Assembly (NCBI GenBank): GCA_007692605.1
Contig: REBS01000081.1
Span: 19,849-83,848 of the forward strand
Direction: 5' to 3'
Length of the DNA stretch: 64,000 nt
Source of the DNA: Gemmatimonadales bacterium
GTDB lineage: Bacteria > Gemmatimonadota > Gemmatimonadetes > Longimicrobiales > Gaopeijiaceae
Shown: positions 1 through 64,000 of the stretch, piece by piece
Layout: each line of letters opens with the position of its first letter
Position numbering within the stretch: the first letter of the stretch is position 1
Translations under genes and position numbers: made by a program
The notes under the pieces: model-generated
The model's input: the letters and a program-made list of their open reading frames with translations, nothing else
Database searches by the model: none
Told to the model about the DNA's origin: nothing

Positions 1-50
1 ATGACGACACCGACGGCGACCAGGACCAGAACCAGGGCGGCAATCCACAT
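1..50 (-). CDS. Partial membrane or secreted protein, N-terminus only
   Basis: The minus strand carries an ATG at base 50 followed by an open frame running off the window edge, starting MWIAALVLVLVAVGVV. This is a strongly hydrophobic segment typical of a signal peptide or first membrane helix. A GGAG sits about 9 bases upstream of the ATG, a good ribosome-binding distance. It is too short for the ORF track. It would be transcribed divergently from the dihydrolipoyl dehydrogenase gene. The family cannot be told from 16 residues. Confidence 0.45.
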   Translation of the reverse strand, partial: MWIAALVLVLVAVGVV

Positions 51-347
51 GTGGGGAATCTCCGGAGTCAGGGCTCCGGCACACGCGAGGTGACGGAGGG
101 GCGGACAGAGCAGCCAGGCGCCGCAGGGTGCGGTGCGCTCCGAGGGATCATGGCACGCGAGGCCCCGGATCGCAAAGGTCCACACCGGAAGGGGGGCGCC
201 CGGGGGGGTGGCCCGGTCCCGCCGATCCGTCTAACTTGTGCCGGCTTCATGGGCCCGGATCGGGGCGCCCGTGTCGGGAACTCGTGAAGCGGTGTGCGTG
301 ACGTGCCGGCAGGCACGTCTGAGACTGAATCTGACCCGAGGTGCAGC

Positions 348-1769
348 GTGGCCGGAAATTCCAAGGACAAGAAGAAGTTCGACCTCCTCGTCGTGGGCGG
401 TGGCCCCGGTGGATACGTGGGCGCGATCCGGGCGGCGCAGCTCGGCATGACCGTCGGTTGCATCGAAGCCGACAAGCTGGGCGGGGTCTGCCTGAACATC
501 GGGTGCATCCCGACCAAGTCTCTGCTCACCTCGGCGCTCCTGGTCAACGAGCTCAAGGGCGCCGAGGACCACGGGATCAGCTTCGACGAGGTGAAGATCG
601 CCCTCGGCCCGGCGCAGAAGCGCAGCCGATCGGTGGCGAACCAGCTCAACAAGGGTGTGGGGATGCTCTTCAAGAAGAACAAGATCACCCACATCGAAGG
701 CTACGGGCGCCTCACCGGGAAGGGCAAGGTCGAGGTCGAAAACGGCGACGGCGACAAGACCACCTACGAAGCCGAGCACATCATGATCGCCACGGGCTCT
801 CGGCCCCGAAGCCTTCCCTTCCTCGAGATCGACGGGGATCGGATCTGGTCGTCGGACCACGCGCTGTTCGCCGAAGAGGCCCCCGAGTCGCTGGTGATCG
901 TGGGGGCCGGGGCGATCGGGATGGAGTTCGCCGACATCTTCTCGGCCTACGGCTCCGAGGTCACGATCATCGAGGCCATGGATCGGATCCTTCCCCTCGA
1001 AGACGCCGACATCTCGGCGGCCATGGAGAAGAGCTACAAGCGCCGCGGCATGACGATCCACACCGGGGCCCGGCTCGAGAAGGCGGATCCCGGATCCGAC
1101 GGGGTCACCGTCACCTTCAAGGACGCCGATGGCGAGGAGCACACCCTCGAGGTCGATCGGGTCCTCTCGGCGGTGGGTCGGATCCCCAACACCGAAGACG
1201 CGGGGCTCGACGCGGCCGGGGTGGAGAAGACCGAGAAGGGCGACTTCGTCAAGGTCGACAAGTGGATGCGGACGAATGTCGAGGGCGTGTACGCCGTGGG
1301 AGACTGCGCGGGCGGGGCGCTCCTGGCGCACAAGGCCTCGCACGAGGGCGTCGTGTGTGTCGAGAAGATCGCGGGCGAGGCACACGGCCCCGTCGACTAC
1401 GACAACATCCCCAACTGCACCTACTGTCACCCCGAGGTCGCCTCGGTCGGACTGACCGAGGAGCAGGCGAAGGAGAAGGGGCTGGACATTCAGGTCGGCA
1501 AGTTCCCCTGGGTCGGAAACGGCCGGGCCATCGCCCACGGACACACCGACGGCTTCATCAAGGTGATCCGCGACAAGAAGTACTCCGAGATCGTCGGGGC
1601 GCACATCATGGGTCCGCACGCCACCGAGCTCATCGCGGAGTTCGTGATCGGTCGCCACCTGGAGTCCACCGTCGAGGAGATGGAGAAGGCGATCCATCCT
1701 CATCCGACACTGTCCGAGGCCGTGGCCGAAGGGGCGCTCGCCGCGCTCGGACGGCCGATCCACATCTGA
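348..1769 (+). CDS. lpdA: Dihydrolipoyl dehydrogenase (E3)
   Basis: A FAD flavoenzyme that reoxidises the dihydrolipoyl groups of 2-oxoacid dehydrogenase complexes or the glycine cleavage system, reducing NAD+. The N-terminus has the FAD-binding VVGGGPGGYVGAIRAAQLG, then the redox disulfide in GGVCLNIGCIPT (about Cys48 and Cys53). A second Rossmann motif is VIVGAGAIGMEFA, and the C-terminus has the active-site AIHPHPTLSE. The product is about 473 aa, the usual family length. I prefer the GTG at 348 over the track start at 294 because GAGGTG lies 4 bases upstream and the protein then begins just before the FAD fold. No E1 or E2 gene is in the window. The cytoplasmic role is firm; which complex it serves is not shown. 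Confidence 0.95.
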   Translation: MAGNSKDKKKFDLLVVGGGPGGYVGAIRAAQLGMTVGCIEADKLGGVCLNIGCIPTKSLLTSALLVNELKGAEDHGISFDEVKIALGPAQKRSRSVANQLNKGVGMLFKKNKITHIEGYGRLTGKGKVEVENGDGDKTTYEAEHIMIATGSRPRSLPFLEIDGDRIWSSDHALFAEEAPESLVIVGAGAIGMEFADIFSAYGSEVTIIEAMDRILPLEDADISAAMEKSYKRRGMTIHTGARLEKADPGSDGVTVTFKDADGEEHTLEVDRVLSAVGRIPNTEDAGLDAAGVEKTEKGDFVKVDKWMRTNVEGVYAVGDCAGGALLAHKASHEGVVCVEKIAGEAHGPVDYDNIPNCTYCHPEVASVGLTEEQAKEKGLDIQVGKFPWVGNGRAIAHGHTDGFIKVIRDKKYSEIVGAHIMGPHATELIAEFVIGRHLESTVEEMEKAIHPHPTLSEAVAEGALAALGRPIHI

Positions 1770-1868
1770 CCGGCACCGGATCACCGGACTCCACCCGGAT
1801 TCGGGGTGGTTCAACCCTTCACCGGGAGACGGTCCGCCGTCTCCGCACAGGACTGAGGCGGCACGAAC

Positions 1869-2393
1869 GTGACGGATGGCCGCGAATCAATCGCAGCGCC
1901 CAGGGAGTGGGGCGACGAGGAGGAGCGGGCGCTCCGTCTCTGGATCACCCTCGCGCGGGCCTACCTAACGGTGTCGCGCGAAGTCGGACTCAAGGTGACG
2001 GAGTACGGTCTCACGGTTCCGCAGTTCGGCATCCTCGAGGCCCTGCACCACCTGGGCCCGCTCTCGCTCGGTGAACTGGCCGAGAAGCTCCTGGTGACCG
2101 GGGGCAACATCACCTACGTGATGGACCGGCTCGAAGAGCAGGGGCTCGTGTACCGGAAGCGCTCCGACGAGGATCGCCGCGTGATCAAGGCATACCTGAC
2201 CGCGGAAGGGCGACAGCGGATCGGAGAGGTCTTTCCGGGCCACGCGGAGTTCATCTGCGGACTCATGGGGCACCTGGAGCCCGACGAGCAGGTGGAGCTC
2301 CGGAGCCTGCTGCGCACCCTCGGGCGAGGGATCGCCGAGGGTGCGCAGCAGGCGGTGCCGGTTACTTCATCCCAGTCGGACCGGGCTGAATGA
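1869..2393 (+). CDS. MarR-family transcriptional regulator
   Basis: A 174 aa winged-helix repressor or activator of the MarR/SlyA family. The DNA-binding core is visible as PLSLGELAEKLLVTGGNIT followed by YVMDRLEEQGLVYRKRSDEDRR, the recognition helix and beta-wing. Flanking helices at both ends would form the dimer interface. It starts on GTG with a GAGGCGG ribosome site. It lies 99 bases after lpdA on the same strand and ends before a bidirectional hairpin facing ispH. Members usually bind small aromatic or oxidised ligands, but nothing here identifies the ligand or targets. Confidence 0.9.
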   Translation: MTDGRESIAAPREWGDEEERALRLWITLARAYLTVSREVGLKVTEYGLTVPQFGILEALHHLGPLSLGELAEKLLVTGGNITYVMDRLEEQGLVYRKRSDEDRRVIKAYLTAEGRQRIGEVFPGHAEFICGLMGHLEPDEQVELRSLLRTLGRGIAEGAQQAVPVTSSQSDRAE

Positions 2394-2422
2394 GGGCTCG
2401 CCCCTCTCCATGAGGGGCGCCC
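2394..2422. terminator. Bidirectional terminator-like hairpin
   Basis: CGCCCCTC and GAGGGGCG form an 8 bp perfect stem with a 5-base loop, extended by GGG/CCC after a small bulge. It lies in the 69-base gap between the convergent marR-type gene and ispH. There is no T-run, as is common in GC-rich genomes. Confidence 0.6.
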
Positions 2423-2462
2423 GGTAAGCGGTGCTCAGTCAGCGGCGCGCGGGAACCCGTCC

Positions 2463-3704
2463 TCAGGCCGGCTGGGTGCTCGGCTTTGTCTCGGGAAGGT
2501 CGATTCCCCGCAGCCGCAGCACCCGCTCCAGTACGTCGCCGATCTTGTTGTTCGGGGTCGACGCGCCCGCGGTGATCCCCAGCTCGAAGGGCCCCTCGGG
2601 GAGCCAGTCCTCGTCGACGGTCTCGGGTGCGTGGGCGTCCAGCTCCACCTTGTGCCGGATCCGACCCGTGTCGAGATCGATGCAGACCGAGTCCTCGACA
2701 TGGAAGGTGCGGGTGTGCTGCTGGCACATGTGTGCGAGATGGTTCGTGTTCGACGAGTTGTATCCCCCGATCACGATCATGATGTCCGGCGGACTGTCCA
2801 TCATCTTGACCACCGCGTCCTGGCGCTCCTGGGTGGCCGAACAGATGGTGCCGAAGGAACGGAAGTTCTCGGCGGCGTAGTCCTCACCGTAGGCCTCTAC
2901 CATCGCCTTGCGGAGTCGACCGCCGATCGCCATCGATTCGTTGGCCAGCATCGTGGTCTGGTTCGCCACCCCGATCTGCTTCAGGTGCTTGTCCGGATCG
3001 AAGTCGTCCGACGACTTCACACCGAAGCGCTCCATGAACTCCTTGCGGGAGAGACGGTTGTCGGAGCCGCGAATGTAGTCGCAGAGGATGTCCGCCTCGG
3101 GCATGTCCCGAACGATGATGTAGCGGCCCTCGGGGTGCATGCGGACCTGCGAGGCGGTGGCCCGACTCTCTTCGTGCGTGTGCTTGCCGTGAATCACGGC
3201 GGTGAAGCCGTCGCGCGCATAGCTCTCGACGCGCTTCCAGACGAGCAGCACCGATCCACAGGTGGTGTCGACCAGGACACAGCCGATGCTCTGCAGGTCC
3301 TTGAAGGCCTCGATCGTGACGCCGAAGGCGGGCAGGAGCACCGCGTCTTCCGGGGTCACGTGTGAAAACTCGAAGTTCCCGTCGTCGTCGGGGTAGATGA
3401 ACTCGATATCCATTTCCTTCATCCGCTGGTTCACGTGCGGATTGTGGATGATCTCGCCCACCAGGTAGACCTTCTTGTCGGGGAACTTCCGCCGCGTCTC
3501 GTAGGCGTAGTCCACGGCGCGGTCCACCCCGTAGCAGAAGCCGAATTCCTCGGCGAGTCGAACCGTGACATCGCCGAAGGTGTCGGTGTATCCCCTCGAA
3601 CGGATGCGTTCGACGAGGCTGGAATGATATTCTGAGGCGATGATGGGCCGGACCTCGTCCTTCAGTCCGAACCCCTTGCGAAAGTAGGTTTGTTCAATCG
3701 TCAT
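2463..3704 (-). CDS. ispH: 4-hydroxy-3-methylbut-2-enyl diphosphate reductase (IspH/LytB)
   Basis: The last step of the MEP isoprenoid pathway: a [4Fe-4S] enzyme that reductively dehydrates HMBPP to IPP and DMAPP. The three cluster cysteines are visible at about Cys57 (EFGFCYGVDRAV), Cys149 (DTTCGSV) and Cys288 (GTICSATQERQ). The substrate-binding HGKHTHEE and the SSNTNHL segment are also present. At 413 aa it is longer than the E. coli type (about 316 aa) and resembles the extended form known from cyanobacteria and plastids. The extra length includes an N-terminal stretch (MTIEQTYFRKGFGLKDEVRP) and internal insertions. It stands alone between a convergent MarR gene and a divergent fxsA. Confidence 0.95.
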   Translation of the reverse strand: MTIEQTYFRKGFGLKDEVRPIIASEYHSSLVERIRSRGYTDTFGDVTVRLAEEFGFCYGVDRAVDYAYETRRKFPDKKVYLVGEIIHNPHVNQRMKEMDIEFIYPDDDGNFEFSHVTPEDAVLLPAFGVTIEAFKDLQSIGCVLVDTTCGSVLLVWKRVESYARDGFTAVIHGKHTHEESRATASQVRMHPEGRYIIVRDMPEADILCDYIRGSDNRLSRKEFMERFGVKSSDDFDPDKHLKQIGVANQTTMLANESMAIGGRLRKAMVEAYGEDYAAENFRSFGTICSATQERQDAVVKMMDSPPDIMIVIGGYNSSNTNHLAHMCQQHTRTFHVEDSVCIDLDTGRIRHKVELDAHAPETVDEDWLPEGPFELGITAGASTPNNKIGDVLERVLRLRGIDLPETKPSTQPA

Positions 3705-3860
3705 GAATCCCGCTGCCTTGATTCCCCGGGTAGGGATGCGAGGATAGAGGGGTCTTCGTCCGAGGGTTCAGCGACCCCCGTGACCCATATCTAACTATCG
3801 TCCGAGCTGAGAGGAACCCCGTTCCCTCGCCGGACGTTCCTCTGCTGGAGAACGACGACG

Positions 3861-4436
3861 GTGCTCGCGAGACTCGGCTGCCTCTTCGTGGTGATCCCCC
3901 TGCTGGAGCTCGCGCTCCTCATCTGGATCGGCCAGTGGATGGGTGTGCTTCCCACTGTCCTTCTGGTTGCGGTCACCGGCATCGTGGGGGCATGGCTCGC
4001 CCGCTCGCAGGGAATCCAGGTACTCACCCGGGTGCAGATGCAGATGGCCGGTGGGGAGCTTCCGGGGAGGGCACTCATGGATGCCGCGGCGATCCTCGTC
4101 GGGGGCACCCTCCTGATGACCCCCGGTGTCCTGACCGACGTGATCGGCTTTGCCCTCCTGATTCCGCCGACCCGCTCGGTGCTCCAGAAGTGGGCGACCG
4201 CCCGGCTCATGCGCGGTATGCAGAGCGGGCGGATCCATGTGACGATGATGGGGGGATGGCCCGGCCCCGGCGCAGGCCCGGGGGCCCGAGGGGTGGGTCG
4301 GTCCGATCCGGTGTCGGATGGGGGCGCGGACCGCGGCGGAGACCGGGGCGCGCGTGGCGGCCAGGATGGAGACGGTGCCCACGATCCGGACGATGGCGAC
4401 ACTCGGCCTCCCCGACCCGGAGAGATCATCCAGTAG
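3861..4436 (+). CDS. FxsA-family membrane protein
   Basis: A small cytoplasmic-membrane protein of the FxsA family (in E. coli a suppressor of phage F exclusion; the general function is unclear). The N-terminal two-thirds match the family: hydrophobic helices in CLFVVIPLLELALLIWIG and LPTVLLVAVTGIVGAWLARSQG, then the conserved LMTPGVLTDVIGFALLIPPTR. The last 50 residues after residue 140 are Gly, Asp and Pro rich and look disordered. It starts on GTG. The 155-base gap to ispH is divergent and holds an AT-rich patch (CATATCTAACTATCG) that may contain promoters for either gene. Confidence 0.85.
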   Translation: MLARLGCLFVVIPLLELALLIWIGQWMGVLPTVLLVAVTGIVGAWLARSQGIQVLTRVQMQMAGGELPGRALMDAAAILVGGTLLMTPGVLTDVIGFALLIPPTRSVLQKWATARLMRGMQSGRIHVTMMGGWPGPGAGPGARGVGRSDPVSDGGADRGGDRGARGGQDGDGAHDPDDGDTRPPRPGEIIQ

Positions 4437-4690
4437 GCGTGCCGTCGACGACGTGGGTTGGGGGTGCCGGGACCAGGGCGTGGGGTGGCGTGCCGGGTGC
4501 GCCGCAAAACACTGTGGCGCGAATCGGTCCCATCCAGCCCTTTCAAAGCTCGGGTCGAGGTGCCATTGTTGTGGCGCGACGCCGGTCGAATGCCACGGGA
4601 CCTTGGCGAGACCAGACGCGTCCGCGACCCATTTCAAGCCCCCTTCGGCCCTTGCGGGCCCCACGTCCTTCGCAGCTGGAGTGATCAGAC

Positions 4691-5761
4691 ATGAGCAACG
4701 AGCTAGCCTTTCTCGAGCGCCTCCTCGAAGAGCCCGGACCCTCGGGGTTCGAAGGGCGCCCCGCCCGGATCTGGAAAGACGAGGCCGGAGGGTTCGCCGA
4801 GCGGGTCTGGGGAGACGTCCAGGGAAACTCCTTCGCCGCGATCGGCGAGCAGAAGCGCCCCCGGGTAATGCTTGCCGGGCACATGGACGAGATCGGTCTG
4901 CAGATCACGCACATCAACGAGAAGGGATTTCTCTACTTCGGTGGGATCGGGGGATGGGACTCGCAGGTGCTGGTGGGCCAGCGCGTGCGCGTGATGGGGC
5001 GCGAGGGCGATGTGCCCGGTGTGATCGGGAAGAAGCCGATTCACCTGATGAAGCCCGAGGAGCGGAAGAAGGTCTCCGAGATCGAGAACCTCTGGATCGA
5101 CCTGGGGGCCGCCTCTCCCGAGGCGGTGGCCGAGATGGGGATCCGGGTCGGCGATCCGGCGGTGGTGGCGTCCGGGTTCCTGCGGCTCGCCGGAGACCGG
5201 ATTGCGTCGCGGGCGATCGACAACCGAGTCGGTGCGTACGTGGTGCTCGAAGCGCTGCGCCTGCTCGCGAAGGATCCCGCGCCTGATGCCGGCTGCGTAG
5301 CGGTCGCGACCGTGCAGGAGGAGATCGGCTTCACCGGGGGCGGGGCCCGAAGCTCCGCCTTTTCACTGGATCCCGATGTGGCGCTGGTGGTCGATGTCAC
5401 CTTCTCGACCGATGTGCCCGACGTGTCGAAGAACGAGGTGGGTGAGCACGAGCTCGGGGGCGGTCCGGTGCTGAGCCGTGGGTCGGCCATGCACCCGATG
5501 GTCTTCGACCGACTCGTCGACGCGGCTGAGGCCGAAGAGATTCCGTATTCTCTGATGGCGGCCCCCCGTGCGAGCCGGACCGACGCCGACGGGATCTTCA
5601 TGGTCCGAAGCGGGGTTCCGACCGGGCTCGTCTCGATTCCGAACCGGTACATGCACTCCCCCTCCGAGGTGGTGTCGACGGCCGACCTCATGCGGGCCGC
5701 TCAGCTCCTGGCCGGATTTGTTCGCAACCTCTCGGCCGACGCCTCGTTCGTCCAGGGCTGA
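4691..5761 (+). CDS. M42-family metallopeptidase (glutamyl aminopeptidase/endoglucanase-like)
   Basis: A 356 aa cytosolic di-zinc aminopeptidase of the M42 family, usually a large tetrahedral oligomer trimming peptides. Metal and catalytic motifs appear in order: AGHMDEIGLQ (His ligand and nearby Asp), SRAIDNRVGAYV (bridging Asp), VATVQEEIGFTGG (catalytic EE pair), DVTFSTDVP (Asp ligand) and IPNRYMHSPSEVV (final His). The start at 4691 has GGAG 9 bases upstream. The 254 bases before it show no gene. Its 3' end overlaps the convergent ctaA by 61 bases. Confidence 0.92.
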   Translation: MSNELAFLERLLEEPGPSGFEGRPARIWKDEAGGFAERVWGDVQGNSFAAIGEQKRPRVMLAGHMDEIGLQITHINEKGFLYFGGIGGWDSQVLVGQRVRVMGREGDVPGVIGKKPIHLMKPEERKKVSEIENLWIDLGAASPEAVAEMGIRVGDPAVVASGFLRLAGDRIASRAIDNRVGAYVVLEALRLLAKDPAPDAGCVAVATVQEEIGFTGGGARSSAFSLDPDVALVVDVTFSTDVPDVSKNEVGEHELGGGPVLSRGSAMHPMVFDRLVDAAEAEEIPYSLMAAPRASRTDADGIFMVRSGVPTGLVSIPNRYMHSPSEVVSTADLMRAAQLLAGFVRNLSADASFVQG

Positions 5762-6705
5762 TCGGCGGAGTCGACGGCTTCGGGTACGCCGCGGGCTCCG
5801 GCCAGTTCGGAGGCCAGCAGGACCAGCGCGACCCAGAGGAGGTCCGCCAGGAAGAGGTGCCCCAGACGCATCGCCCACGGGTTGCCGAGGGCGATCGTCG
5901 CGGGGCCCGCCAGGAGCTGGACTCCGGCGAGCACCCCGCAGGCCAGGGCGAGTCGCCGGGTGACGGTGTCGGGGACCCCGCCGGTCGAGCCGTCTCGAAC
6001 GATGCGGACCATCCGCAGAATCAGTCCGATCACGATCAGCGCGAGAATCGGGTGGCTGACCCTGAGGTAGATCAGCAGGTGCTGGGGGTCGAGGTACTGG
6101 CCCACCCCGTCGCGCAATGTCTCGGCCGGGAAGGCGGTGGCGGCGAGTCCCGTCCAGGAGCCCGTCCAGGCCAGCGCCAGCACGCCGACGATCACCGGCC
6201 CCATGAGGCGGACGGTGGGCCTCGACGGCCTGGGGACCCGGGTCACCTCGCGCCACGACCACCAGGCGGTGAGCGCGAGGGCCGCCATCAGGAGGAAGGT
6301 GTTCGTCACGTGAAAGGGCCGGATGATGATGCGGCCCAGCGAGACGTCGGTCGCCACCCACCCGAGGACCACCAGGACCGCGCCGACCAGCGATTCCGTC
6401 AGGGTGAACAGGAGCGACGCCCCGGCCGCCTTGCGAACGGCCGAGCCTCGGGGGTAGGCCCGGAAGGCCCAGATCACCATCGCCAGCACCAGGAGGAGCA
6501 CCAGTCCCGAGGAGAGGCGGTGCGAGAACTCCACGAAGGTGGCGAAGGGTGGAGCCTCGGGAACGACCGCACCATGGCACAGGGGCCAGTCCGTTCCGCA
6601 CCCGTCGCCGGACTCCGAAATCCGGAGGAAATACCCCCAGAGGATGACGAGCAGGGAATACCCGAAAACCCCCCACGCAAAGGGGGAAAAGCGTCGTGCC
6701 GACAT
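5701..6705 (-). CDS. ctaA: Heme A synthase (COX15/CtaA)
   Basis: An integral membrane enzyme that oxidises the C8 methyl of heme O to a formyl group, giving heme A for aa3/caa3 oxidases. Eight hydrophobic segments are readable. Heme-ligand histidines sit at about His62 (EFSHRLSS), His132 (IRPFHVTN), His218 (RVSHPILA) and His283 (LGHLFLAD). The two loop cysteines (Cys36 and Cys43, CGTDWPLCHG) are present as in the CtaA type. The track ORF runs to 7140, but the ATG at 6705 has AGGAGG about 8 bases upstream and starts directly before the first helix, giving 334 aa. It supplies the cofactor for the ctaC-G oxidase at 29-34 kb. The C-terminal codons overlap the M42 gene tail to tail. Confidence 0.93.
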   Translation of the reverse strand: MSARRFSPFAWGVFGYSLLVILWGYFLRISESGDGCGTDWPLCHGAVVPEAPPFATFVEFSHRLSSGLVLLLVLAMVIWAFRAYPRGSAVRKAAGASLLFTLTESLVGAVLVVLGWVATDVSLGRIIIRPFHVTNTFLLMAALALTAWWSWREVTRVPRPSRPTVRLMGPVIVGVLALAWTGSWTGLAATAFPAETLRDGVGQYLDPQHLLIYLRVSHPILALIVIGLILRMVRIVRDGSTGGVPDTVTRRLALACGVLAGVQLLAGPATIALGNPWAMRLGHLFLADLLWVALVLLASELAGARGVPEAVDSADQPWTNEASAERLRTNPARS

Positions 6706-6738
6706 GCCCCTTGTTCCTCCTCGGAGTGAGGCCTCTCG

Positions 6739-6768
6739 TTGACTCGATACGGCGAAGACAATTAAACT
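6739..6768 (+). promoter_or_regulatory. Candidate sigma70-type promoter upstream of the GAF gene
   Basis: TTGACT and TAAACT are separated by 18 bases in an AT-rich island (GACAATTAAACTAACTG) inside the ctaA/GAF divergent gap. The downstream ATG is 85 bases away. Recognised by eye only. Confidence 0.45.
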
Positions 6769-6852
6769 AACTGTTCTCCGCATGCTACATGAACCCGGGG
6801 GAGGGCGAATTCGAGTCCACCCCGAAACCGTATACCGAGGACCGACCCACCC

Positions 6853-7323
6853 ATGTTCAACCCCAGAGAACTCGTGAAGGAACTGCAGGAGATGCGCGAC
6901 GGCGGATTTCTGTCCGACGCCCTCCTCCGCCATGCCGTCAAGGCGATCCACAGCTCCGACAGTCGCTACGACTGGGTCGGTGTGTACCTCCTGAACGACG
7001 AGGGCGACGAACTCTGGCTGCATAACTACGTGGGTTCGCCGACGGAGCACTCCAGGATTCCCGTGGGTGAGGGGATCTGCGGGCTGGCCGTCGCCGAGAA
7101 GGCCAACCAGAACATTCCCGACGTCTCCGAGAACGAACACTACATCGCCTGCGACCCCGATGTCGAGTCGGAGCTGGTGGTCCTGATTCGTGCCGGCGAC
7201 CAGATCTTCGGACAGCTCGACCTCGATTCGCAGGAGGCCGCGGCCTTCACCGACGAGGACGAGGCCGCGATCCAGGCCGTCTCCGACAAGCTGGCCGAAC
7301 AGCTGATGGCCGAGCGCCGCTGA
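6853..7323 (+). CDS. GAF-domain protein, free methionine-(R)-sulfoxide reductase-like
   Basis: A 156 aa single GAF domain. The family fRMsr (YebR type) reduces free Met-R-sulfoxide using a Cys in IACD. Here that Cys is present (Cys100, HYIACDPDVESELV), as is the second family Cys (Cys76, GEGICG). The position ten residues before Cys76, where E. coli has the third redox Cys, is His66. The rest of the fold (GQLDLDSQEAAAFTDEDE) matches well. Either the enzyme resolves its sulfenic acid differently or this is a ligand-binding GAF protein. The start has GAGGA about 10 bases upstream. It sits 47 bases before the MBL hydrolase, possibly one transcript. Confidence 0.8.
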   Translation: MFNPRELVKELQEMRDGGFLSDALLRHAVKAIHSSDSRYDWVGVYLLNDEGDELWLHNYVGSPTEHSRIPVGEGICGLAVAEKANQNIPDVSENEHYIACDPDVESELVVLIRAGDQIFGQLDLDSQEAAAFTDEDEAAIQAVSDKLAEQLMAERR

Positions 7324-7370
7324 ACGCGCTCGCCACGCGTTCGATCCGTTCGATCAGAAGGAGCACGTAA

Positions 7371-8180
7371 ATGGAGCCCCGCGTCGTCCGAGCCGACAAC
7401 GCGGGGCTCTTTACGCTCGACGGGACCCGCACCCACCTGCTGGGACGCAGGCGGATGGTGGTCATTGATCCCGGCCCGGAGTCGGCTGCGCACCGGGATC
7501 GCCTCCTCTCGGTCCTGGCCTCCGGGGGGGCCCAGGAGGTGCGGATCCTGGTCACCCATGACCACCCGGACCACGCGGGGGGGGTCGCCTCGCTCGCAGA
7601 CGCTCTGGCGGAGTCGGGCGTCGACGTGCGGGTTCGTGCGTCGCCCCTCTCGTCGTTGGCCGAGCGAGAGTCGCTGCCCTTCATGCCCCTCGAGGAGGGC
7701 GACGAGGTGCCCACCGATGTGGGGCGGCTTCGTGCTCTGGAGACGCCCGGACACACCCGCGATCACCTTGCATTCCACTGGTCCGGTGGCAATGCCCTCT
7801 TCGCGGGGGACCTCCTGCTCGGTGAGGGGAGCACGGCCTGGGTCGGCTCCTACGCGGGGTGCGTGGCCGACTACCTTCAGTCGCTGCTGCGTATCGAGAC
7901 CCTTCAGGTGCGGCGCATTCTTCCCGCCCATGGACCCCCGATCGACGACCCGCACGAGGCGATCGGCCGCTACCGTGAGCATCGTCTGCGACGGATCGGC
8001 CAGGTGCGTGAAGCCGTGGGGTCGAGCCCCGGCGCCACGATCGGAGAGCTTGTGGATCGGGTCTACGGGCCGGAACTGCCCCCCGGCCTTCGTGACGGCG
8101 CCGCGTGGAGCGTTCGGGCGATCCTCGACCACCTCGGGGAACGCCCATTCCCCCACGACGGCCCGGACGGCGAAGGGTGA
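7371..8180 (+). CDS. MBL-fold metallo-hydrolase (LACTB2-like)
   Basis: A 269 aa cytosolic metallo-beta-lactamase-fold hydrolase. The zinc motif is complete: THDHPDHAGG (HxHxDH), ETPGHTRDH, FAGDLLLG (bridging Asp) and ILPAHGPP. The C-terminal 80 residues form a helical winged-helix-like extension (REHRLRRIGQVREAV onward), typical of the LACTB2/hydroxyacylglutathione-hydrolase-like group. Human LACTB2 is an RNase, but bacterial members are mostly uncharacterised, so the substrate is open. AAGGAG sits 8 bases before the ATG. Confidence 0.88.
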   Translation: MEPRVVRADNAGLFTLDGTRTHLLGRRRMVVIDPGPESAAHRDRLLSVLASGGAQEVRILVTHDHPDHAGGVASLADALAESGVDVRVRASPLSSLAERESLPFMPLEEGDEVPTDVGRLRALETPGHTRDHLAFHWSGGNALFAGDLLLGEGSTAWVGSYAGCVADYLQSLLRIETLQVRRILPAHGPPIDDPHEAIGRYREHRLRRIGQVREAVGSSPGATIGELVDRVYGPELPPGLRDGAAWSVRAILDHLGERPFPHDGPDGEG

Positions 8181-8187
8181 CCCCGGC

Positions 8188-8217
8188 TTGATCGACCGCC
8201 GTCGGAGATGATATTCT
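8188..8217 (+). promoter_or_regulatory. Candidate promoter for the glcDE operon
   Basis: TTGATC and TATTCT with an 18-base spacer, ending 50 bases before the TTG start of the GlcDE fusion. It overlaps the last bases of no gene. Recognised by eye only. Confidence 0.45.
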
Positions 8218-8266
8218 GCGGGGGCACCCCTCCGGTGCTCCTTCCCCTCCCGGATCCGGCACGCAC

Positions 8267-10846
8267 TTGTCCACGACGCTCCCCCTCGTACCCTCCCTTC
8301 CCCTGGCTCTTCGGGGAAAACTCGCCGACGTGGTGGGCGACGACCACCTGATTACCGATCCCGACCGGCTCCTGGTGTACGAGTCCGACGGCCTGACGCA
8401 GTACCGGTTCTCGCCCTCGGCCGTGATCCTGCCCGGGAGCGCCGCGGAGCTGCAGGAGGCCGTCCGAATCCTTCACCTCGAGGGGCGCGCCTTCGTGGCC
8501 CGGGGAGCGGGCACGGGACTTTCGGGCGGTGCCCTGGCGACGGGGGGAGCGGTCGTCATCGGGACGGCCCGCCTGAACCGTATTCTCGAGGTCGATCCCG
8601 CGAACCGCCTGGCCCGGGTCGAGCCCGGTGTGGTCAATACGGAGCTGACCCGGGTGACCCGCCCCCACGGGCTGATATATGCACCCGACCCGTCGTCTCA
8701 GAGCGCATGCACCCTCGGGGGGAATGTGGCCGAGAATTCCGGGGGGCCGCACTGCCTCAAATACGGGGTCACCTCGCGGTACGTGCAGGCGCTCACCGTC
8801 ATTCTTCCCGATGGGCGCTCGGCTCGTCTCGAGGGCGCGAGCCGGGGCTGGCGTGGGCCGGACTGGATCGGGCTCTTCGTAGGCTCGGAGGGCTGCTTCG
8901 GGGTGGTCACCGAGATCGAGGTCGGACTGATTCCGGAGCCTGCGGGGGTGCGCACCCTCCTGGGCATCTTCGATTCACTCGAAGGGGCCGGGCGCGCGGT
9001 CACCGCGATCATTTCGAGTGGAATCCTTCCCGCAGCGCTCGAGATCGTCGACCAGGAGACGATCCGGGCCGTCGAAGCCTCGGTGTTCGCGGCCGGATAC
9101 CCGACGGACGCGGGCGCCGCGCTCGTGGTCGAGCTCGATGGGGTCGAGGAAGGGCTCGACGCCGAGCTCGAGCTGGCGGCCACCTGCGTTCGAGACGAAG
9201 GGGCCTCGGAGGTGCGTATCGCCCAGTCCGACGAGGAGCGAACCGCGCTCTGGGCGGGCCGAAAGCGCGCCTTCGGCGCCATGGGACGGATCGCGCCCGA
9301 TCTTCTCGTCCAGGACGCCACGGTGCCGCGCAGCCGACTCCCCGCGGTCCTGCGGCGGATCGGCGAGATCGGGGACCGCTACGACCTCACCATCGCGAAC
9401 GTCTTTCACGCCGGCGACGGAAATCTCCACCCGAATCTCCTCTTCGACCGAAACGACGCCGAGGAGCTGGCCCGGGTCGAGGCCGCCTCGCGCGAGATCA
9501 TGGAGGTCTGCATCGAGGTCGGAGGCACGATCACCGGGGAGCACGGGGTCGGGATCGACAAGCGCGGATACATGGAGAGGGTGCTGAGCCCCGAGGTCCT
9601 GCACGCCATGTCCGAGGTCCGCTCCGCTCTCGATCCGTTCGGTCTCTGCAACCCCGGAAAGGTACTGCCCGACGAGCTGCCTGCCCGGGCGGAGCTTCCG
9701 AACGAGCCGCTGCCCGCCCTGGACGCGGGGCCGATCGAGGTGGAGTCGGACCGACACGCTGCAGCGCTCCTCGCGGCGGCGTCGAGGGAGGGGGTCAGTG
9801 TGGTGATCGGGGGGGCGCGATCATCGGGGGCTCCACCGGGCCCGCACCTGCGACTCTCGGCCCGGGGGCTGCGTGGGGTGATCGACCACTCTCCTCCCGA
9901 CCTGACCGTGACGGTCGGGGCGGGGACCCCGGTCGGAGAGCTGCAGGAGGCGCTGCTGGCCTCTACGCAGTGGTTTCCCCTGGATCCCCCCGGAGGCGGA
10001 GCGACGACGATCGGGCAGGTACTCGCCGGGGGGCTCGATGGCCCCCTGTGCACCGGGTACGGGCGACTCCGCGATCATCTCCTCGGAGCCACCCTCGTGA
10101 CCGGCGAAGGCCGGGTTCTGGAGCTGGGAGGTCGGGTGGTGAAGAATGTGGCCGGCTTCGACCTTCTGCGGCTGACCGTGGGGAGCCGGGGGGCACTCGG
10201 GCTGATTACCCGCCTCACCCTCCGCCTCTTTCCCCTGCCGGCGGTCGACCGGACCCTCGTGTGGACCATCGAGGATCCACTCGAAGCGGCCCGTATCGGG
10301 ATGCGCATGGCCGCGACCGGTTCCCCGGTCGCGGCGCTGGAGTGGATCGCGGGAGAGTTCGGGGGGGAGTCTCCCAGCGATGGCAGGCTGCCCGTCGGGG
10401 CCCTGGTCGCGGCGCGTCTGCACGGAAACCGCCCTTCGGTCGAGGCGATGGCCCGAACGCTCGAGGCGGCTGCGGGGGTCGGGCCGCGGGTGCTCGAAGG
10501 CGAGGAGTCGGCCGGGTGGTGGGAGCGTCGAGCCCGTCGCGAGGGGACCGGGGCCGTGTCGACGGTGGTCTCGACCCTCGCGTCCAGGGCCGAGTCGGTG
10601 GCCGAAGCCACCCACCGGTGGGTCGACCTCGGGGGCCGGGCCTCGCTCCACCTGGTGGGGGGTGGCGTCCGCCTCGATCTGGATCCGGCCGGCGAGCGTG
10701 CGGTGGATCGTGCCCGTGCGCTTCTGGACGAAGTGGCCCGAGCGGGCGGGGTCACCCCGGCGCCGTCGCCCGAGCTGTCCGGGGTCCTCGGTGTCTTCGA
10801 TCCCGCCGGGATCCTGCCGGGCCGATGGAGAGAGTCATGGAGCTGA
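8267..10846 (+). CDS. GlcD-GlcE fusion: FAD-linked 2-hydroxyacid (glycolate-type) dehydrogenase
   Basis: An 859 aa protein joining two paralogous FAD-binding (VAO/PCMH-fold) units. Residues 1 to about 470 match GlcD: RGAGTGLSGGALATGG FAD loop, CTLGGNVAENSGGPHCLKYG, then the catalytic-domain NVFHAGDGNLHPNLLFD and ITGEHGVGIDKRGYM. Residues about 490 to 859 match GlcE: VTVGAGTPVGELQEAL, TTIGQVLAGGLDGP and VVKNVAGFDLLRLTVGS. In E. coli these are separate subunits of glycolate oxidase. It starts on TTG. The next gene, GlcF-like, begins inside its last codons, so the two should be made together as one membrane-associated complex. D-lactate or another D-2-hydroxyacid is an equally possible substrate. 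Confidence 0.9.
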   Translation: MSTTLPLVPSLPLALRGKLADVVGDDHLITDPDRLLVYESDGLTQYRFSPSAVILPGSAAELQEAVRILHLEGRAFVARGAGTGLSGGALATGGAVVIGTARLNRILEVDPANRLARVEPGVVNTELTRVTRPHGLIYAPDPSSQSACTLGGNVAENSGGPHCLKYGVTSRYVQALTVILPDGRSARLEGASRGWRGPDWIGLFVGSEGCFGVVTEIEVGLIPEPAGVRTLLGIFDSLEGAGRAVTAIISSGILPAALEIVDQETIRAVEASVFAAGYPTDAGAALVVELDGVEEGLDAELELAATCVRDEGASEVRIAQSDEERTALWAGRKRAFGAMGRIAPDLLVQDATVPRSRLPAVLRRIGEIGDRYDLTIANVFHAGDGNLHPNLLFDRNDAEELARVEAASREIMEVCIEVGGTITGEHGVGIDKRGYMERVLSPEVLHAMSEVRSALDPFGLCNPGKVLPDELPARAELPNEPLPALDAGPIEVESDRHAAALLAAASREGVSVVIGGARSSGAPPGPHLRLSARGLRGVIDHSPPDLTVTVGAGTPVGELQEALLASTQWFPLDPPGGGATTIGQVLAGGLDGPLCTGYGRLRDHLLGATLVTGEGRVLELGGRVVKNVAGFDLLRLTVGSRGALGLITRLTLRLFPLPAVDRTLVWTIEDPLEAARIGMRMAATGSPVAALEWIAGEFGGESPSDGRLPVGALVAARLHGNRPSVEAMARTLEAAAGVGPRVLEGEESAGWWERRARREGTGAVSTVVSTLASRAESVAEATHRWVDLGGRASLHLVGGGVRLDLDPAGERAVDRARALLDEVARAGGVTPAPSPELSGVLGVFDPAGILPGRWRESWS

Positions 10847-12123
10847 GAGCCGCCCTCGAAGAGCAGAAGGACCGCCTGGGGCACTGCGTGCATTGCGGCT
10901 TCTGCCTGCCCGTCTGCCCGACCTACATCCAGCTCGGCGACGAGGCCGACTCGCCCCGCGGGCGTCTCCACCTGATGCGCGCCGTGGTCGAGGGCCGGCT
11001 GGAGCCCGAATCCGATGCCTACCAGCTCCACCTGGATCGGTGCCTTGGGTGCCGGGCCTGCGAGACGGTCTGCCCCTCGGGTGTGGAGTACGGCTTTCTG
11101 CTGGAGCGGGCCCGTGCGCTCGCCGTCGAGGCCCGTCGGCCTCCGCTGCCCGTTCGCCTTCTGCCGGCCCTCATGGCCCGGGATGGGGCGCGTTCCGTCG
11201 CCCTCGGGATGGGGCGGGTGATCCGTGGCACGGGGATTCCCGAGACGATGGCCGGACGCCTGCCGACGACCGGCCTGTGGGGTCGGGTGGGGCTGGCCAT
11301 GGGCATGCTGGCCAGCAGCCGCCCGAGCCGACTCGACGCCGGCTCGGATGCGGGGAAGGCGAAGACCCGGCCGCGCAACGATCCTCCCTCGCGGGGTCGC
11401 GTCGCGATGCTCACCGGGTGTGTGCAGAGCGGGCTCTTCGCACATGTGAACCGCGCCACCCGTACCGTGCTCGAGGCCAACGGCTGGGAGGTGGTCGAGG
11501 TCACGGGGCAGGGGTGCTGCGGAGCGCTCCACGCTCATTCGGGGCGACTCGATCAGGCCCGGGAGCTCGCGCGTGTGAACGTGTCGGCATTCACGGCCGC
11601 CGGGGTGGATCACGTGATCTCGAACGCCGCCGGGTGCGGCGCCCTCCTGCGCGAGAGCGGAGAGCTGCTCGAAGACGAAGCGGCCGAAGCGATGGCGAAG
11701 AGCGTGCGGGACATCTCGGAGCTGCTCGCCGGAGAGGGCCGCGAGCCCGTCCGCGGGGCGCCCCTGCCCCTCAAGGTCGCGTACGACCCCCCGTGCCACC
11801 TGCACCACGCGCAGCGGGTGACGACCTCGCCCCTGCGCCTGCTCGAGAGCATTCCCGAGCTCGAACTGGTCCCGATTCCCGGGGCCGAGGAGTGCTGCGG
11901 GGGTGCGGGGATCTACGGCATCACCCACCAGGATCTGGGGGGGCGGGTGGGCCGCCGGAAGACCGACGCGATCCTCACCACCGGGTGTGATGTCGTGGCC
12001 ACCGGCAACCCCGGCTGCCAGATGCAGATCGGGGCGGGCCTCCTGGCCGCCGGAGAACGCATCCGGGTGGTCCACCCCGTCGAGCTCCTCGCCGAAAGCT
12101 ACCGGAGGGCAGGATGGAGCTGA
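10837..12123 (+). CDS. glcF: GlcF-like iron-sulfur subunit of 2-hydroxyacid dehydrogenase
   Basis: A 428 aa electron-transfer subunit. The N-terminus carries two [4Fe-4S] ferredoxin motifs, CVHCGFCLPVCPTY and CLGCRACETVCPSGV. The C-terminal half has the CCG domains: GQGCCGALHAHSG, then AYDPPCHLHHAQ and EECCGGAGIYGI. These bind a non-cubane or heterodisulfide-reductase-type cluster and pass electrons to quinone. The track ORF extends far upstream in this frame, but that part is a shadow of glcDE. I start at ATG 10837 (MELRAALEE), preceded by GGAGAG, giving a 10-base overlap with glcDE and likely translational coupling. ATG 10825 is an alternative. Confidence 0.92.
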   Translation: MELRAALEEQKDRLGHCVHCGFCLPVCPTYIQLGDEADSPRGRLHLMRAVVEGRLEPESDAYQLHLDRCLGCRACETVCPSGVEYGFLLERARALAVEARRPPLPVRLLPALMARDGARSVALGMGRVIRGTGIPETMAGRLPTTGLWGRVGLAMGMLASSRPSRLDAGSDAGKAKTRPRNDPPSRGRVAMLTGCVQSGLFAHVNRATRTVLEANGWEVVEVTGQGCCGALHAHSGRLDQARELARVNVSAFTAAGVDHVISNAAGCGALLRESGELLEDEAAEAMAKSVRDISELLAGEGREPVRGAPLPLKVAYDPPCHLHHAQRVTTSPLRLLESIPELELVPIPGAEECCGGAGIYGITHQDLGGRVGRRKTDAILTTGCDVVATGNPGCQMQIGAGLLAAGERIRVVHPVELLAESYRRAGWS

Positions 12124-12148
12124 CTTTCCCGAGTCGGGCGAGGTGCCC

Positions 12149-12985
12149 GTGAAGCCGGTCTTCATTCGCTCGCTCGAAAACCGAGGGGAGTTCGCGGCCT
12201 GCGTTCGTATCCAGGAGGAGGTCTGGGGGCGGAATTTCTCGGAACGGGTCCCGATCGCGATCCTCCAGGTGACGGACCGGCTGGGCGGGGTCGTCATGGG
12301 CGCCTTCGACTCCGACGACCGGATGGTCGGCTTCGTCTTCGGACTCACCGGCATGGAGGAGGGCCGGCCGGTCCACTGGTCCGACATGCTGGCCGTGCTC
12401 CCCGAGTACCGGGGCAGGGGGATCGGGCGTCGCCTGAAGCTCGCGCAGAGGGAGCGGCTCATCGAGCTAGGCGTGGAGCGGGTCTACTGGACCTTCGACC
12501 CCCTCGAGGCTCGCAACGCCCACCTTAACCTGGTCCGCCTCGGGGGCTGGTCGGCGGAGTACGTCGAGGCGATGTACGGCACCTCGGATTCGCCTCTTCA
12601 TTCCGACATCGGAACGGATCGGCTTGTGATCACGTGGGAGGTTCAAAGTCCCGAGGTGAAGGCGCTCCTCGAGCCGGCCGCCGGCGAAGTCCCCCTCCCC
12701 TTTCCAGAGCTCGAAGAGGCACCGATGGCGGTCGAGGGCGGCTTCAGCTCCGGGGTGCTCGAGCCCACCGCCCCCCGCCTCAACCTGCGCAGCTCGCTGA
12801 TCCTGCTCGCGGTACCCGGATCGATCCAGGAGCTCAAGAAGGACCATCCGCGCGCCGCCACCCGATGGCGCGAAGCGACCCGGGAGGCGTTCCAGGTGTA
12901 CCTGGCCGGAGGGTGGGTCGTACGGGGGGGGATCTTCTCGCCCGATGGGAACCTCTTCCGATACATTCTTGTTCGGGATGAGTGA
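12149..12985 (+). CDS. GNAT-superfamily N-acyltransferase (COG3375-like)
   Basis: A 278 aa protein with a GNAT core: MVGFVFGLTG on the central strand, then AVLPEYRGRGIGRRLKLAQ, the acyl-CoA pyrophosphate loop, and RVYWTFDPLEARNAHLNL. The C-terminal 110 residues are an extra domain usual in this predicted-acetyltransferase group. In Geobacillus a GNAT of this general kind succinylates D-amino acids beside an N-succinylamino acid racemase, and here the same kind of enolase is two genes downstream. I use GTG 12149, with GAGG about 5 bases upstream; GTG 12143 is also in frame. It follows glcF by 25 bases. The acyl donor and acceptor are inference. Confidence 0.8.
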   Translation: MKPVFIRSLENRGEFAACVRIQEEVWGRNFSERVPIAILQVTDRLGGVVMGAFDSDDRMVGFVFGLTGMEEGRPVHWSDMLAVLPEYRGRGIGRRLKLAQRERLIELGVERVYWTFDPLEARNAHLNLVRLGGWSAEYVEAMYGTSDSPLHSDIGTDRLVITWEVQSPEVKALLEPAAGEVPLPFPELEEAPMAVEGGFSSGVLEPTAPRLNLRSSLILLAVPGSIQELKKDHPRAATRWREATREAFQVYLAGGWVVRGGIFSPDGNLFRYILVRDE

Positions 12986-13009
12986 GGGCGTTCGCGGCGA
13001 AGAACGTCC
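12986..13009 (+). terminator. Intergenic hairpin between the GNAT and FAD genes
   Basis: GGGCGTTC pairs with GAACGTCC (8 bp, one G-U pair) around an 8-base loop, directly after the GNAT stop codon. No T-run follows, so it may be an mRNA stabiliser or attenuator rather than a full stop, because the downstream genes look functionally linked. Confidence 0.35.
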
Positions 13010-13051
13010 CGAACGTGCGTCGCACTCCATCCCTTTCCCGGAGCCAAAACC

Positions 13052-14317
13052 ATGACCTCAGATTCCGATCCCTTTCAGCGCCCCGAGGTCGGTCCCATCC
13101 GTCGCCTGGCGGTCCTGGGTGCCGGGCCCGTTGGACTCGACGCCGCCCTGGCGGCCCGCGACGCCGGGTTCGCGCTTCGTGTCTACGAGGCCGGCCCCCA
13201 TCCGGCCGCTCATGTCCGGCGCTGGGGGCATGTGCGCCTCTTCTCGCCCTGGTCGATGAACCTGTCCGATCGGATGCGGGAGGGGTTGTCCGCGATCGAC
13301 GGACCGCTCGAGGTCGACCCCGACGCGTCGCCGACGGGGAACGAGCTGGTCGACCGGGTCTTCGACCCCCTCTGGTCCACAGCCTTCCTGAGAGATGCCT
13401 TGCGCACCGGGACCCGGGTCCTGGCCGTGGGGCGTCAGGGCACGCTCAAGCACGAGGAGATCGCTTCGGCGACCCGCGCCAGCCGGCCCTTCCGCATCCT
13501 GGTTCGGGACGAGACGGGCACCGAGCGGACCGAGTTCGCCGACCTGGTCCTCGACTGCACCGGCAAGTTCGGAAATCCCAACACCCTGGGTGACGGGGGG
13601 ATCCCGGCCCCCGGCGAGCGGGCGCTCGAAGACCGGATCGAGCGCTGGCTGCCCGATCTCGACCGTGAGGCCGATCGATGGGCCGGGGGAACGACCCTCC
13701 TGGTCGGGAGCGGCCACTCGGCGCAGACCGCCGTGCGCGCCCTCGACGCCCTCGCTCGCCGGACACCGGGCACCCGGGTGGTCTGGGCGATGCGCAGGGA
13801 TGACCCGGAATTCGGGACGGACCCCGATGATCCACTCCCCCTGCGCAGGGAGCTTGTTGCCGAGGCCTCGCGGATCGCGCGTGGCGACTCCTCAGGGGTC
13901 GAGCCGGAGCTCGGGGTGGTCGTCGACGCCCTGGAGTCCGCTTCGGACGGGGTGAGCGTGCGCCTGCGACGTGGGGGTGCCGACGTGCGGGAGATTCGGG
14001 CCGATCGGATTCTGGCGCTGACCGGAGGTGTGGGCGACGCGGGGCTCTATCGGCAGCTTCAGATTCACGAGTGCTACGCCACCTCGGGCCCGATGAAGCT
14101 CTCGGCTGCCCTTCTGGGGAGTGGCGGAGGGGACTGCCTGGCGCAGGAGAGCCATGGAGTCGAGACGCTCATGAACCCGGAGCCGGGCTTCTTCATCCTG
14201 GGCGACAAGTCCTACGGGCGGAACAGCACCTTCCTCCTGCAGGTCGGCTGGAGCCAGGTCGACGAGGTGTTCGCGGCGATCGGTGCCGGAGCGGCCCCGG
14301 GAACGTCCCCCCCATGA
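13052..14317 (+). CDS. FAD/NAD(P)-binding oxidoreductase, substrate unknown
   Basis: A 421 aa flavoprotein with an N-terminal FAD Rossmann motif (VLGAGPVGLDAALAARDAG), an RLFSPWSMNLS segment, and a second nucleotide-binding motif (LLVGSGHSAQTAVRALDAL). The layout resembles flavin monooxygenases and thioredoxin-reductase-like oxidoreductases. A late FFILGDKSYGRNSTFLLQVGWSQV contains the usual final FAD-contact region. There is no redox CxxC and no clear monooxygenase fingerprint. Its stop overlaps the next start as ATGA, so it is almost certainly translated with the racemase-type enolase. A role in oxidising an amino acid or acylamino acid is possible but unproven. Confidence 0.7.
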   Translation: MTSDSDPFQRPEVGPIRRLAVLGAGPVGLDAALAARDAGFALRVYEAGPHPAAHVRRWGHVRLFSPWSMNLSDRMREGLSAIDGPLEVDPDASPTGNELVDRVFDPLWSTAFLRDALRTGTRVLAVGRQGTLKHEEIASATRASRPFRILVRDETGTERTEFADLVLDCTGKFGNPNTLGDGGIPAPGERALEDRIERWLPDLDREADRWAGGTTLLVGSGHSAQTAVRALDALARRTPGTRVVWAMRRDDPEFGTDPDDPLPLRRELVAEASRIARGDSSGVEPELGVVVDALESASDGVSVRLRRGGADVREIRADRILALTGGVGDAGLYRQLQIHECYATSGPMKLSAALLGSGGGDCLAQESHGVETLMNPEPGFFILGDKSYGRNSTFLLQVGWSQVDEVFAAIGAGAAPGTSPP

Positions 14318-15420
14318 AGATCGACCGCGCCGAGCTCCGGGAGATCCGCCTTCCCCTTCGCGAGCCCTTCGCCATCAGCTCCGGGGTCTGGAGCGAGCGC
14401 AGGGTGATCCTGTTGCGGCTCGAGGGCGAGGGCGTCGCGGGCTGGGGCGAGTGCGTCGCCGCCGAGGACCCGTCGTACTCTCCCGAGACCACCGATACGG
14501 CGTGGCATGTGCTGACCCGCTTCCTGGTGCCCGGACTCCCGGGCCGCGAGATCATGGGGCCGGCCGAGGTGTTCACCCACGCCCCGTGGGTCCGGGGCAA
14601 CCGCATGGCGAAGGCCGCCGTCGAGATGTCGGTTTGGGACTTGTGGGCGAAGAGCCTGGGGGTTCCGGTCTGGGAGCTTCTGGGCTCCTCCGGACGGGCG
14701 ATCCGGGTGGGGGTGAGCGTTGGGCTGCAATCGAGCGATGACACCCTGCTCGGGAAGGTCGAGGGCTACCTGAAGGAGGGGTACGCGCGGATCAAGCTCA
14801 AGATCAAGCCCGGCCGCGACGTCGAGATGCTGCGCGCGGTGAGGGACCGGTTCCCCGAGGTCTCCCTGATGGCCGACGCGAACTCGGCGTATACCCTCTC
14901 GGATCTCCCCCGCCTGCGCGAGATGGATGACCTGGGTCTGACGATGATCGAACAGCCGCTGGGCCACGAGGACCTCCTCGATCACGCGGCGCTGCAGGCG
15001 GACCTGCGCACCCCGATCTGTCTCGACGAGTCGATCCGCTCGCTCGACGACCTGCGCCTGGCTCTTCACCTCGATGCCGGGCGGGTCGTGAACCTGAAGC
15101 CGGGCCGCGTCGGCGGGCTGGCGGAGTCTCTGCGAATCCATCGGCTCTGCTCGGAGCGCCAGATCCCGCTCTGGTGCGGGGGAATGCTCGAAACGGGGAT
15201 CGGACGCGCCTTCAATGTCGCGCTGGCGGGACTTCCGGGTTTCACCCTCCCGGGCGACATTTCGGCGAGCCGGCGCTACTGGGAGCGCGACATCGTGCGC
15301 CCGGAGTGGGAGCTTTCGTCGGGAACGATCACCCCGGCGTCCGGGCCGGGTATCGGTGTGGAGCCCGATCTCGAACGGATCGACGAACTGACGCACCGAA
15401 AGGTGACCTTTCCCGACTGA
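14314..15420 (+). CDS. menC: Enolase-superfamily o-succinylbenzoate synthase / N-acylamino acid racemase
   Basis: A 368 aa enolase-superfamily enzyme of the MLE subgroup. The catalytic set is complete: Lys161 and Lys163 in RIKLKIK, metal ligands Asp188 (MADANSAY), Glu213 (MIEQPLG) and Asp238 (CLDESIR), and Lys262 (VNLKPGRVGG). This family includes OSBS (menaquinone synthesis) and N-acyl- or N-succinylamino acid racemases, and many members do both. No other men gene is in the window. The upstream GNAT acyltransferase and the downstream D-aminoacylase-like gene favour the racemase role. The symbol is given only by family; function should be read as OSBS/NAAAR. Coupled to the FAD gene by an ATGA overlap. 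Confidence 0.85.
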   Translation: MKIDRAELREIRLPLREPFAISSGVWSERRVILLRLEGEGVAGWGECVAAEDPSYSPETTDTAWHVLTRFLVPGLPGREIMGPAEVFTHAPWVRGNRMAKAAVEMSVWDLWAKSLGVPVWELLGSSGRAIRVGVSVGLQSSDDTLLGKVEGYLKEGYARIKLKIKPGRDVEMLRAVRDRFPEVSLMADANSAYTLSDLPRLREMDDLGLTMIEQPLGHEDLLDHAALQADLRTPICLDESIRSLDDLRLALHLDAGRVVNLKPGRVGGLAESLRIHRLCSERQIPLWCGGMLETGIGRAFNVALAGLPGFTLPGDISASRRYWERDIVRPEWELSSGTITPASGPGIGVEPDLERIDELTHRKVTFPD

Positions 15421-15516
15421 CCTCCGCGACTGACCTCCGCGACCGACGTCCTGACCGACGTTCCGACTGATGCTCCCGAGCCATCCCGTCCCTGCCCGAG
15501 CCAGGAGTCCCCAGGC

Positions 15517-17280
15517 GTGAAGCCGTTCGCCCTCTTCATCGTCGTCCTCTTTGTCGTTGCGGCCGCCCTTCCGGGCGCGGGGATTGCGCATGCCCAGATC
15601 ACCCCTCTCGATGGCTCCGGGGCACCGGACCGTTCGATCGGACCGCTCGCCGACGGAGCGTGGGACCTCCTCTTCGTCGGAGGGCGCCTGGTGGACGGAT
15701 CGGGGAATCCATGGAGCTACTCCGATGTGGCGATTCGTGATGACCGGATCGTGCGAGTTGCGCCGGCGGGCACGCTGAACCGGGCAGGCGCTCGCGAGGT
15801 GCTCGACATCTCGGGGCTCGTTCTGGCGCCGGGGTTCATCGATCTGAACGGGCAGTCCGACAACATGTATCTCGAGGACGGCTCGGCGCTCTCCAAGCTC
15901 TTCCAGGGGGTGACGACCGAGATCATGGGCGAGTCGAACACTCCCGCCCCCCTGGCGCCCGGGGAACGGGCCACGCACGTATCCGAAGCGGTGGCGGCAC
16001 GTCGGACGCGAGAGTGGCAGCGCTTCTCGGGCTGGCTCGAAGAGATGGAGGCGGGGGGGGTGGCGCTGAATGTCGGCTCCTTCCTGGGTGGGACCACGGT
16101 GCGGCGGCACGCCATGGGCCAGTCGCAACGCACGCCCAATCCCGCGGAGCTGCAGCAGATGCGGGAGGTCACGGAGCAGGCCATGAAGGACGGCGCCTTC
16201 GGGGTCGCGACCGCCCTCATCTACCCCCCGGGCGCCTATGCGGGGATCGACGAGCTCGTCGAGATCGCCGAGGTCGTGCAGGCCCACGGCGGCCTCTACA
16301 TCACCCACATGCGGAGCGAGTCCTACTTCATTCTCGATGCGCTCGAGGAGGCAATCGAGATCGGCGAGCGGTCCGGGGTCCCGGTCGAGATCTTCCACCT
16401 GAAGGTGGCCGGACGCGACAACTGGGACAGGACCGACGACGTGCTCGGGGTCATCGAAGACGCCCGGCGGCGCGGACTCGACGTGAGCGCCGGGATGTAC
16501 CCGTACACCGCGGCTTCGACAGGGCTGACCGCCTGCTTCCCCCCATGGGTCCAGGCCGATGGAGGCCTCTATCGGAACCTGGCGGACCCCGAGGCGCGCA
16601 GCCGGATCCGGGCGGAGATGACCGGCCCGCCGACCCGGTGGGAGAACTGGTGTCGGCTGGCGGGCCCGGAGGGAAGCGTGATCGCCACCGTATCGAACCC
16701 GGACCATGTCCGCTGGGTGGGCCGGTCGCTGGCCGAGGTGGCCGCGGAGCGCGGGGTCGACTGGATCGATGTGACCATGGATCTCGTTCTGCGGGATCGC
16801 TCGCGGGTCGGGATGATCTACTTCGCCATGGACGAGGACCGCGTACGGCAGAAGCTCGCGCTCCCCTACATGAAGTTCGGCACGGATGGCGCCGGCTGGA
16901 ACCCGAACCGGGCCGGTGGGCAGCCGCACCCGAGGGCCTACGGTAGCTACCCCCGAATCCTGGGCCGGTACGTGCGCGACGAGGGGATCATCACCCTCGA
17001 AGACGCGGTCAGAAAATCATCGTGGGCCGTCGCGGAGCGGCTGGGGCTGCAGGACCGGGGTCTGGTCGTCGAGGGCTTCATGGCGGATCTCGTCGTCTTC
17101 GACCCGGAGACGATCGAGGAGCGGAGCACCTACGAGCGGCCTCACCAGCTGGCCGAGGGAGTCCACCACCTGTACGTGAACGGCCAGGCGGTGATCTCGC
17201 ACGGTCGCGCCACCCCGGCCCGCCCGGGGCGGTTCCTGAGGGGCCCGGGCTGGGTGCCCCCCGAAGATCCGGATCGCTGA
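15517..17280 (+). CDS. Secreted D-aminoacylase-like amidohydrolase (N-acyl-D-amino-acid deacylase family)
   Basis: A 587 aa amidohydrolase with an N-terminal signal peptide (FALFIVVLFVVAAALPGAGIAHA). The D-aminoacylase fold is clear: LVDGSGNPWSYSDVAIRDDRI, GVTTEIMGES (Glu139 at the bridging position), LYITHMRSES, VEIFHLKVAG and FGTDGAGWNP for the metal-ligand His, His and Asp, and the C-terminal composite domain. The usual HxH of strand 1 is replaced: LAPGFIDLNGQSDN has Asn-Gly-Gln (111-113). A one-metal active site is therefore likely. It would act in the periplasm on N-acyl-D-amino acids or related amides. It starts on GTG, 96 bases after the racemase gene, and closes the operon. Confidence 0.85.
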   Translation: MKPFALFIVVLFVVAAALPGAGIAHAQITPLDGSGAPDRSIGPLADGAWDLLFVGGRLVDGSGNPWSYSDVAIRDDRIVRVAPAGTLNRAGAREVLDISGLVLAPGFIDLNGQSDNMYLEDGSALSKLFQGVTTEIMGESNTPAPLAPGERATHVSEAVAARRTREWQRFSGWLEEMEAGGVALNVGSFLGGTTVRRHAMGQSQRTPNPAELQQMREVTEQAMKDGAFGVATALIYPPGAYAGIDELVEIAEVVQAHGGLYITHMRSESYFILDALEEAIEIGERSGVPVEIFHLKVAGRDNWDRTDDVLGVIEDARRRGLDVSAGMYPYTAASTGLTACFPPWVQADGGLYRNLADPEARSRIRAEMTGPPTRWENWCRLAGPEGSVIATVSNPDHVRWVGRSLAEVAAERGVDWIDVTMDLVLRDRSRVGMIYFAMDEDRVRQKLALPYMKFGTDGAGWNPNRAGGQPHPRAYGSYPRILGRYVRDEGIITLEDAVRKSSWAVAERLGLQDRGLVVEGFMADLVVFDPETIEERSTYERPHQLAEGVHHLYVNGQAVISHGRATPARPGRFLRGPGWVPPEDPDR

Positions 17281-17297
17281 GGTCGGGCCCCTCCGCT

Positions 17298-17948
17298 TCA
17301 TCGCGGTATCTCGAAGGTGGGTGTGCGCGCCTGGTAGCGCTGAACCGGCAGCCCGAGGGCGCGCACGAGGAGGCGCCGGAAGCCGCGGCCCAGGGCGCTC
17401 CCGACCTGTTCACCCCCTTCGACGGCCGCGCCCAGGTCCCCCTGCAGCCATCGGCGCAGCTCGTCGATATCCGAGAGCGAGAGGGTCTCGACCTCGACGC
17501 GCCCCAGGTAGTAGTAGCGCCCTTCGCGCAGGGGTCGGAGGGGAACCGTGAGGTTGGCCTGCAGGAAGGCGAGGGCCGCGTCGGGCGACAGGACATTCCC
17601 CTGGTCGCCGTCTGCGGTCTCGACCAGGAACCGATTCGACAGGGGGTCCTGGCGAACCGTCGCGCGCCACTCGAATCGGCCATCCTGGGAGTCGAAGAAC
17701 TGGTCGCGCCAGAGCTCCACGACGATCTGGATGCGAACCGGAAGGCCGGACTCCAGCGAGCGAATCGTCCCCCTCGTGGTGAGGATCGGACCCAGCACGG
17801 CTTCGACCCGTCCGTCGCTCCCCTGCAGGCGGAGCTCCAGCGGGGGCGGCGCACTCTGGGCAAGCAGCCCGGTCGCAGCGGTCGGCCCCACCACCGTCGA
17901 GGCCAGCAGAAGCGCCACAAGCGCCAACCAGATACAAGAGGGGAGCAC
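17298..17948 (-). CDS. DUF4390-like secreted protein
   Basis: A 216 aa exported protein with a signal peptide (CIWLALVALLLASTVVGPTAATGLLA) and a beta-rich body: IRSLESGLPVRIQIVVELWRDQ, YYYLGRVEVETLSLSDIDELRRWL. The pattern (agonist-like strands ending in a short amphipathic tail) matches DUF4390. In proteobacteria DUF4390 genes lie next to ntrY, and here it is the last gene of an ntrY-ntrX-like operon, which supports the assignment. It starts on GTG 5 bases after the barrel gene. Molecular function is unknown; a periplasmic input or target of the two-component system is a guess. Confidence 0.72.
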   Translation of the reverse strand: MLPSCIWLALVALLLASTVVGPTAATGLLAQSAPPPLELRLQGSDGRVEAVLGPILTTRGTIRSLESGLPVRIQIVVELWRDQFFDSQDGRFEWRATVRQDPLSNRFLVETADGDQGNVLSPDAALAFLQANLTVPLRPLREGRYYYLGRVEVETLSLSDIDELRRWLQGDLGAAVEGGEQVGSALGRGFRRLLVRALGLPVQRYQARTPTFEIPR

Positions 17949-17953
17949 GGGTC

Positions 17954-19750
17954 TCAGAACCCCCGCGCGAGCCGCATGAAGAAATTGAGTCCGCGGTCCC
18001 GTCGGGACAGCGGATAGGCCCAGTACATCCCGAGCGGACCGAGGGTGAGGCCCGCCCCGATATCGGCCCGCAGCGGGCTGTCAGTCCTGGGGTCGATCAG
18101 CGAGTCCCCGGGGTGCGCCCGCCCGCCTCCGACTCCACCGAACACCGTCCAGCCCGGCTGGAGGAGAACCTGGGAGCCCAGCTCCCAGTCGGTCCGGTTC
18201 TCGGCATCGGGCTTCCACGAGAAGGGCAGATACCCGTGCAACTCCGCCTGAAAGAGGCCCACACGGTCACACCCGTAGGCCGGATGGCGCTGCTCTCCCC
18301 CGAGCTCGTCGACGAGCCCTGCCCGGGCGTCGCAGTCCACCGAGAACCTCCGGTGGCCCGGGAGGGACCCTTCTCCACCCAGGGTACGCTGGAACTGGGG
18401 TGCAAGGGGGTTGCCATCGACGGAGCCGGCCAGCAGAAGCCGAACATTCAGCCGGGTATTCGGACCCAGGCGGTTGTAGCGCCGTAGGTCGAGGGTGAGG
18501 TCGGTGGCGAGGGGGAAGCCCGCCGAATCCTCATCGAAGTTCAGCCCCCGCAGGCCCTCGCTGACCGTGGTCGCCTCGGGGAGCTGAAGCCCTCCGCCGA
18601 CACGCCGGCGGAGGTCGGCTTCGGCGAGCCAGCCGGTCGAGGGTTCGCGCAGGTCATCGCGCGTGTCCACCGCGAGCCCGAGAGCCAGGGTGCGCACGGA
18701 ACCTTCGGCGATCAGCGGCTGGGGCCTCCAGGGAGTCTCCTGGTCGCGCAGGGTCCACGGGTTCCGGATCTGGGCCGGCCCATGGTTCTCTTCGCGGTAC
18801 TCGATGCGGGCCCGAAGAGGTCGATCCAGCGGGTTGAGTTCGAGGAAGGTCGACCAGCCGGAAGCCTCGAAGTAGTCCCTGAAGTCACGCCGAAGGAAGA
18901 AGGTGGTGAACGAGGCTTCGGGGTTGCCGATGCCGCGCGACTCGATAGGGCGGGTCTCGGAGTGAAGGATCAGCCCCATCCGGCCCTCACCGCTTCCACC
19001 GAGGTCCTGGCTGACCGAGAACCGGTAGCCGAGATTCTCACTGTCGAGTTCGAGCCCCGAGGCGGAGCGCCAGAGTCCGAAGGCTTCGACCTCGGTCGGA
19101 TTCCGGCCCCCGCTCCGAAGCACGGACCCGACGTATAGGGGGAGCCCCTCGGTCCGATTGTAGTTGCCCGCCGACCGGATCGTGGGGCGAAGGGTGGCGA
19201 ATCCGAGATCGGCCTGGAGGAAGGGGGCCAGATCCCTCGCCGGAAGCTCCTCAGGCTCGATCCGGTCTCCCCGGATCCGGAAGCGAAGGGGGGCGGCATA
19301 GGCCCGGATCGGCCCCGACACCGTGGGGTCGTCGGCGGGCAGGAGCCTGCCCCCGATAATCAGGACCGAGCCTTCGATCCGCCCCTCTCCGACCAGGCTC
19401 AGGTCGCCATTGACCACCAGGACGGGTCCCTCCACGACCCCCGCGACCCTCAGCTCGCCGCCGAGCACTCCCAGGGCGCCGGTCAGGCGGGTGCCCGCGG
19501 GAATCCGGGTCCCCCCGGCCGCCCGGAGGGTCCCCGGATCGTTCAGGAAGTCGAAGGCCTCCTGCCGCACCTCCTGCGGGAGGGCTCCGCCGACCGGGGT
19601 GACCTGGGCCTGGAGCGGGCGTGGAAACAGACCGGTGCCCAGTGTGGCGAGCACCACTGAAACCAGAAGGAGGGTACGCCCGGGATGCGATGGGATTCCA
19701 GACATTACGGATTCACTCCAGGGTTCGTGGGTGCGGTTCGGGTAGGTCAT
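17954..19750 (-). CDS. BamA/TamA-like outer-membrane barrel with N-terminal beta-helix segment
   Basis: A 598 aa envelope protein. After a signal peptide (TLLLVSVVLATLGTGLFPRPLQA) comes a short repeat-like stretch, GALGVLGGELRVAGVVEGPVL and VNGDLSLVGEGRIEGSVLIIGG, that reads like bactofilin or right-handed beta-helix turns. From about residue 170 on, alternating strands (LALGLAVDTRDDLREPSTGW is the surface-antigen hallmark) form a 16-strand-type barrel of the Omp85 C-terminal kind. The protein ends FFMRLARGF with the terminal Phe recognised by BAM. There is no POTRA domain that I can see. The start at 19750 overlaps the response-regulator stop (ATGA). An internal ATG 45 bases later would place the signal peptide at the very N-terminus. 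Confidence 0.8.
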   Translation of the reverse strand: MTYPNRTHEPWSESVMSGIPSHPGRTLLLVSVVLATLGTGLFPRPLQAQVTPVGGALPQEVRQEAFDFLNDPGTLRAAGGTRIPAGTRLTGALGVLGGELRVAGVVEGPVLVVNGDLSLVGEGRIEGSVLIIGGRLLPADDPTVSGPIRAYAAPLRFRIRGDRIEPEELPARDLAPFLQADLGFATLRPTIRSAGNYNRTEGLPLYVGSVLRSGGRNPTEVEAFGLWRSASGLELDSENLGYRFSVSQDLGGSGEGRMGLILHSETRPIESRGIGNPEASFTTFFLRRDFRDYFEASGWSTFLELNPLDRPLRARIEYREENHGPAQIRNPWTLRDQETPWRPQPLIAEGSVRTLALGLAVDTRDDLREPSTGWLAEADLRRRVGGGLQLPEATTVSEGLRGLNFDEDSAGFPLATDLTLDLRRYNRLGPNTRLNVRLLLAGSVDGNPLAPQFQRTLGGEGSLPGHRRFSVDCDARAGLVDELGGEQRHPAYGCDRVGLFQAELHGYLPFSWKPDAENRTDWELGSQVLLQPGWTVFGGVGGGRAHPGDSLIDPRTDSPLRADIGAGLTLGPLGMYWAYPLSRRDRGLNFFMRLARGF

Positions 19751-21105
19751 GGTTCGAGCTCCAGCCGGCTCATGCGTCGATACAGGTTGCCGCGATCGGT
19801 CTGGAGCTTCCGGGCGGCTTCGGCCACATTCCCTTCGGCGGCCCGCAGCGCGCCCTCGATGAGTGCCGCTTCGTAGTCGTCGAGGCGGGTGCGCAGGGAG
19901 CGCTCATCGTCGTTACGGTACCCCGGGTCGACCCGCGCGCTTCCTCGAGCCTGGGGGAGGAGCGAGAGCACGAGGGTGGCGTCGACCTCTTCTCCGGGGT
20001 GAAGGATCGCCGCTCGCTCCAGAAGGTTGAAGAGCTCCCGCACATTGCCGGGCCACCCGTAGCGCCGCAGCTCCCGGAGGGCGTCCTCGGTGATCCGGGG
20101 TGCGGGAATCCCCTGTCGGGCCCGGAGCCGGTTCAGTCCGTGCTCGACGAGATCGGCCAGGTCCTCGGGGCGCTCTCTCAGGGGGGGCATGGTGATCGGC
20201 ACCACCTCGAGGCGGAAGAGGAGGTCTTCGCGGAAGCGACCGTCCGAGACCGCCGCCCTCAGGTCGATGTTCGTGGCGGCAAGCACCCGCACATCGACCT
20301 CGACGGAGTGCTGGCCTCCGACCCGCTGGATCCGTCCGGTCTCGAGGGTGCGCAGGAGCTTGGCCTGGGCCTCGCCCCCCAGGTCCGCCACCTCGTCGAG
20401 AAAGAGGGTGCCCCCATGGGCCAGCTCGAAGCGGCCCCTCCGGCGCTCCGTGGCTCCCGTGAACGCGCCCTTCTCGTGCCCGAACATCTCGCTTTCGACC
20501 AGGTCCCGGGGGATCGCGGCCGAGTTCACCCGAACGAAGGGTCCTCCCTTCCGATTGGAGAGGGCGTGGATGGCCGCCGCCGCCAGCTCCTTGCCGGTTC
20601 CGCTCTCGCCGGAGATGAGCACGCGCGCCTGGGTGGGGCCCACCTTTCGGATCGTCTCCCGGATCGCCTCCATCTTAGCACTGCTCCCGACGAGCCGGGT
20701 TCCGGGGCCCATCTCCTCCTGCAGCGCCCGACTCAGGTCGCGGGCCCGTCCCACCTCGAGGGCCGCCCGCAGGGTCAGGAGAACCGACTCGGGGGTCAGC
20801 GGCTTCTCGAGGAAGTGGAAGGCGCCCCGATGGGTCGCCTCGACCGCGTCGCCCAGGCTGGCCTCCCCGCTCATCATCACGACGGGGGTGCCGGGTACCC
20901 GCTCCAGGAGCCGGGGGAGAAGATCCAGTCCCGACTCACCCGGGAAGACCAGGTCGAGGAGGATCGCCTCGGGGGCGGCCTCGCGGACGGTCTCGAGCGC
21001 CGAGGCGCCGTCGGCGGCTTCGGTCACGTCGAAGCCCTCGGATTCGAGCAGTGCCCGAAGCATGCGTCGGAGATTTCCCTCGTCGTCGACGATCAGGATG
21101 CTCAT
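19747..21105 (-). CDS. NtrX-like sigma54-dependent response regulator
   Basis: A 452 aa transcription factor. Receiver domain 1-120: MSILIVDDEGNLRRML, phosphoacceptor Asp in ILLDLVFPGESGLD, FLEKPL. AAA+ domain about 140-375: Walker A SGESGTGKE, the sigma54-contacting GAFTGA loop, Walker B GGTLFLDEVADL, and WPGNVRELFNLLERAA. The C-terminal Fis-type HTH is AEGNVAEAARKLQTDRGNLYRRM. With GAFTGA intact it should activate sigma54 promoters. Start at ATG 21105, overlapping the kinase stop by 4 bases; the longer track start is not needed. The kinase partner is directly upstream and the barrel gene directly downstream. Confidence 0.93.
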   Translation of the reverse strand: MSILIVDDEGNLRRMLRALLESEGFDVTEAADGASALETVREAAPEAILLDLVFPGESGLDLLPRLLERVPGTPVVMMSGEASLGDAVEATHRGAFHFLEKPLTPESVLLTLRAALEVGRARDLSRALQEEMGPGTRLVGSSAKMEAIRETIRKVGPTQARVLISGESGTGKELAAAAIHALSNRKGGPFVRVNSAAIPRDLVESEMFGHEKGAFTGATERRRGRFELAHGGTLFLDEVADLGGEAQAKLLRTLETGRIQRVGGQHSVEVDVRVLAATNIDLRAAVSDGRFREDLLFRLEVVPITMPPLRERPEDLADLVEHGLNRLRARQGIPAPRITEDALRELRRYGWPGNVRELFNLLERAAILHPGEEVDATLVLSLLPQARGSARVDPGYRNDDERSLRTRLDDYEAALIEGALRAAEGNVAEAARKLQTDRGNLYRRMSRLELEP

Positions 21106-22349
21106 TCGGATACTCCGTCGGGGGAGATGGTGGGGGGAAGCTCGATCCGGAATTCGGCTCCCCCTCCGTCGCGGTTCCGGGCGCTCACCTGCCCCCTGTG
21201 CGCCAGGATCACCTGTCGGACCATGGGGAGGCCGAGCCCGGTTCCCCTCCGCTTGGTGGTGAAATCGGGCTCCCATATCCGGTTCAGCTCCCCCTCGGGC
21301 AGGCCCGGCCCCCGGTCGCGAATCCGCAGGGTCGCGCCCCCGTCGCCCCGAGGGGTCAGCACGACCTCGACCGGCTCCTCGGTACCCGAGGCCTGGGCGG
21401 CCTCGATCGCGTTGGCGATCAGGTTCCGGACCGCCCGTTCCAGCGCGGTGGGGTGCCCTTCGACGAGGAGTTCGCCGTCGACATCGAGCTCGAGGCGCAC
21501 CCCCCCTTCGGCGCTCCCGGTGTCATCGAGCCGCAGTCGGCGGTGCAGTCCGACCAGGAGCTCCGCCAGGTCCACCGGCGAGGGAGGACCGTCGGGGGGG
21601 CGACCGAACTGGGCGAAGCTGCGCGCGAGCTCGTCGAGGCGCTGGATCTCTTCGGTGAGCACACGCCCGGCCTCGGCGGTGCGCTCGTCGGGCGAGGCGG
21701 CCACGGTGCGGGCGGCCATCGCCATCGGGGTCAGGGGGTTCTTGAGGTCGTGCGCCACCCGGCGTGCCATCTCGGTCCAGCTTCGGGTCCGCTCCCGCTC
21801 GAGTTCACGGTTTCGGGCTTCGCGCAGCGACATCTCCATGCGGCGCAGCGCGTCACGCAACGTCTGGTACTCCCGGATCGCTCCCGATCCACGCCCCTCG
21901 CCGGGAGAAGGTGGCAGGGTGTCGCCGCGCCCGAGCGCCTCGGCCCAGCGGACCAGCTCGCGCACCGGCTCCGAAAGGCTACGCGAGACCCGGGTCGCGA
22001 CCAGCAGCGCGATCGCCGAGGCCAGGATCAGGATCGCCAGGGTGATCGCGGGCAGGAGGTAGAGGATACGCTCTCCGACCATGGTGAAGAATCGGGACAG
22101 GCGCACCGACTCCGAGAGCTGCTCCCGGTGGCGTTCGGCGGCGGCCTCGACGGCCGGACCCGCCGCCACCTCGTCGAGTCGATCAAGGAGCTCACTCCCC
22201 GATTCCGCGACCTGCCCCCAGGGCCCGGCCGTGCCCGTGGTCACGACGGCCTCCCGGAAGGCCAGCGTTCCCCCGAGAAGGAGGAGTCCCGACGGGATCA
22301 CCGCAGCCAGGAGGAGGGCGATGAAGAGTCTGGTCCGAAGGGTGGGCAT
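21102..22349 (-). CDS. NtrY-like sensor histidine kinase
   Basis: A 415 aa membrane kinase. It has two membrane helices (RLFIALLLAAVIPSGLLLLGG and LLPAITLAILILASAIALLV) enclosing a roughly 80-residue periplasmic region, then a HAMP-like linker and an H-box, ARRVAHDLKNPLTPM. The ATPase boxes follow: N box VRNLIANAIEAAQ, G1 IRDRGPGLPEGEL, G2 GTGLGLPMVRQV. It phosphorylates the downstream NtrX-like regulator. I use ATG 22349 because the first helix follows at once; ATG 22394 gives 15 more residues but has no ribosome site. The periplasmic part is too small for a recognisable sensor domain. Confidence 0.9.
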   Translation of the reverse strand: MPTLRTRLFIALLLAAVIPSGLLLLGGTLAFREAVVTTGTAGPWGQVAESGSELLDRLDEVAAGPAVEAAAERHREQLSESVRLSRFFTMVGERILYLLPAITLAILILASAIALLVATRVSRSLSEPVRELVRWAEALGRGDTLPPSPGEGRGSGAIREYQTLRDALRRMEMSLREARNRELERERTRSWTEMARRVAHDLKNPLTPMAMAARTVAASPDERTAEAGRVLTEEIQRLDELARSFAQFGRPPDGPPSPVDLAELLVGLHRRLRLDDTGSAEGGVRLELDVDGELLVEGHPTALERAVRNLIANAIEAAQASGTEEPVEVVLTPRGDGGATLRIRDRGPGLPEGELNRIWEPDFTTKRRGTGLGLPMVRQVILAHRGQVSARNRDGGGAEFRIELPPTISPDGVSE

Positions 22350-22600
22350 AGCGCTGGCCGGCTCCCTGGCCGAAGACGGGAGGAAGTCCCACATGGTGCA
22401 GCGTCGCGGAGGCCACGTTGCATTGGATCACTGCTCCGTACACCCGGGCGACCCCGGTGCCGGACGGGACTTCGGCGACCCTGCACCAACAGATGAAAAA
22501 GCTCGACTCATGCGGCCCCGCGGGCAAGGACGCCCCCGGGTCCGCTCGCTCGGACCACCGTCGCAGCGGTTCGGCGCCGGCCCCATCCCGGCGGCTACGA

Positions 22601-24532
22601 TCAGTCCGGCGCCGGTGGACGGGGACGCAGGCATTCGGGGCAGTACCTCCAGTCCTCGTGCAGTCGCCGGCTGCACACGCAGTGCCGCCCGAGCGGGGTG
22701 CCGCAGCCCGGGCAGCCGCGGGCCTCGGGGGGGACGGGGGTACCGCAGCGGGAGCAGGGGCGCGCTTCGCCCGGATCCCGGTGGAGTACGCGGGCCACCT
22801 CGTGCGGGGTGGTGATGCCCTCCGCCACCTTCCGGCGGGCGTCGTCGGCCATGGTTCCCATCCCCTCCTCGCGCGCCTGCCGCCGCAGCTCCCCCGTGCC
22901 GGCCCCCGTCATCACCTTCTCGCGCAGCCTTTCGGTCATCGTGAGCAGCTGGAAAACCCCGGTCCGACCGCGGTACCCCTCGTGGCACGCCCCGCAGCCG
23001 CGGGCGTCCCCCCGACAGGCCCGGCAGCAGCGCCGCAGCAGGCGCTGTGCGACGATCCCCGCCAGGCCGCCCGCGACCAGGTGCGGGGGCACCCCCATCT
23101 GCAGGAGGCGGGTGATGCCTCCGGGGGCGTCGGTGGTGTGGATCGTCGAGAGGACCAGGTGCCCGGTTACCGCCGCCGCCATGACGATCTCGGCGGTCTC
23201 ACGGTCGCGTATCTCCCCGACCATCAACACGTCGGGGTCCTGGCGCAGCACCGCCCGCAGGGCGGCCGGGAAGGTGAGTCCGGCCCTCGGCTGGACCTGC
23301 ACCTGGTTGACGCCCTCGACCCGGTACTCGATCGGATCCTCGAGAGTGACCACGTTGAGTCGCGACCGATCCAGCTCGCCGAGGGCTCCGAAGAGGGTGG
23401 AGCTCTTTCCGCTCCCGGTGGGCCCCGCCGTGAGGATCACTCCGCCGCCGGATTCGAGCAGGCCGCGCAGGCCGGCCAGCGTCCCGGAGGCGAGGCCCAG
23501 GCCATCGAGATCACCGGGAACGGCGGTGGGGTCCAGGATCCGGAGCACTGCCTTCTCGCCTCCCTCGACGGGGAGCGTCGAGACCCGCAGGCTGAGCCGC
23601 CCGGTCCGGTGCGTGAAGGCGAAGCCCCCGTCCTGCGGTCGTCGTCGGACGGCAATGTCCATCCCCGCGACCACCTTGATGCGGGAGAGCAGCGTTCGAC
23701 GAGCCTCGGGGCCGATGTCGGACATCCGGCGCAGCACGCCGTCGACGCGTTCGCGCACGACGAGCCCCTCGGGCCCGGGCTCCACATGGATGTCGCTCGC
23801 GCCATTCGAGATCGCACGCTCGAGCAGCGCATTCACGAGCCGACCCATGGAGCTCTCGCCACCGTCGGTCCCGGACGAGGCTGCTCCCGAAGAACCTTCG
23901 GTTCGAGTGGGCTCCCGGCCGTGCCCGGATCCGCGCACCGGCGCCGAGGTCGGACCGGGTGCACTTCCGCTCGCGGGTCCACTCGCGTGCCCGGTCGCGT
24001 CGGGGTAGGCCTCTTCGAGCGCGCGGAGCAGGGCGGACGGATCGGTCAGCACCACCTCGACCCGGCGCCCCGCCCGAAACTGCAGCTCGTCGATCGCGGC
24101 CAGGTCGAGGGGGTCGCCCATCGCCACCTCGAGCGTCCGGGGGCCGAGCGCCAGGGGGAGCAGGAGTCGGCGCCGGGCGACTTCGGCGGGAAGGAGCGCC
24201 ACCGCCTCGGGCGCGGGCCGCAGCGGAGGGGAGCGGTACTCGAGCCCGAGCTGCCGGGCCAGCGCACCCATCACCGCGCCCTCCGGGGCGAGTCCGCGCC
24301 GGATCACGATCTCGCCCAGCCGCTCGCCGGATCCGTCCTGCAGGCGAAGCACCTCTTCGAGCTCGTCAGAGGTGAGTTGGCCCTCGGCGACGAGGAGGGC
24401 TCCCAGGAGGCGACGCGCGGAAGTAGACACGCCTGCACGTTCTCGCGAGCTGGAGGGCGCAGCCATGGCGAGAGCGGCCGGAGTCGACGCAGCGACGGTC
24501 GGGGTCGGTGGCGGTCGGTGACTGCGGGGCAC
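22601..24532 (-). CDS. GspE/PilB-family secretion ATPase with C-terminal zinc ribbons
   Basis: A 643 aa type II secretion/type IV pilus assembly ATPase. An MshEN/T2SSE N-terminal domain (LGEIVIRRGLAPEGAVMGAL) is followed by a Gly/Ser/Pro linker (about 180-225). The ATPase has Walker A GPTGSGKSSTLF, Asp box EDPIEY, Walker B GEIRDRETAEIV and His box STIHTTDAPGG. A CM zinc motif is CCRACRGDARGCGAC. After the ATPase the chain continues about 90 residues into two further zinc-ribbon-like units, CSRCGTPVPPEARGCPGCG and a CVC...CPEC unit, which standard GspE/PilB lack. No other secretion or pilus gene is in the window. The start is uncertain (GTG 24532 or ATG 24466). Confidence 0.88.
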   Translation of the reverse strand: MPRSHRPPPTPTVAASTPAALAMAAPSSSRERAGVSTSARRLLGALLVAEGQLTSDELEEVLRLQDGSGERLGEIVIRRGLAPEGAVMGALARQLGLEYRSPPLRPAPEAVALLPAEVARRRLLLPLALGPRTLEVAMGDPLDLAAIDELQFRAGRRVEVVLTDPSALLRALEEAYPDATGHASGPASGSAPGPTSAPVRGSGHGREPTRTEGSSGAASSGTDGGESSMGRLVNALLERAISNGASDIHVEPGPEGLVVRERVDGVLRRMSDIGPEARRTLLSRIKVVAGMDIAVRRRPQDGGFAFTHRTGRLSLRVSTLPVEGGEKAVLRILDPTAVPGDLDGLGLASGTLAGLRGLLESGGGVILTAGPTGSGKSSTLFGALGELDRSRLNVVTLEDPIEYRVEGVNQVQVQPRAGLTFPAALRAVLRQDPDVLMVGEIRDRETAEIVMAAAVTGHLVLSTIHTTDAPGGITRLLQMGVPPHLVAGGLAGIVAQRLLRRCCRACRGDARGCGACHEGYRGRTGVFQLLTMTERLREKVMTGAGTGELRRQAREEGMGTMADDARRKVAEGITTPHEVARVLHRDPGEARPCSRCGTPVPPEARGCPGCGTPLGRHCVCSRRLHEDWRYCPECLRPRPPAPD

Positions 24533-24551
24533 CGGCGACCGTGCGCCGGAG

Positions 24552-25502
24552 TCAGTCTCCTCCCAGCGCCCCCAGGATCGCGGGAGCCAGGTCGGTCAGC
24601 CCGACCAGCGGGGGAAGGCGGGTCAGTCGCGCGGCTGGCCCGACCGCGAGCCCCAGCGCGGGGTTGCGGGTGTGGCCCGCCTCGATGTCTTCGAGGTTGC
24701 CGTGATCCGAGGCGATCAGGAGGAGCGCGTGGGCGGGCAGGGCGGCGAGCAGTCCTCCCAGGAAACGGTCGACCCGCTCGAGGGCGGCGATTCCCCCGGG
24801 CATGCCACCCCGGTGGCCGGCGGTGTCGGTGGCGTAATGCGCGAAGAAGGTGAGACCGCCGGAGCCCGCGATCGCCGCCAGGTTCGCCCCGGCGCGCCGG
24901 GCGTCGATGCGGGGGATGTCGTCGCGCCCCGTGTACCGTCGCCAGCCGTCGTTCACGATTTCGGAGGCGAGGGCGCGGCCTTCGATCAGCTCGTCGGGCC
25001 CCGCGGTCAGGACCCCGGCCATGTGGGCGGCCAGCGCCGGAGCGGCCACCCGCCTGGAGGGGAAGCCTTCGGGATAGCCCGGGGGGTAGGCGTTGGCGAA
25101 GCGGACCGGGTGGCCCGCCTCGCGGGCGAGACGCAGGACACTTCGCTCGCGCAGGAGCTCGCGCAGCCCGACCGGGGGCCACGGACCGAAGTGGCCTCCG
25201 AAGAGGTGGGCTGCGTTTTCGCCGGTGAGGATCGACAGCTGGCCGGTTCCACTCTGGGGGAGCCCGTCGATCCCGAGCGTGGCGTCGAGAGAGAAGAGTC
25301 GGGTCGCGCGTTCGGCCGAGGGTCGAGGGCCGCTGGGGTCCGGCTCGAGTGCCGGATGCCCGAGGTGCGGAGGAAGGCCTCCCAGAAGCTCACGGAAGGT
25401 GGGGAGATGCGCCTGGAGGAAGGGGTTGCGCAGGGGGTCCGGATCGCCCAGCCCGACCCCGTCGAGGAAGACGAAGAGGAGTGGGCCCGGGGGGTCCGAC
25501 AG
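24552..25502 (-). CDS. Alkaline-phosphatase-superfamily metalloenzyme (iPGM/phosphopentomutase-like), CTG start
   Basis: The ORF track shows only the 3' half (to 25049). Translating the same frame upstream gives an uninterrupted coding sequence: PLLFVFLDGVGLGDPDP, SLDATLGIDGLPQSGTGQLS and GENAAHLFGGHFGP, all family motifs. With the C-terminal AHYATDTAGHRGGM, LIASDHGNLED and GHTRNP every expected metal ligand and the nucleophile region are present. No ATG, GTG or TTG exists between the in-frame stop at 25506 and this region. The CTG at 25502 has GGGGAG 7 bases upstream (inside the previous gene's end) and gives 316 aa. The reaction is unknown: a phosphomutase or phosphoesterase of the phosphoglycerate mutase type. 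Confidence 0.85.
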   Translation of the reverse strand: MSDPPGPLLFVFLDGVGLGDPDPLRNPFLQAHLPTFRELLGGLPPHLGHPALEPDPSGPRPSAERATRLFSLDATLGIDGLPQSGTGQLSILTGENAAHLFGGHFGPWPPVGLRELLRERSVLRLAREAGHPVRFANAYPPGYPEGFPSRRVAAPALAAHMAGVLTAGPDELIEGRALASEIVNDGWRRYTGRDDIPRIDARRAGANLAAIAGSGGLTFFAHYATDTAGHRGGMPGGIAALERVDRFLGGLLAALPAHALLLIASDHGNLEDIEAGHTRNPALGLAVGPAARLTRLPPLVGLTDLAPAILGALGGD

Positions 25503-25505
25503 GGA

Positions 25506-26057
25506 TCAGCTCCCCGGACGCAGGTCCATCGTCACCTGAACGGCGATGTGGCCCAGGTCGGCGCGGGCACGGATCGCTTCACGGACGCGGGGCTCGATCT
25601 TGCCGTAGGCGCTCATGACGCCGTTTCGGAGATGGCCGCGGAGGAGCTTGAGGGCGTTGGCGTCGACCCGGGTGACCCCGGTCTCCTTCTTGAGCTCGGC
25701 CATGTGAATCGGGAGGATCTCGAAGGGCGAGACCCCGATGTCGTCGGAGCGCTCGTGGTCCATCCAGTGGATCGAGACCGAGACGTCGCCCCGGGCGTGC
25801 TGGTTGTGGATGTCGCCGATGGCCTGGAAACGCTGGGCGAGACGGCGCATCTGGTGCGACGATGCCGCCTCGGTGTAGGCCTGTTCGACGAGTGCGAAGA
25901 CACGGCGCAGACGTTCGGTGGAGGTGCTGCCGGGGGCCGGAACTTCGGTGCCGAGCTGTCGCGCCGATGCTTCCCGCACGAAGTCGCTCACGTCGTCCCG
26001 GCTTCGTTCCCGGTCGATGTTGTCGAGGATTCGGTCGGGGTTCGTACGGAAGCTCAT
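25506..26057 (-). CDS. Hypothetical protein, mostly helical
   Basis: A 183 aa soluble protein with no signal peptide and no motif I recognise. It has an acidic, Arg-rich N-terminus (PDRILDNIDRERSRDDVSDF), helices through FALVEQAYTEAASSHQMRRLAQRFQAIGDIHNQ, then a segment with beta character (DVSVSIHWMDHERSDDIG) and a C-terminal IAVQVTMDLRP. The start at 26057 has CCGGAG 7 bases upstream; the longer track ORF is a shadow. Its stop is 3 bases from the CTG start of the metalloenzyme, whose ribosome site it contains, so the two are probably translated together. Confidence 0.75.
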   Translation of the reverse strand: MSFRTNPDRILDNIDRERSRDDVSDFVREASARQLGTEVPAPGSTSTERLRRVFALVEQAYTEAASSHQMRRLAQRFQAIGDIHNQHARGDVSVSIHWMDHERSDDIGVSPFEILPIHMAELKKETGVTRVDANALKLLRGHLRNGVMSAYGKIEPRVREAIRARADLGHIAVQVTMDLRPGS

Positions 26058-26316
26058 GGACCACTCCGGTGGTAGGTTGGAGGATGTTGTTTCGTGCCTA
26101 CTGGACGATAACCCGCGCCATCGCATCGGGCCAGACGCCCGAGGCCGGCGCGCCCGACGCTCTTCGGGTGTGCCCTTGCACGGTGGGCGCGGCAACTGGA
26201 AATTCCGGACTGCTTCTACCCGCCAGCCCCGGTCCGGTTGCCGGCACCCGGATGCGCAGCCGACCGACGTGCGACCTGCGGGTCGCGTCTCGAGACTCAG
26301 AAGGCTTCCGAAACCG

Positions 26317-27357
26317 ATGATTTCACGTGAGGACATCCTGGCTCTTGCCCCCACACCCCTGCCCAACCGGCGCCCCGATCGGTATATCGGAGCCGACGGC
26401 GGGATCGCGCTTTCCGAGCTGCATCCCGCGGATCGCGCCGCCCTCGGGCCCCTCTACGAGGCGCTGAAGAGCCTGTACGGGCAGTGGCTCCGGGATCGTC
26501 CCGGGATCGACGGGGAGGCGCTGGCGAGGAGGGTTCGGGCGTTCGGGGCCCTTCCGCTCTCCCGCCTGGCGGAATCGCTGGGGGATCCGACCCGCGAGTT
26601 CGACGACCTGCGGTGGAGCGTGCGTCGGGCGATCCACGACCTCCGGGGTGGCGGGCTCTTCGCGCTGCGGCTCTATGGAGGCCTTCCGGAGGCCGATCTG
26701 GCCGGGGATCCCGAAACTCTTCTGGCTGCCGCCTTTCTGGCCCGGGACCAGGCGAAGATCATTCGCAACATCCTGCCCGAGCTGGATCCCGTGGGGCGGG
26801 CCGCGGACGAGGCCGAGAAAGTGCACGCCTTCGGGGACGTGCTCGAGAAGTGGGACGGGTTTCGCGTGCCCGGGGCTTCGTCGGGGGCGGTGGTGAGGGT
26901 GCGCAGCGAGTATGGCGGACCCCTGGCGTCGTGCTGTCTCGAGGCCTCGACGGTCGACCGGATCCTCTACAACCTGATCAACAACGCACTCCGGTTCAGC
27001 GCCGGCGACTCGGTCGAATTGCAGGTGGTCGAGATCCCCGGGGGGGCCCTGCGCTGGGTGGTGAGCAATCGACTGTCCGACGACCAGCGGGATTGGCTCG
27101 ATCGCGAGGTGGGCGAGGGGCGGGGAATCTTCCGGCCGGGGGTGACGCGCGGGGGGGAGGGGACGGGGCTGGCCTCGTGCGCCGAATTCGTGTCGTCGGC
27201 CTTCGGGCTCGGGGGTGCCGACGGTGCGCTGCGCGACGGGTACCTGGGGGCCGGGTGGGGCGGGGAGCGCTTCGACGCCTGGTTCCACTGGCCCCTCTAC
27301 GCCCCGGAGGCCTCTGCCGAGGGGAGTCGGGCCGTGACCGCGGGGAGGGAGCGATGA
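26317..27357 (+). CDS. Sensor-less histidine-kinase-like ATPase
   Basis: A 346 aa soluble protein. The middle has an H-box-like AIHDLRGGGLFALRL, and the C-terminal half has a GHKL ATPase fold: N box RILYNLINNALRFS and G2 box GGEGTGLASCAEF. The G1 box (DxGxG) is not visible; the matching position reads WVVSNRLSDD. There is no membrane segment and no PAS or HAMP domain. The kinase could be partly degenerate or of a divergent class. It is coupled by ATGA to a Yip1-like membrane protein, which may act as its membrane anchor. Divergent from the hypothetical at 25506 across a 259-base gap with no gene. Confidence 0.7.
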   Translation: MISREDILALAPTPLPNRRPDRYIGADGGIALSELHPADRAALGPLYEALKSLYGQWLRDRPGIDGEALARRVRAFGALPLSRLAESLGDPTREFDDLRWSVRRAIHDLRGGGLFALRLYGGLPEADLAGDPETLLAAAFLARDQAKIIRNILPELDPVGRAADEAEKVHAFGDVLEKWDGFRVPGASSGAVVRVRSEYGGPLASCCLEASTVDRILYNLINNALRFSAGDSVELQVVEIPGGALRWVVSNRLSDDQRDWLDREVGEGRGIFRPGVTRGGEGTGLASCAEFVSSAFGLGGADGALRDGYLGAGWGGERFDAWFHWPLYAPEASAEGSRAVTAGRER

Positions 27358-28022
27358 GCGAGGATACTCTTCCGACGCTGCCGCGCCGGGTGGTGATGGT
27401 GGTGACCGCACCGGTGACGCTCTTCGAGCGGCTGAAGGAGCGCCCGGTCTCGCTGGGTGCGATGATCCTGGGGGCGCTCCTGGTGGGTGCGGCCGCGGCG
27501 ATGATCCCGGTCGAGCTTATGCAGGAGACCATCCGGGAGCAGATGATCGCAGCCGGTCAGGATCCGGGGGAGGCGGTCGGGACCGCCGGGAGGGTCGCGT
27601 GGGTGTTCGGAATCTTCGGGCCGCTGGTGTTCTGGCCCCTACTGGCGGTGATCACCGCGGGGCTCTACAGCGTGATCTTCCTGTTCGCCTTCGGATACGA
27701 GGGGAGCTTCCGGAAGCTCCTTTCGATCACGGCACACGCACTCCTGGTGGCGGCGCTGGGCACGCTCCTGCTGGCGCCGCTGCGGATGATTACCGCGGAC
27801 CCCCAGCTGACGCTCTCGGTCGGCAGCTTCTTCTTCTTTCTGGAAGATGGGATTCTCCTTCGCTTCCTCGAGCTGCTCGACCTTTTCAACCTCTGGACCT
27901 ACGTGTTGATCGGGATCGGTGCGGCGGTGATCGACGGAAGTCGCTCACGGACCGAAGGAGCGATGGTGGCGCTCGGAGCCGCGGTCCTCTTCAGCTTTGT
28001 GCTCGCTGCCCTGACTGGCTAG
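27354..28022 (+). CDS. Yip1-like integral membrane protein
   Basis: A 222 aa membrane protein with about five hydrophobic helices: LGAMILGALLVGAAAAMI, FGIFGPLVFWPLLAVITAGLY, ITAHALLVAALGTLLLAPL, FNLWTYVLIGIGAAVI and MVALGAAVLFSFVLAAL. The opening VVTAPVTLFERLKERP and later LLDLFNLWTYVLIGIG fit the bacterial Yip1/YIF1 domain family. Function in bacteria is not established. Its start overlaps the kinase-like gene by 4 bases. Confidence 0.78.
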   Translation: MSEDTLPTLPRRVVMVVTAPVTLFERLKERPVSLGAMILGALLVGAAAAMIPVELMQETIREQMIAAGQDPGEAVGTAGRVAWVFGIFGPLVFWPLLAVITAGLYSVIFLFAFGYEGSFRKLLSITAHALLVAALGTLLLAPLRMITADPQLTLSVGSFFFFLEDGILLRFLELLDLFNLWTYVLIGIGAAVIDGSRSRTEGAMVALGAAVLFSFVLAALTG

Positions 28023-28092
28023 GCGCCCGGCTTCGCCGTGGGTCTTCGTGGCGGGGTCTCCGCTGACCCGGGGGCGTTGGGGTTCGCGGTGC

Positions 28093-28587
28093 TCAGCGGC
28101 CTCGCACGATGCGTGCCTGGGACCCGACCTCGATTCCCTGCTCCGCGAACCAGCCCTGAGGCACTTCGAGCGCGAACATCGCGGGGCGTGTGGACTCGTG
28201 CATTTCCTCGGTCTCGGGCTCCATCTGCTGGATGTCGACGATCACCTGTCGTCGGTCCAGGAAGGCGATGTCGAGGGGGATGAAGGTGTTCTGCATCCAG
28301 AACGAGAGGGTTTCCTGTTCGTCGAAGATGAAGAGCATGCCCTCTCCTTCGGGGAGTTCGGACCGGTGCATCAGCCCCCGCTCGCGCGCCGCCGGGGTCG
28401 CGGCGACCTCGGCCCGCACCGTGTCGGTATCGAAGATGACCCATGCGGTGCCCCGCGGAGGCCGGTCGATCGGCGCACTCTCTGCCGCCCGCTGGCCTTC
28501 CGCGGCGGAATTCCCATTGTCGCCGCACGCGACAAGCAGGGGCAGAACGAGGAGAAGGAGGGCGGAGCGCAGGGAGGATGAAGCCAT
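28093..28587 (-). CDS. DUF192-family lipoprotein
   Basis: A 164 aa lipoprotein: signal peptide SALLLLVLPLLVACGDNG with a clear lipobox, then a short linker and a DUF192 domain. Conserved pieces are EVAATPAARERGLMHRSELPEGEGM, SFWMQNTFIPLDIAFLD and QGWFAEQGIEVGSQARI. The family is a small all-beta domain with no proven biochemical function. I use the ATG at 28587 so the signal peptide is at the N-terminus; the track start at 28641 would add 18 residues. Divergent from the Trm112/ctaC run. Confidence 0.85.
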   Translation of the reverse strand: MASSSLRSALLLLVLPLLVACGDNGNSAAEGQRAAESAPIDRPPRGTAWVIFDTDTVRAEVAATPAARERGLMHRSELPEGEGMLFIFDEQETLSFWMQNTFIPLDIAFLDRRQVIVDIQQMEPETEEMHESTRPAMFALEVPQGWFAEQGIEVGSQARIVRGR

Positions 28588-28788
28588 GGGACTCGGGGGC
28601 TGAGGGGTACGCAGGGTGTCTCGCATCGGAACAGTCTTCATGCTAACTTACCGTTCCTTTGCTGAGAAGGTGCCTGACGGGAGGGTATGTTGCCCGTGGG
28701 GTTCCGGAGTCAGTCCTCCGGGGGTTCGGTGTCGGATCGAGACGCGGCGCCGAACGACGGTCCTCGAACTGCACGGAGTCGATACGCG

Positions 28789-29046
28789 ATGGTGGATCCG
28801 GGTCTTCTGGAAATCCTGGTCTGTCCGGAATCAAAGGTGCCCGTTCGGCTCGCCGACGAGGCTCTTCTGGACCGAGTGAACCACTCCGTGAGCGAGGGGA
28901 CGTTGAGCAACCGTGGCGGCGATCCGGTACGGGAGCCCCTCGAAGCCGGACTCGTCCGGGAGGGTGATGATCGGCTCTATCCGGTGCGCGACGGGATCCC
29001 GGTCATGCTGATCGATGAGGCGATCGACCTTGACCGGCCGGCCTGA
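28789..29046 (+). CDS. Trm112-like small protein
   Basis: An 85 aa protein with the Trm112/UPF0434 framework: LLEILVCPESKVPVRL at the start and RLYPVRDGIPVMLIDEAI at the end. Normal members are about 60 aa with CPxCK; here the second Cys is Ser (CPESK) and there is an insertion of about 20 residues in the middle. Trm112-type proteins activate methyltransferases or act as small zinc-ribbon-like helpers. GGAG lies 10 bases before the ATG. It precedes ctaC by about 150 bases. Confidence 0.78.
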   Translation: MVDPGLLEILVCPESKVPVRLADEALLDRVNHSVSEGTLSNRGGDPVREPLEAGLVREGDDRLYPVRDGIPVMLIDEAIDLDRPA

Positions 29047-29200
29047 GAAGGTTTTCCTTTCCGGCAGGATTTCTGCCCTCCCTCTCCGACCTGATACGAT
29101 GCCTCGGGGTTCCAACCGCCGGTTGCGGCCCGCGCCGAAGGCACATGGATCGGCTGCGAGTCGGGAGTCACCAACCGCAACATCCGATACGGGTCAGGTC

Positions 29201-30424
29201 ATGCCTGTGATGTCCAAATTGAAGGACACACCCAGAGCCGGGAAGCCCTCGTCAGCAATGTTCGCGCTGGCGCGCGGTGGCGCCGTGCTCCTCCTCCTCC
29301 TGCTCGCCGCCTGCGGAACCGAGTACCCGCAGAACTCCCTGAGCCCTCACTCCGACTTTGCCGAGACGATCCATCAGCTCTACGTGAGCATCTTCTGGTG
29401 GACGATGTTCATCCTGGCGGTGGTCTGGGTCCTCCTGGCCTGGGTCGTGGTGAAATTCCGGGCCCGCGAGGGTGACGAGAAACCTCGACAGATCCGGGGG
29501 CATCTCGGACTCGAGATCGGCTGGACCGTCGGACCGGCTCTCATCGTGATCGCGATCGCGATTCCCACGATTCAGGCGGTGTTCGCCACGCAGCGGCCCG
29601 TCTCCGAGGACGCCATGACCGTCGAGGTGACGGGGCACCGATTCTGGTGGGAGTTCCATTACCCGGAACAGGGCATCACCACCGCCAACGAGCTCGTGCT
29701 GCCCGTCGACCGGCCGGTCAACCTGCGTCTGGGTTCGCCCGATGTGATTCACTCTTTCTGGGTTCCGAAGCTGGGAGGAAAGCGCGACGCCAACCCGACG
29801 GTGGCCGTGCGCGACGGAGAGGAGCCGAAGTACAACTGGCTCTTCTTCACACCCCAGGAGACGGGGTACTTCTACGGCCAGTGCGCGGAGTTCTGCGGGG
29901 AGTCGCACGCCTTCATGGCCATGCGTGTCCTCGTCGAGACCGAAGAGGACTTCGAGGCCTGGGCGGATCGCTGGCGAGAGTCTCCGGGGGCGCTGCCTCC
30001 GTCGGGTCCCGAGCAGCCGGAAGATGAGACGGAGTTGGAGATGGCCGGGATGCCCGTGCAGGCCGACGAGCCCGATGAGCTCGAGGTCGGCGACGAGGAC
30101 CCCCTCGTGGCGATGGGCCGTGACGTGTTCCTGAACCAGGCCACCTGCCTCGCCTGTCACGCCATCGAGGGCACGAGCGCGCAGGGGGACCGGGGACCGA
30201 ACCTGACCCTTTTCGGCGAGCGGACCACCCTGGCCTCGGGGATCCTCGAGAACAACCCCGAGAATCTGGCCGCGTGGATCAAGGACCCGTGGGCGTTCAA
30301 GCCCGCCGCCGCCATGCCCGGCGTCGACTACGACATGCAGGGCACCGCCGGCTTCTGGCCCGCCACCGAGCTCTCCGATGAGCAGGTACGGGCCGTCTCC
30401 GCCTATCTCCTGAGCCTGAAATGA
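29201..30424 (+). CDS. ctaC: Cytochrome c oxidase subunit II with fused cytochrome c (caa3-type)
   Basis: A 407 aa subunit. A lipoprotein-type signal (GGAVLLLLLLAACGTE) precedes two membrane helices (FWWTMFILAVVWVLLAWVVV and GWTVGPALIVIAIAIPTIQAVF). The periplasmic CuA domain has GHRFWWEFHYPEQG, DVIHSFWVPKLGGKRDANP and the copper site CAEFCGESHAFM. An acidic linker leads to a C-terminal cytochrome c with CLACH heme attachment and PAAAMPGVDY holding the Met ligand. Electrons pass from cytochrome c to CuA and on to subunit I. Start chosen at ATG 29201; later ATGs at 29210 and near 29258 are possible. Confidence 0.95.
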   Translation: MPVMSKLKDTPRAGKPSSAMFALARGGAVLLLLLLAACGTEYPQNSLSPHSDFAETIHQLYVSIFWWTMFILAVVWVLLAWVVVKFRAREGDEKPRQIRGHLGLEIGWTVGPALIVIAIAIPTIQAVFATQRPVSEDAMTVEVTGHRFWWEFHYPEQGITTANELVLPVDRPVNLRLGSPDVIHSFWVPKLGGKRDANPTVAVRDGEEPKYNWLFFTPQETGYFYGQCAEFCGESHAFMAMRVLVETEEDFEAWADRWRESPGALPPSGPEQPEDETELEMAGMPVQADEPDELEVGDEDPLVAMGRDVFLNQATCLACHAIEGTSAQGDRGPNLTLFGERTTLASGILENNPENLAAWIKDPWAFKPAAAMPGVDYDMQGTAGFWPATELSDEQVRAVSAYLLSLK

Positions 30425-30467
30425 GCACTCGGGGCTTTGCGTTCGTCATGAACCAGGAAGGAAATCA

Positions 30468-32306
30468 ATGTCGTCGGTAGCGACCCAGCAGGCTGACACC
30501 CACTCCGGGGCCCACGAAGAGGAAACGGGGCTCTGGAGCTGGATCACGACGGTCGATCACAAGCGGATCGCCATCATGTACTTCGTGACCGCCACGATCT
30601 TCTTCTTCGTGGGCGGTGTGGAAGCCATGATCATGCGCTTCCAGCTCATGAATCCGGAGCAGAGCCTGATCTCGGCTGAGCTGTACAACCAGCTCTTCAC
30701 GATGCACGGGACCACCATGATCTTCCTGGTGGCCATGCCGATGGCGGTGGCATTCTTCAACTACGTGGTGCCGCTCCAGATCGGGGCGCGCGACGTGGCC
30801 TTCCCACGATTGAACGCCCTCTCGTACTGGATCTTCCTCTTCGGAGGGCTCTACCTGAACGCCTCGTGGCTCTTCGCCGCGGCGCCGAACGCGAGCTGGG
30901 TCGGGTACGCCACGCTGACGTCGAGCCAGTTCTCGCCCGGGGTCAATGTGGACTTCTGGTTCATCTCGCTCTCGATTCTGGGGATCGCGTCGATCGCGGG
31001 AGGAGTGAACTTCATCACGACCATTGTGAACATGCGGGCTCCCGGCATGAAACTCATGCGGATGCCCCTGTTCACCTGGATGACCTTCGTCACGAGCTTC
31101 CTCCTGATCACGGCGATCCCGGTTATCGCCGTCGCACTGATCTTCCTGGGCTTCGACCGCCTCTTCGGCACGGTCTTCTTCGACCCCGGAATGGGGGGTG
31201 ATCCGGTCCTCTGGCAGCACCTGTTCTGGATCTTCGGTCATCCGGAAGTCTACATCCTGATCCTGCCCGCCTTCGGGGTGATCTCCGATGTGATTCCGAC
31301 GTTCTCGAAGAAGCCCCTCTTCGGATATCCGATCGTGGTGTATGCCGGGATCCTGATCGGCTTCATCGGATGGGGGGTCTGGAGCCACCACATGTTCACC
31401 GTGGGGCTCGGGCCGATCGCGGACTCCTTCTTCGTTGCCGCAACGATGATCATCGCGATCCCCACCGGGGTGAAGATCTTCAACTGGATCGCGACGATGT
31501 GGGGGGGCTCGATACGGTTCACCACCGCCATGCTCTTCTCGATCGGACTCCTGGCGGTATTCACCGTCGGAGGCCTGTCGGGCATCATGCACGCCTCGGC
31601 TCCGGTGAACCTGCAGCAGCACGATACCTACTTCGTGGTTGCGCACTTCCATTACGTGATCGTGGGGGGTGCGATGATGGGTCTCTGGGCGGGACTCTAC
31701 TACTGGTTCCCGAAGGCCTCGGGCCGGTTCCTCAACGAGACGCTCGGCAAGTGGCACTTCTGGACCACGATGATCGGCTTCAACCTGACCTTCTTCCCGA
31801 TGCACTTTTCGGGGATGTTCGGAATGCCTCGCCGGATCTACACCTACTCGGCCGACCTGAACGTCGCGATCTACAATCAGCTCGCGACGATCGGGGCGGT
31901 GATCTTCGCCATCTCGGCCGTGATCATGGTGTGGAACCTGGTGCAGAGCTGGAGGAAGGGAGAGAAGGCCCCGGCGGACCCCTGGGGCGCGCCTCACCTG
32001 GAGTGGTCGATCCCGTCGCCCCCGCACCACTACAACTTCCCGGAGCTGCCCACGGTGCGGAGCCGGGAGCCGCTCTGGAACGATGGCGAGCGCGAGGAGA
32101 TCCTGGCGGTCACGATGGGAGAGGCGACCGAAGAGCCCCACATGCCGAACCCGTCCTACTGGCCGATTCTCCTGGCGGCGTCGATCACCCTCGCCTGGGC
32201 ACTGGTCATGACCGGAGTCTGGTGGGTCATCGCACTCGGGATCATCCCGGTCTTCTTCTGCACCCTCATGTGGGGGCTGGAGCCGGCCTTCCCCGAGGAT
32301 CACTGA
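30468..32306 (+). CDS. ctaD: Cytochrome c oxidase subunit I
   Basis: A 612 aa heme-copper oxidase catalytic subunit with at least twelve membrane helices. Heme a and a3/CuB ligands are in place: FTMHGTTMIF, FGHPEVYILILP (CuB His with the cross-linked Tyr and the A1-type Glu), WSHHMFTVG (two CuB His) and HDTYFVVAHFHYV (heme a3 and heme a His). The GHPEV form places it in the A1 group of proton-pumping oxidases. The C-terminal extension adds two more helices (ILLAASITLAWALVMTG). Starts 43 bases after ctaC. Confidence 0.97.
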   Translation: MSSVATQQADTHSGAHEEETGLWSWITTVDHKRIAIMYFVTATIFFFVGGVEAMIMRFQLMNPEQSLISAELYNQLFTMHGTTMIFLVAMPMAVAFFNYVVPLQIGARDVAFPRLNALSYWIFLFGGLYLNASWLFAAAPNASWVGYATLTSSQFSPGVNVDFWFISLSILGIASIAGGVNFITTIVNMRAPGMKLMRMPLFTWMTFVTSFLLITAIPVIAVALIFLGFDRLFGTVFFDPGMGGDPVLWQHLFWIFGHPEVYILILPAFGVISDVIPTFSKKPLFGYPIVVYAGILIGFIGWGVWSHHMFTVGLGPIADSFFVAATMIIAIPTGVKIFNWIATMWGGSIRFTTAMLFSIGLLAVFTVGGLSGIMHASAPVNLQQHDTYFVVAHFHYVIVGGAMMGLWAGLYYWFPKASGRFLNETLGKWHFWTTMIGFNLTFFPMHFSGMFGMPRRIYTYSADLNVAIYNQLATIGAVIFAISAVIMVWNLVQSWRKGEKAPADPWGAPHLEWSIPSPPHHYNFPELPTVRSREPLWNDGEREEILAVTMGEATEEPHMPNPSYWPILLAASITLAWALVMTGVWWVIALGIIPVFFCTLMWGLEPAFPEDH

Positions 32307-32350
32307 ACGACCGATTCGAATCACCGCAAAACCAAGACGCGGACGACGAT

Positions 32351-32941
32351 ATGGCGCAGGCAGCAGCGGCGGATCATCACGCCACCAATACGGGCATCTC
32401 GAACTTCAAGCTGGGATTCTGGACCTTCCTGGCTTCGGAGTGCCTCTTTTTCGGGACACTGATTTCGACCTATATGGTCTACAAGGGCACGGCCCTCGTG
32501 GGACCCTATCCGGCCGAGATCTTCAGCGTGATCACCACGACCGTGAGCACCACCGTGCTCCTCTTCTCGTCGCTGGCGATGGTGCTCGCACTCGACGCGG
32601 TGCAGAAGGCCAACAAGAAGGCGGCGCTCTGGTGGCTCTTCGCGGTGATCGCGATGGGAGGCATCTTCCTGGGAATGGAGTTTCAGAGCTACCTGAAGTA
32701 CATCGACTACGGGCTGACCCTCACCTCGAGCACCTTCGGGTCGTCGTACTACGTTCTGACCGGAACCCATAAGGTCCACGTCCTCTTCGGGATGATCTGG
32801 ATGGGCATCCTGGGCTGGCGGATCTACACGAACCGGATCGGGCCGCCGCAGGCCGAGCAGGTCGAGGTGGCGGGGCTCTATTGGCACTTCGTCGATATCA
32901 TCTGGATCGTGATCTTCACCCTGGTCTACCTGATTCCGTAA
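32351..32941 (+). CDS. ctaE: Cytochrome c oxidase subunit III
   Basis: A 196 aa five-helix subunit III of the short caa3 type (the seven-helix form is about 260 aa). Markers are KLGFWTFLASECLFFGTLISTY near the N-terminus, GMEFQSYLKY, TGTHKVHVLFGMIWMG and a final LYWHFVDIIWIVIFTLVYLIP. It stabilises subunit I and long-term proton pumping. The start ATG at 32351 is 44 bases after ctaD; the longer track ORF in this frame is a shadow of ctaD. Confidence 0.95.
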   Translation: MAQAAAADHHATNTGISNFKLGFWTFLASECLFFGTLISTYMVYKGTALVGPYPAEIFSVITTTVSTTVLLFSSLAMVLALDAVQKANKKAALWWLFAVIAMGGIFLGMEFQSYLKYIDYGLTLTSSTFGSSYYVLTGTHKVHVLFGMIWMGILGWRIYTNRIGPPQAEQVEVAGLYWHFVDIIWIVIFTLVYLIP

Positions 32942-32952
32942 GGACCGAACCG

Positions 32953-33297
32953 ATGAGTACCGAACTGCAGGCAACACAGAGCGGAGAGCACAGTCACGAC
33001 GAAGAGGGCCACGGCTCGGTCGCGATGTACATATGGATCGGGGTGATCCTCGCCGTACTCACCTTCGTCGAGGTGGCGGTCTTCTACATCGAGGCCTTCG
33101 AGGCGGTCGAGGTTCCCATCCTGGTGGTTCTGTCGACGGCCAAGGTGATTCTCGTGGTCATGTACTTCATGCACCTCAAGATGGAGCACCGGGCCCTGAC
33201 CGGACTCTTCATGTCGGGCGTGGTGCTCACCGTATTCATGGTCTGCGCCCTGATCATTCTCTACCATTTCCTCCCACGCTTCGCCTTCGCCCCGTAG
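32953..33297 (+). CDS. ctaF: Cytochrome c oxidase subunit IV (CtaF-type)
   Basis: A 114 aa membrane protein with a His/Glu-rich N-terminus and three helices: YIWIGVILAVLTFVEVAVFYIEA, PILVVLSTAKVILVVMYFMHLKME and GVVLTVFMVCALIILYHFL. The TAKVILVVMYFMHLK segment is diagnostic of the bacterial COX4/CtaF family. Eleven bases after ctaE. Confidence 0.92.
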   Translation: MSTELQATQSGEHSHDEEGHGSVAMYIWIGVILAVLTFVEVAVFYIEAFEAVEVPILVVLSTAKVILVVMYFMHLKMEHRALTGLFMSGVVLTVFMVCALIILYHFLPRFAFAP

Positions 33298-33422
33298 CGA
33301 CGCGAGGGACGGGTGCTTGCAGCCCGGGTTGAGCTGGGCCCGGACGGGTAGAGCCGGCCATGGACCCCCCGCCGGGGGCTCCCGGCCATTTGCAGGACTC
33401 TCGCGGGAACCTTGCAGGAATC

Positions 33423-34250
33423 ATGGATATTCACGGCTTCGAAGTCTTTCCGAGCATCCTTGTGGGATGCCTCTACCTGCTCGGGGCCTACGCGATCGCG
33501 GTCGGGCCGGCTCGGCGCCGCTTCGGGTGGTCCCGCGAGCCGGTGTCCCGCCGGAGGGCGCTCTCCTGGACGATCGCCGTCCTCGTGATCTTCTTTTCGC
33601 TGAACGGCCCACTCCACGAATGGGCGGACGGGTACCTTTTCAGTGCCCACATGGTGCAGCATCTCATCCTGATGCTCCTCATGCCGCCCCTTCTGATCTA
33701 CGGTCTCCCCCACTGGCTGATCCGGAAGGTGCTCGAAGTCCCCGGGGTGTATCGCGCGGCCCGGTTCCTCACCCATCCGGTCGTGGCCTTCGTGTCGTAC
33801 AACCTGGTGTTCATCTTCTGGCACTTTCCGGAGATGTACAACCTGGCCCTGCTCGATCACAACGTGCATATCGTGCAGCATCTGAGCTTCATGGCGGTCG
33901 CCGTGATGATGTGGTGGCCCATCATGAGTCCGGTCGAGGAACTCCAGCGAATTCCGACGGGGCCGCTCCTGATGGGCTGGATCTTCCTCTTCGGGATCCC
34001 GGGCACGGTGGTCTCGGCGCTGATCACCCTGTCCAACGAGGTGCTTTACCCCTTCTACGCCGCCGCACCCCGTATCACGGCGCTTTCCCCGCTCGACGAC
34101 CAGCGATTGGGGGGGCTGATCATGTGGATTCCGGGGATGCTCGTCTTCTGGGTGGCCATCACGGTCGTGTTTTTCCGCTGGACCTCGTACGAATACAAGA
34201 GTTGGAAGGAAGACCCCGAAGCGCTCCCGACGGGCGAGATCGGGCCATGA
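33423..34250 (+). CDS. ctaG: caa3-type oxidase assembly factor CtaG
   Basis: A 275 aa seven-helix membrane protein of the caa3_CtaG family, needed for assembly of the oxidase copper centres in Bacillus. Conserved segments: HEWADGYLFSAHMVQHLILML, FVSYNLVFIFWHFPEMYN, HIVQHLSFMAVAVMMWWPIMSP and DQRLGGLIMWIPGML. The His-rich faces are typical. I use ATG 33423 (AGGA 5 bases upstream) rather than the track start at 33360. It closes the oxidase operon with the barrel gene following. Confidence 0.92.
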   Translation: MDIHGFEVFPSILVGCLYLLGAYAIAVGPARRRFGWSREPVSRRRALSWTIAVLVIFFSLNGPLHEWADGYLFSAHMVQHLILMLLMPPLLIYGLPHWLIRKVLEVPGVYRAARFLTHPVVAFVSYNLVFIFWHFPEMYNLALLDHNVHIVQHLSFMAVAVMMWWPIMSPVEELQRIPTGPLLMGWIFLFGIPGTVVSALITLSNEVLYPFYAAAPRITALSPLDDQRLGGLIMWIPGMLVFWVAITVVFFRWTSYEYKSWKEDPEALPTGEIGP

Positions 34251-34290
34251 CGCGCCTCCTGCGGACCCGTCTCGCGTCGAGTGCGATCCC

Positions 34291-35073
34291 ATGACGGGCC
34301 GGCGGGCGCTACTGGTGCTTCTTTCGGGGATGGCGGGCGGTCTTTGCACGCTGGTCGCCTCGCCCACGAGCGCGGGGGCACAGTCCAACGAATGGAAGGT
34401 CGAAGGGGAGCTCGGGGGTGCCATCTTCTTCGGCAATCGGGAGCAGACCCAGTTCTCGACGCGAATGGTCGTGGAGCGGGCCGATGAGCTCTTCGAGTCC
34501 GCTTCGGATTTCCGCTTCAGCTATGGCGTCTCGACCGACTCCGAGGGTGTGCGCGAGATCAATCGGCGTTCCTGGTCCGCGTCCACCTCGCTCGACTTTC
34601 GTCCTGAAGAGCGCTGGCGGCCCTCGGTCTCCGGGCGCATGGAATCCGCGTTCGAACGGCGGATTGCACTGCGCTACAACGCGGGAGCGGGAATGCGGGT
34701 GAGTTGGGACCGGGATCGACGAAACCGCGTCGACTTCTCTCTCTCGATCCTCGCCGAACGTACCTATGCACGCGAAGGGGGGCGCGGCACCCCCGACGAG
34801 GTGAGCCTGGCGCGCTGGTCGTCGAATTTCCGGGTGCGCAGGAGCTACTTCGACGACCGATTTAGTTTCGACTCGAACAACACCTACCGACCCGTCTTCG
34901 ACTCCTTCGGCAACTTCACCCTCTCGTCGAGAAACTCCTTCTCACTCGGGCTCACCGAGGTGATCGCCCTGCGGTTTTCGGTCTCGACCGAATACGACTC
35001 CGGTGCGCTGGACCGAGGGGCCGACACGAACCGGGACGGGCAGGTGCAGATCACGATGGTGGCGCGGTTCTGA
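34291..35073 (+). CDS. DUF481-like outer-membrane protein
   Basis: A 260 aa exported protein: signal peptide ALLVLLSGMAGGLCTLVASPTSAGA, then alternating beta strands such as WKVEGELGGAIFFGNREQTQF and SFSLGLTEVIALRFSVSTEYDSGAL, ending MVARF with a terminal Phe. The pattern and length fit DUF481, a small outer-membrane barrel. Its role is unknown. Its TGA stop abuts the TGA of the convergent phzF-like gene (TGATCA shared junction), so there is no room for a separate terminator. Confidence 0.8.
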   Translation: MTGRRALLVLLSGMAGGLCTLVASPTSAGAQSNEWKVEGELGGAIFFGNREQTQFSTRMVVERADELFESASDFRFSYGVSTDSEGVREINRRSWSASTSLDFRPEERWRPSVSGRMESAFERRIALRYNAGAGMRVSWDRDRRNRVDFSLSILAERTYAREGGRGTPDEVSLARWSSNFRVRRSYFDDRFSFDSNNTYRPVFDSFGNFTLSSRNSFSLGLTEVIALRFSVSTEYDSGALDRGADTNRDGQVQITMVARF

Positions 35074-35928
35074 TCAACGGATCCGAATCGTTCCCCGAGC
35101 CATCGTTACCGCTTCGCCGACCAGGTGCACTCGATCGCCACGCATCCGGACCTCGAGTGTGCCCTCCCGCGCAGAGAGTTGACGGGCCCTGAGGGTGTCT
35201 CCGAGGCGGGCCGCCCAATGGGGACCCAGGACACAGTGGGCCATTCCCGTGACGGGATCCTCGTCGACTCCCACCCAGGGACCGAAGAAGCGGGAGACGA
35301 AGTGGGGGCTCTCGGGGGTCGGGTCCCGGACCGCCGCCGTGACCGAAACTCCGAGCATCCCGACCGGGAGAGGGACCCTTCGAAGGGCGCCGAGGTCGGG
35401 GCGGAGCGTTCGCACGTCCTCGACACCGGAGAGCTCGACCACTCCGCATCGGGCACCGGCGGCGAAGGGGGTCTCCTCGAAACACCCGAGTGCGGTCATC
35501 AGTCCCGGTGGGGGAGGGCCGGGAAGAGGGGGGTCGGCGGGAAAATCGAGGCGAAGCAGGTGCCCATCGGCTTCGGAACTCCCCGCCTCGCGATGAACCG
35601 TCAGCTCTCCGGAGGCCGAGAGGAATCGCAGGGCTGAAGGGGCACCGCCCTCGAAGAGCACGTGGGCGGTGGCAAGGGTCGCGTGACCGCAGAGCGTGAC
35701 CTCGGTGGTTGGAGTGAACCACCTCAGCGTTCGCACCCCCTCGTCGTTCGGAGCGGACGGAAACGCCGTCTCGGAGAGGTTGATCTCGGCGGCGATCGCC
35801 TGCATGGCTTCCGCGTCGAGCTCCGACTCGCGATCGGGGAGCACGACCGCGGCGGGATTCCCCGAAAAGGGTCGGCGAGTGAAGGCGTCGACGACCCGGA
35901 ACTCCCGCCAGTCCTCCCCGGACGTCAT
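35074..35928 (-). CDS. PhzF-family isomerase-like protein
   Basis: A 284 aa protein with two diaminopimelate-epimerase-like domains. N-terminal FRVVDAFTRRPFSGNPAAVVLP and NLSETAFPSA carry the PhzF catalytic Glu; TLCGHATLATAHVLF and the second-half FGPWVGVDEDPVTGMAHCVLGPHW match the family. PhzF itself isomerises a phenazine precursor, but no phenazine genes are here and most members have unknown substrates. The start overlaps the stop of the VWA gene by 4 bases (ATGA). Confidence 0.92.
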   Translation of the reverse strand: MTSGEDWREFRVVDAFTRRPFSGNPAAVVLPDRESELDAEAMQAIAAEINLSETAFPSAPNDEGVRTLRWFTPTTEVTLCGHATLATAHVLFEGGAPSALRFLSASGELTVHREAGSSEADGHLLRLDFPADPPLPGPPPPGLMTALGCFEETPFAAGARCGVVELSGVEDVRTLRPDLGALRRVPLPVGMLGVSVTAAVRDPTPESPHFVSRFFGPWVGVDEDPVTGMAHCVLGPHWAARLGDTLRARQLSAREGTLEVRMRGDRVHLVGEAVTMARGTIRIR

Positions 35929-37220
35929 CGAACGCGCTTCCCTTTCCCGCCTTTCCCTTTCATGAAGTCCATCATCACGTACTGCCCCAGCGTCATCGTG
36001 CTCGTGAAGTACGCTTTCCCCCGCGCGATCTCGGACACCTTTCGCACGAACTGCACCAGGTACGGGTCCCGGGCCAGCATGAAGGTGTTGATCAGGATCC
36101 CGGCCTTCCGACAGGCGGCGACCTCGGAGTAGGTCTCCTTGAGAATACGGGGGTCCAGGCCCCCGGAATTGGTGTAGACCTGGCCGTCCGGCAGGGTGAT
36201 CGCCGAGGGCTTCCCGTCGGTGATCATGATGATCTGGCGCATCTCCTTGGCCTGCGAAAGGAGAATGCGCCGTGCCAGTTCGAGCCCCTCGGCCGTATTC
36301 GTGTGGAAGGGCCCGACCTGGGCGCGCCCGAGCCGCGAGAGGGGGATCTCGGTCGCGCGATCCCCGAAGGTCACCACCCGCAGGGAGTCACCGGGAAACT
36401 GGGTGCGGATCAGGTGGGAAAGCGCGAGTCCGACCCGCTTGGCCGGCGAGAAGCGGTCCTCTCCGTAGAGGATCATGGAATGCGAGATGTCGAGCATCAG
36501 GACCGTTGCGCACGACGAGCGGTGCTCGGTCTGATGCACCATGAGGTCCCCGTAGTGCAGATCCAGGGGAAGCTCGAGTCCCTCGCGCTCGAGCGCATTC
36601 TTGAGGGTGCCCGGGATGTCCAGGTTCATGGTGTCCCCGAATTCGTAGGGCTTGCTCGCGGCTCCCGCCTCGACTCCGGTCGAGAGCTTCGGGGTCTCGT
36701 GCACCCCCGGAGATGCCTGACCCATGCCGCCGAGCAGGCTCCGCAGTGCGCGGTAGCCGAGAAAGTCCATTCCCTTGCGGGTGAGCGAGAAGTCCACGCC
36801 TTCTGCGGCCTTCCGGGCTTCCTGGACCTCACCCCCCTTCCCCTCGGCGTCGAAGCCGACCCCGGAGCCGTCGGTGTCGAGGGTGAGGTAGCCGTCGACG
36901 ACGAGCTTCTCGACGAGGTCGTTCAAAAGCTCGGCGATCCGTTCGCGGAGCTCGGCGTCTCCCGGCCCTTCGTCGCTCAACTCCCGAATCATGTCGGGAG
37001 TGAGCTGTCCGGTCTCCAGGAGTGCGCGCAGGAGAGCTTCCTTCAGCGACTCGACCGACGAGGTGTCTTCGTCTCCGGACCATCCCCACCAGGGGTGGAA
37101 GTTGGGCCCCCCCGCGAATCCCCCGTCCATGAGGAAGTCGGAGAGGTGCTCGAGGAGGGCCTCGAGGTTCAGGCGATCGAGAAGACCACCGCGGTATCGG
37201 GTGTAGGTCGTGAAACGCAT
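35925..37220 (-). CDS. VWA-domain protein (CoxE/BatA-like), probable partner of the AAA ATPase at 40.7 kb
   Basis: A 431 aa cytoplasmic protein. Residues 1-220 are helical and acidic without a known domain. Residues about 230-420 form a von Willebrand A domain: MIDAS VLMLDISHSMI (DxSxS), HTNTAEGLELARRIL (Thr) and IIMITDGKPSAI (Asp). Such proteins work with MoxR/ChlI-type AAA ATPases in metal-centre insertion or complex remodelling. The matching ATPase lies 3.4 kb away on the same strand, with mutY and two stress genes between on the other strand. Its start is only 34 bases from the divergent mutY start. Confidence 0.87.
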   Translation of the reverse strand: MRFTTYTRYRGGLLDRLNLEALLEHLSDFLMDGGFAGGPNFHPWWGWSGDEDTSSVESLKEALLRALLETGQLTPDMIRELSDEGPGDAELRERIAELLNDLVEKLVVDGYLTLDTDGSGVGFDAEGKGGEVQEARKAAEGVDFSLTRKGMDFLGYRALRSLLGGMGQASPGVHETPKLSTGVEAGAASKPYEFGDTMNLDIPGTLKNALEREGLELPLDLHYGDLMVHQTEHRSSCATVLMLDISHSMILYGEDRFSPAKRVGLALSHLIRTQFPGDSLRVVTFGDRATEIPLSRLGRAQVGPFHTNTAEGLELARRILLSQAKEMRQIIMITDGKPSAITLPDGQVYTNSGGLDPRILKETYSEVAACRKAGILINTFMLARDPYLVQFVRKVSEIARGKAYFTSTMTLGQYVMMDFMKGKGGKGKRVR

Positions 37221-37254
37221 GGAATGGCCGGGGCCGAAGGACTACCTTCCGGGG

Positions 37255-38421
37255 ATGAGCGAAGCTGCCCAGCCCTGGGACGGGGCCCGGATCCGAGACC
37301 TGCGCGCGAGCCTCCTGGCGTTCTTCGATGAACACCAGCGTGAAATGCCGTGGCGCGAGACGTCGGATCCGTACCGGATCTGGGTGTCTGAGGTCATGCT
37401 TCAGCAGACCCGGGTGGAGACCGTCGTGCCCTACTACCGGCGATGGATGGAGCGGTTCCCAACCGTGCGGACGCTGGCGGAAGCCTCGACCGACGAGGTG
37501 CTCCGACACTGGCAGGGGCTCGGGTACTATTCTCGAGCACGGAACCTCCATAAGGCCGCACGGGAGCTCCAGGCCCACTACGACGGCGCGCTTCCCACCT
37601 CGGCTGCCGAGTTGAAGCAGCTCCCCGGTATCGGGGACTACACAGCCGGAGCAGTGGCCTCGATCGCCTTCGGAAAGGCCGAGCCCGCGGTCGATGGGAA
37701 TGTGCGGCGGGTTCTGGCGCGACTTCTCGACGAACCGTCGCCGACTGCGGGAGAACTGCGGCGCTGGGCCTCTGCCCTGGTCGACCCCGAGCGGCCCGGA
37801 GACTTCAATCAGGCATTCATGGAGCTCGGTTCGGTGGTCTGCGTACCCCGTTCTCCCCGGTGTCGAAGCTGTCCCGTCGGCGAGTACTGTCGGGCCCGGC
37901 GGGCCGGCACCCAGGAAGAGCGGCCCGCCCCGAAAACGAGAAAGCCGAATCCTCGGATCGTCGAAGTGGTACTGGTCCTGCGGAGGGGGGAGGATCGGAA
38001 CTGCGAGGTCTTTCTGCGCCGCCGACCCGCAGATGGACTTCTCGGGGGAATGTGGGAGTGCCCATCACGCGAGGCGAATGAAGGGCCTGATTCCGGGAGC
38101 GAGTTGTGGAAGGCCCAGGTTCGCAGGGCGTTGCAGGGTCTCCTGAACGAGATCGGTACGGGATCCGACGGTGTCGACGATCTTGGCGATCCCCGGGCAC
38201 TGACCTCGGTCGACCACACGTTCTCGCACCGCAGGGTCCACTACCACCCGTTCGAGGTGGCTGTCAGGCCGGGGCGGATCCTCCGTCCACCCGAAGGATC
38301 CGAGGGATACTGTCGCTGGGTACCTCTGCGGGATCGTACCCGGGTCCCGCTACCCGTGGCACAGGAGGCGATCCTTCGTGACCTCGAGCTGCGTCTCGCG
38401 GCGGGCGCCTCACTTTCGTAG
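37255..38421 (+). CDS. mutY: A/G-specific adenine DNA glycosylase MutY
   Basis: A 388 aa base-excision repair enzyme removing adenine opposite 8-oxoguanine. The N-terminal HhH-GPD domain has PWRETSDPYRIWVSEVMLQQTRV with the catalytic Glu, LPGIGDYTAGAVASIAFG hairpin and VDGNVRRVLAR with the catalytic Asp. The [4Fe-4S] loop is complete (CVPRSPRCRSCPVGEYC, C-x6-C-x2-C-x5-C). The C-terminal NUDIX-like 8-oxoG recognition domain has SVDHTFSHRRVHYHPF. I start at ATG 37255; the track start at 37210 overlaps the divergent VWA gene. Divergent gap of 34 bases. Confidence 0.95.
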   Translation: MSEAAQPWDGARIRDLRASLLAFFDEHQREMPWRETSDPYRIWVSEVMLQQTRVETVVPYYRRWMERFPTVRTLAEASTDEVLRHWQGLGYYSRARNLHKAARELQAHYDGALPTSAAELKQLPGIGDYTAGAVASIAFGKAEPAVDGNVRRVLARLLDEPSPTAGELRRWASALVDPERPGDFNQAFMELGSVVCVPRSPRCRSCPVGEYCRARRAGTQEERPAPKTRKPNPRIVEVVLVLRRGEDRNCEVFLRRRPADGLLGGMWECPSREANEGPDSGSELWKAQVRRALQGLLNEIGTGSDGVDDLGDPRALTSVDHTFSHRRVHYHPFEVAVRPGRILRPPEGSEGYCRWVPLRDRTRVPLPVAQEAILRDLELRLAAGASLS

Positions 38422-38460
38422 ATTCAACGGACCACGCCAAACAACCTTCGGAGGCCCGAC

Positions 38461-39417
38461 TTGTACCGACGAATCCTCGTTCCACTCGATGGCTCGCGAT
38501 TCGGCGAGCACGCACTTCCTCCGGCCCTCGCTTTTGCACGGAAGCTGGGAGCAGAACTGAACCTTGCGACCGTGGCGCTTCCCGCTTCTCCGGAGGTGGA
38601 CTCGCCCGATCGTGGGATGCCACGCGGTGAGGACGCGCGGGACCGAGGGTTGGCGAGGGCGACCTCCTACCTGGACGGGGTGACCGACCGCATCCGGGAG
38701 ACCGGCTTCGAGGGTGCCGTGAAGGCCGAGGTGATCTCGGCCGGGAACACCTCGCATTCCCTGGTGCGGCACCTGATCGAGGTCGATGCCGACCTCGTAG
38801 TCATGACCACGCACGGTCGGGGGCCGATCCAGAGGGCGTGGCTGGGCAGCACGGCCGACGGGGTGATCCGCAGGAGCCCGGTCCCGGTGCTTCTCCTGCG
38901 CCCCGAGGAGGAGGAGGGTGACGAGGGGTCCGCGAACCTCACTCTCGACCTCGAGGCCGGGCACATCCCGTACCGGCGGGTGCTGGTCCCGCTCGATGGG
39001 TCCCGGTCCGCCGAGGAGGTGCTCGCCATCACCCCACCGCTGACCGAAGACGACGCCACCTTCACCCTTCTGAAGGTCGTGGCTCCGTTCATACCGGGGG
39101 GATCCCCGTATCTGCCGCACGTCGTGAGGGAGACGAGAGATGAGGCGGTCGTGGAGTCGGCCTCGCGGGACTACCTCGACGATGCCGCGTCCCGCTTCGA
39201 TCTGGGCGGGCGCTCTGTCGAGATTCGCACGCGACTTCAGGGACAGGCTGGAATGTCGATCCTCGAGGTCGCGAGAGATGAGGCGATCGAACTGATCGCG
39301 ATCTCGACGACCGGACGGGGGGGAGTGGCCCGAATGCTCCTCGGGAGTGTGGCCGACAAGGTGATCCGGGGATCCCCCTGCCCCGTCCTGGTCTATCGCA
39401 AACCCGAAGAGAGCTGA
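38461..39417 (+). CDS. Tandem universal stress protein (two UspA domains)
   Basis: A 318 aa protein of two UspA domains. Domain 1 (1-150) starts YRRILVPLDGSRFGEHAL and has the nucleotide loop TTHGRGPIQRAWLGSTADGVIRRSPVPVLL. Domain 2 starts YRRVLVPLDGSRSAEEVL and has STTGRGGVARMLLGSVADKVIRGSPCPVLV. Both G-2x-G-9x-G(S) loops are intact, so both should bind ATP or a similar nucleotide. It starts on TTG with GGAGG 6 bases upstream. A second tandem USP follows, and mutY precedes it by 39 bases. Confidence 0.92.
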   Translation: MYRRILVPLDGSRFGEHALPPALAFARKLGAELNLATVALPASPEVDSPDRGMPRGEDARDRGLARATSYLDGVTDRIRETGFEGAVKAEVISAGNTSHSLVRHLIEVDADLVVMTTHGRGPIQRAWLGSTADGVIRRSPVPVLLLRPEEEEGDEGSANLTLDLEAGHIPYRRVLVPLDGSRSAEEVLAITPPLTEDDATFTLLKVVAPFIPGGSPYLPHVVRETRDEAVVESASRDYLDDAASRFDLGGRSVEIRTRLQGQAGMSILEVARDEAIELIAISTTGRGGVARMLLGSVADKVIRGSPCPVLVYRKPEES

Positions 39418-39658
39418 TCGTTCGGGGAGCGCCCCGAGTGGGATATCCCGTCCTCTCCGGCGGGACGATGTCGGCCAAATAGTCCGATCGAGTCGTCGCG
39501 TATGCGAACGCGAAGTCATGGGGAACACGACAGGTTCCGATGATCCGGGCCCGCTTCCCCCAGTGAGGCCGGACTTGGCAGCATCTTTGCGTTTCGAAGC
39601 GAGCATCGATGGAGTCCGAATGCTCCAACGAATTCTCAAGGCACCGGAGACCTGCGTC

Positions 39659-40594
39659 ATGTACCAGTCGATTCTGCTTCCTCTCGATGGCTCGTCCTTC
39701 GCCGAAGAGGCACTCCCGCTGGGAGGTCTTCTGGGGCGGGTGTTCGATGCGGAGCTCCACCTGGTCCATGTGATTCGGCCGATTCCGGAAGTCGACTTTC
39801 AGACCCCGGAAGACGACCTGAACTGGAAGAAGGATCTGCGTGAAGCGGCCTCGAGCGCCCTGGGCGAGCTGTCGGCAACGCTCCGCTCCGAGGGTGTCCG
39901 GGCCCGGGCCGAGGTCCGGGAGGGCCAGGTGGTGGAAACCCTGCTCGAGACGATTCGAGACCGAGGTGCCGACCTGGGCGTCCTGACCTCGCACGGGGCC
40001 GGGGGGTTCCGTCGTTGGTGGCTGGGGAGCGTCGCGGACGCGCTGGTGCGCAAGAGTCACATCCCGATCCTGCTCGTCAGGCCCTGGGACGAGACCGAAG
40101 ACCGACCCGTCGACCAGGGTCCGCGCTTTCGCACGATTCTGGTCCCTCTCGACGGTTCGCCGGCCGCGGAGCTGGCCCTCGACCACGCCCGGGCACTGCA
40201 GCGTGAGCTGGGCGGGCGGCTCGTGCTCGTGCGTGTCGTACCCTCACCTCTCGAGGTGGGAAGCATGTACGGGATTCCTTCCGTCCGTCTCGAAGGCGCC
40301 TCTCACCGGGAGCAGCGGGAGGGCGCGGGGGCCTACCTCGACGAGGTCGTCGAGCGTTGGTCGGAAGGGGAGGAAGGTGACGCCGAGCGACCCGAGCGGC
40401 GGGTGGTCGAAGCGTCGGGGGCGGCGGAGGGCGTGCTCGAGGCCGCCCGCGTGACGGGAGCCGACCTGATCGTGTTGGCATCCCGGGGTCGTGGGGGCTT
40501 CAGCCGTACCTTGCTGGGCAGTGTCGCGGACAAGGTGATCCGGGGCGCGGCACCGCCGGTTCTCGTGGTGCCGCCGGTCGAAGAGGACAGCTGA
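39659..40594 (+). CDS. Tandem universal stress protein (two UspA domains)
   Basis: A 311 aa paralogue of the preceding gene. Domain 1: YQSILLPLDGSSFAEEAL and TSHGAGGFRRWWLGSVADALVRKSHIPILLV. Domain 2: FRTILVPLDGSPAAELAL and ASRGRGGFSRTLLGSVADKVIRGAAPPVLVV. Start taken at ATG 39659 (GGAG 9 bases upstream); the track start at 39518 would add 47 unlike residues. The 241 bases separating it from the first USP gene contain no ORF and may carry its own promoter. Such proteins respond to stress or energy limitation, but targets are unknown. Confidence 0.92.
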   Translation: MYQSILLPLDGSSFAEEALPLGGLLGRVFDAELHLVHVIRPIPEVDFQTPEDDLNWKKDLREAASSALGELSATLRSEGVRARAEVREGQVVETLLETIRDRGADLGVLTSHGAGGFRRWWLGSVADALVRKSHIPILLVRPWDETEDRPVDQGPRFRTILVPLDGSPAAELALDHARALQRELGGRLVLVRVVPSPLEVGSMYGIPSVRLEGASHREQREGAGAYLDEVVERWSEGEEGDAERPERRVVEASGAAEGVLEAARVTGADLIVLASRGRGGFSRTLLGSVADKVIRGAAPPVLVVPPVEEDS

Positions 40595-40655
40595 CGCAAA
40601 CCCACCGCCGGGGGGCTCGCTCCACCGGCCTGTCTGACAGGGGCGACTCGGCGTC

Positions 40656-40680
40656 CGACCCCTTCTACGCGAAGGGGTCG
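40656..40680. terminator. Hairpin spanning the AAA ATPase stop codon
   Basis: CGACCCCTTC and GAAGGGGTCG form a perfect 10 bp stem with loop TACGC. The stem contains the last codons and stop of the ATPase gene, in the convergent junction with the second USP gene. It could stop transcription from both sides. Confidence 0.5.
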
Positions 40681-42122
40681 AACTCCTGGTAGCCCTTCCC
40701 CTTCGGGCTTTCGTGCCGAGCGCGGCCATAGCCCCCGGTATCGGAACGCGAGATGCGCTTCTCGGCCACGAGCGCTTCCAGGACGAGCTCACACGCCGCC
40801 GCTCTGACGCCGTCCACCGCCGACGGACTTGCGAGGCCGGATTCCTCGACGAGATCGAGCAGTCCGGGGACCAGCTCGAAGCCCTTTACACACGCTTCGG
40901 CGCCGGCGTCACCCGAGACCTGCAGGGCACCCCCGTCCTCGAAGTAGGTGACGATCTCGGCGACGGGGCTTCCACCTGCCCGATCCTCGAAGGTCTCGCG
41001 CGCGGCCCGGGCGATCAGTTCGCGTGCGATCGGCTCGGCGCCCTGCAGTTCTCCCTCGTATTCCAGCTCCATCTTCCCCGTGATCATGGGGAGCGAAGCG
41101 TAGATGTCCCCGATCCGCGGCGTCGCCTTCGTCTCGCCAAGTCGGATGGCGCGCCGCTCGGCATTCGAGACGATCCCCTCGAGCAGGGTGATCGGCATCC
41201 GCTGGCTCACGCCCGAGCGTGCGTCGATCCTCTTGTCGCTGCGGGCTGCGAAGGCGATGCGTTCCACGACCTCGGCGACGAAGTCGGGAATCTCGACGGG
41301 CGGCCCGTCGCGTTCCACCCAGGCCTCCTGGCGTGTGATCGAGATGCCGGTGTCGATCCGTTGCGGATAATGCGTCCGGATCTCGGCCCCGATGCGATCC
41401 TTCAGGGGGGTGATGATCTTTCCCCGTGCCGTGTAGTCCTCGGGGTTCGCCGTGAACACCATGAAGACGTCGAGGCCGAGCCGAACCGGGAACCCCTTGA
41501 TCTGAACATCTCCCTCCTGAAGGATGTTGAAGAGGCCCACCTGGATCTTCCCGGCCAGATCCGGGAGCTCGTTGATCGCGAAGATTCCCCGGTTGGCTCG
41601 CGGCAGGAGCCCGTAGTGCAGGGTGAGCTCATCGGAAAGAATGTGGCCTCCCCGGGCGGCCTTGATCGGGTCCACATCGCCGATCAGGTCCGCGATCGTG
41701 ACATCGGGTGTCGCCAGCTTCTCGACGTACCGGGCCTCGCTCGGCAGCCAGTGGATCGGCGTGTCGTCGCCGTACTCCTCGACGAGCAAGCGGCCCTCCT
41801 TGGAGATCGGGCGGAGAGGGTCGTCATTCACCTCGCTCCCCGCCAGGACCGGAATCACCGGATCGAGGAGGTCTCGCAGGCCCCGCAGGATCCGGCTCTT
41901 CGCCTGCCCCCGGAGTCCCAGGAGGATGAAGTCCTGGCGGGCCAGTACCGCGTTCACGATCTGGGGGATGACGGACTCGTCGTAGCCCTGGATGCCCGGA
42001 AAGAGCTCCGAGCGGTCGCTCAGCCGGGAGAGAAGGTTGGCGCGCATCTCGTCACGAACGGATCGAGATCTCCACCCCGAGGAACGGAGGGCGCCGAGGG
42101 TATCGGGAAGACTGTCAGTCAT
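40665..42122 (-). CDS. ChlI/MoxR-like AAA+ ATPase
   Basis: A 485 aa AAA+ protein of the magnesium-chelatase ChlI/MoxR type. It has a P-loop FILLGLRGQAKSRILRG (GQAKS in place of GxGKS), Walker B in IFAINELPDL, ILSDELTLHYGLLPRANRGI before it, and sensor VFTANPEDY. The C-terminal lid follows (ARSDKRIDARSGVSQRMPITLLE). These ATPases drive VWA-domain partners, and the VWA gene at 35.9 kb is the likely one. ATG 42122 (MTDSLPDTLG) is chosen; the track ORF to 42692 overlaps the divergent etfQO gene and lacks ATPase features. Confidence 0.9.
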   Translation of the reverse strand: MTDSLPDTLGALRSSGWRSRSVRDEMRANLLSRLSDRSELFPGIQGYDESVIPQIVNAVLARQDFILLGLRGQAKSRILRGLRDLLDPVIPVLAGSEVNDDPLRPISKEGRLLVEEYGDDTPIHWLPSEARYVEKLATPDVTIADLIGDVDPIKAARGGHILSDELTLHYGLLPRANRGIFAINELPDLAGKIQVGLFNILQEGDVQIKGFPVRLGLDVFMVFTANPEDYTARGKIITPLKDRIGAEIRTHYPQRIDTGISITRQEAWVERDGPPVEIPDFVAEVVERIAFAARSDKRIDARSGVSQRMPITLLEGIVSNAERRAIRLGETKATPRIGDIYASLPMITGKMELEYEGELQGAEPIARELIARAARETFEDRAGGSPVAEIVTYFEDGGALQVSGDAGAEACVKGFELVPGLLDLVEESGLASPSAVDGVRAAACELVLEALVAEKRISRSDTGGYGRARHESPKGKGYQEFDPFA

Positions 42123-42363
42123 GGATTTGGACCGGATTTCCGGGATGACGGGAAGGCTGGGATTCGCTAGACTTGGGAGGTCGCCGGGACGGTGAAGGGG
42201 CATGCGCATCTGGTCATTGCCCCCGAACCGCCCCCGGCGCCGGAGTGCGGGGTACCTCCGGAAGCCGTCGGGGTTCCAGATGAGGGACTGCGACGAAGCG
42301 CCTGCGGTTTCGATGAAGACCTCCCCGCTCGATCGAACGCCATTCCCCAAGGAGCAGCCAGGC

Positions 42364-44043
42364 ATGACCGATATCCAGCGCCCGAGTGGTACCATCCGGC
42401 CCATCGAGGAACAGCCGGAGCTTCCCCTCGACCGAGTGATCCTGAGGGAGTCGCCCGATGAAGAAGCCGTTCCCATGGATGTGCTGTTCGTCGGTGGAGG
42501 GCCGGCCGGGTTGGCCGGGGCCATCGAGCTGGCTCGTCTCGTCCGGGCCGACAACGAGGCCGGGGGCGGTCTGGGGGAGATCGAGATCGGGGTCCTCGAG
42601 AAGGCGGCCGAACTCGGGGAGCACAGCCTGTCGGGTGCGGTGATCAACCCGCAGCCCTTCCGGGAGCTCTTTCCGGATCTGCCCGTCGACAAACTCCCCT
42701 TTCGGAGGCCCGTCGAGAAGGAGGCCGTCTACCTGTTGCGCAAGAAGGGGGCGACCCGCCTGCCCACACCTCCGACCATGAAGAACCATGGGAACTGGAT
42801 CGCCTCGCTTTCCGAGGTTGTGCGCTGGATGGGAGAGCAGGCCGAGGAGATGGGGGTCAACGTCTTTCCCGGGTTTCCGGTGGACTCGCTTCTGGTCGAA
42901 GGGGAGAGGGTCACCGGGGTCCGGACGACTCCGGCGGGCCTCGACCGCGACGGCAATCCGGCGGGTGGGCATACTCCGGCCATGGATCTTACCGCGCAGG
43001 TCACGGTGCTCTCCGAAGGGACCCGGGGGCTCCTGACCCAGGGATGGATGAAGTGGCAGGGAGCGACCTCGCAGAACCCACAGATCTACGCGCTCGGCGT
43101 CAAGGAACTCTGGGAGACGAAGCAGCCCCTGGACCGGATCATCCATACGCTCGGATGGCCTCTTCCGGGGAGCGCCTTCGGGGGCTCCTGGATGTACCCG
43201 ATGGAAGAGAACCTCGTGTCGCTGGGTCTCGTCGTGGGGCTCGACTACCCCGACGCGCACCTCGACGTCCACGAGCTCCTGCAGCGGATGAAGCTGCATC
43301 CGCTCTTCCGCGAGATCCTCGCGGGGGGCGAGATGGTGGAGTGGGGAGCCAAGACGATTCCCGAGGGGGGCTATTACGCACTGGCCGATCGACGGCATGG
43401 CGACGGATGCCTGGTCGTCGGGGACTCCGCCGGGTACGTCGATGTCCCCTCGCTCAAGGGGGTGCACTATGCCGCGCAGTCGGGGATCTATGCGGCGCGG
43501 GCCATCTTCGACGCCCTCAAGGCCGGCGACACCTCGGCGGAGCGACTTTCGGCGTACACGCGCATGGTCGACGAGTCGTACATCGTCTCCGACATGAGGA
43601 AGACCCGCAACATGCGGCTCGCCTTCAAGAAGGGCTTTGTGGGTGGCGGAATGCGGGCCGGGCTCATGACGCTCACCGGGGGCCGCTTTCCCGGAAAGAG
43701 AATTCCGTCCGAGGAGGACGCCGAGGAGCCCCGCACTCTCGACGCCATTCCCGAGCCGTTCGTCCCCGATGGGGAATTGACCTTCTCGAAGGTGGACGCG
43801 GTCTTCAAGTCGGGAAACAAGACGCGTGACGACATCCCTTCGCACCTGAAGGTCGGAGAGGACGTGTCGGCCGAAATGGCCGAGTTCCTGAGCAACATGT
43901 GTCCGGCAGCCGTGTATGAGCGCGACGGGGAGAACCTCGTCGTGAACGCGCCGAACTGTGTGGACTGCAAGGCCACCGATGTGGTGGGACCCCGCTGGAC
44001 GCCCCGCGAAGGTGGGAGTGGTCCAGCCTATCGACGAATGTAA
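42364..44043 (+). CDS. Electron transfer flavoprotein-ubiquinone oxidoreductase, atypical Fe-S site
   Basis: A 559 aa monotopic membrane flavoprotein passing electrons from ETF (fatty and amino acid oxidation) to quinone. FAD motif DVLFVGGGPAGLAGAIELARL, then SLSGAVINP, SAFGGSWMYPMEENLVSLG, CLVVGDSAGYVDVPSLKGVHYA. The C-terminal ferredoxin site normally has four Cys (CPA...NCVHCKTC). Here Cys513, Cys532 and Cys535 are present (MCPAAVYE, NCVDCKAT), but the fourth position (538) is Thr. The cluster may be [3Fe-4S], use another ligand, or be lost. Start at ATG 42364 with AGGAGC 8 bases upstream. No ETF subunits are in the window. Confidence 0.93.
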   Translation: MTDIQRPSGTIRPIEEQPELPLDRVILRESPDEEAVPMDVLFVGGGPAGLAGAIELARLVRADNEAGGGLGEIEIGVLEKAAELGEHSLSGAVINPQPFRELFPDLPVDKLPFRRPVEKEAVYLLRKKGATRLPTPPTMKNHGNWIASLSEVVRWMGEQAEEMGVNVFPGFPVDSLLVEGERVTGVRTTPAGLDRDGNPAGGHTPAMDLTAQVTVLSEGTRGLLTQGWMKWQGATSQNPQIYALGVKELWETKQPLDRIIHTLGWPLPGSAFGGSWMYPMEENLVSLGLVVGLDYPDAHLDVHELLQRMKLHPLFREILAGGEMVEWGAKTIPEGGYYALADRRHGDGCLVVGDSAGYVDVPSLKGVHYAAQSGIYAARAIFDALKAGDTSAERLSAYTRMVDESYIVSDMRKTRNMRLAFKKGFVGGGMRAGLMTLTGGRFPGKRIPSEEDAEEPRTLDAIPEPFVPDGELTFSKVDAVFKSGNKTRDDIPSHLKVGEDVSAEMAEFLSNMCPAAVYERDGENLVVNAPNCVDCKATDVVGPRWTPREGGSGPAYRRM

Positions 44044-44058
44044 CCCCGGAGGCGCCTC

Positions 44059-44331
44059 ATGTCCGTTGTGGAACTGCTGATCCTACTTCTCATCGCGGGC
44101 ATCTGTGGGTCGCTGGCCCAGGCGCTCACCGGTTTCAATCGTGGGGGCTGCCTGCTCGCCGTCGCGCTCGGGTTCATCGGTGCGCTGGTGGGCATGTGGA
44201 TTGCACGGGCGCTGGGTTTGCCCGAGCCCTTTGCGATCCAGATCGGCGGGCAGGCATTTCCGATCGTGTGGTCGATCGTGGGGGCTACGGTGGTGACGAT
44301 CGTGGTGGGGCTGCTGACCGGGCGCCGCTGA
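44059..44331 (+). CDS. GlsB/YeaQ/YmgE-family small membrane protein
   Basis: A 90 aa protein with three hydrophobic segments (VELLILLLIAGICGSLAQAL, GCLLAVALGFIGALVGMWIARALG and PIVWSIVGATVVTIVVGLLTGRR), matching the transglycosylase-associated YeaQ/GlsB family linked to stress and envelope. GGAGG is 6 bases before the ATG, and it follows the ETF-QO gene by 15 bases, likely in the same transcript. Confidence 0.88.
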   Translation: MSVVELLILLLIAGICGSLAQALTGFNRGGCLLAVALGFIGALVGMWIARALGLPEPFAIQIGGQAFPIVWSIVGATVVTIVVGLLTGRR

Positions 44332-44398
44332 ATCGGAAGCGGGTGAGTGTCGCCCCGGGAGATCGTAGACCGGCAAGAGGCAGGGCCCCCGGTGACGC

Positions 44399-44427
44399 TT
44401 GTCTCGTCAGATCCCACGGGGTATGAT
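44399..44427 (+). promoter_or_regulatory. Candidate sigma70-type promoter for the macAB-like operon
   Basis: TTGTCT and TATGAT separated by 17 bases, followed by an AT-rich stretch, 175 bases before the adaptor start. This is the best-looking promoter seen by eye in the window. The 5' leader of about 165 bases holds no ORF. Confidence 0.55.
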
Positions 44428-44602
44428 TAGACTCACCATTCCAAAATCTGTGATTTGAAGACGGCGGTCACTCGAATGTCAGTGAGACCCGGCAGAGTCG
44501 GGCGATCTGACCATTGGGAGCGGGACTCCAGTCCCGGTCCGGTCTGCTTCGCGGGCCTCCAGCTCGTGGCGGGTGCCTCGTCCCGGCTGGGTGAATTCCA
44601 TC

Positions 44603-45748
44603 ATGACGATCAAGAAGCTCGCATTCGGTGTGGCTCTGTTCGTAGTCCTCATGGTCCTGTGGGGCACGCAACGCCTGGCCTCGGGTGACCCCGGCCTTCC
44701 CCCCCTGGAGATCACGACGGTGGACCGCGGCGAAGTCTCGCAGCGGATCGTGGCCTACGGATCCCTGCAGCCGGTCGAGCGCGTCGAGGTCGGTAGCCAG
44801 GTGTCCGGCATCGTCGACGAGATCTACGTCGACTTCAACAGCCGGGTACAGCGAGGCGACGTGATCGCCCGCATCGACCCCTCGACCTTCGAGGCCGCGG
44901 TGAGTTCGGCAGAGGCCGAGTTGGAGTCGGCCGAGGCGACGCTCGAGCTGGCCCGACTGCAGTGGCAGCGGGTCCAGGAGCTGCGCGAGGCCCGCATCGT
45001 GCCGCAGTCCGATGTCGACGAAGCCCGGGCGAGCCTGCGCCAGGCGGAATCCTCGGTTCAGGTCCGCCGACACGCACTCGATCGGGCGGTCCGTGAACTG
45101 GAGCGGTGCACGATCCTGGCCCCTGCGGACGGGATCGTGATCTCGCGCTCCGTCGACCCGGGTCAGACGGTGGCCGCCAGTCTGAGCGCACCGGTCCTCT
45201 TCGAGATCGTGGCCGACCTCACGCAGATGCACATTCATGCCAGCGTCTCCGAGGCCGACATCGGAATGGTCAGCGAGGGCCAGGCGGTGCGATTCGTGGT
45301 CGATGCGCACCGGGATCGCGAGCTCGAGGGCGAAGTGGTGCAGGTGCGAAACGCCCCGATCATGGAAGACAACGTGGTCCACTACGAGACGATCATCGCG
45401 GTGAATAACGATGAGGGGTTCCTGAAGCCCGGAATGACCGCCGAGGTTTCGATCATCGCTGAGGAGCGGGCCGACGTGGTTCGGGTCCGCAATACCGCTC
45501 TTCGCGCGCGCATTCCCGATGATATTCGTCCTGCGGATCCCGAAGAAACCGGCGATGCGCTGGTCTACCGTATCGTCGACCGAGAGCTCGTGGCGACGGC
45601 GGTCTGGACGGGTCTGAACGACGGGATTCATACCGAGATCGTCGAAGGTCTCGATGCGGGGGACCAGCTCGCGATCGGCCTCTCGCTCATACCCGAGGGC
45701 CAGAGGAACCGTCGCAGTCTGTTCAGCGGGGACCAGGCGCAGTACTGA
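44603..45748 (+). CDS. MacA-like periplasmic adaptor (HlyD/RND family)
   Basis: A 381 aa membrane-fusion protein: N-terminal helix LAFGVALFVVLMVLWGTQRL, then the lipoyl half GEVSQRIVAYGSLQPVERVEV and SGIVDEIYVDFNSRVQRGDVIARID. A long alpha-hairpin (SSAEAELESAEATLELARLQ onward) follows, then CTILAPADGIVISRSVDPGQTV, and a beta-barrel (EGQAVRFVVDAHRDRELEG). It bridges the ABC transporter made by the next two genes to an outer-membrane channel; no TolC gene is in the window. ATG 44603 is used because the membrane helix follows at once. Confidence 0.9.
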   Translation: MTIKKLAFGVALFVVLMVLWGTQRLASGDPGLPPLEITTVDRGEVSQRIVAYGSLQPVERVEVGSQVSGIVDEIYVDFNSRVQRGDVIARIDPSTFEAAVSSAEAELESAEATLELARLQWQRVQELREARIVPQSDVDEARASLRQAESSVQVRRHALDRAVRELERCTILAPADGIVISRSVDPGQTVAASLSAPVLFEIVADLTQMHIHASVSEADIGMVSEGQAVRFVVDAHRDRELEGEVVQVRNAPIMEDNVVHYETIIAVNNDEGFLKPGMTAEVSIIAEERADVVRVRNTALRARIPDDIRPADPEETGDALVYRIVDRELVATAVWTGLNDGIHTEIVEGLDAGDQLAIGLSLIPEGQRNRRSLFSGDQAQY

Positions 45749-45841
45749 CCCGTGATTCGCCGGATGCGTCGTTCGCACGACGCACCCGACCCGCTCACCC
45801 CCTGACCGCCTGACACGCTCACTTCATCGCCCCCGGAGTCC

Positions 45842-46648
45842 ATGGACGTACTCGAACTGAAAGGGATCGAGCGCACCTACCGTACCGGCACGGTCGAGGT
45901 GAAGGCACTCCGGGGTGTCGATCTGACCGTTGCCGAGGCTGAATTCCTGGCGATCATGGGGCCGAGTGGCTCCGGCAAATCGACGCTCATGAACATCCTG
46001 GGGTGTCTCGACAGCCCGACCGCGGGGCAGTACCTGCTGAATGGGCGCGACGTCGCCACTCTGAAGCGGGGTCAGCTGGCGCAGATTCGAAACGAGACCC
46101 TCGGCTTCGTGTTCCAGGCCTTCCACCTCCTGCCCCGGACCACGGCGAGCGAGAATGTGGAGCTCCCCCTTCTCTACCGCGATGAGCGGTTGAGCTGGAA
46201 ACAGATTCGTGACCGAGCCCGCGAGGCGCTCGAGGTCGTGGGGCTCGGAGACCGGCTCCACCACACTCCCACGGAGCTCTCCGGGGGCCAGAAGCAGCGG
46301 GTCGCGATCGCGCGGGCCCTCGTTACCAAGCCCAGGGTGCTCCTCGCCGACGAGCCCACCGGAAACCTGGACACCCGGACGAGTCTCGAGATCATCGAGC
46401 TGATTCAACGGCTGAACGACGAAGGGCTCACGATCCTGATGGTCACCCACGAACCCGAGATCGCCCGGTTCGCCGAGCGGGTGGTGATCCTGCGCGACGG
46501 CCTTCTCCGAAGTGACCGTCGCCGAACCCCCCTGCGGGCCGCCGACCACCTCGCCGACTGGAGTGAGGAGTCCGAAGACGCCATGGACGAGGCGCTCGGC
46601 GACCGGATGAATACCGAGATCACGCCCCCGGTGGAGGTCGGCCCATGA
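45842..46648 (+). CDS. MacB/LolD-type ABC transporter ATP-binding protein
   Basis: A 268 aa ATPase with Walker [17 protein letters not shown]-loop [19 protein letters not shown], signature [15 protein letters not shown], Walker [13 protein letters not shown] and switch His MVTHEPEIA. The C-terminal 40 residues are acidic and extra to the usual 225-230 aa. It overlaps the permease start by ATGA. With the adaptor and permease it forms a three-gene tripartite efflux or lipoprotein-release-type transporter; the substrate is not indicated. Confidence 0.94.
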
Positions 46649-47862
46649 AGATCAGTGCGGTACCCTATGTGGCGCTCAAGGCCCTGCGCCGCAATACGAT
46701 GCGGACTCTGCTCACGGCGCTCGGGATCATCATCGGAGTCGGGGCGGTCATCACGATGGTGGGGCTGGGACAGGGCGCCGGCGCCGAGGTCGAGGAGCAG
46801 GTCAACCGCCTCGGCCAGAACGTGATCCTGGTCTTTCCCGGTGAGCGGCAGCTGGGGGGGGTGAGTATCGGGGGTGGGAGTGCGAACACGCTCACGGTGG
46901 GGGATGCGATTGCCCTTCGTGAAGAGATTCCCGAGGTTGTCGCCGCGAGTCCCGAGGTCCGGTCGCAGCGCGTGCTCGTCTACGGCAACCGGAACTGGGC
47001 GACCCCGGTATACGGACAGTCGCACGACTACCTGCAGATCCGGGACTGGCCGATCGAAGACGGCCGCATGTTCACCGAAGAGGAGGTGGGAAGGGCGGCG
47101 CTCGTGACCGTGATCGGCCAGACCGTGGTGCAGGAGCTGTTCGAGGGCTCGGACCCGATCGGCGAGACCGTCCGGGTGAGGGGGCTGCCACTGGAGGTCA
47201 TCGGGGTGCTCGCGCCGAAGGGCATGTCGCTCATGGGGTCGGTGCAGGATGATCTGGCGATCGTCCCGTACACCACCGGCTTCCAGCGGATCTCCGGGCG
47301 GAGCCACGCCATGGTGATCAACGTGCAGGTCTACAACGAAGAGTCGATGGACATCGCCCGGGCGAAGATCACCGACCTGCTGAGGGAGCGGCATAGGCTG
47401 GCACCCAACCAGGACAATGATTTCACGATCCAGACCCAGGAGGAGGTGGCACAGGTCGCGACCGAGACCTCCCGGGTCATGACCTGGCTGCTCGCGTCGA
47501 TCGCGTCGATCGCCCTCTTCGTGGGCGGAATCGGGATCATGAACGTGATGCTCGTGAGTGTCACCGAGCGGACCCGGGAGGTCGGGCTCCGACTCGCCGT
47601 GGGCGCGAAGGGCCCCGACGTGCTCCTGCAGTTCCTGATCGAGGCCGTCATTCTCTGTCTTCTGGGCGGACTCGGCGGCATCCTGGTCGGGGTGGTCGCC
47701 ACCGAGGTGATTGCCAGCTACGCCGGCTGGCCCGCGCTCTTCTCGATCGAGGCGATGGTGGTGGCGGTGGGGGTATCGGCCGCTGTCGGCGTGTTCTTCG
47801 GATTCTATCCCGCCTGGAAGGCCTCGCGACTCGACCCGATCATCGCACTCCGGCGGGAATAG
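46645..47862 (+). CDS. MacB/FtsX-like ABC transporter permease
   Basis: A 405 aa permease with one N-terminal helix (NTMRTLLTALGIIIGVGAVITMVG), a large periplasmic MacB_PCD domain (about 45-270) with EQVNRLGQNVILVFPGERQ and GVLAPKGMSLMGSVQDDLAIV, and three C-terminal helices: WLLASIASIALFVGGIGIMNVML, FLIEAVILCLLGGLGGILVG and VAVGVSAAVGVFFGFYPAWKASRLDP. The latter is the FtsX-superfamily signature. Translationally coupled to the ATPase. Ends 7 bases before a strong hairpin. Confidence 0.94.
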   Translation: MKISAVPYVALKALRRNTMRTLLTALGIIIGVGAVITMVGLGQGAGAEVEEQVNRLGQNVILVFPGERQLGGVSIGGGSANTLTVGDAIALREEIPEVVAASPEVRSQRVLVYGNRNWATPVYGQSHDYLQIRDWPIEDGRMFTEEEVGRAALVTVIGQTVVQELFEGSDPIGETVRVRGLPLEVIGVLAPKGMSLMGSVQDDLAIVPYTTGFQRISGRSHAMVINVQVYNEESMDIARAKITDLLRERHRLAPNQDNDFTIQTQEEVAQVATETSRVMTWLLASIASIALFVGGIGIMNVMLVSVTERTREVGLRLAVGAKGPDVLLQFLIEAVILCLLGGLGGILVGVVATEVIASYAGWPALFSIEAMVVAVGVSAAVGVFFGFYPAWKASRLDPIIALRRE

Positions 47863-47869
47863 CCGACTG

Positions 47870-47895
47870 GCCCCGGGGGAAGGCCCCCCCGGGGC
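47870..47895. terminator. Strong bidirectional terminator-like hairpin
   Basis: GCCCCGGGGG pairs perfectly with CCCCCGGGGC (10 bp, 6-base loop). It lies in the 65-base gap between the convergent permease and the His-rich barrel gene. No T-run follows. Confidence 0.6.
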
Positions 47896-47927
47896 GCGAG
47901 CCGTTCATCGATCCGGCGACTTCGTCT

Positions 47928-49133
47928 TCAGAAGCTGTACTCCCAACCGAGGTTGAACGTCCAGTCCGCGCTGATCTGGGGCCCGTTCAGCGACTCCAGG
48001 AGGGGACCGCCCCACTCCAGCGCGACCCGGTGTCCGGCGAAGGGGCCCGACGGCACCTGGAGGTTCACGGCCAGAAAGCCGTTCACGCGTGTTCCTCCCT
48101 GCAGCGCCGGGTCGTTCTCGGGGCTGATCGCCGGGTCCAATGCCGGATCCGCGCCCCGCACGTTCCCCCATCGCCGGGCCTGCAGCCGAAGCCCTGGCGA
48201 AACCAGGTCACTGCCGCGCAGCATGCCCCATGCGTTCAGCTGGCCCTCGCCGCCCCGCTTCCAGCCCTCGCTGTTCTCGTTCAGCCGAAGGGAGCCAAGG
48301 CCCTGGGCTCCCCATGAGACCCGGTCCGTCTGCAACAGGTAGGTGACCCCCGGACGGGCCTCCCAGCTTCCGGAGCCCAGTTGCATGGGGTACCCGAGGC
48401 GGGAATGCTCCGGGACCATTCGGTGGTCGCCGTCGGTGACACTTCCCGTGGGGATGCCCACACCGAGGTTCAGGTGCACCCGCTGGCGATCACGGTCCAT
48501 GACGGTGACCAGGGCGCTGACTTCGGTGTCGGCCCACCCCGAGATGGAGTGGCCCATGGTGTGAAACCCGAACTGCCCCTGGTGGCCATGGCCGTCCCCG
48601 TCCCCACGGTGCGGGTCGGACATCCCGTGGCCATGGCCGTGACCATGACCGTGGCCCGCCATGAGGTCATCGTCCATGCGAACATCCATGGAGTGGTCCA
48701 TCCACATCGCCATGACCATCAGGGTGACCCGGTTCGAAGGGGCGTACATGAGATGAGGCATGTGCATGTCCATCTGCATGGTGAGGGGGACCATGCGGTA
48801 CTGCATCCACGCGTCCTCGATCGAGACGGCCGAGCGTCCATTCCGGAGCCCGGACATCGACTCGCGGGCGAACATGTACGAAAGCATCCACTCGCCCTGG
48901 TGGTGCGTGTGATCTCCCATGACGCCGATCGGAGCATGGCCGGACGGACCGGAGGAACTCCATCGTTCCTGAGCCTCTGCAGGGAAGGACGCCCCGAGGA
49001 GAAGGATGAGAACAAGGGAAAGGGTCCGCAGTCGAGATCGACGCCTGGTCTGATCGTGAGCTGAGGATTCGATCGCAGGGGTGCGTGGTCGGTTCAAGAT
49101 GGAGCCGGTGGGCTCCGTGATGGTGTCGAACAT
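47928..49133 (-). CDS. His/Met-rich outer-membrane barrel protein (putative metal-related transporter)
   Basis: A 401 aa exported protein. Signal peptide near residues 32-52 (SLVLILLLGASFPAEA), then HAPIGVMGDHTHHQGEWMLSY, MQMDMHMPHLMYAPSNRVTLMV, and a loop with five GH dipeptides in a row (AGHGHGHGHGHGMSDPHRGD) followed by more GH pairs. Strands alternate to the end, and the last residues WEYSF carry a terminal Phe. The framework resembles uncharacterised proteins annotated simply as transporter in Bacteroidota and Gemmatimonadota, often near copper genes (recollection, not checked). Here the His-rich protein at 49.3 kb is upstream. Start at ATG 49133 (GAGGAA upstream); the track ORF to 49709 is a shadow extension. 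Confidence 0.75.
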   Translation of the reverse strand: MFDTITEPTGSILNRPRTPAIESSAHDQTRRRSRLRTLSLVLILLLGASFPAEAQERWSSSGPSGHAPIGVMGDHTHHQGEWMLSYMFARESMSGLRNGRSAVSIEDAWMQYRMVPLTMQMDMHMPHLMYAPSNRVTLMVMAMWMDHSMDVRMDDDLMAGHGHGHGHGHGMSDPHRGDGDGHGHQGQFGFHTMGHSISGWADTEVSALVTVMDRDRQRVHLNLGVGIPTGSVTDGDHRMVPEHSRLGYPMQLGSGSWEARPGVTYLLQTDRVSWGAQGLGSLRLNENSEGWKRGGEGQLNAWGMLRGSDLVSPGLRLQARRWGNVRGADPALDPAISPENDPALQGGTRVNGFLAVNLQVPSGPFAGHRVALEWGGPLLESLNGPQISADWTFNLGWEYSF

Positions 49134-49317
49134 GGGTTCCTCGCAGTCTGTGGCGTTCAGTGCACCCATAGTCCGTGCGGTCCGGGATATGGCACGAGAA
49201 TCGACTCCGGCATCGGGTCGAACGGCCGGTCCGGGGAACGGAATGGGGTGCACGGGCATCGCCGGAGCCGGTGGGCTCCTGCGTTGTGGCATCAGGGTCC
49301 AGCTGACGGTGGGTGAG

Positions 49318-49908
49318 TCAGCCGCGAGGAGGCGCGGTCGGCCAGGGAAGGACGTGCGGGAGGAGCGCGCGCACCGGGAGCAGTGCCGGCGCGGCGTCGA
49401 TCCGGAGGTTGGAAGGATCGGTGGGTGGCGCGCGGTCGATTCCGGGCGAGGCTGCCGTGCGGATTGCGGTGGCGCCGGTGCAGTCGGTCCTGCAGGTACA
49501 GGGGCCGTCGTGGTGATCGTGCCCCGAGTGGGTGTGGGCTTCGACCACCGGGGCACCCGGCTCGGACACATCATGCCCGGATGCAGCATGGGATGGGTCG
49601 GACGCCCGGTGTGAGTCATGCCCTGCGTGGTGGGCATGATCGGAGTGAGCCGCGTGAGCGGTATGGACCGGGTCGACCGAATCGCTGCCCGACTCATGGC
49701 CGCCGGCATGCGCGCCGGCCTCTACCGCTGCGGCCTCGACGAACAGGTCGTGATGGGGACAGTCGTGCATGCCCCCGACGTCGATGGCCCAGCCGGCAAG
49801 AAACGCGACGAGCGCAAGGATCCCGACGGCGCGGCGACGGGGGCCGAATCTTGATCGGGCCCCGAAGCGATCGAGAACCCCTGCCGAAAAGGATCGTTTG
49901 GTCATCAT
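49318..49908 (-). CDS. His-rich secreted or membrane-anchored protein, possibly metal-binding
   Basis: A 196 aa protein with an N-terminal hydrophobic segment (AVGILALVAFLAGWAIDVGG), then a His-dense region with about 21 His: HDCPHHDL, VHTAHAAHSDHAHHAGHDSH, SHAASGHD and EAHTHSGHDHHDG. A Cys cluster CTCRTDC follows and the tail is Pro/Ala rich. I recognise no domain; DUF2946-like proteins have a comparable mix of a helix, HxCxxH and Cys/His but I cannot confirm it. A GGAAA lies 6 bases before the first ATG. It is on the same strand as the barrel gene, 184 bases upstream, likely one unit. Divergent from the SDR gene across a 262-base gap. Confidence 0.6.
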   Translation of the reverse strand: MMTKRSFSAGVLDRFGARSRFGPRRRAVGILALVAFLAGWAIDVGGMHDCPHHDLFVEAAAVEAGAHAGGHESGSDSVDPVHTAHAAHSDHAHHAGHDSHRASDPSHAASGHDVSEPGAPVVEAHTHSGHDHHDGPCTCRTDCTGATAIRTAASPGIDRAPPTDPSNLRIDAAPALLPVRALLPHVLPWPTAPPRG

Positions 49909-50170
49909 GAGTTTCCAGGCTCAAAGATCTCGATGCTCCCTGGTTCGGGCAAGGCGTGGTCGATCCGGACAGGGTATGGTTGGAGCGTGCGAAGGGAGGT
50001 CGGGAGGTGCACTGTCGAGGCCGATGTCGTATGCTCCGCGGTACCCGTGACCCGTTCTGCTTCAGCTACGAGTCGGTCCGAGAAGTCGGATCAACCTGCA
50101 GGCTGTGAACGCTACGGTCACCGGACCACATCGAACCAGGCCTTCTCCACCCTTGATATTGCGAGGAATC

Positions 50171-51178
50171 ATGAGCCCCGACATCGATATCGCTCCCGCA
50201 ACCCATGGTCGGTCGGGGTCGCTTCGTCCGGCGCTCCGGAGTCACCGGCTGAAACGAGACCTCATCCGATTCGTTTTCGGCCTGCTGGTCCCCGCGGTCC
50301 TCGTTGGCTGCGGGACCGATGCCGATTCCTCGGCTTCCGAAGCTTCGGGGGCCACTGCCGATGTGCCCGAGGATCGCCGGGTCGCCCTCGTGACGGGTTC
50401 GACCTCGGGCCTCGGCGAGGAGGTGGCCCGACGGCTGGCAGCCGTCGGCATGCATGTGATCGTACATGGTCGTAGCGAGGAGCGTGGAATGGCGCTGGTC
50501 CGCGAAATCGAGGATTCCGGGGTCGGGAGCGCGAGCTTCCACGCGGCCGACCTCGCCTCGCTCGAACAGGTTCGGGAACTGGCCCGCGTGGTGCTCTCGG
50601 AGTACGACCGCCTCGATCTCCTGGTGAACAACGCGGGGATCGGCTCCGCGAGAGATGGACGCGAGGAGAGTGAGGACGGGTACGAACTCGTCTTTCAGGT
50701 CAATTACCTCTCGCACTTCCTGCTCACCGACCTGTTGAAGCCCCGCCTGGTCGAAAGTGCGCCGGCGCGCATCGTGAACGTGGCCTCGGTGGCCCAGTCA
50801 CCGATCGACTTCGACGATGTCATGCTCGAGGAGGAGGGGGCGATCGGACGTGCATACGGACAGAGCAAGCTGGCGCAGATCCTTCACGCCTTCGACCTGG
50901 CCGAAGAGCTCGAGGGCACCGGAGTGATCGTGAGCGCGCTTCATCCGGCCACCTTCATGGACACGGGGATGGTGCGGCGGGCCGGGGTCGAGCCCCGAGC
51001 AACCGTCGACGAGGGTGCCGATGCCGTGATGCAACTCCTGACCGAGCCCATCGAGTCCGGCCAGTATTTCAATGGACTCCAACCGGCAACGGCGAACGAC
51101 CAGGCGTACGACGAATCCGCCCGTGACCGCCTTCGAGAGCTGAGCCGGGAGCTGGTGGGTCTGCCCCCGGCGGGCTGA
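50171..51178 (+). CDS. Short-chain dehydrogenase/reductase with lipoprotein-type signal
   Basis: A 335 aa SDR. The C-terminal 265 residues are a classical Rossmann SDR: VTGSTSGLGEEVARRL, LVNNAGIGSAR, VNVASVAQSP (catalytic Ser) and AYGQSKLAQ (Tyr-x3-Lys). Before it lies RFVFGLLVPAVLVGCGTDADSSASEAS: a basic region, a hydrophobic stretch, LVGC lipobox and a flexible linker. That is a lipoprotein signal, which is unusual for a NAD(P)-dependent enzyme. ATG 50171 has GAGGA close upstream. A cytoplasmic enzyme with a chance hydrophobic N-terminus cannot be excluded. Substrate unknown. Confidence 0.85.
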   Translation: MSPDIDIAPATHGRSGSLRPALRSHRLKRDLIRFVFGLLVPAVLVGCGTDADSSASEASGATADVPEDRRVALVTGSTSGLGEEVARRLAAVGMHVIVHGRSEERGMALVREIEDSGVGSASFHAADLASLEQVRELARVVLSEYDRLDLLVNNAGIGSARDGREESEDGYELVFQVNYLSHFLLTDLLKPRLVESAPARIVNVASVAQSPIDFDDVMLEEEGAIGRAYGQSKLAQILHAFDLAEELEGTGVIVSALHPATFMDTGMVRRAGVEPRATVDEGADAVMQLLTEPIESGQYFNGLQPATANDQAYDESARDRLRELSRELVGLPPAG

Positions 51179-51367
51179 GCGAAACCGGACAGGAGTGGGA
51201 GGCCGTGCAGGCTTCGTCGCGCCCGAGCGAGCCACGGGTGGCCCCGATCTCCGGGTGGTCCTATCTTCACGCCGTTCGGTGAAAGTCCGATCGTCGTCGG
51301 CGCCTCCCGGTTCCCGGGGCACGAGCCGATCTCACGCACCCGTTCCAGCAGCCAGAAAGGTCAGCTC

Positions 51368-52984
51368 ATGTCCCCCAGTGGTTCCGTTCGCATGGTTCTC
51401 GCCCTCGCAGCATTTCTGCTCCTTCCGTTCAGCTTGAGCGGACAGACGATCCCCGCGCCGGATCGGGGCCCGGACGAGGGGGACGGCCCCCATGAACGCT
51501 TGATCATCCGGGGTGCGATCGTGATCGATGGGACCGGCTCTCCTCCCTACGGCCCCACCGATATCGTGATCGAGGGCGACCGGATCGTTCAGGTTCGTAC
51601 CGTGGGGTATCCCGGCGTCGAGATTCCGGAACAGGGGCGCCCGGGGGATGCCACGCGCGAGATCGATGCCGAGGGGATGTATGTCCTCCCCGGGTTCATC
51701 GACAACCATGCCCATGCCGGAGGCGGTTCGAAGAACCCGGAGCTTTCATACGCCTACAAGCTCTGGCTGGCACACGGAATCACAACGGTGCGCGGGGTCG
51801 GGCTGACCGGATTCGACCTGTCGTGCAGCGAGCAGGCCCGAAGTGACGCCAACGAGATCGTGGCGCCCCGCATCGTAAACTATCAGCGGCCCGGAGGGGG
51901 ATGGGACCAGGGTCCGCTCGATACCCCCGAGATAGGTCGGGAGTGGGTCCGATGGGCGGCCGACAACTGCGTCGACGGGCTGAAGATGGGAGCGATGGCC
52001 CCGGACGTCATGGCCGCGGTGCTCGAGGAGGCCAACGAGCTCGGCCTCGGTTCGACCGCTCACCTTGCCCAGACCGGGCTTGCCCACATGAACGCGCAGG
52101 ATGCCGCGCGGCTGGGGCTGACCGGAATGACCCACTTCTACGGGCTCTTCGAGGCACTCCTGAAGGATCACCAGATCCAGCCGTATCGCCTCGACTACAA
52201 CTACCAGAATGAGCAGCACCGCTTCGGGCAGGTGGCGCGCCTGTGGGACAAGATCCACGAGCCGGGCTCCGACGAGTGGAACGCCCTGGTCGACGAGTTC
52301 ATCGAGCTCGACTTCTTCATCAACCCGACCATGACGATCTACGAGGCCAACCGCGACTTCATGCGGGCCCGGCAGGCCGAGTGGCACGACACGTACACCC
52401 TCCCCTCGATGTGGGACTTCTACTACCCGAATCGCCGTGCGCACGGCTCCTACTGGTTCTACTGGACGAGCGAGGACGAGGCGGAGTGGAGGGCCTTCTA
52501 CCGAACATGGATGGCGTTCCTGCGCGACTACCATCGGGCCGGAGGGCGTCTCACGGCCGGGGCCGACGCCGGCTTCATCTACAAGAACTACGGATTCGCC
52601 TACATCGAGGAGCTCGAGCTGCTCCGCGAGGTCGGGCTCCACCCCCTCGAGGTGATCCAGTCCGCGACCCTCTACGCGGCCCAGGAGATCTTCGAGCCGC
52701 AGCGGCGTCCCAGGGAGTTCGGCACGATCGAGCGCGGGATGAAGGCGGACCTGATCCTGGTCGACCAGAACCCCCTCGAGAACCTGAAGGTGCTCTTCGG
52801 GACCGGTGCCGTGAAGCTCGACGACGAGACCGAAGAGGCCGTGCGGGTGGGTGGAATCAGCTACACGATCAAGGACGGGATCATCTATGACGCGAAGCAG
52901 CTTCTCGAGGACGTGGCCGAGATGGTCCGTCAGCAGAAGATCGAGCGGGGAATGGATCCCGAGGCGCCGCTCCCCCGCTACTGA
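51368..52984 (+). CDS. Secreted imidazolonepropionase-like amidohydrolase
   Basis: A 538 aa exported metal-dependent amidohydrolase. Signal peptide MVLALAAFLLLPFSLSGQ, then IRGAIVIDGTGSPPYGPTDIVI, the metal motif PGFIDNHAHAGG (HxH), GLKMGAM, GSTAHLAQTGLAHM, MTHFYGLFEAL and GADAGFIYKN with the last metal Asp; the composite domain closes with ADLILVDQNPLENLKVLFGTGAV. All expected ligands are present. A long aromatic-rich middle segment (TYTLPSMWDFYYPNRR) is unusual. It follows the SDR gene by 189 bases on the same strand. Substrates in this clade range from dipeptides to imides. Confidence 0.88.
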   Translation: MSPSGSVRMVLALAAFLLLPFSLSGQTIPAPDRGPDEGDGPHERLIIRGAIVIDGTGSPPYGPTDIVIEGDRIVQVRTVGYPGVEIPEQGRPGDATREIDAEGMYVLPGFIDNHAHAGGGSKNPELSYAYKLWLAHGITTVRGVGLTGFDLSCSEQARSDANEIVAPRIVNYQRPGGGWDQGPLDTPEIGREWVRWAADNCVDGLKMGAMAPDVMAAVLEEANELGLGSTAHLAQTGLAHMNAQDAARLGLTGMTHFYGLFEALLKDHQIQPYRLDYNYQNEQHRFGQVARLWDKIHEPGSDEWNALVDEFIELDFFINPTMTIYEANRDFMRARQAEWHDTYTLPSMWDFYYPNRRAHGSYWFYWTSEDEAEWRAFYRTWMAFLRDYHRAGGRLTAGADAGFIYKNYGFAYIEELELLREVGLHPLEVIQSATLYAAQEIFEPQRRPREFGTIERGMKADLILVDQNPLENLKVLFGTGAVKLDDETEEAVRVGGISYTIKDGIIYDAKQLLEDVAEMVRQQKIERGMDPEAPLPRY

Positions 52985-53043
52985 CGGGATCGGAGCGCAG
53001 GTGAAGCGGGGGAGCCCGGCCGGGGCGGACTCCGCTCCGCACT

Positions 53044-55446
53044 CTACTGCGTGAGGAGTGCCAGCGCCGCCTCGATCTGCTGGATGCGGGGCGCCAGTTC
53101 GGTGTCGGCGTCGTCCCAGAGCGCGAGGAGGCGCTGGTAGTGCTCGGCCGCGGTCACCGGATTGCCCCGCGCTGCCTCCAGCTCCCCCAGGCGGATCAGG
53201 AGTCCGGGGAGGAGGGCTCGCGGCACGATCGGATTCGCGAAGGCCCCCCAGGCCGGGTCCACGATCTCGAGCAGTTCGGCGACCGCTGCGTCCAGGTCTC
53301 CCACCAGTTCGTGCGCTTCTGCCAGAAGCAGTCGGCGGGGAACGAGCCAGTGGATGGGGTTCTCGCCGTAGGCATCGCTGGTTCGGATCTCCTCGAGCGC
53401 TTCTCGGCCGTGGCCCCGGCCTGCGCTGCGCGCAGCCTCGACGAGAGAAGCACCCTGACGGGTGAACCAGTGATCGGGTTCGGAATAGGGGGGAAGGATT
53501 TCCTGGACCCCGAGCATGCGGTCACTCCCCCACAGGCCACCCATCATCGCGACGTTCTGGCGTAGAAAATAGCGCTCCGGCTCCCCGATCCGATCGGCGT
53601 CGAGAGCCGACATGAAGCTGTCGACGTGCCGGATTCCGGCCGTGGGGTCGTCCACAAGCTCCTCGAGCAGGAAAAGGGCCCAGGCGATGTAGTAGGCCCG
53701 GAGCCACTGCCCCCGGCCCAGATAGCTGTTCTGCACCTGCTGCAGGTGGAGCCGGGCCGCCGACAGCTGTCCCATGGCCAGCGCCATCGATCCGCAGAGT
53801 TCGCGATCGTCCGAAAAATGGAAGGTCAGCGGCGGACCTGCCAGGATGGAGTCGCACAGCCGCCGAACCTCCTCGAGGTTCCCCCGAGCGAAGTGGGATC
53901 GGACCTTGAAACGGGTCGCCAGCTCGGTTGCCCCCAGTTCCTCCATCGACCCGATTAGACGCTCGACGTCCTCGGGCGATCCAATGAGTCCGGTCATCTC
54001 CGTCAGGTTCGTCAGGTGGAGGAGACTGCCGGGACTCAGCTCCTGCGCCCGCTCGTGCCAGGTCCGCGTGCTCTGGGCGTCGGAACGCCAGGTGAAGCTC
54101 GTAGTGCCCATGTTGTTGGTGGCTCTGGAGTCATCCGGGTATCGGTTCAGGATGAGTTCATAGAGATCGAGGGCGGCCCGGGGGTCCAGGCGCACGAGGT
54201 GCTGGTAGAACGCCTCGACGTGCCACCGTTCACGATCCGAAAGCCGTTCCCGAAGCTCGTAGGCACGGGAGGCGTGCTCCCGTCCCTCACTGGTACGCCC
54301 CTGGTTGAAGGCGCTCACGGCGGCGAGTCGGTGCGCCATCGCGAACGAGGGATCGATCCGGATGGCCTCGGCTGCGAGAACCGCGGCTTGCTCGGCATCC
54401 CCCTCGGATACGGCTTGCTCCGCCTCGGCATACGTCTTCAGTGCCTCGAGCGACCGGGTCGTCACCTCGGGTAGGGGGAGACTCGCCCGGATCATCCCCC
54501 GGTTCTCGCCCAGGCGCCGTCGGACCTCTCTGGAGAGCGACTCGACCGCCTCCAGGAGCCGGCTTTCGGCAGCGGCCACACGGATCGCAAAGAGCTCCTC
54601 ACCCGTTCCGGCGTCGAGCGCCCGGCCGCTCACGACGTACTGGGGGCCCAGCCGCGAGACCGTGGCGGTGAACACGGCGCCGGCCCCGAAACGCTCCGCC
54701 ACCTCGAGAGCCAGGGGAATGTCGAGAGGTGGGTCCTCGAGGTCCATTCGCTGGAAAATTCCCACGAGCTGACTGCGGCTCAGCACGTTCACATGTTCCG
54801 ACTGATGCAGGTCGACACTCAGCGCCTCTCTGACCGCCAGCGCGATGCCCCGGTCCGCTTCGTCGACCACCTCGAAATCGGCGAGCAGGATCCAGCCTCG
54901 CTCCTCGAACGTGTTCGCCGCGGATCCCCGGGCCTCACTGACCCGGGGAGCCCCCTGCACGTAGAAGAGCCCGCCCAGAAGCGCGACAACCGCAAACGCG
55001 GCAAGGCCCCCGGCGAGGGTGCGGGGCCAGGTCAGGACCATGCGGAAGGGACTCGAGTTCAGCGTTCGCCGCAGCTCGGCCCAGACTCCGGAGGAGGGAA
55101 GGGGCGCGGACTCCGGGTCCGGATCGGGTGCCGATCTCGTCGGCTGCAGGCTCGGGGGGGGAGGGGAGGTCTCGCCGTTCACCGCAGCGAGGTCTGCGGG
55201 CGGGCGGCCGTCCGAAGCTCGGGCGTCGGCGGGGGTTTCACGCCCGAGAGCCGTCGCGAGCACGATGGGAAGGCCGACGAGGAGCAGGATCACCGCCGAG
55301 CCGTACACCCACTCGGGCAGGAGAAATCGCTCCACCACGTGCTCCGAGACCTGGAGCACGAACCATGCAGAGGCCAGATACACCGCCAGGACCTGCCAGA
55401 GGGAGCGGCGGTGGATATCGATCACGAAGGCACGAAAGCGGGTCAC
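53044..55446 (-). CDS. TPR-repeat membrane protein, kinase-less relative of sensor/regulator proteins
   Basis: An 800 aa protein. The N-terminus has two membrane helices (LWQVLAVYLASAWFVLQVSE and SAVILLLVGLPIVLATALG), a Pro-rich linker, and a third helix (TLAGGLAAFAVVALLGGLFYV). Residues about 200-340 resemble a FlgO/PSE-type domain (RGWILLADFEVVDEADRGIAL, EVAERFGAGAVFTATVSRLG). The rest is TPR repeats (MAHRLAAVSAFNQGRTSEGREHASRAYEL and more). The layout is that of serine/threonine kinase or adenylate-cyclase TPR proteins common in Gemmatimonadota, but with no kinase, cyclase or HTH. The start GTG 55446 has GGAGAG 5 bases upstream; the track ORF to 57795 is a shadow of the penicillin acylase gene. 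Confidence 0.85.
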   Translation of the reverse strand: MTRFRAFVIDIHRRSLWQVLAVYLASAWFVLQVSEHVVERFLLPEWVYGSAVILLLVGLPIVLATALGRETPADARASDGRPPADLAAVNGETSPPPPSLQPTRSAPDPDPESAPLPSSGVWAELRRTLNSSPFRMVLTWPRTLAGGLAAFAVVALLGGLFYVQGAPRVSEARGSAANTFEERGWILLADFEVVDEADRGIALAVREALSVDLHQSEHVNVLSRSQLVGIFQRMDLEDPPLDIPLALEVAERFGAGAVFTATVSRLGPQYVVSGRALDAGTGEELFAIRVAAAESRLLEAVESLSREVRRRLGENRGMIRASLPLPEVTTRSLEALKTYAEAEQAVSEGDAEQAAVLAAEAIRIDPSFAMAHRLAAVSAFNQGRTSEGREHASRAYELRERLSDRERWHVEAFYQHLVRLDPRAALDLYELILNRYPDDSRATNNMGTTSFTWRSDAQSTRTWHERAQELSPGSLLHLTNLTEMTGLIGSPEDVERLIGSMEELGATELATRFKVRSHFARGNLEEVRRLCDSILAGPPLTFHFSDDRELCGSMALAMGQLSAARLHLQQVQNSYLGRGQWLRAYYIAWALFLLEELVDDPTAGIRHVDSFMSALDADRIGEPERYFLRQNVAMMGGLWGSDRMLGVQEILPPYSEPDHWFTRQGASLVEAARSAGRGHGREALEEIRTSDAYGENPIHWLVPRRLLLAEAHELVGDLDAAVAELLEIVDPAWGAFANPIVPRALLPGLLIRLGELEAARGNPVTAAEHYQRLLALWDDADTELAPRIQQIEAALALLTQ

Positions 55447-55671
55447 TTCATCTCTCCGGCGAGCCCGGTGTCCAGCCTCGTCGAGGGGGCTCGCAGCCCT
55501 TTGACGACCCTCGCGTCCCAATTCTGAGAATAGAAGCGCGATCGGGCGGCCATGCAATAGCACGGGGGACCCGGTTCCCCACCGTGATCCCAGCGCTGGC
55601 GCCACTCCGATCCGGAGCGTATGGTCCGAAGATCCGCCCCATTGTCTCGACGCCCACCCGGAGCGCATCGC

Positions 55672-58074
55672 ATGAACCGGTTTCCGGCCACGACACGGTC
55701 CGATCGAGCCATGACTGAGCCCGATCGAGCGACCCAGGCTCGACGATTCCCCCCGATCTTCGTACTCGTACTCCTCCTCGCTGCCGCCTGCGAGCCGGCC
55801 CCGGACGAACCCGAGACCTTCGAGGCACTGGCGCGCGCCTCGCTGGCGCAGATCGAAGGCACGATGGATGTCGCCGGTCTGCAGGGTGAGGTCCGGGTGG
55901 TGCGGGACGAATGGGGCATCCCCCACATCTACGCCGAAAGCCTCGAAGACCTCTTCTTCGCGCAGGGCTTCGTACAGGCGCAGGACCGGCTCTGGCAGAT
56001 CGACATGTGGCGCCGCGTGAACGAGGGGCGCCTGGCCGAGATTCTGGGGCCCGGCGCCGTGAACCACGATCGGCTGGCCCGGCTCATCATGTACCGGGGT
56101 CCCCTCGACGAGGAGTTCCGTACGTATCACCCCGAGGGCGAGATGATCTTCCAGGCCTTTTCGGACGGGGTGAATGCCTACATCGATCAGATCGGAGAGG
56201 ACCTTCCGGTCGAATATCGGCTCACCGGGCTCAAGCCCCTTCGATGGACCCCCGAGGCCTCGACCGGACGGGTGGCGACCGCGCTTCCCCTGGCCAACGC
56301 ACGAGCGGAACTGGCGCTGGCCCGGCGGATCGCCGAAGTCGGACTCGACGCGGTCAACCGGAGCGAGGCGCCGCGTCACGCGAACTGGATCGATCTCGAA
56401 CTTCCCGATGGGCTGGACGTGTCGATCATTCCCGACGAGGCCCGCGACGCCCTGGGCCACTTCCAGGGCTCCATGCCCCGCCCACCCCTCCTTCCTCGCT
56501 ACGAGGAGTGGGAGGGTGCGGTGGCTTCGGCGAATCTCGGGGCCCGGGAGACCTCTCCGGGAAGCAACAACTGGGCGGTGAGCCCCCGACTGACGTTGAA
56601 CGGGGAGGTCCTTCTGGCCAACGACCCCCACCGGGGGGTCACCAACCCCTCGCTTCGCTACCTGGTGCACCTGAACGCCCCGGGATACAACGTGATCGGA
56701 GCGACCGAGCCGGCGATTCCAGGCGTCGCGATCGGCCACAACGGCCGGGTGGCGTGGGGCCTGACGATCGTGGGCACCGACCAGGCCGACGTCTTCGTCG
56801 AGACCCTGAACCCCGAGAATCCCGACGAGGCACTCTGGCGGGGCGAGTGGTATCCGCTCGAGGTGGTCGTCGACACGATTCCGGTGCGGGATGAGGAGCC
56901 GCTCGTGGTGGAGCACCGGTTCAGCCGGCATGGACCGGTTTTTCACGTGGATTCGACCAACCACGTGGCTTACGCGGTGCGGTCCACCGCGAACGAGCCC
57001 GGAACCGGGGGATACCTGGGTGCCCTGAGACTCGCCGAGGTCGACGACTGCCGGGAGTTCATGGACGCGCTCGCCTACTATCACGCCCCGTCCGAGAACA
57101 TGGTGTGCGGCGACGTCGACGGGAATATCTCCTGGCTGGCCGCGGCGCTCACGCCCCGGCGGACCGGCGGCTGGTACGGTCGACTTCCGGTGCCGGGAAC
57201 GGGCGAGTACGGCTGGGACGGGTTTCGAACCCACACCGAGCTGCCCCAGGAGTTCAATCCGGACCGCGGCTGGGTCGGGACGGCGAACCACGATGTCCAG
57301 CCCGAGGGATACTACCCGCCCGTGATGTTTCGGCCCGGACCCTTCGGTCGCTGGGACCGGCTCCAGGAGATTTTTTCGGACATCGCCCCCGGTCAGCTCT
57401 CGGCCGAGGACTTCGAGGGCATGGTCCTCGACGCGGTCCATCCGTGGTGGTCGACCGACGACCGCCCCCTCCTGGTGGGTTGGACGGCGGAGGATCCGGA
57501 CGCGGAGTGGGCCCGGGCCGAACTCGCGGAGTGGGACGGCACCTACGATCGCGACAGCCGGGCGGCGGCCCTGCACAACGCCTTTCGCCGGCACCTGGAC
57601 GGCGAAGTCCGGGGGTCCGCGCCGGACGACGGCGCCCGGGAGGCCGGGTCCGGCGCCGAGACGCCTCTGAACGAGTCGCGCCAGGAGCTGGTCAGCCAGG
57701 CGCTGCTCGATGCCGTCGAGGAGCTGACCGGTCGGCTGGGGGACGACCCCGACGACTGGCGCTGGGGCCGCATCCATCGAAGCGAGTTCCCCCACCGCCT
57801 GGTGAGTGCCTTCGACCTTCCGGCGGTGGAGCGGTCGGGTGGAGGGGGGACGCTGGCGGCCACCGGGGCCACCTTCCGGCAGATCATCGACTTTTCCGAT
57901 CTGGATCGCTCTCGGGCCACGAGCACTCCCGGCCAGTCGATGCAGCCACTGAGCCCCTACTACGGCAACCTCCTGCCCCTGTGGGCCGAAGGGGAGTTCT
58001 TTCCACTCCTATATTCCCCGGAGAGTGTCGAGGCCGCCGTCGAGCGCGAGTTGATTCTACGGCCGCCGGGGTGA
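55672..58074 (+). CDS. Penicillin acylase-family lipoprotein
   Basis: An 800 aa Ntn-hydrolase. Signal with lipobox FVLVLLLAAACEP, then alpha-subunit markers VVRDEWGIPHIYAES and AQGFVQAQDRLWQIDMWRR. The autocatalytic cleavage site and nucleophile are visible in ETSPGSNNWAVSP (Ser298 at the new N-terminus). Beta-subunit markers are ANDPHRGVTNPSLRYLVHL, GVAIGHNGRVAWGLTIVGTDQADVF and GWVGTANHDVQP. It would be cleaved into about 270 and 500 residue chains held in the envelope. Substrates may be acyl-homoserine lactones, acylated amino acids or beta-lactams. Start ATG 55672 has GGAG 7 bases upstream. It is divergent from the TPR gene. Confidence 0.9.
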   Translation: MNRFPATTRSDRAMTEPDRATQARRFPPIFVLVLLLAAACEPAPDEPETFEALARASLAQIEGTMDVAGLQGEVRVVRDEWGIPHIYAESLEDLFFAQGFVQAQDRLWQIDMWRRVNEGRLAEILGPGAVNHDRLARLIMYRGPLDEEFRTYHPEGEMIFQAFSDGVNAYIDQIGEDLPVEYRLTGLKPLRWTPEASTGRVATALPLANARAELALARRIAEVGLDAVNRSEAPRHANWIDLELPDGLDVSIIPDEARDALGHFQGSMPRPPLLPRYEEWEGAVASANLGARETSPGSNNWAVSPRLTLNGEVLLANDPHRGVTNPSLRYLVHLNAPGYNVIGATEPAIPGVAIGHNGRVAWGLTIVGTDQADVFVETLNPENPDEALWRGEWYPLEVVVDTIPVRDEEPLVVEHRFSRHGPVFHVDSTNHVAYAVRSTANEPGTGGYLGALRLAEVDDCREFMDALAYYHAPSENMVCGDVDGNISWLAAALTPRRTGGWYGRLPVPGTGEYGWDGFRTHTELPQEFNPDRGWVGTANHDVQPEGYYPPVMFRPGPFGRWDRLQEIFSDIAPGQLSAEDFEGMVLDAVHPWWSTDDRPLLVGWTAEDPDAEWARAELAEWDGTYDRDSRAAALHNAFRRHLDGEVRGSAPDDGAREAGSGAETPLNESRQELVSQALLDAVEELTGRLGDDPDDWRWGRIHRSEFPHRLVSAFDLPAVERSGGGGTLAATGATFRQIIDFSDLDRSRATSTPGQSMQPLSPYYGNLLPLWAEGEFFPLLYSPESVEAAVERELILRPPG

Positions 58075-58246
58075 CCCGGGGCGGCCCCGCCCGGCCCCCG
58101 GCGGAGTTCCACGCCGCAATGCCAAGCCGGAGTTCCAGGCCGGTGTTCTGGACGGACGCGGCCGGCCCCGGCTATTGTGACGCCGATCTGCCGTGACCCA
58201 CCGACCCGCCGTGGCGCATCGATTCGCCACGGTTCATGGATCCACC

Positions 58247-61200
58247 ATGTCTTCCCGTCCCGAACCCGAAACCCGCATGCCCCGATTTCCGCTCAATCTC
58301 CGCCCCGCGCTCCGGTCCTTCGCCGCTCCCGGAATCCGGACGCATGTGGGGGCTGCCCTCACCGTGCTCCTCATCGCCCTCATGCCGGCCTCGGTGAAGC
58401 TCTCGGCCCAGACCCCCGCCCAGCCCCCGGTCCAGTCGGGGGCCGACCGGGCCGAGGATCTGCGCGGTCTGTACGCCCCGGGATTCCTGGTCGAGGACTC
58501 GAACGGAGACGGGCACATCGACCGCATCCCGGGCCGCATCCACCTGGCGCCGGGCAGTGGGCAGGCGGGACTCGCGGCTGCGGCCAATCTCTCGGCCCGG
58601 CTGGGCTTCGAGAGCTACGCCTCGCATCTCGAGCTCCTGGAGCCGGGGGCGACGGCTCCCTCCGAAGCCTCGCCCGCCAGGGCGCCCCTGATCGTGGTGG
58701 GGACCGACGGGTCGCTCCTTGCCACCCTGGGCATCGATCCCGACGAGGCGCTGCGGGGACTCGCTCCGGGAGAAGGCGCTATCTGGCGACTTCCGACATC
58801 GGCGGTCCTGCCGGCCGGGGGGGTCTGGGTGGACGGGGGCGACGCCACGGGCCTTCTGGCCGCCGCGGCCTATCTGGCGGGTCGCTATCCGGCCGTCTGG
58901 CAGCCCGACGGTCCCTCGCTCGAGGCGTGGGCCGACGAGCTCGCGACCACCCTCGCCGAGACCGTCGACGACACCGAGGCGCCCGAGGTCCCGGCCGCCT
59001 TCACCCTCACCCTCGACCGCCTCGTGGTCGGGCAGGGTCGCGACGGGATCCTGCGCCTGGCGGCCACGGCCCGGGGTGAGAGCCCTGAGGAGGCCCGTCG
59101 GCTCAACACCCGTGTGCGGGGTGAGGGCACCGACGACGACTTGGAACCCTCGGATCTCCTGCCCGCCGGGCTGCAGCGCCTGGACCTGACCGTCGTGGCT
59201 CCCGACGGCACCGAGACGACCCATCGGGTACTGCCCGAGCGAAGGTGGAGTGCCCCGAGCGCGTCGGCCTGGCAGCCCCGCGACGTCTCCGACTTCACCC
59301 TCTCGGAGCTCTTCACGACGGGCGGCATCTTTCGCGACACCCGGCAGGACCTGGTCCCCGATCGGACCGAGGCGATCCTCTCGATCGCCGGTACCGAGGC
59401 CGCGGCGGGGGCGGTGGCACTCGCCAACCGGATCGGGCTCGAGACCGCGGGCATCCGGCTCCCCTTCGCCCGGGTCGCCGGAGAAGAGGACCGACCCGAG
59501 GCCGACGGCTTCCCGATCCTCTTCGGGGTCGACCACTACCGTACCGGGCGCCTCATCGAGGAGGGCCGGCTGGGCGTACCCACCGGGGCACCCGGCGAGG
59601 GCTTCGTGGAGTTCGTGGCACGTGCGCTCGACGATAAGCACGCTCTGGTCGTGAGTGGGAGCGATCCCGCCGGTCTCGAGGTGGCGGCGGCCCTGGCGGC
59701 CGGCCGTCTCCCCTACCTGAACCGCTACGAGAAGGGGCAGTTCGGGCTGGCCGAGTTCGAGACCGAGCTCCGCCGCTTCTTCCAGGCCCGCGACGTGGCC
59801 GGCACCAGTGCGCTGGCCCTGGCCAAGCTCGAGCAGTGGATCACCCGGCTCGAAGAGGGCGATCGTCCGCAGATTCCCCCTTCCGACGCTTCCTGGCCCC
59901 CCGAGGTCGGAGACCCGGAGGCGCTCCCCGAGGACCGCCGGCGGGTGGAGCGCCTCGAGATCGAACTCGCGCTCGACACGGTGCCCGAGGGGCTCGAGGG
60001 CTACCTGAACGCCCATCTGCGCGAGCGACTGGCCGACCGGTTTCCCGAGACGGAGCTCCAGGTGGCGCTGCATCCCTCGGGGTTCGGGGCCGGCGAGCCG
60101 GTCTTCGACGAGCGCTTCGAAATCCCCTGGGAGGTCGACGAGTTGCGCGCCCGGCTCGAGACCGAGCTGTACCCTCGGGTGTCGGCCACGGACTCCTCCC
60201 TTCGCGTGGACGTGCGGGTGAGCGAGCCCCCCGAGATCCGCGAATCGCTCGCCGCCGAGCTGCGCACCGAGCTCGAGGCGCGGGGCGTCGCCCCCGACCG
60301 GCTCGAGGTGCGGGTCACGAACGCCTACAAGCAGGGGTTCAGCTGGATCGAGGACCATGTCCTCCCGCGGCTCCGCGACACCGCGGTCGAGCGGATCGAG
60401 ATCCGGTATCACCACCTGCAGGACTCCGACGAGCTCCCCTGGCAGGTCGTCGGCTCGCCGACGCGCTGGCTCCAGGAGCTCTTTCCGATCGACGCCGTCC
60501 TGGCCCGGGAGCTGGGCATCTCCGACTCGCAGGTGGTCTTTCACGCCACCGGCGCATCCGACCCGATCTACCACGTTCGCGCCCTCGACACCGGTGGCTC
60601 GGTGATCCTCGAGGAGTCCTTCACCCCGCGCTACGACATCCGTCCCTACTTCGGGCTCCACGACGACTACGAGAGGGTGCGGGTGAGCACGGGGTGGCTT
60701 CGGGCCGAGCTCGGCGACGAGGTGATCCTCGACCAGCGCGTGGCGACCGACCTGGAGCGCTTCTGGGACCACTGGCAGGGCGACATCCAGCCCCGGATCC
60801 GGGACTACCTGATGGACCTCCATGAAGGGGCGATCACCCCGGCCACGGCCCCCTTCTTCGATGAGCTCGTGATCGAGGCGCGGTTGAGCGAGCCGAATCA
60901 TCGGATCGGGATCGACGAAGAGGTGATCTCGTCGCTGGAATCGCTGCACAACGACCTGTATTTCACCTCGATCGCCTACTTCAGTCACCTGGGCAATCAC
61001 TACGGGGTGGGGGGACTCAACTACCCCGGGCGGATTCTGCCGCACATCGATCCGACCGGGGCCGGAGAGCCCGGCCTGGCGCGATTCACGCTCACGGGGC
61101 GTTCACAGTCGGCGCCCGAGCTGGTGCTCCGAGCCCGCACCGCCGACGGGGAGTGGGGGCGCTGGCGCTACTCGCTTCGAAACGCGCTCCCGACCGATCC

Positions 61201-62878
61201 GCCGAAGTTGCGGGGGCTGTCGGTGATCGCTGGCTCGCCGGGTGCGGGCGTGGGGATCGCGGCCGCTGCGGAGCGTCCGGTCCACCGTGCGCTCTTCGAG
61301 GTCATGGCCGCCGATTCGATCGATCGTTACCCCGAGTACCGGACCCGCTCCACCGAGGCCGCGATCGACCGCAGCTTCCTTTCGGTCGAGCTGCTCGAGG
61401 GAATGGTCGAGGCGGTCCGGGGGCTCCACGGGGCGGGGGTGCTCGAAAGCGCGCTGGCCTTCGAGGGGGTCGAGGAGCTCGCCTTCCGCTTCCGTGTCGA
61501 GGTCGACGAGGAGGCCGAAGACGAGGAGTCCGGCAACGGGGACGAGAGCGGGGAGGATCCGGACGAGGATGCTGCCGGCGCGGATGCCGGGTCCGATGCA
61601 GACGGCTCGCGGGACCGGGAGTTCACCCGCTTCGTCACCCTCCCCGTGAGCGCGAACCCGACTCCCACGCAGCGTCCCGTATTGTACGCCGCGGGGGTGG
61701 ATCGCCCGGGGGATCTCGGGGCCGGCGAATCCCTCTCCGAAGGAAACTCGATGGTGCAGTGGGAGACCCCGATGTCGCCGGCCGAGAGCGACTCGATCAT
61801 GGCGCGGCTGGCGCTGTGGGACGAGGTGTCGGTGTACCACGTGGGGAGGTCGTACCTGGGCCGGGACATGTTCGCGGCGGACTTCCTTCCCCCGGTCGAG
61901 GGGCCGTGGCGGTCCGAGCTCAAGCTCACCGCGCTGCGGCCGACGCTGATGCTCTCGGGGCGGCAGCACGCGAACGAGGTGTCGAGCACGAGTCACCTGC
62001 TGCGGCTGGGGGAGACGCTGGTGCGCGATCCCGAGTACCGCGAGATGCTGAAGCGGGTGAATGTGGTGCTGCACCCGATCACGAACGCCGATGGCGCGCA
62101 GCTCGCGTACGAGATGCAGCAGGTGAACCCCGACTTCACCCTGCACGCCGGCTACCTGGGGGCGCTCGGGGTCGATGTGACGACCGGGGCGGGGAGCGCG
62201 GATCCGATCTACCCCGAGGCCAATGTGCGGCCGGCGATGCAGGCGACCTGGCTGCCCGACATCTTCATCAACCTGCATGGGTACCCGTCGCACGAGTGGG
62301 TGCAGCACTTCTCGGGATACGCCGCGTGGGTGAGGGGGCGGACGGTGACGCAGCGCACCTGGTGGGCGCCGAGAGGGTGGTTCATTCCGGGCTACTCCTA
62401 TGTGGATGATCCGGACCATCCGGAAATCAAGGAGGCCCAGTTCGCCATCCTCGACTCGCTTGCGGCGGCGATCACCGGGGAGCCCGAGGTGCAGGCGATG
62501 AGCGAGCGGCAGTACGAGCGGTATCGAAAGTACGGCCGCCAGGATGTCGACGGCTTCCGGGAGCACTTCCACGAAGGGATGCTCACCTACATGTCGCTGA
62601 CCGGGCGGTCGGCCTCGGGATCGGGCCCGACGAACCCGCGGATCCTGACCTTCTCGGCCACCACCGAGGCGCCCGACGAGACGGCTCGGGGCGACTGGTT
62701 GCGGCTGGTGAATACGGCCGGGATCGCCCATACTTCGGCCCTGTTGCGCTACCTGAACACGGGGGCGCCCCGGGTGGAGCGCCAGGCCGAGGCCTTCGAG
62801 GATGCGGTGGCGCGGACGCTCTACCGGGTTCGGCCGGTGCTCCCCGAGGAGCCCGAGGACGAGGGGGACGGCGGCTGA
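58247..62878 (+). CDS. Giant secreted M14-family zinc carboxypeptidase
   Basis: A 1543 aa exported protein. Signal peptide around TVLLIALMPASVKLSAQT. Residues about 70-520 contain two related modules (see findings) with VVGTDGS and VVSGSDPAGLEVAAALAAG pieces. A long helical and beta region follows, then an acidic linker (EDEESGNGDESGEDPDEDAAG). The last 330 residues are an M14 domain: zinc ligands His1241 and Glu1244 (GRQHANEVSS) and His1344 (INLHGYPSHEW), with a likely catalytic Glu in TFSATTEAPDE. Ordinary M14 enzymes are 300-420 aa. The start is uncertain (GTG 58193, ATG 58247 or ATG 58277). It follows the penicillin acylase on the same strand. Confidence 0.85.
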   Translation: MSSRPEPETRMPRFPLNLRPALRSFAAPGIRTHVGAALTVLLIALMPASVKLSAQTPAQPPVQSGADRAEDLRGLYAPGFLVEDSNGDGHIDRIPGRIHLAPGSGQAGLAAAANLSARLGFESYASHLELLEPGATAPSEASPARAPLIVVGTDGSLLATLGIDPDEALRGLAPGEGAIWRLPTSAVLPAGGVWVDGGDATGLLAAAAYLAGRYPAVWQPDGPSLEAWADELATTLAETVDDTEAPEVPAAFTLTLDRLVVGQGRDGILRLAATARGESPEEARRLNTRVRGEGTDDDLEPSDLLPAGLQRLDLTVVAPDGTETTHRVLPERRWSAPSASAWQPRDVSDFTLSELFTTGGIFRDTRQDLVPDRTEAILSIAGTEAAAGAVALANRIGLETAGIRLPFARVAGEEDRPEADGFPILFGVDHYRTGRLIEEGRLGVPTGAPGEGFVEFVARALDDKHALVVSGSDPAGLEVAAALAAGRLPYLNRYEKGQFGLAEFETELRRFFQARDVAGTSALALAKLEQWITRLEEGDRPQIPPSDASWPPEVGDPEALPEDRRRVERLEIELALDTVPEGLEGYLNAHLRERLADRFPETELQVALHPSGFGAGEPVFDERFEIPWEVDELRARLETELYPRVSATDSSLRVDVRVSEPPEIRESLAAELRTELEARGVAPDRLEVRVTNAYKQGFSWIEDHVLPRLRDTAVERIEIRYHHLQDSDELPWQVVGSPTRWLQELFPIDAVLARELGISDSQVVFHATGASDPIYHVRALDTGGSVILEESFTPRYDIRPYFGLHDDYERVRVSTGWLRAELGDEVILDQRVATDLERFWDHWQGDIQPRIRDYLMDLHEGAITPATAPFFDELVIEARLSEPNHRIGIDEEVISSLESLHNDLYFTSIAYFSHLGNHYGVGGLNYPGRILPHIDPTGAGEPGLARFTLTGRSQSAPELVLRARTADGEWGRWRYSLRNALPTDPPKLRGLSVIAGSPGAGVGIAAAAERPVHRALFEVMAADSIDRYPEYRTRSTEAAIDRSFLSVELLEGMVEAVRGLHGAGVLESALAFEGVEELAFRFRVEVDEEAEDEESGNGDESGEDPDEDAAGADAGSDADGSRDREFTRFVTLPVSANPTPTQRPVLYAAGVDRPGDLGAGESLSEGNSMVQWETPMSPAESDSIMARLALWDEVSVYHVGRSYLGRDMFAADFLPPVEGPWRSELKLTALRPTLMLSGRQHANEVSSTSHLLRLGETLVRDPEYREMLKRVNVVLHPITNADGAQLAYEMQQVNPDFTLHAGYLGALGVDVTTGAGSADPIYPEANVRPAMQATWLPDIFINLHGYPSHEWVQHFSGYAAWVRGRTVTQRTWWAPRGWFIPGYSYVDDPDHPEIKEAQFAILDSLAAAITGEPEVQAMSERQYERYRKYGRQDVDGFREHFHEGMLTYMSLTGRSASGSGPTNPRILTFSATTEAPDETARGDWLRLVNTAGIAHTSALLRYLNTGAPRVERQAEAFEDAVARTLYRVRPVLPEEPEDEGDGG

Positions 62879-62897
62879 TCTACGGGCGACCAGCGGA

Positions 62898-63542
62898 TCA
62901 GAGCGTTCGGACCTCCTTGATGTCCGCGGAGCGACCGAGTGCGAAGACCACGCGGGGGATGTCCTCCTTTCGCGCACGCAGCTTCAGACTGCACCCGGAC
63001 TCCTCTCCCTCGACGAAGGCCTCCTCGAGTGAATGGTGGGGGAACCCTTCGGATGTGATCGTTTGGAGGATGTCGTCGACATTACCGGCACTCCCCGTCC
63101 AGATGACCTCGATATGATGCCAGTGGGGCTGCCGCCGGAAGAAGGCGTCGAGGTAGTGCAGGCTCCGCAGGGCCACGAGGGCGATCAGGGTGACGAAGGC
63201 CGCCTGCGCATAGGCTTCGACCCCGGCGGCCATTCCGATCATTGCGGCCACCCAGAGGGTCGCCGCGGTGGTGAGCCCCTGGACCGACCCACGGGCCTGC
63301 AGGATCACCCCGGCACCGATGAAGCCGATCCCGCTCACGACCTGGGCGGCGATCCGGCCGGGGTCGGCGAAGTCGATGGTTCCGAACCCGGAAACCTGCT
63401 GGGAGAGCTGCGTGGCGAGGGCAGCGCCCAGGCCGACCAGCAGATGGGTGCGGAGTCCGGCCGCCTTCCCGGCGCTCTCCCGCTCGAGGCCGAGAAGAGC
63501 ACCGAGGACTGCCGCGATCAGGAGAGAGAGAAAGACGGACAT
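62898..63542 (-). CDS. MgtC/SapB-family membrane protein
   Basis: A 214 aa protein with four or five N-terminal helices carrying the family motifs: LLGLERESAGKAAGLRTHLLVGLGAAL, DPGRIAAQVVSGIGFIGAGVIL, GLTTAATLWVAAMIGMAAG and FVTLIALVALRSL. A cytoplasmic ACT-like tail follows from about residue 140 (EVIWTGSAGNVDDILQTI). MgtC is linked to magnesium limitation and survival in hosts, but environmental members are of unknown role. Convergent with the M14 gene, 19 bases apart. Confidence 0.9.
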   Translation of the reverse strand: MSVFLSLLIAAVLGALLGLERESAGKAAGLRTHLLVGLGAALATQLSQQVSGFGTIDFADPGRIAAQVVSGIGFIGAGVILQARGSVQGLTTAATLWVAAMIGMAAGVEAYAQAAFVTLIALVALRSLHYLDAFFRRQPHWHHIEVIWTGSAGNVDDILQTITSEGFPHHSLEEAFVEGEESGCSLKLRARKEDIPRVVFALGRSADIKEVRTL

Positions 63543-63898
63543 GCGTCACCTGCCTTCAGTTCAGTGATGCTCACGACACTCGGGTCCCGGCGTGAACGCG
63601 CCCGACCCGTGCGCAGCGTACGTCATGCAGATCCCGCATCCTGCGCAGTCTTGAATATGGAAACCCCGAATGGTGGGAGAAGATCGGGGGCCGGTGGCTC
63701 GCCGGATCCGATGGGGGTCGGAACCTGCCGACCCGATTCCCCATAGCACGGAGGCATACTCCACATCCTGAGGGCGCCTCACCGCCGACCCCATCTCGAA
63801 CCAGCAGAGGCATGAGCGAGATGTATTCCAGTTCGTGCGTATCGCATTCACGTCCGGTGCCCCTCTCCCGGGGCTCGACCTGCGTCCGGCTTCAGTCG
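63543..63898. other. No convincing gene
   Basis: About 350 bases between the MgtC-type gene and the partial gene at the window end. The minus-strand ORF 63561-63914 has a CAGCGICMTY motif but otherwise a composition typical of shadow frames, and no ribosome site. Presumably regulatory sequence for the divergent genes. Confidence 0.4.
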
Positions 63899-64000
63899 AT
63901 GGCGCGGCAGCCACTGCGCTTCATGGTCGGCGGCCTGGCTCTCGCCGCCCCCGCGCCGGGGGTCGCCTGCGCCCCCGACGGAGGGGCTGATGGTGACGAC
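63899..64000 (+). CDS. Partial lipoprotein-like gene cut by window end
   Basis: An open frame without stop runs to the last base. From ATG 63899 it reads MARQPLRFMVGGLALAAPAP, then GVACAPDGGADGDD: an n-region, hydrophobic core and GVAC lipobox. It is also open from ATG 63812. No clear ribosome site is seen, so the start and even the gene are tentative. Divergent from the MgtC-type gene. Confidence 0.35.
   Translation, partial: MARQPLRFMVGGLALAAPAPGVACAPDGGADGDD

Follow-up and report, generated by a model that had tools for sequence, protein, structure and literature searches.

Organisation of the locus

The window, a stretch of 64,000 nucleotides (G000:C168:19849-83848), comes from a genome (G000) of 3.55 Mb that is 94% complete. 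Four of its genes, all on the + strand, are the subject of this analysis. The first, which has a GTG start, encodes a GNAT-family N-acyltransferase of 278 aa (12149-12985; 35.6 bits to Pfam Acetyltransf_1 against a cut-off of 20.7), and is followed by a gene for an FAD/NAD(P)H flavoenzyme of 421 aa (13052-14317), an FMO/disulfide-reductase-like protein with the dinucleotide motifs GAGPVG and GSGHSA. The third encodes an NSAR/OSBS-type enzyme of the enolase superfamily of 368 aa (14314-15420), assigned by TIGR01928 with both MR_MLE_N and MR_MLE_C over cut-off, and the fourth, again with a GTG start, a predicted exported amidohydrolase of 587 aa (15517-17280) with a D-aminoacylase-like fold and an N-terminal signal. 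The preliminary description of this DNA had reported four neighbouring same-strand genes with an ATGA overlap between the flavoenzyme and enolase genes, and both features are seen in the sequence.

That description overlooked the substituted metal ligands of the amidohydrolase and the continuation of the same strand upstream. Directly upstream of the GNAT gene lies glcF (10825-12123, +), preceded by a GlcDE fusion of 859 aa (8267-10846, +), these being subunits of an unassigned FAD/FeS 2-hydroxyacid dehydrogenase, and by genes for an MBL-fold protein (7371-8180, +) and a GAF protein (6853-7323, +). As the + strand runs on through these genes with short gaps, the transcription unit may reach beyond the four genes and include GlcDE-GlcF, which are conserved upstream of the cluster across the family to which the window belongs (f1). 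A terminator scan found no terminator-like site in the gaps between the four genes; its one + strand match (12316-12329) is inside the GNAT gene, and matches were no commoner than in shuffled sequence.

Residues and family of the enolase

The enolase scores 353.6 bits against TIGR01928 (cut-off 200.65) in a profile search, and its closest solved structure is the Thermus N-acylamino acid racemase 2zc8 (E 7e-111), with 1r0m and 1sja among the further relatives. As had been claimed from the sequence at the outset, the catalytic set is complete, comprising K163 (of the KxK motif), D188, E213, D238 and K262, that is, both lysines and the three acidic metal ligands. These residues are invariant in 84 aligned relatives. 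Among named relatives, the one nearest to the enolase locus is in a Gemmatimonadetes MAG (L003), with 67% identity and an identical gene order, which points to Gemmatimonadota as the phylum.

Three residues past the second lysine lies an arginine, R265 (LKPGRVGG), the equivalent of R266 of the Amycolatopsis enzyme, a second-shell residue associated with racemase activity and reported as one of its determinants. It is intact in the window enolase and absent in 2 of the 84 relatives. Within f1 the arginine is kept in 72/72 enolases outside the GNAT-less set (a number that includes G211 and G337, both outside the GNAT search) and lost in 2/9 GNAT-less genomes, replaced by Ala in G275 and by Leu in G320, the other seven keeping it (Fisher p 0.011, 81 enolases). 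G275 and G320 sit next to each other in the tree and a single event may account for both losses, so that this association is weak evidence. In G320 the flavoenzyme, an M20 hydrolase and the amidohydrolase remain though GNAT and arginine have been lost, and the cluster is therefore not strictly tied to racemisation.

The acyltransferase and the flavoenzyme

The GNAT protein consists of an N-terminal GNAT domain and a C-terminal half without a match to known folds. Its AF2 model is of high confidence (pLDDT 93.7), and a fold search with it returned nothing but generic GNAT matches, which span about 165 aa. The gene is found in 71/80 f1 genomes, and in some of these (genus g2) it is located away from the enolase. 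Among 80 enolase loci, about 35, spread over Chloroflexi, Acidobacteria, Bipolaricaulota, Asgard archaea, Bacillota and other groups, have a GNAT homologue next to the enolase, often with an M20 hydrolase as well. GNAT and enolase are the known NSAR pair, common to many phyla, and we infer that the acyltransferase acts as an N-succinyl or N-acyl transferase on D-amino acids.

The flavoenzyme is less easily placed. Profile matches are partial, to flavin monooxygenases (8z12, E 1.6e-10, positions 11-230) and thioredoxin-reductase-like enzymes; the protein reaches no Pfam cut-off, its recognised parts are dinucleotide-binding motifs only, and it has no CxxC. Pfam FMO-like (PF00743) is absent among its matches up to E 0.001, and gives 11.7 bits against one relative (cut-off 22). 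The AF2 model (pLDDT 46) is too poor for use. A role as D-amino acid oxidase or dehydrogenase was considered and rejected, as the window protein has no DAO match. Close kin within f1 mostly travel with GNAT, M20 and enolase, and the flavoenzyme is a recurrent but optional, family-specific addition. Viral contigs were also searched for relatives and yielded none. Distant homologues (L173, L180 and L181) have Cys-rich C-terminal tails, and L173 is weakly similar to ArsO monooxygenases.

Conservation of the neighbourhood and the M20 hydrolase

GNAT, flavoenzyme and enolase genes are contiguous in 21/84 f1 genomes from six genera (G000, G100, G116, G191, G262, G216, G221, G265, G229, G078, G161, G082, G115, G279, G086, G164, G045, G224, G339, G099 and G117), and also in L003. 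Together with the GNAT-enolase pairs of many phyla, this bears out the conservation that a search of enolase neighbourhoods had been expected to reveal. The typical order in f1 is GlcDE-GlcF-(flavin reductase)-M20-(P-loop protein)-GNAT-FAD-enolase-(amidohydrolase), after which come convergent genes such as NtrC/HK/PilB.

An M20 hydrolase is absent from the window cluster, and it had been suggested that the amidohydrolase takes the place of this deacylase. That suggestion fails, as the M20 gene is present elsewhere in the genome (G000:C27:16178-17371) and stands beside the enolase in most relatives. Of 80 f1 genomes, 79 have it, in most cases at a distance of 1-4 kb from the enolase but in G000, G100 and G116 on another contig; the amidohydrolase is thus an addition to M20, not a replacement for it. 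In the sister family f5 the order is GNAT-enolase-M20D (TIGR01891 over cut-off) with a divergent amidohydrolase beside it, and GNAT adjoins the enolase in nearly all f5 loci that were read.

Two further observations concern the neighbours. The P-loop protein that several relatives have between M20 and GNAT (c20; L156:11660-12760 and six relatives) is weakly like DUF1611, the DgcN family, and is possibly a second amino-acid acyltransferase; its identification as DgcN could not be established, the best match (5.7e-5) covering the P-loop only and lying under the cut-off, with no solved relative. At L228 (G191:C142) a second GNAT-enolase pair adjoins an M55 D-aminopeptidase.

An amidohydrolase subfamily with altered metal ligands

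The closest solved structures of the amidohydrolase are D-aminoacylases (E 7e-88), which are subtype V amidohydrolases with a Cys/His/His metal site and an HxH motif that is essential in PpOngB (PMC12017989). To this extent the D-aminoacylase likeness first noted for the protein stands; filing it as a D-aminoacylase does not, since both the Cys and the HxH are absent. The metal site is half present, with the His220 and His250 positions kept, a GES sequence where Cys96 would be and NxQ (DLNGQSD) in place of HxH. Relatives in the phylum carry the same change, which makes it a trait of the subfamily: GE is invariant in cleanly aligned members, the first position of the HxH motif is Q, N, M, L or I and the second mostly Q or H. 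The catalytic aspartate (Asp366 position) is retained by every member that is in the right frame and covers the position, the rows L191, L195 and L196 having been left out of this reading as wrongly framed. As judged from the alignment, a Glu/His/His site as in NagA-type enzymes would be compatible with the subfamily. A pseudo-enzyme is not favoured, given that the two His, the Lys and the Asp are invariant and that the subfamily as a whole has kept a Glu where the Cys would be.

Secretion of the protein had also been proposed, and a signal peptide is visible: the N-terminus (VKPFALFIVVLFVVAAALPGAGIAHA) is of Sec type, and most members of the subfamily have either a signal peptide or a lipobox. 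D-aminoacylase-like amidohydrolases are very numerous in genomes throughout the phylum (up to about 60 first-look candidates in one genome), and their annotation as N-acyl-D-amino acid deacylases may be mistaken.

The amidohydrolase and the enolase are no more than 1.5 kb apart in 16 of the 82 genomes in which both are listed, with 0.24 expected under random placement, although the genomes are related and the figure is not a probability. Two architectures occur, co-directional and downstream of the enolase in f1, and divergent and next to GNAT in f5; in genus g2 there is a third link, about 8 kb at most separating GNAT from an amidohydrolase that adjoins a DAO-family gene. For the latter the best match is D-amino acid dehydrogenase (PRK00711), at 230 bits and under the cut-off of 383. 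The g2 loci in question are L225, L226 and L227, and in L226 and L227 an M19 dipeptidase, an S9 peptidase and GNAT are also near the amidohydrolase. Position beside enolase or GNAT in two architectures upholds the proposed link of the predicted exported enzyme to the pathway. It is nevertheless quite possible, if not the reading to which we lean, that the amidohydrolase serves a separate function, such as turnover of other amides, and stands beside the enolase by shared gene-order ancestry only; the large paralogous family in these genomes would fit this, as would its absence beside the enolase in most f1 genomes, while the two different orientations and the third link to GNAT in g2 speak against it.

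Menaquinone biosynthesis and the function of the enolase

The preliminary description made its reading depend in part on whether the genome has a separate men operon or a futalosine pathway, and counted men genes lacking only menC as a point against it. Such a gene set is present. A menD-menB-menA-menE cluster without menC is found at G000:C133 (L171), with menD, menB and menA over their cut-offs and a menE-like ligase at 278 bits (cut-off 330), and MqnA/D of the futalosine pathway were not found in G000. No other menC-type gene over cut-off was detected in that genome, where the window enolase, located outside the men cluster, is the only one; a second TIGR01928 match, on contig C28, was rejected as another menC because it is the glycolytic enolase. 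The presence of men genes, the lack of futalosine genes and the lack of another menC together indicate that the enolase probably serves as OSBS (MenC) as well.

A comparison of the two pathways across 346 genomes of the phylum separates the families. In f1 the enolase is present in 84/84 genomes, MenD in 76/84 and MqnA/D in 0/84. Among 78 enolase-bearing genomes of f5, on the other hand, 71 have MqnA/D without MenD and six MenD without MqnA/D, and all 12 f5 genomes with the GNAT-enolase-amidohydrolase arrangement belong to the former group. The same split appears in a published survey, in which SG8-23 prefers the classical Men pathway and Gemmatimonadales the futalosine pathway (PMC9426454). 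Since 71 of these 78 genomes have MqnA/D and no MenD, the f5 enolase is not needed as an OSBS; an enolase that stays with GNAT and M20 (and the amidohydrolase) in a family relying on the futalosine pathway argues that racemase activity explains the cluster. From these genome comparisons we infer a racemase function in f5 and bifunctionality in f1.

These data also bear on two narrower readings. According to the first, the enolase is an OSBS (MenC) only, and the GNAT, flavoenzyme and amidohydrolase are unrelated neighbours or relics of an older pathway. The men genes without any other menC are in keeping with this, as is the loss of M20 from the window cluster, and the N-acylamino acid racemase activity of such enzymes was earlier a side activity of OSBS, as in the Amycolatopsis case, racemase activity having been misassigned historically in this family (PMC4215206). 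We nonetheless consider the reading quite unlikely, because the enolase gene lies apart from the men cluster, its R265 is intact, GNAT is retained in most f1 genomes, and the enolase is kept by the 71 futalosine-using genomes of f5, almost always with GNAT beside it in the loci read. Very unlikely, finally, is an enolase that is a racemase only, with an unrecognised enzyme supplying o-succinylbenzoate, for although the neighbourhood is NSAR-like and not men-like and a menC could sit in a gap of a genome 94% complete, no second menC-type match (TIGR01927-type OSBS) is over cut-off in 80 f1 genomes, and a gap in one assembly is no explanation for that.

A proposed pathway for D-amino acids

We regard it as reasonably likely that the cluster encodes the NSAR route from D- to L-amino acids in a Gemmatimonadota form, with a bifunctional NSAR/OSBS enolase. 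In such a route the exported amidohydrolase would act outside the cytoplasm and free D-amino acids from their N-acyl derivatives or related compounds, and after uptake GNAT would N-acylate, probably N-succinylate, the D-amino acid. The enolase, to judge by its family and residues, would then racemise the N-acyl amino acid, and the M20 hydrolase, whose gene in G000 lies on a different contig, would deacylate the L-form and drive the route forward, as suggested by the known pathway and by the fact that most relatives carry the M20 gene next to the enolase. In G000 the enolase would also have to supply o-succinylbenzoate for menaquinone, the genome having menD, menB, menA and menE and, over cut-off, no menC-type gene besides it. 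A D-amino-acid context is seen in the dehydrogenase-like gene near GNAT in g2 and in the M55 D-aminopeptidase beside GNAT-enolase in G191. A more elaborate, tentative and rather unlikely form of the proposal is a two-compartment salvage in which an exported amidohydrolase of a Glu/His/His/Asp subtype and a redox step by the flavoenzyme would be joined to a bifunctional f1 enolase, the f5 orthologues being racemases only.

NSAR-dependent conversion of D- to L-amino acids is known. What appears to be new is the flavoenzyme, the linked subfamily of predicted exported amidohydrolases and the comparative-genomic case for one enolase in two pathways in f1 and in one in f5. It is an old question in the evolution of the enolase superfamily whether NSAR/OSBS enzymes really have both functions in the cell or are racemases by side activity only, and this phylum offers a clean comparison, f1 having the Men pathway with the enolase as the only MenC candidate and f5 the futalosine pathway with the same enolase, GNAT and M20. 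The linked amidohydrolases, in turn, represent a large and uncharacterised family whose likeness to N-acyl-D-amino acid deacylases does not extend to the defining ligands.

Comparison with known systems

In the pathway of Geobacillus kaustophilus, an NSAR/OSBS, a GNAT succinyltransferase and an M20 desuccinylase convert D- to L-amino acids irreversibly. The preliminary description had proposed a D-amino-acid or N-acyl-amino-acid pathway of this type, and the joint conservation of GNAT and an NSAR-type enolase supports it. The window resembles the Geobacillus system in the position of GNAT next to the enolase and in the presence of M20 in the genome, beside the enolase in most relatives; it differs in that M20 is off-locus in the window genome, that a flavoenzyme and a predicted exported amidohydrolase are added and that GlcDE-GlcF lie upstream. 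The GkNSAR/OSBS enzyme is listed in PMC8142540.

The D-aminoacylases AfDam and BbDam (subtype V, PMC12017989) have the closest solved fold to the amidohydrolase, with which they share two His ligands, the Lys and the catalytic Asp. Unlike them, the window subfamily has a GE motif for the Cys ligand and NxQ for HxH, and its members are usually exported or lipoproteins. As in NagA/CE9 (subtype IV, Glu/His/His, PMC12017989), a Glu may be the third ligand with the two His, as far as the alignment indicates, although the sequence of the window amidohydrolase is no closer to NagA/CE9 than to the D-aminoacylases.

Lastly, dgcN has been named the key gene of an irreversible racemisation pathway (PMC12363236), and the proposed route shares the logic of acylation, racemisation and deacylation with the DgcN/DgcA route for D-glutamate, which combines a DUF1611 acyltransferase with an enolase racemase. 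The P-loop protein with its sub-threshold, P-loop-only likeness to DUF1611 is carried by some relatives and is absent from the window.
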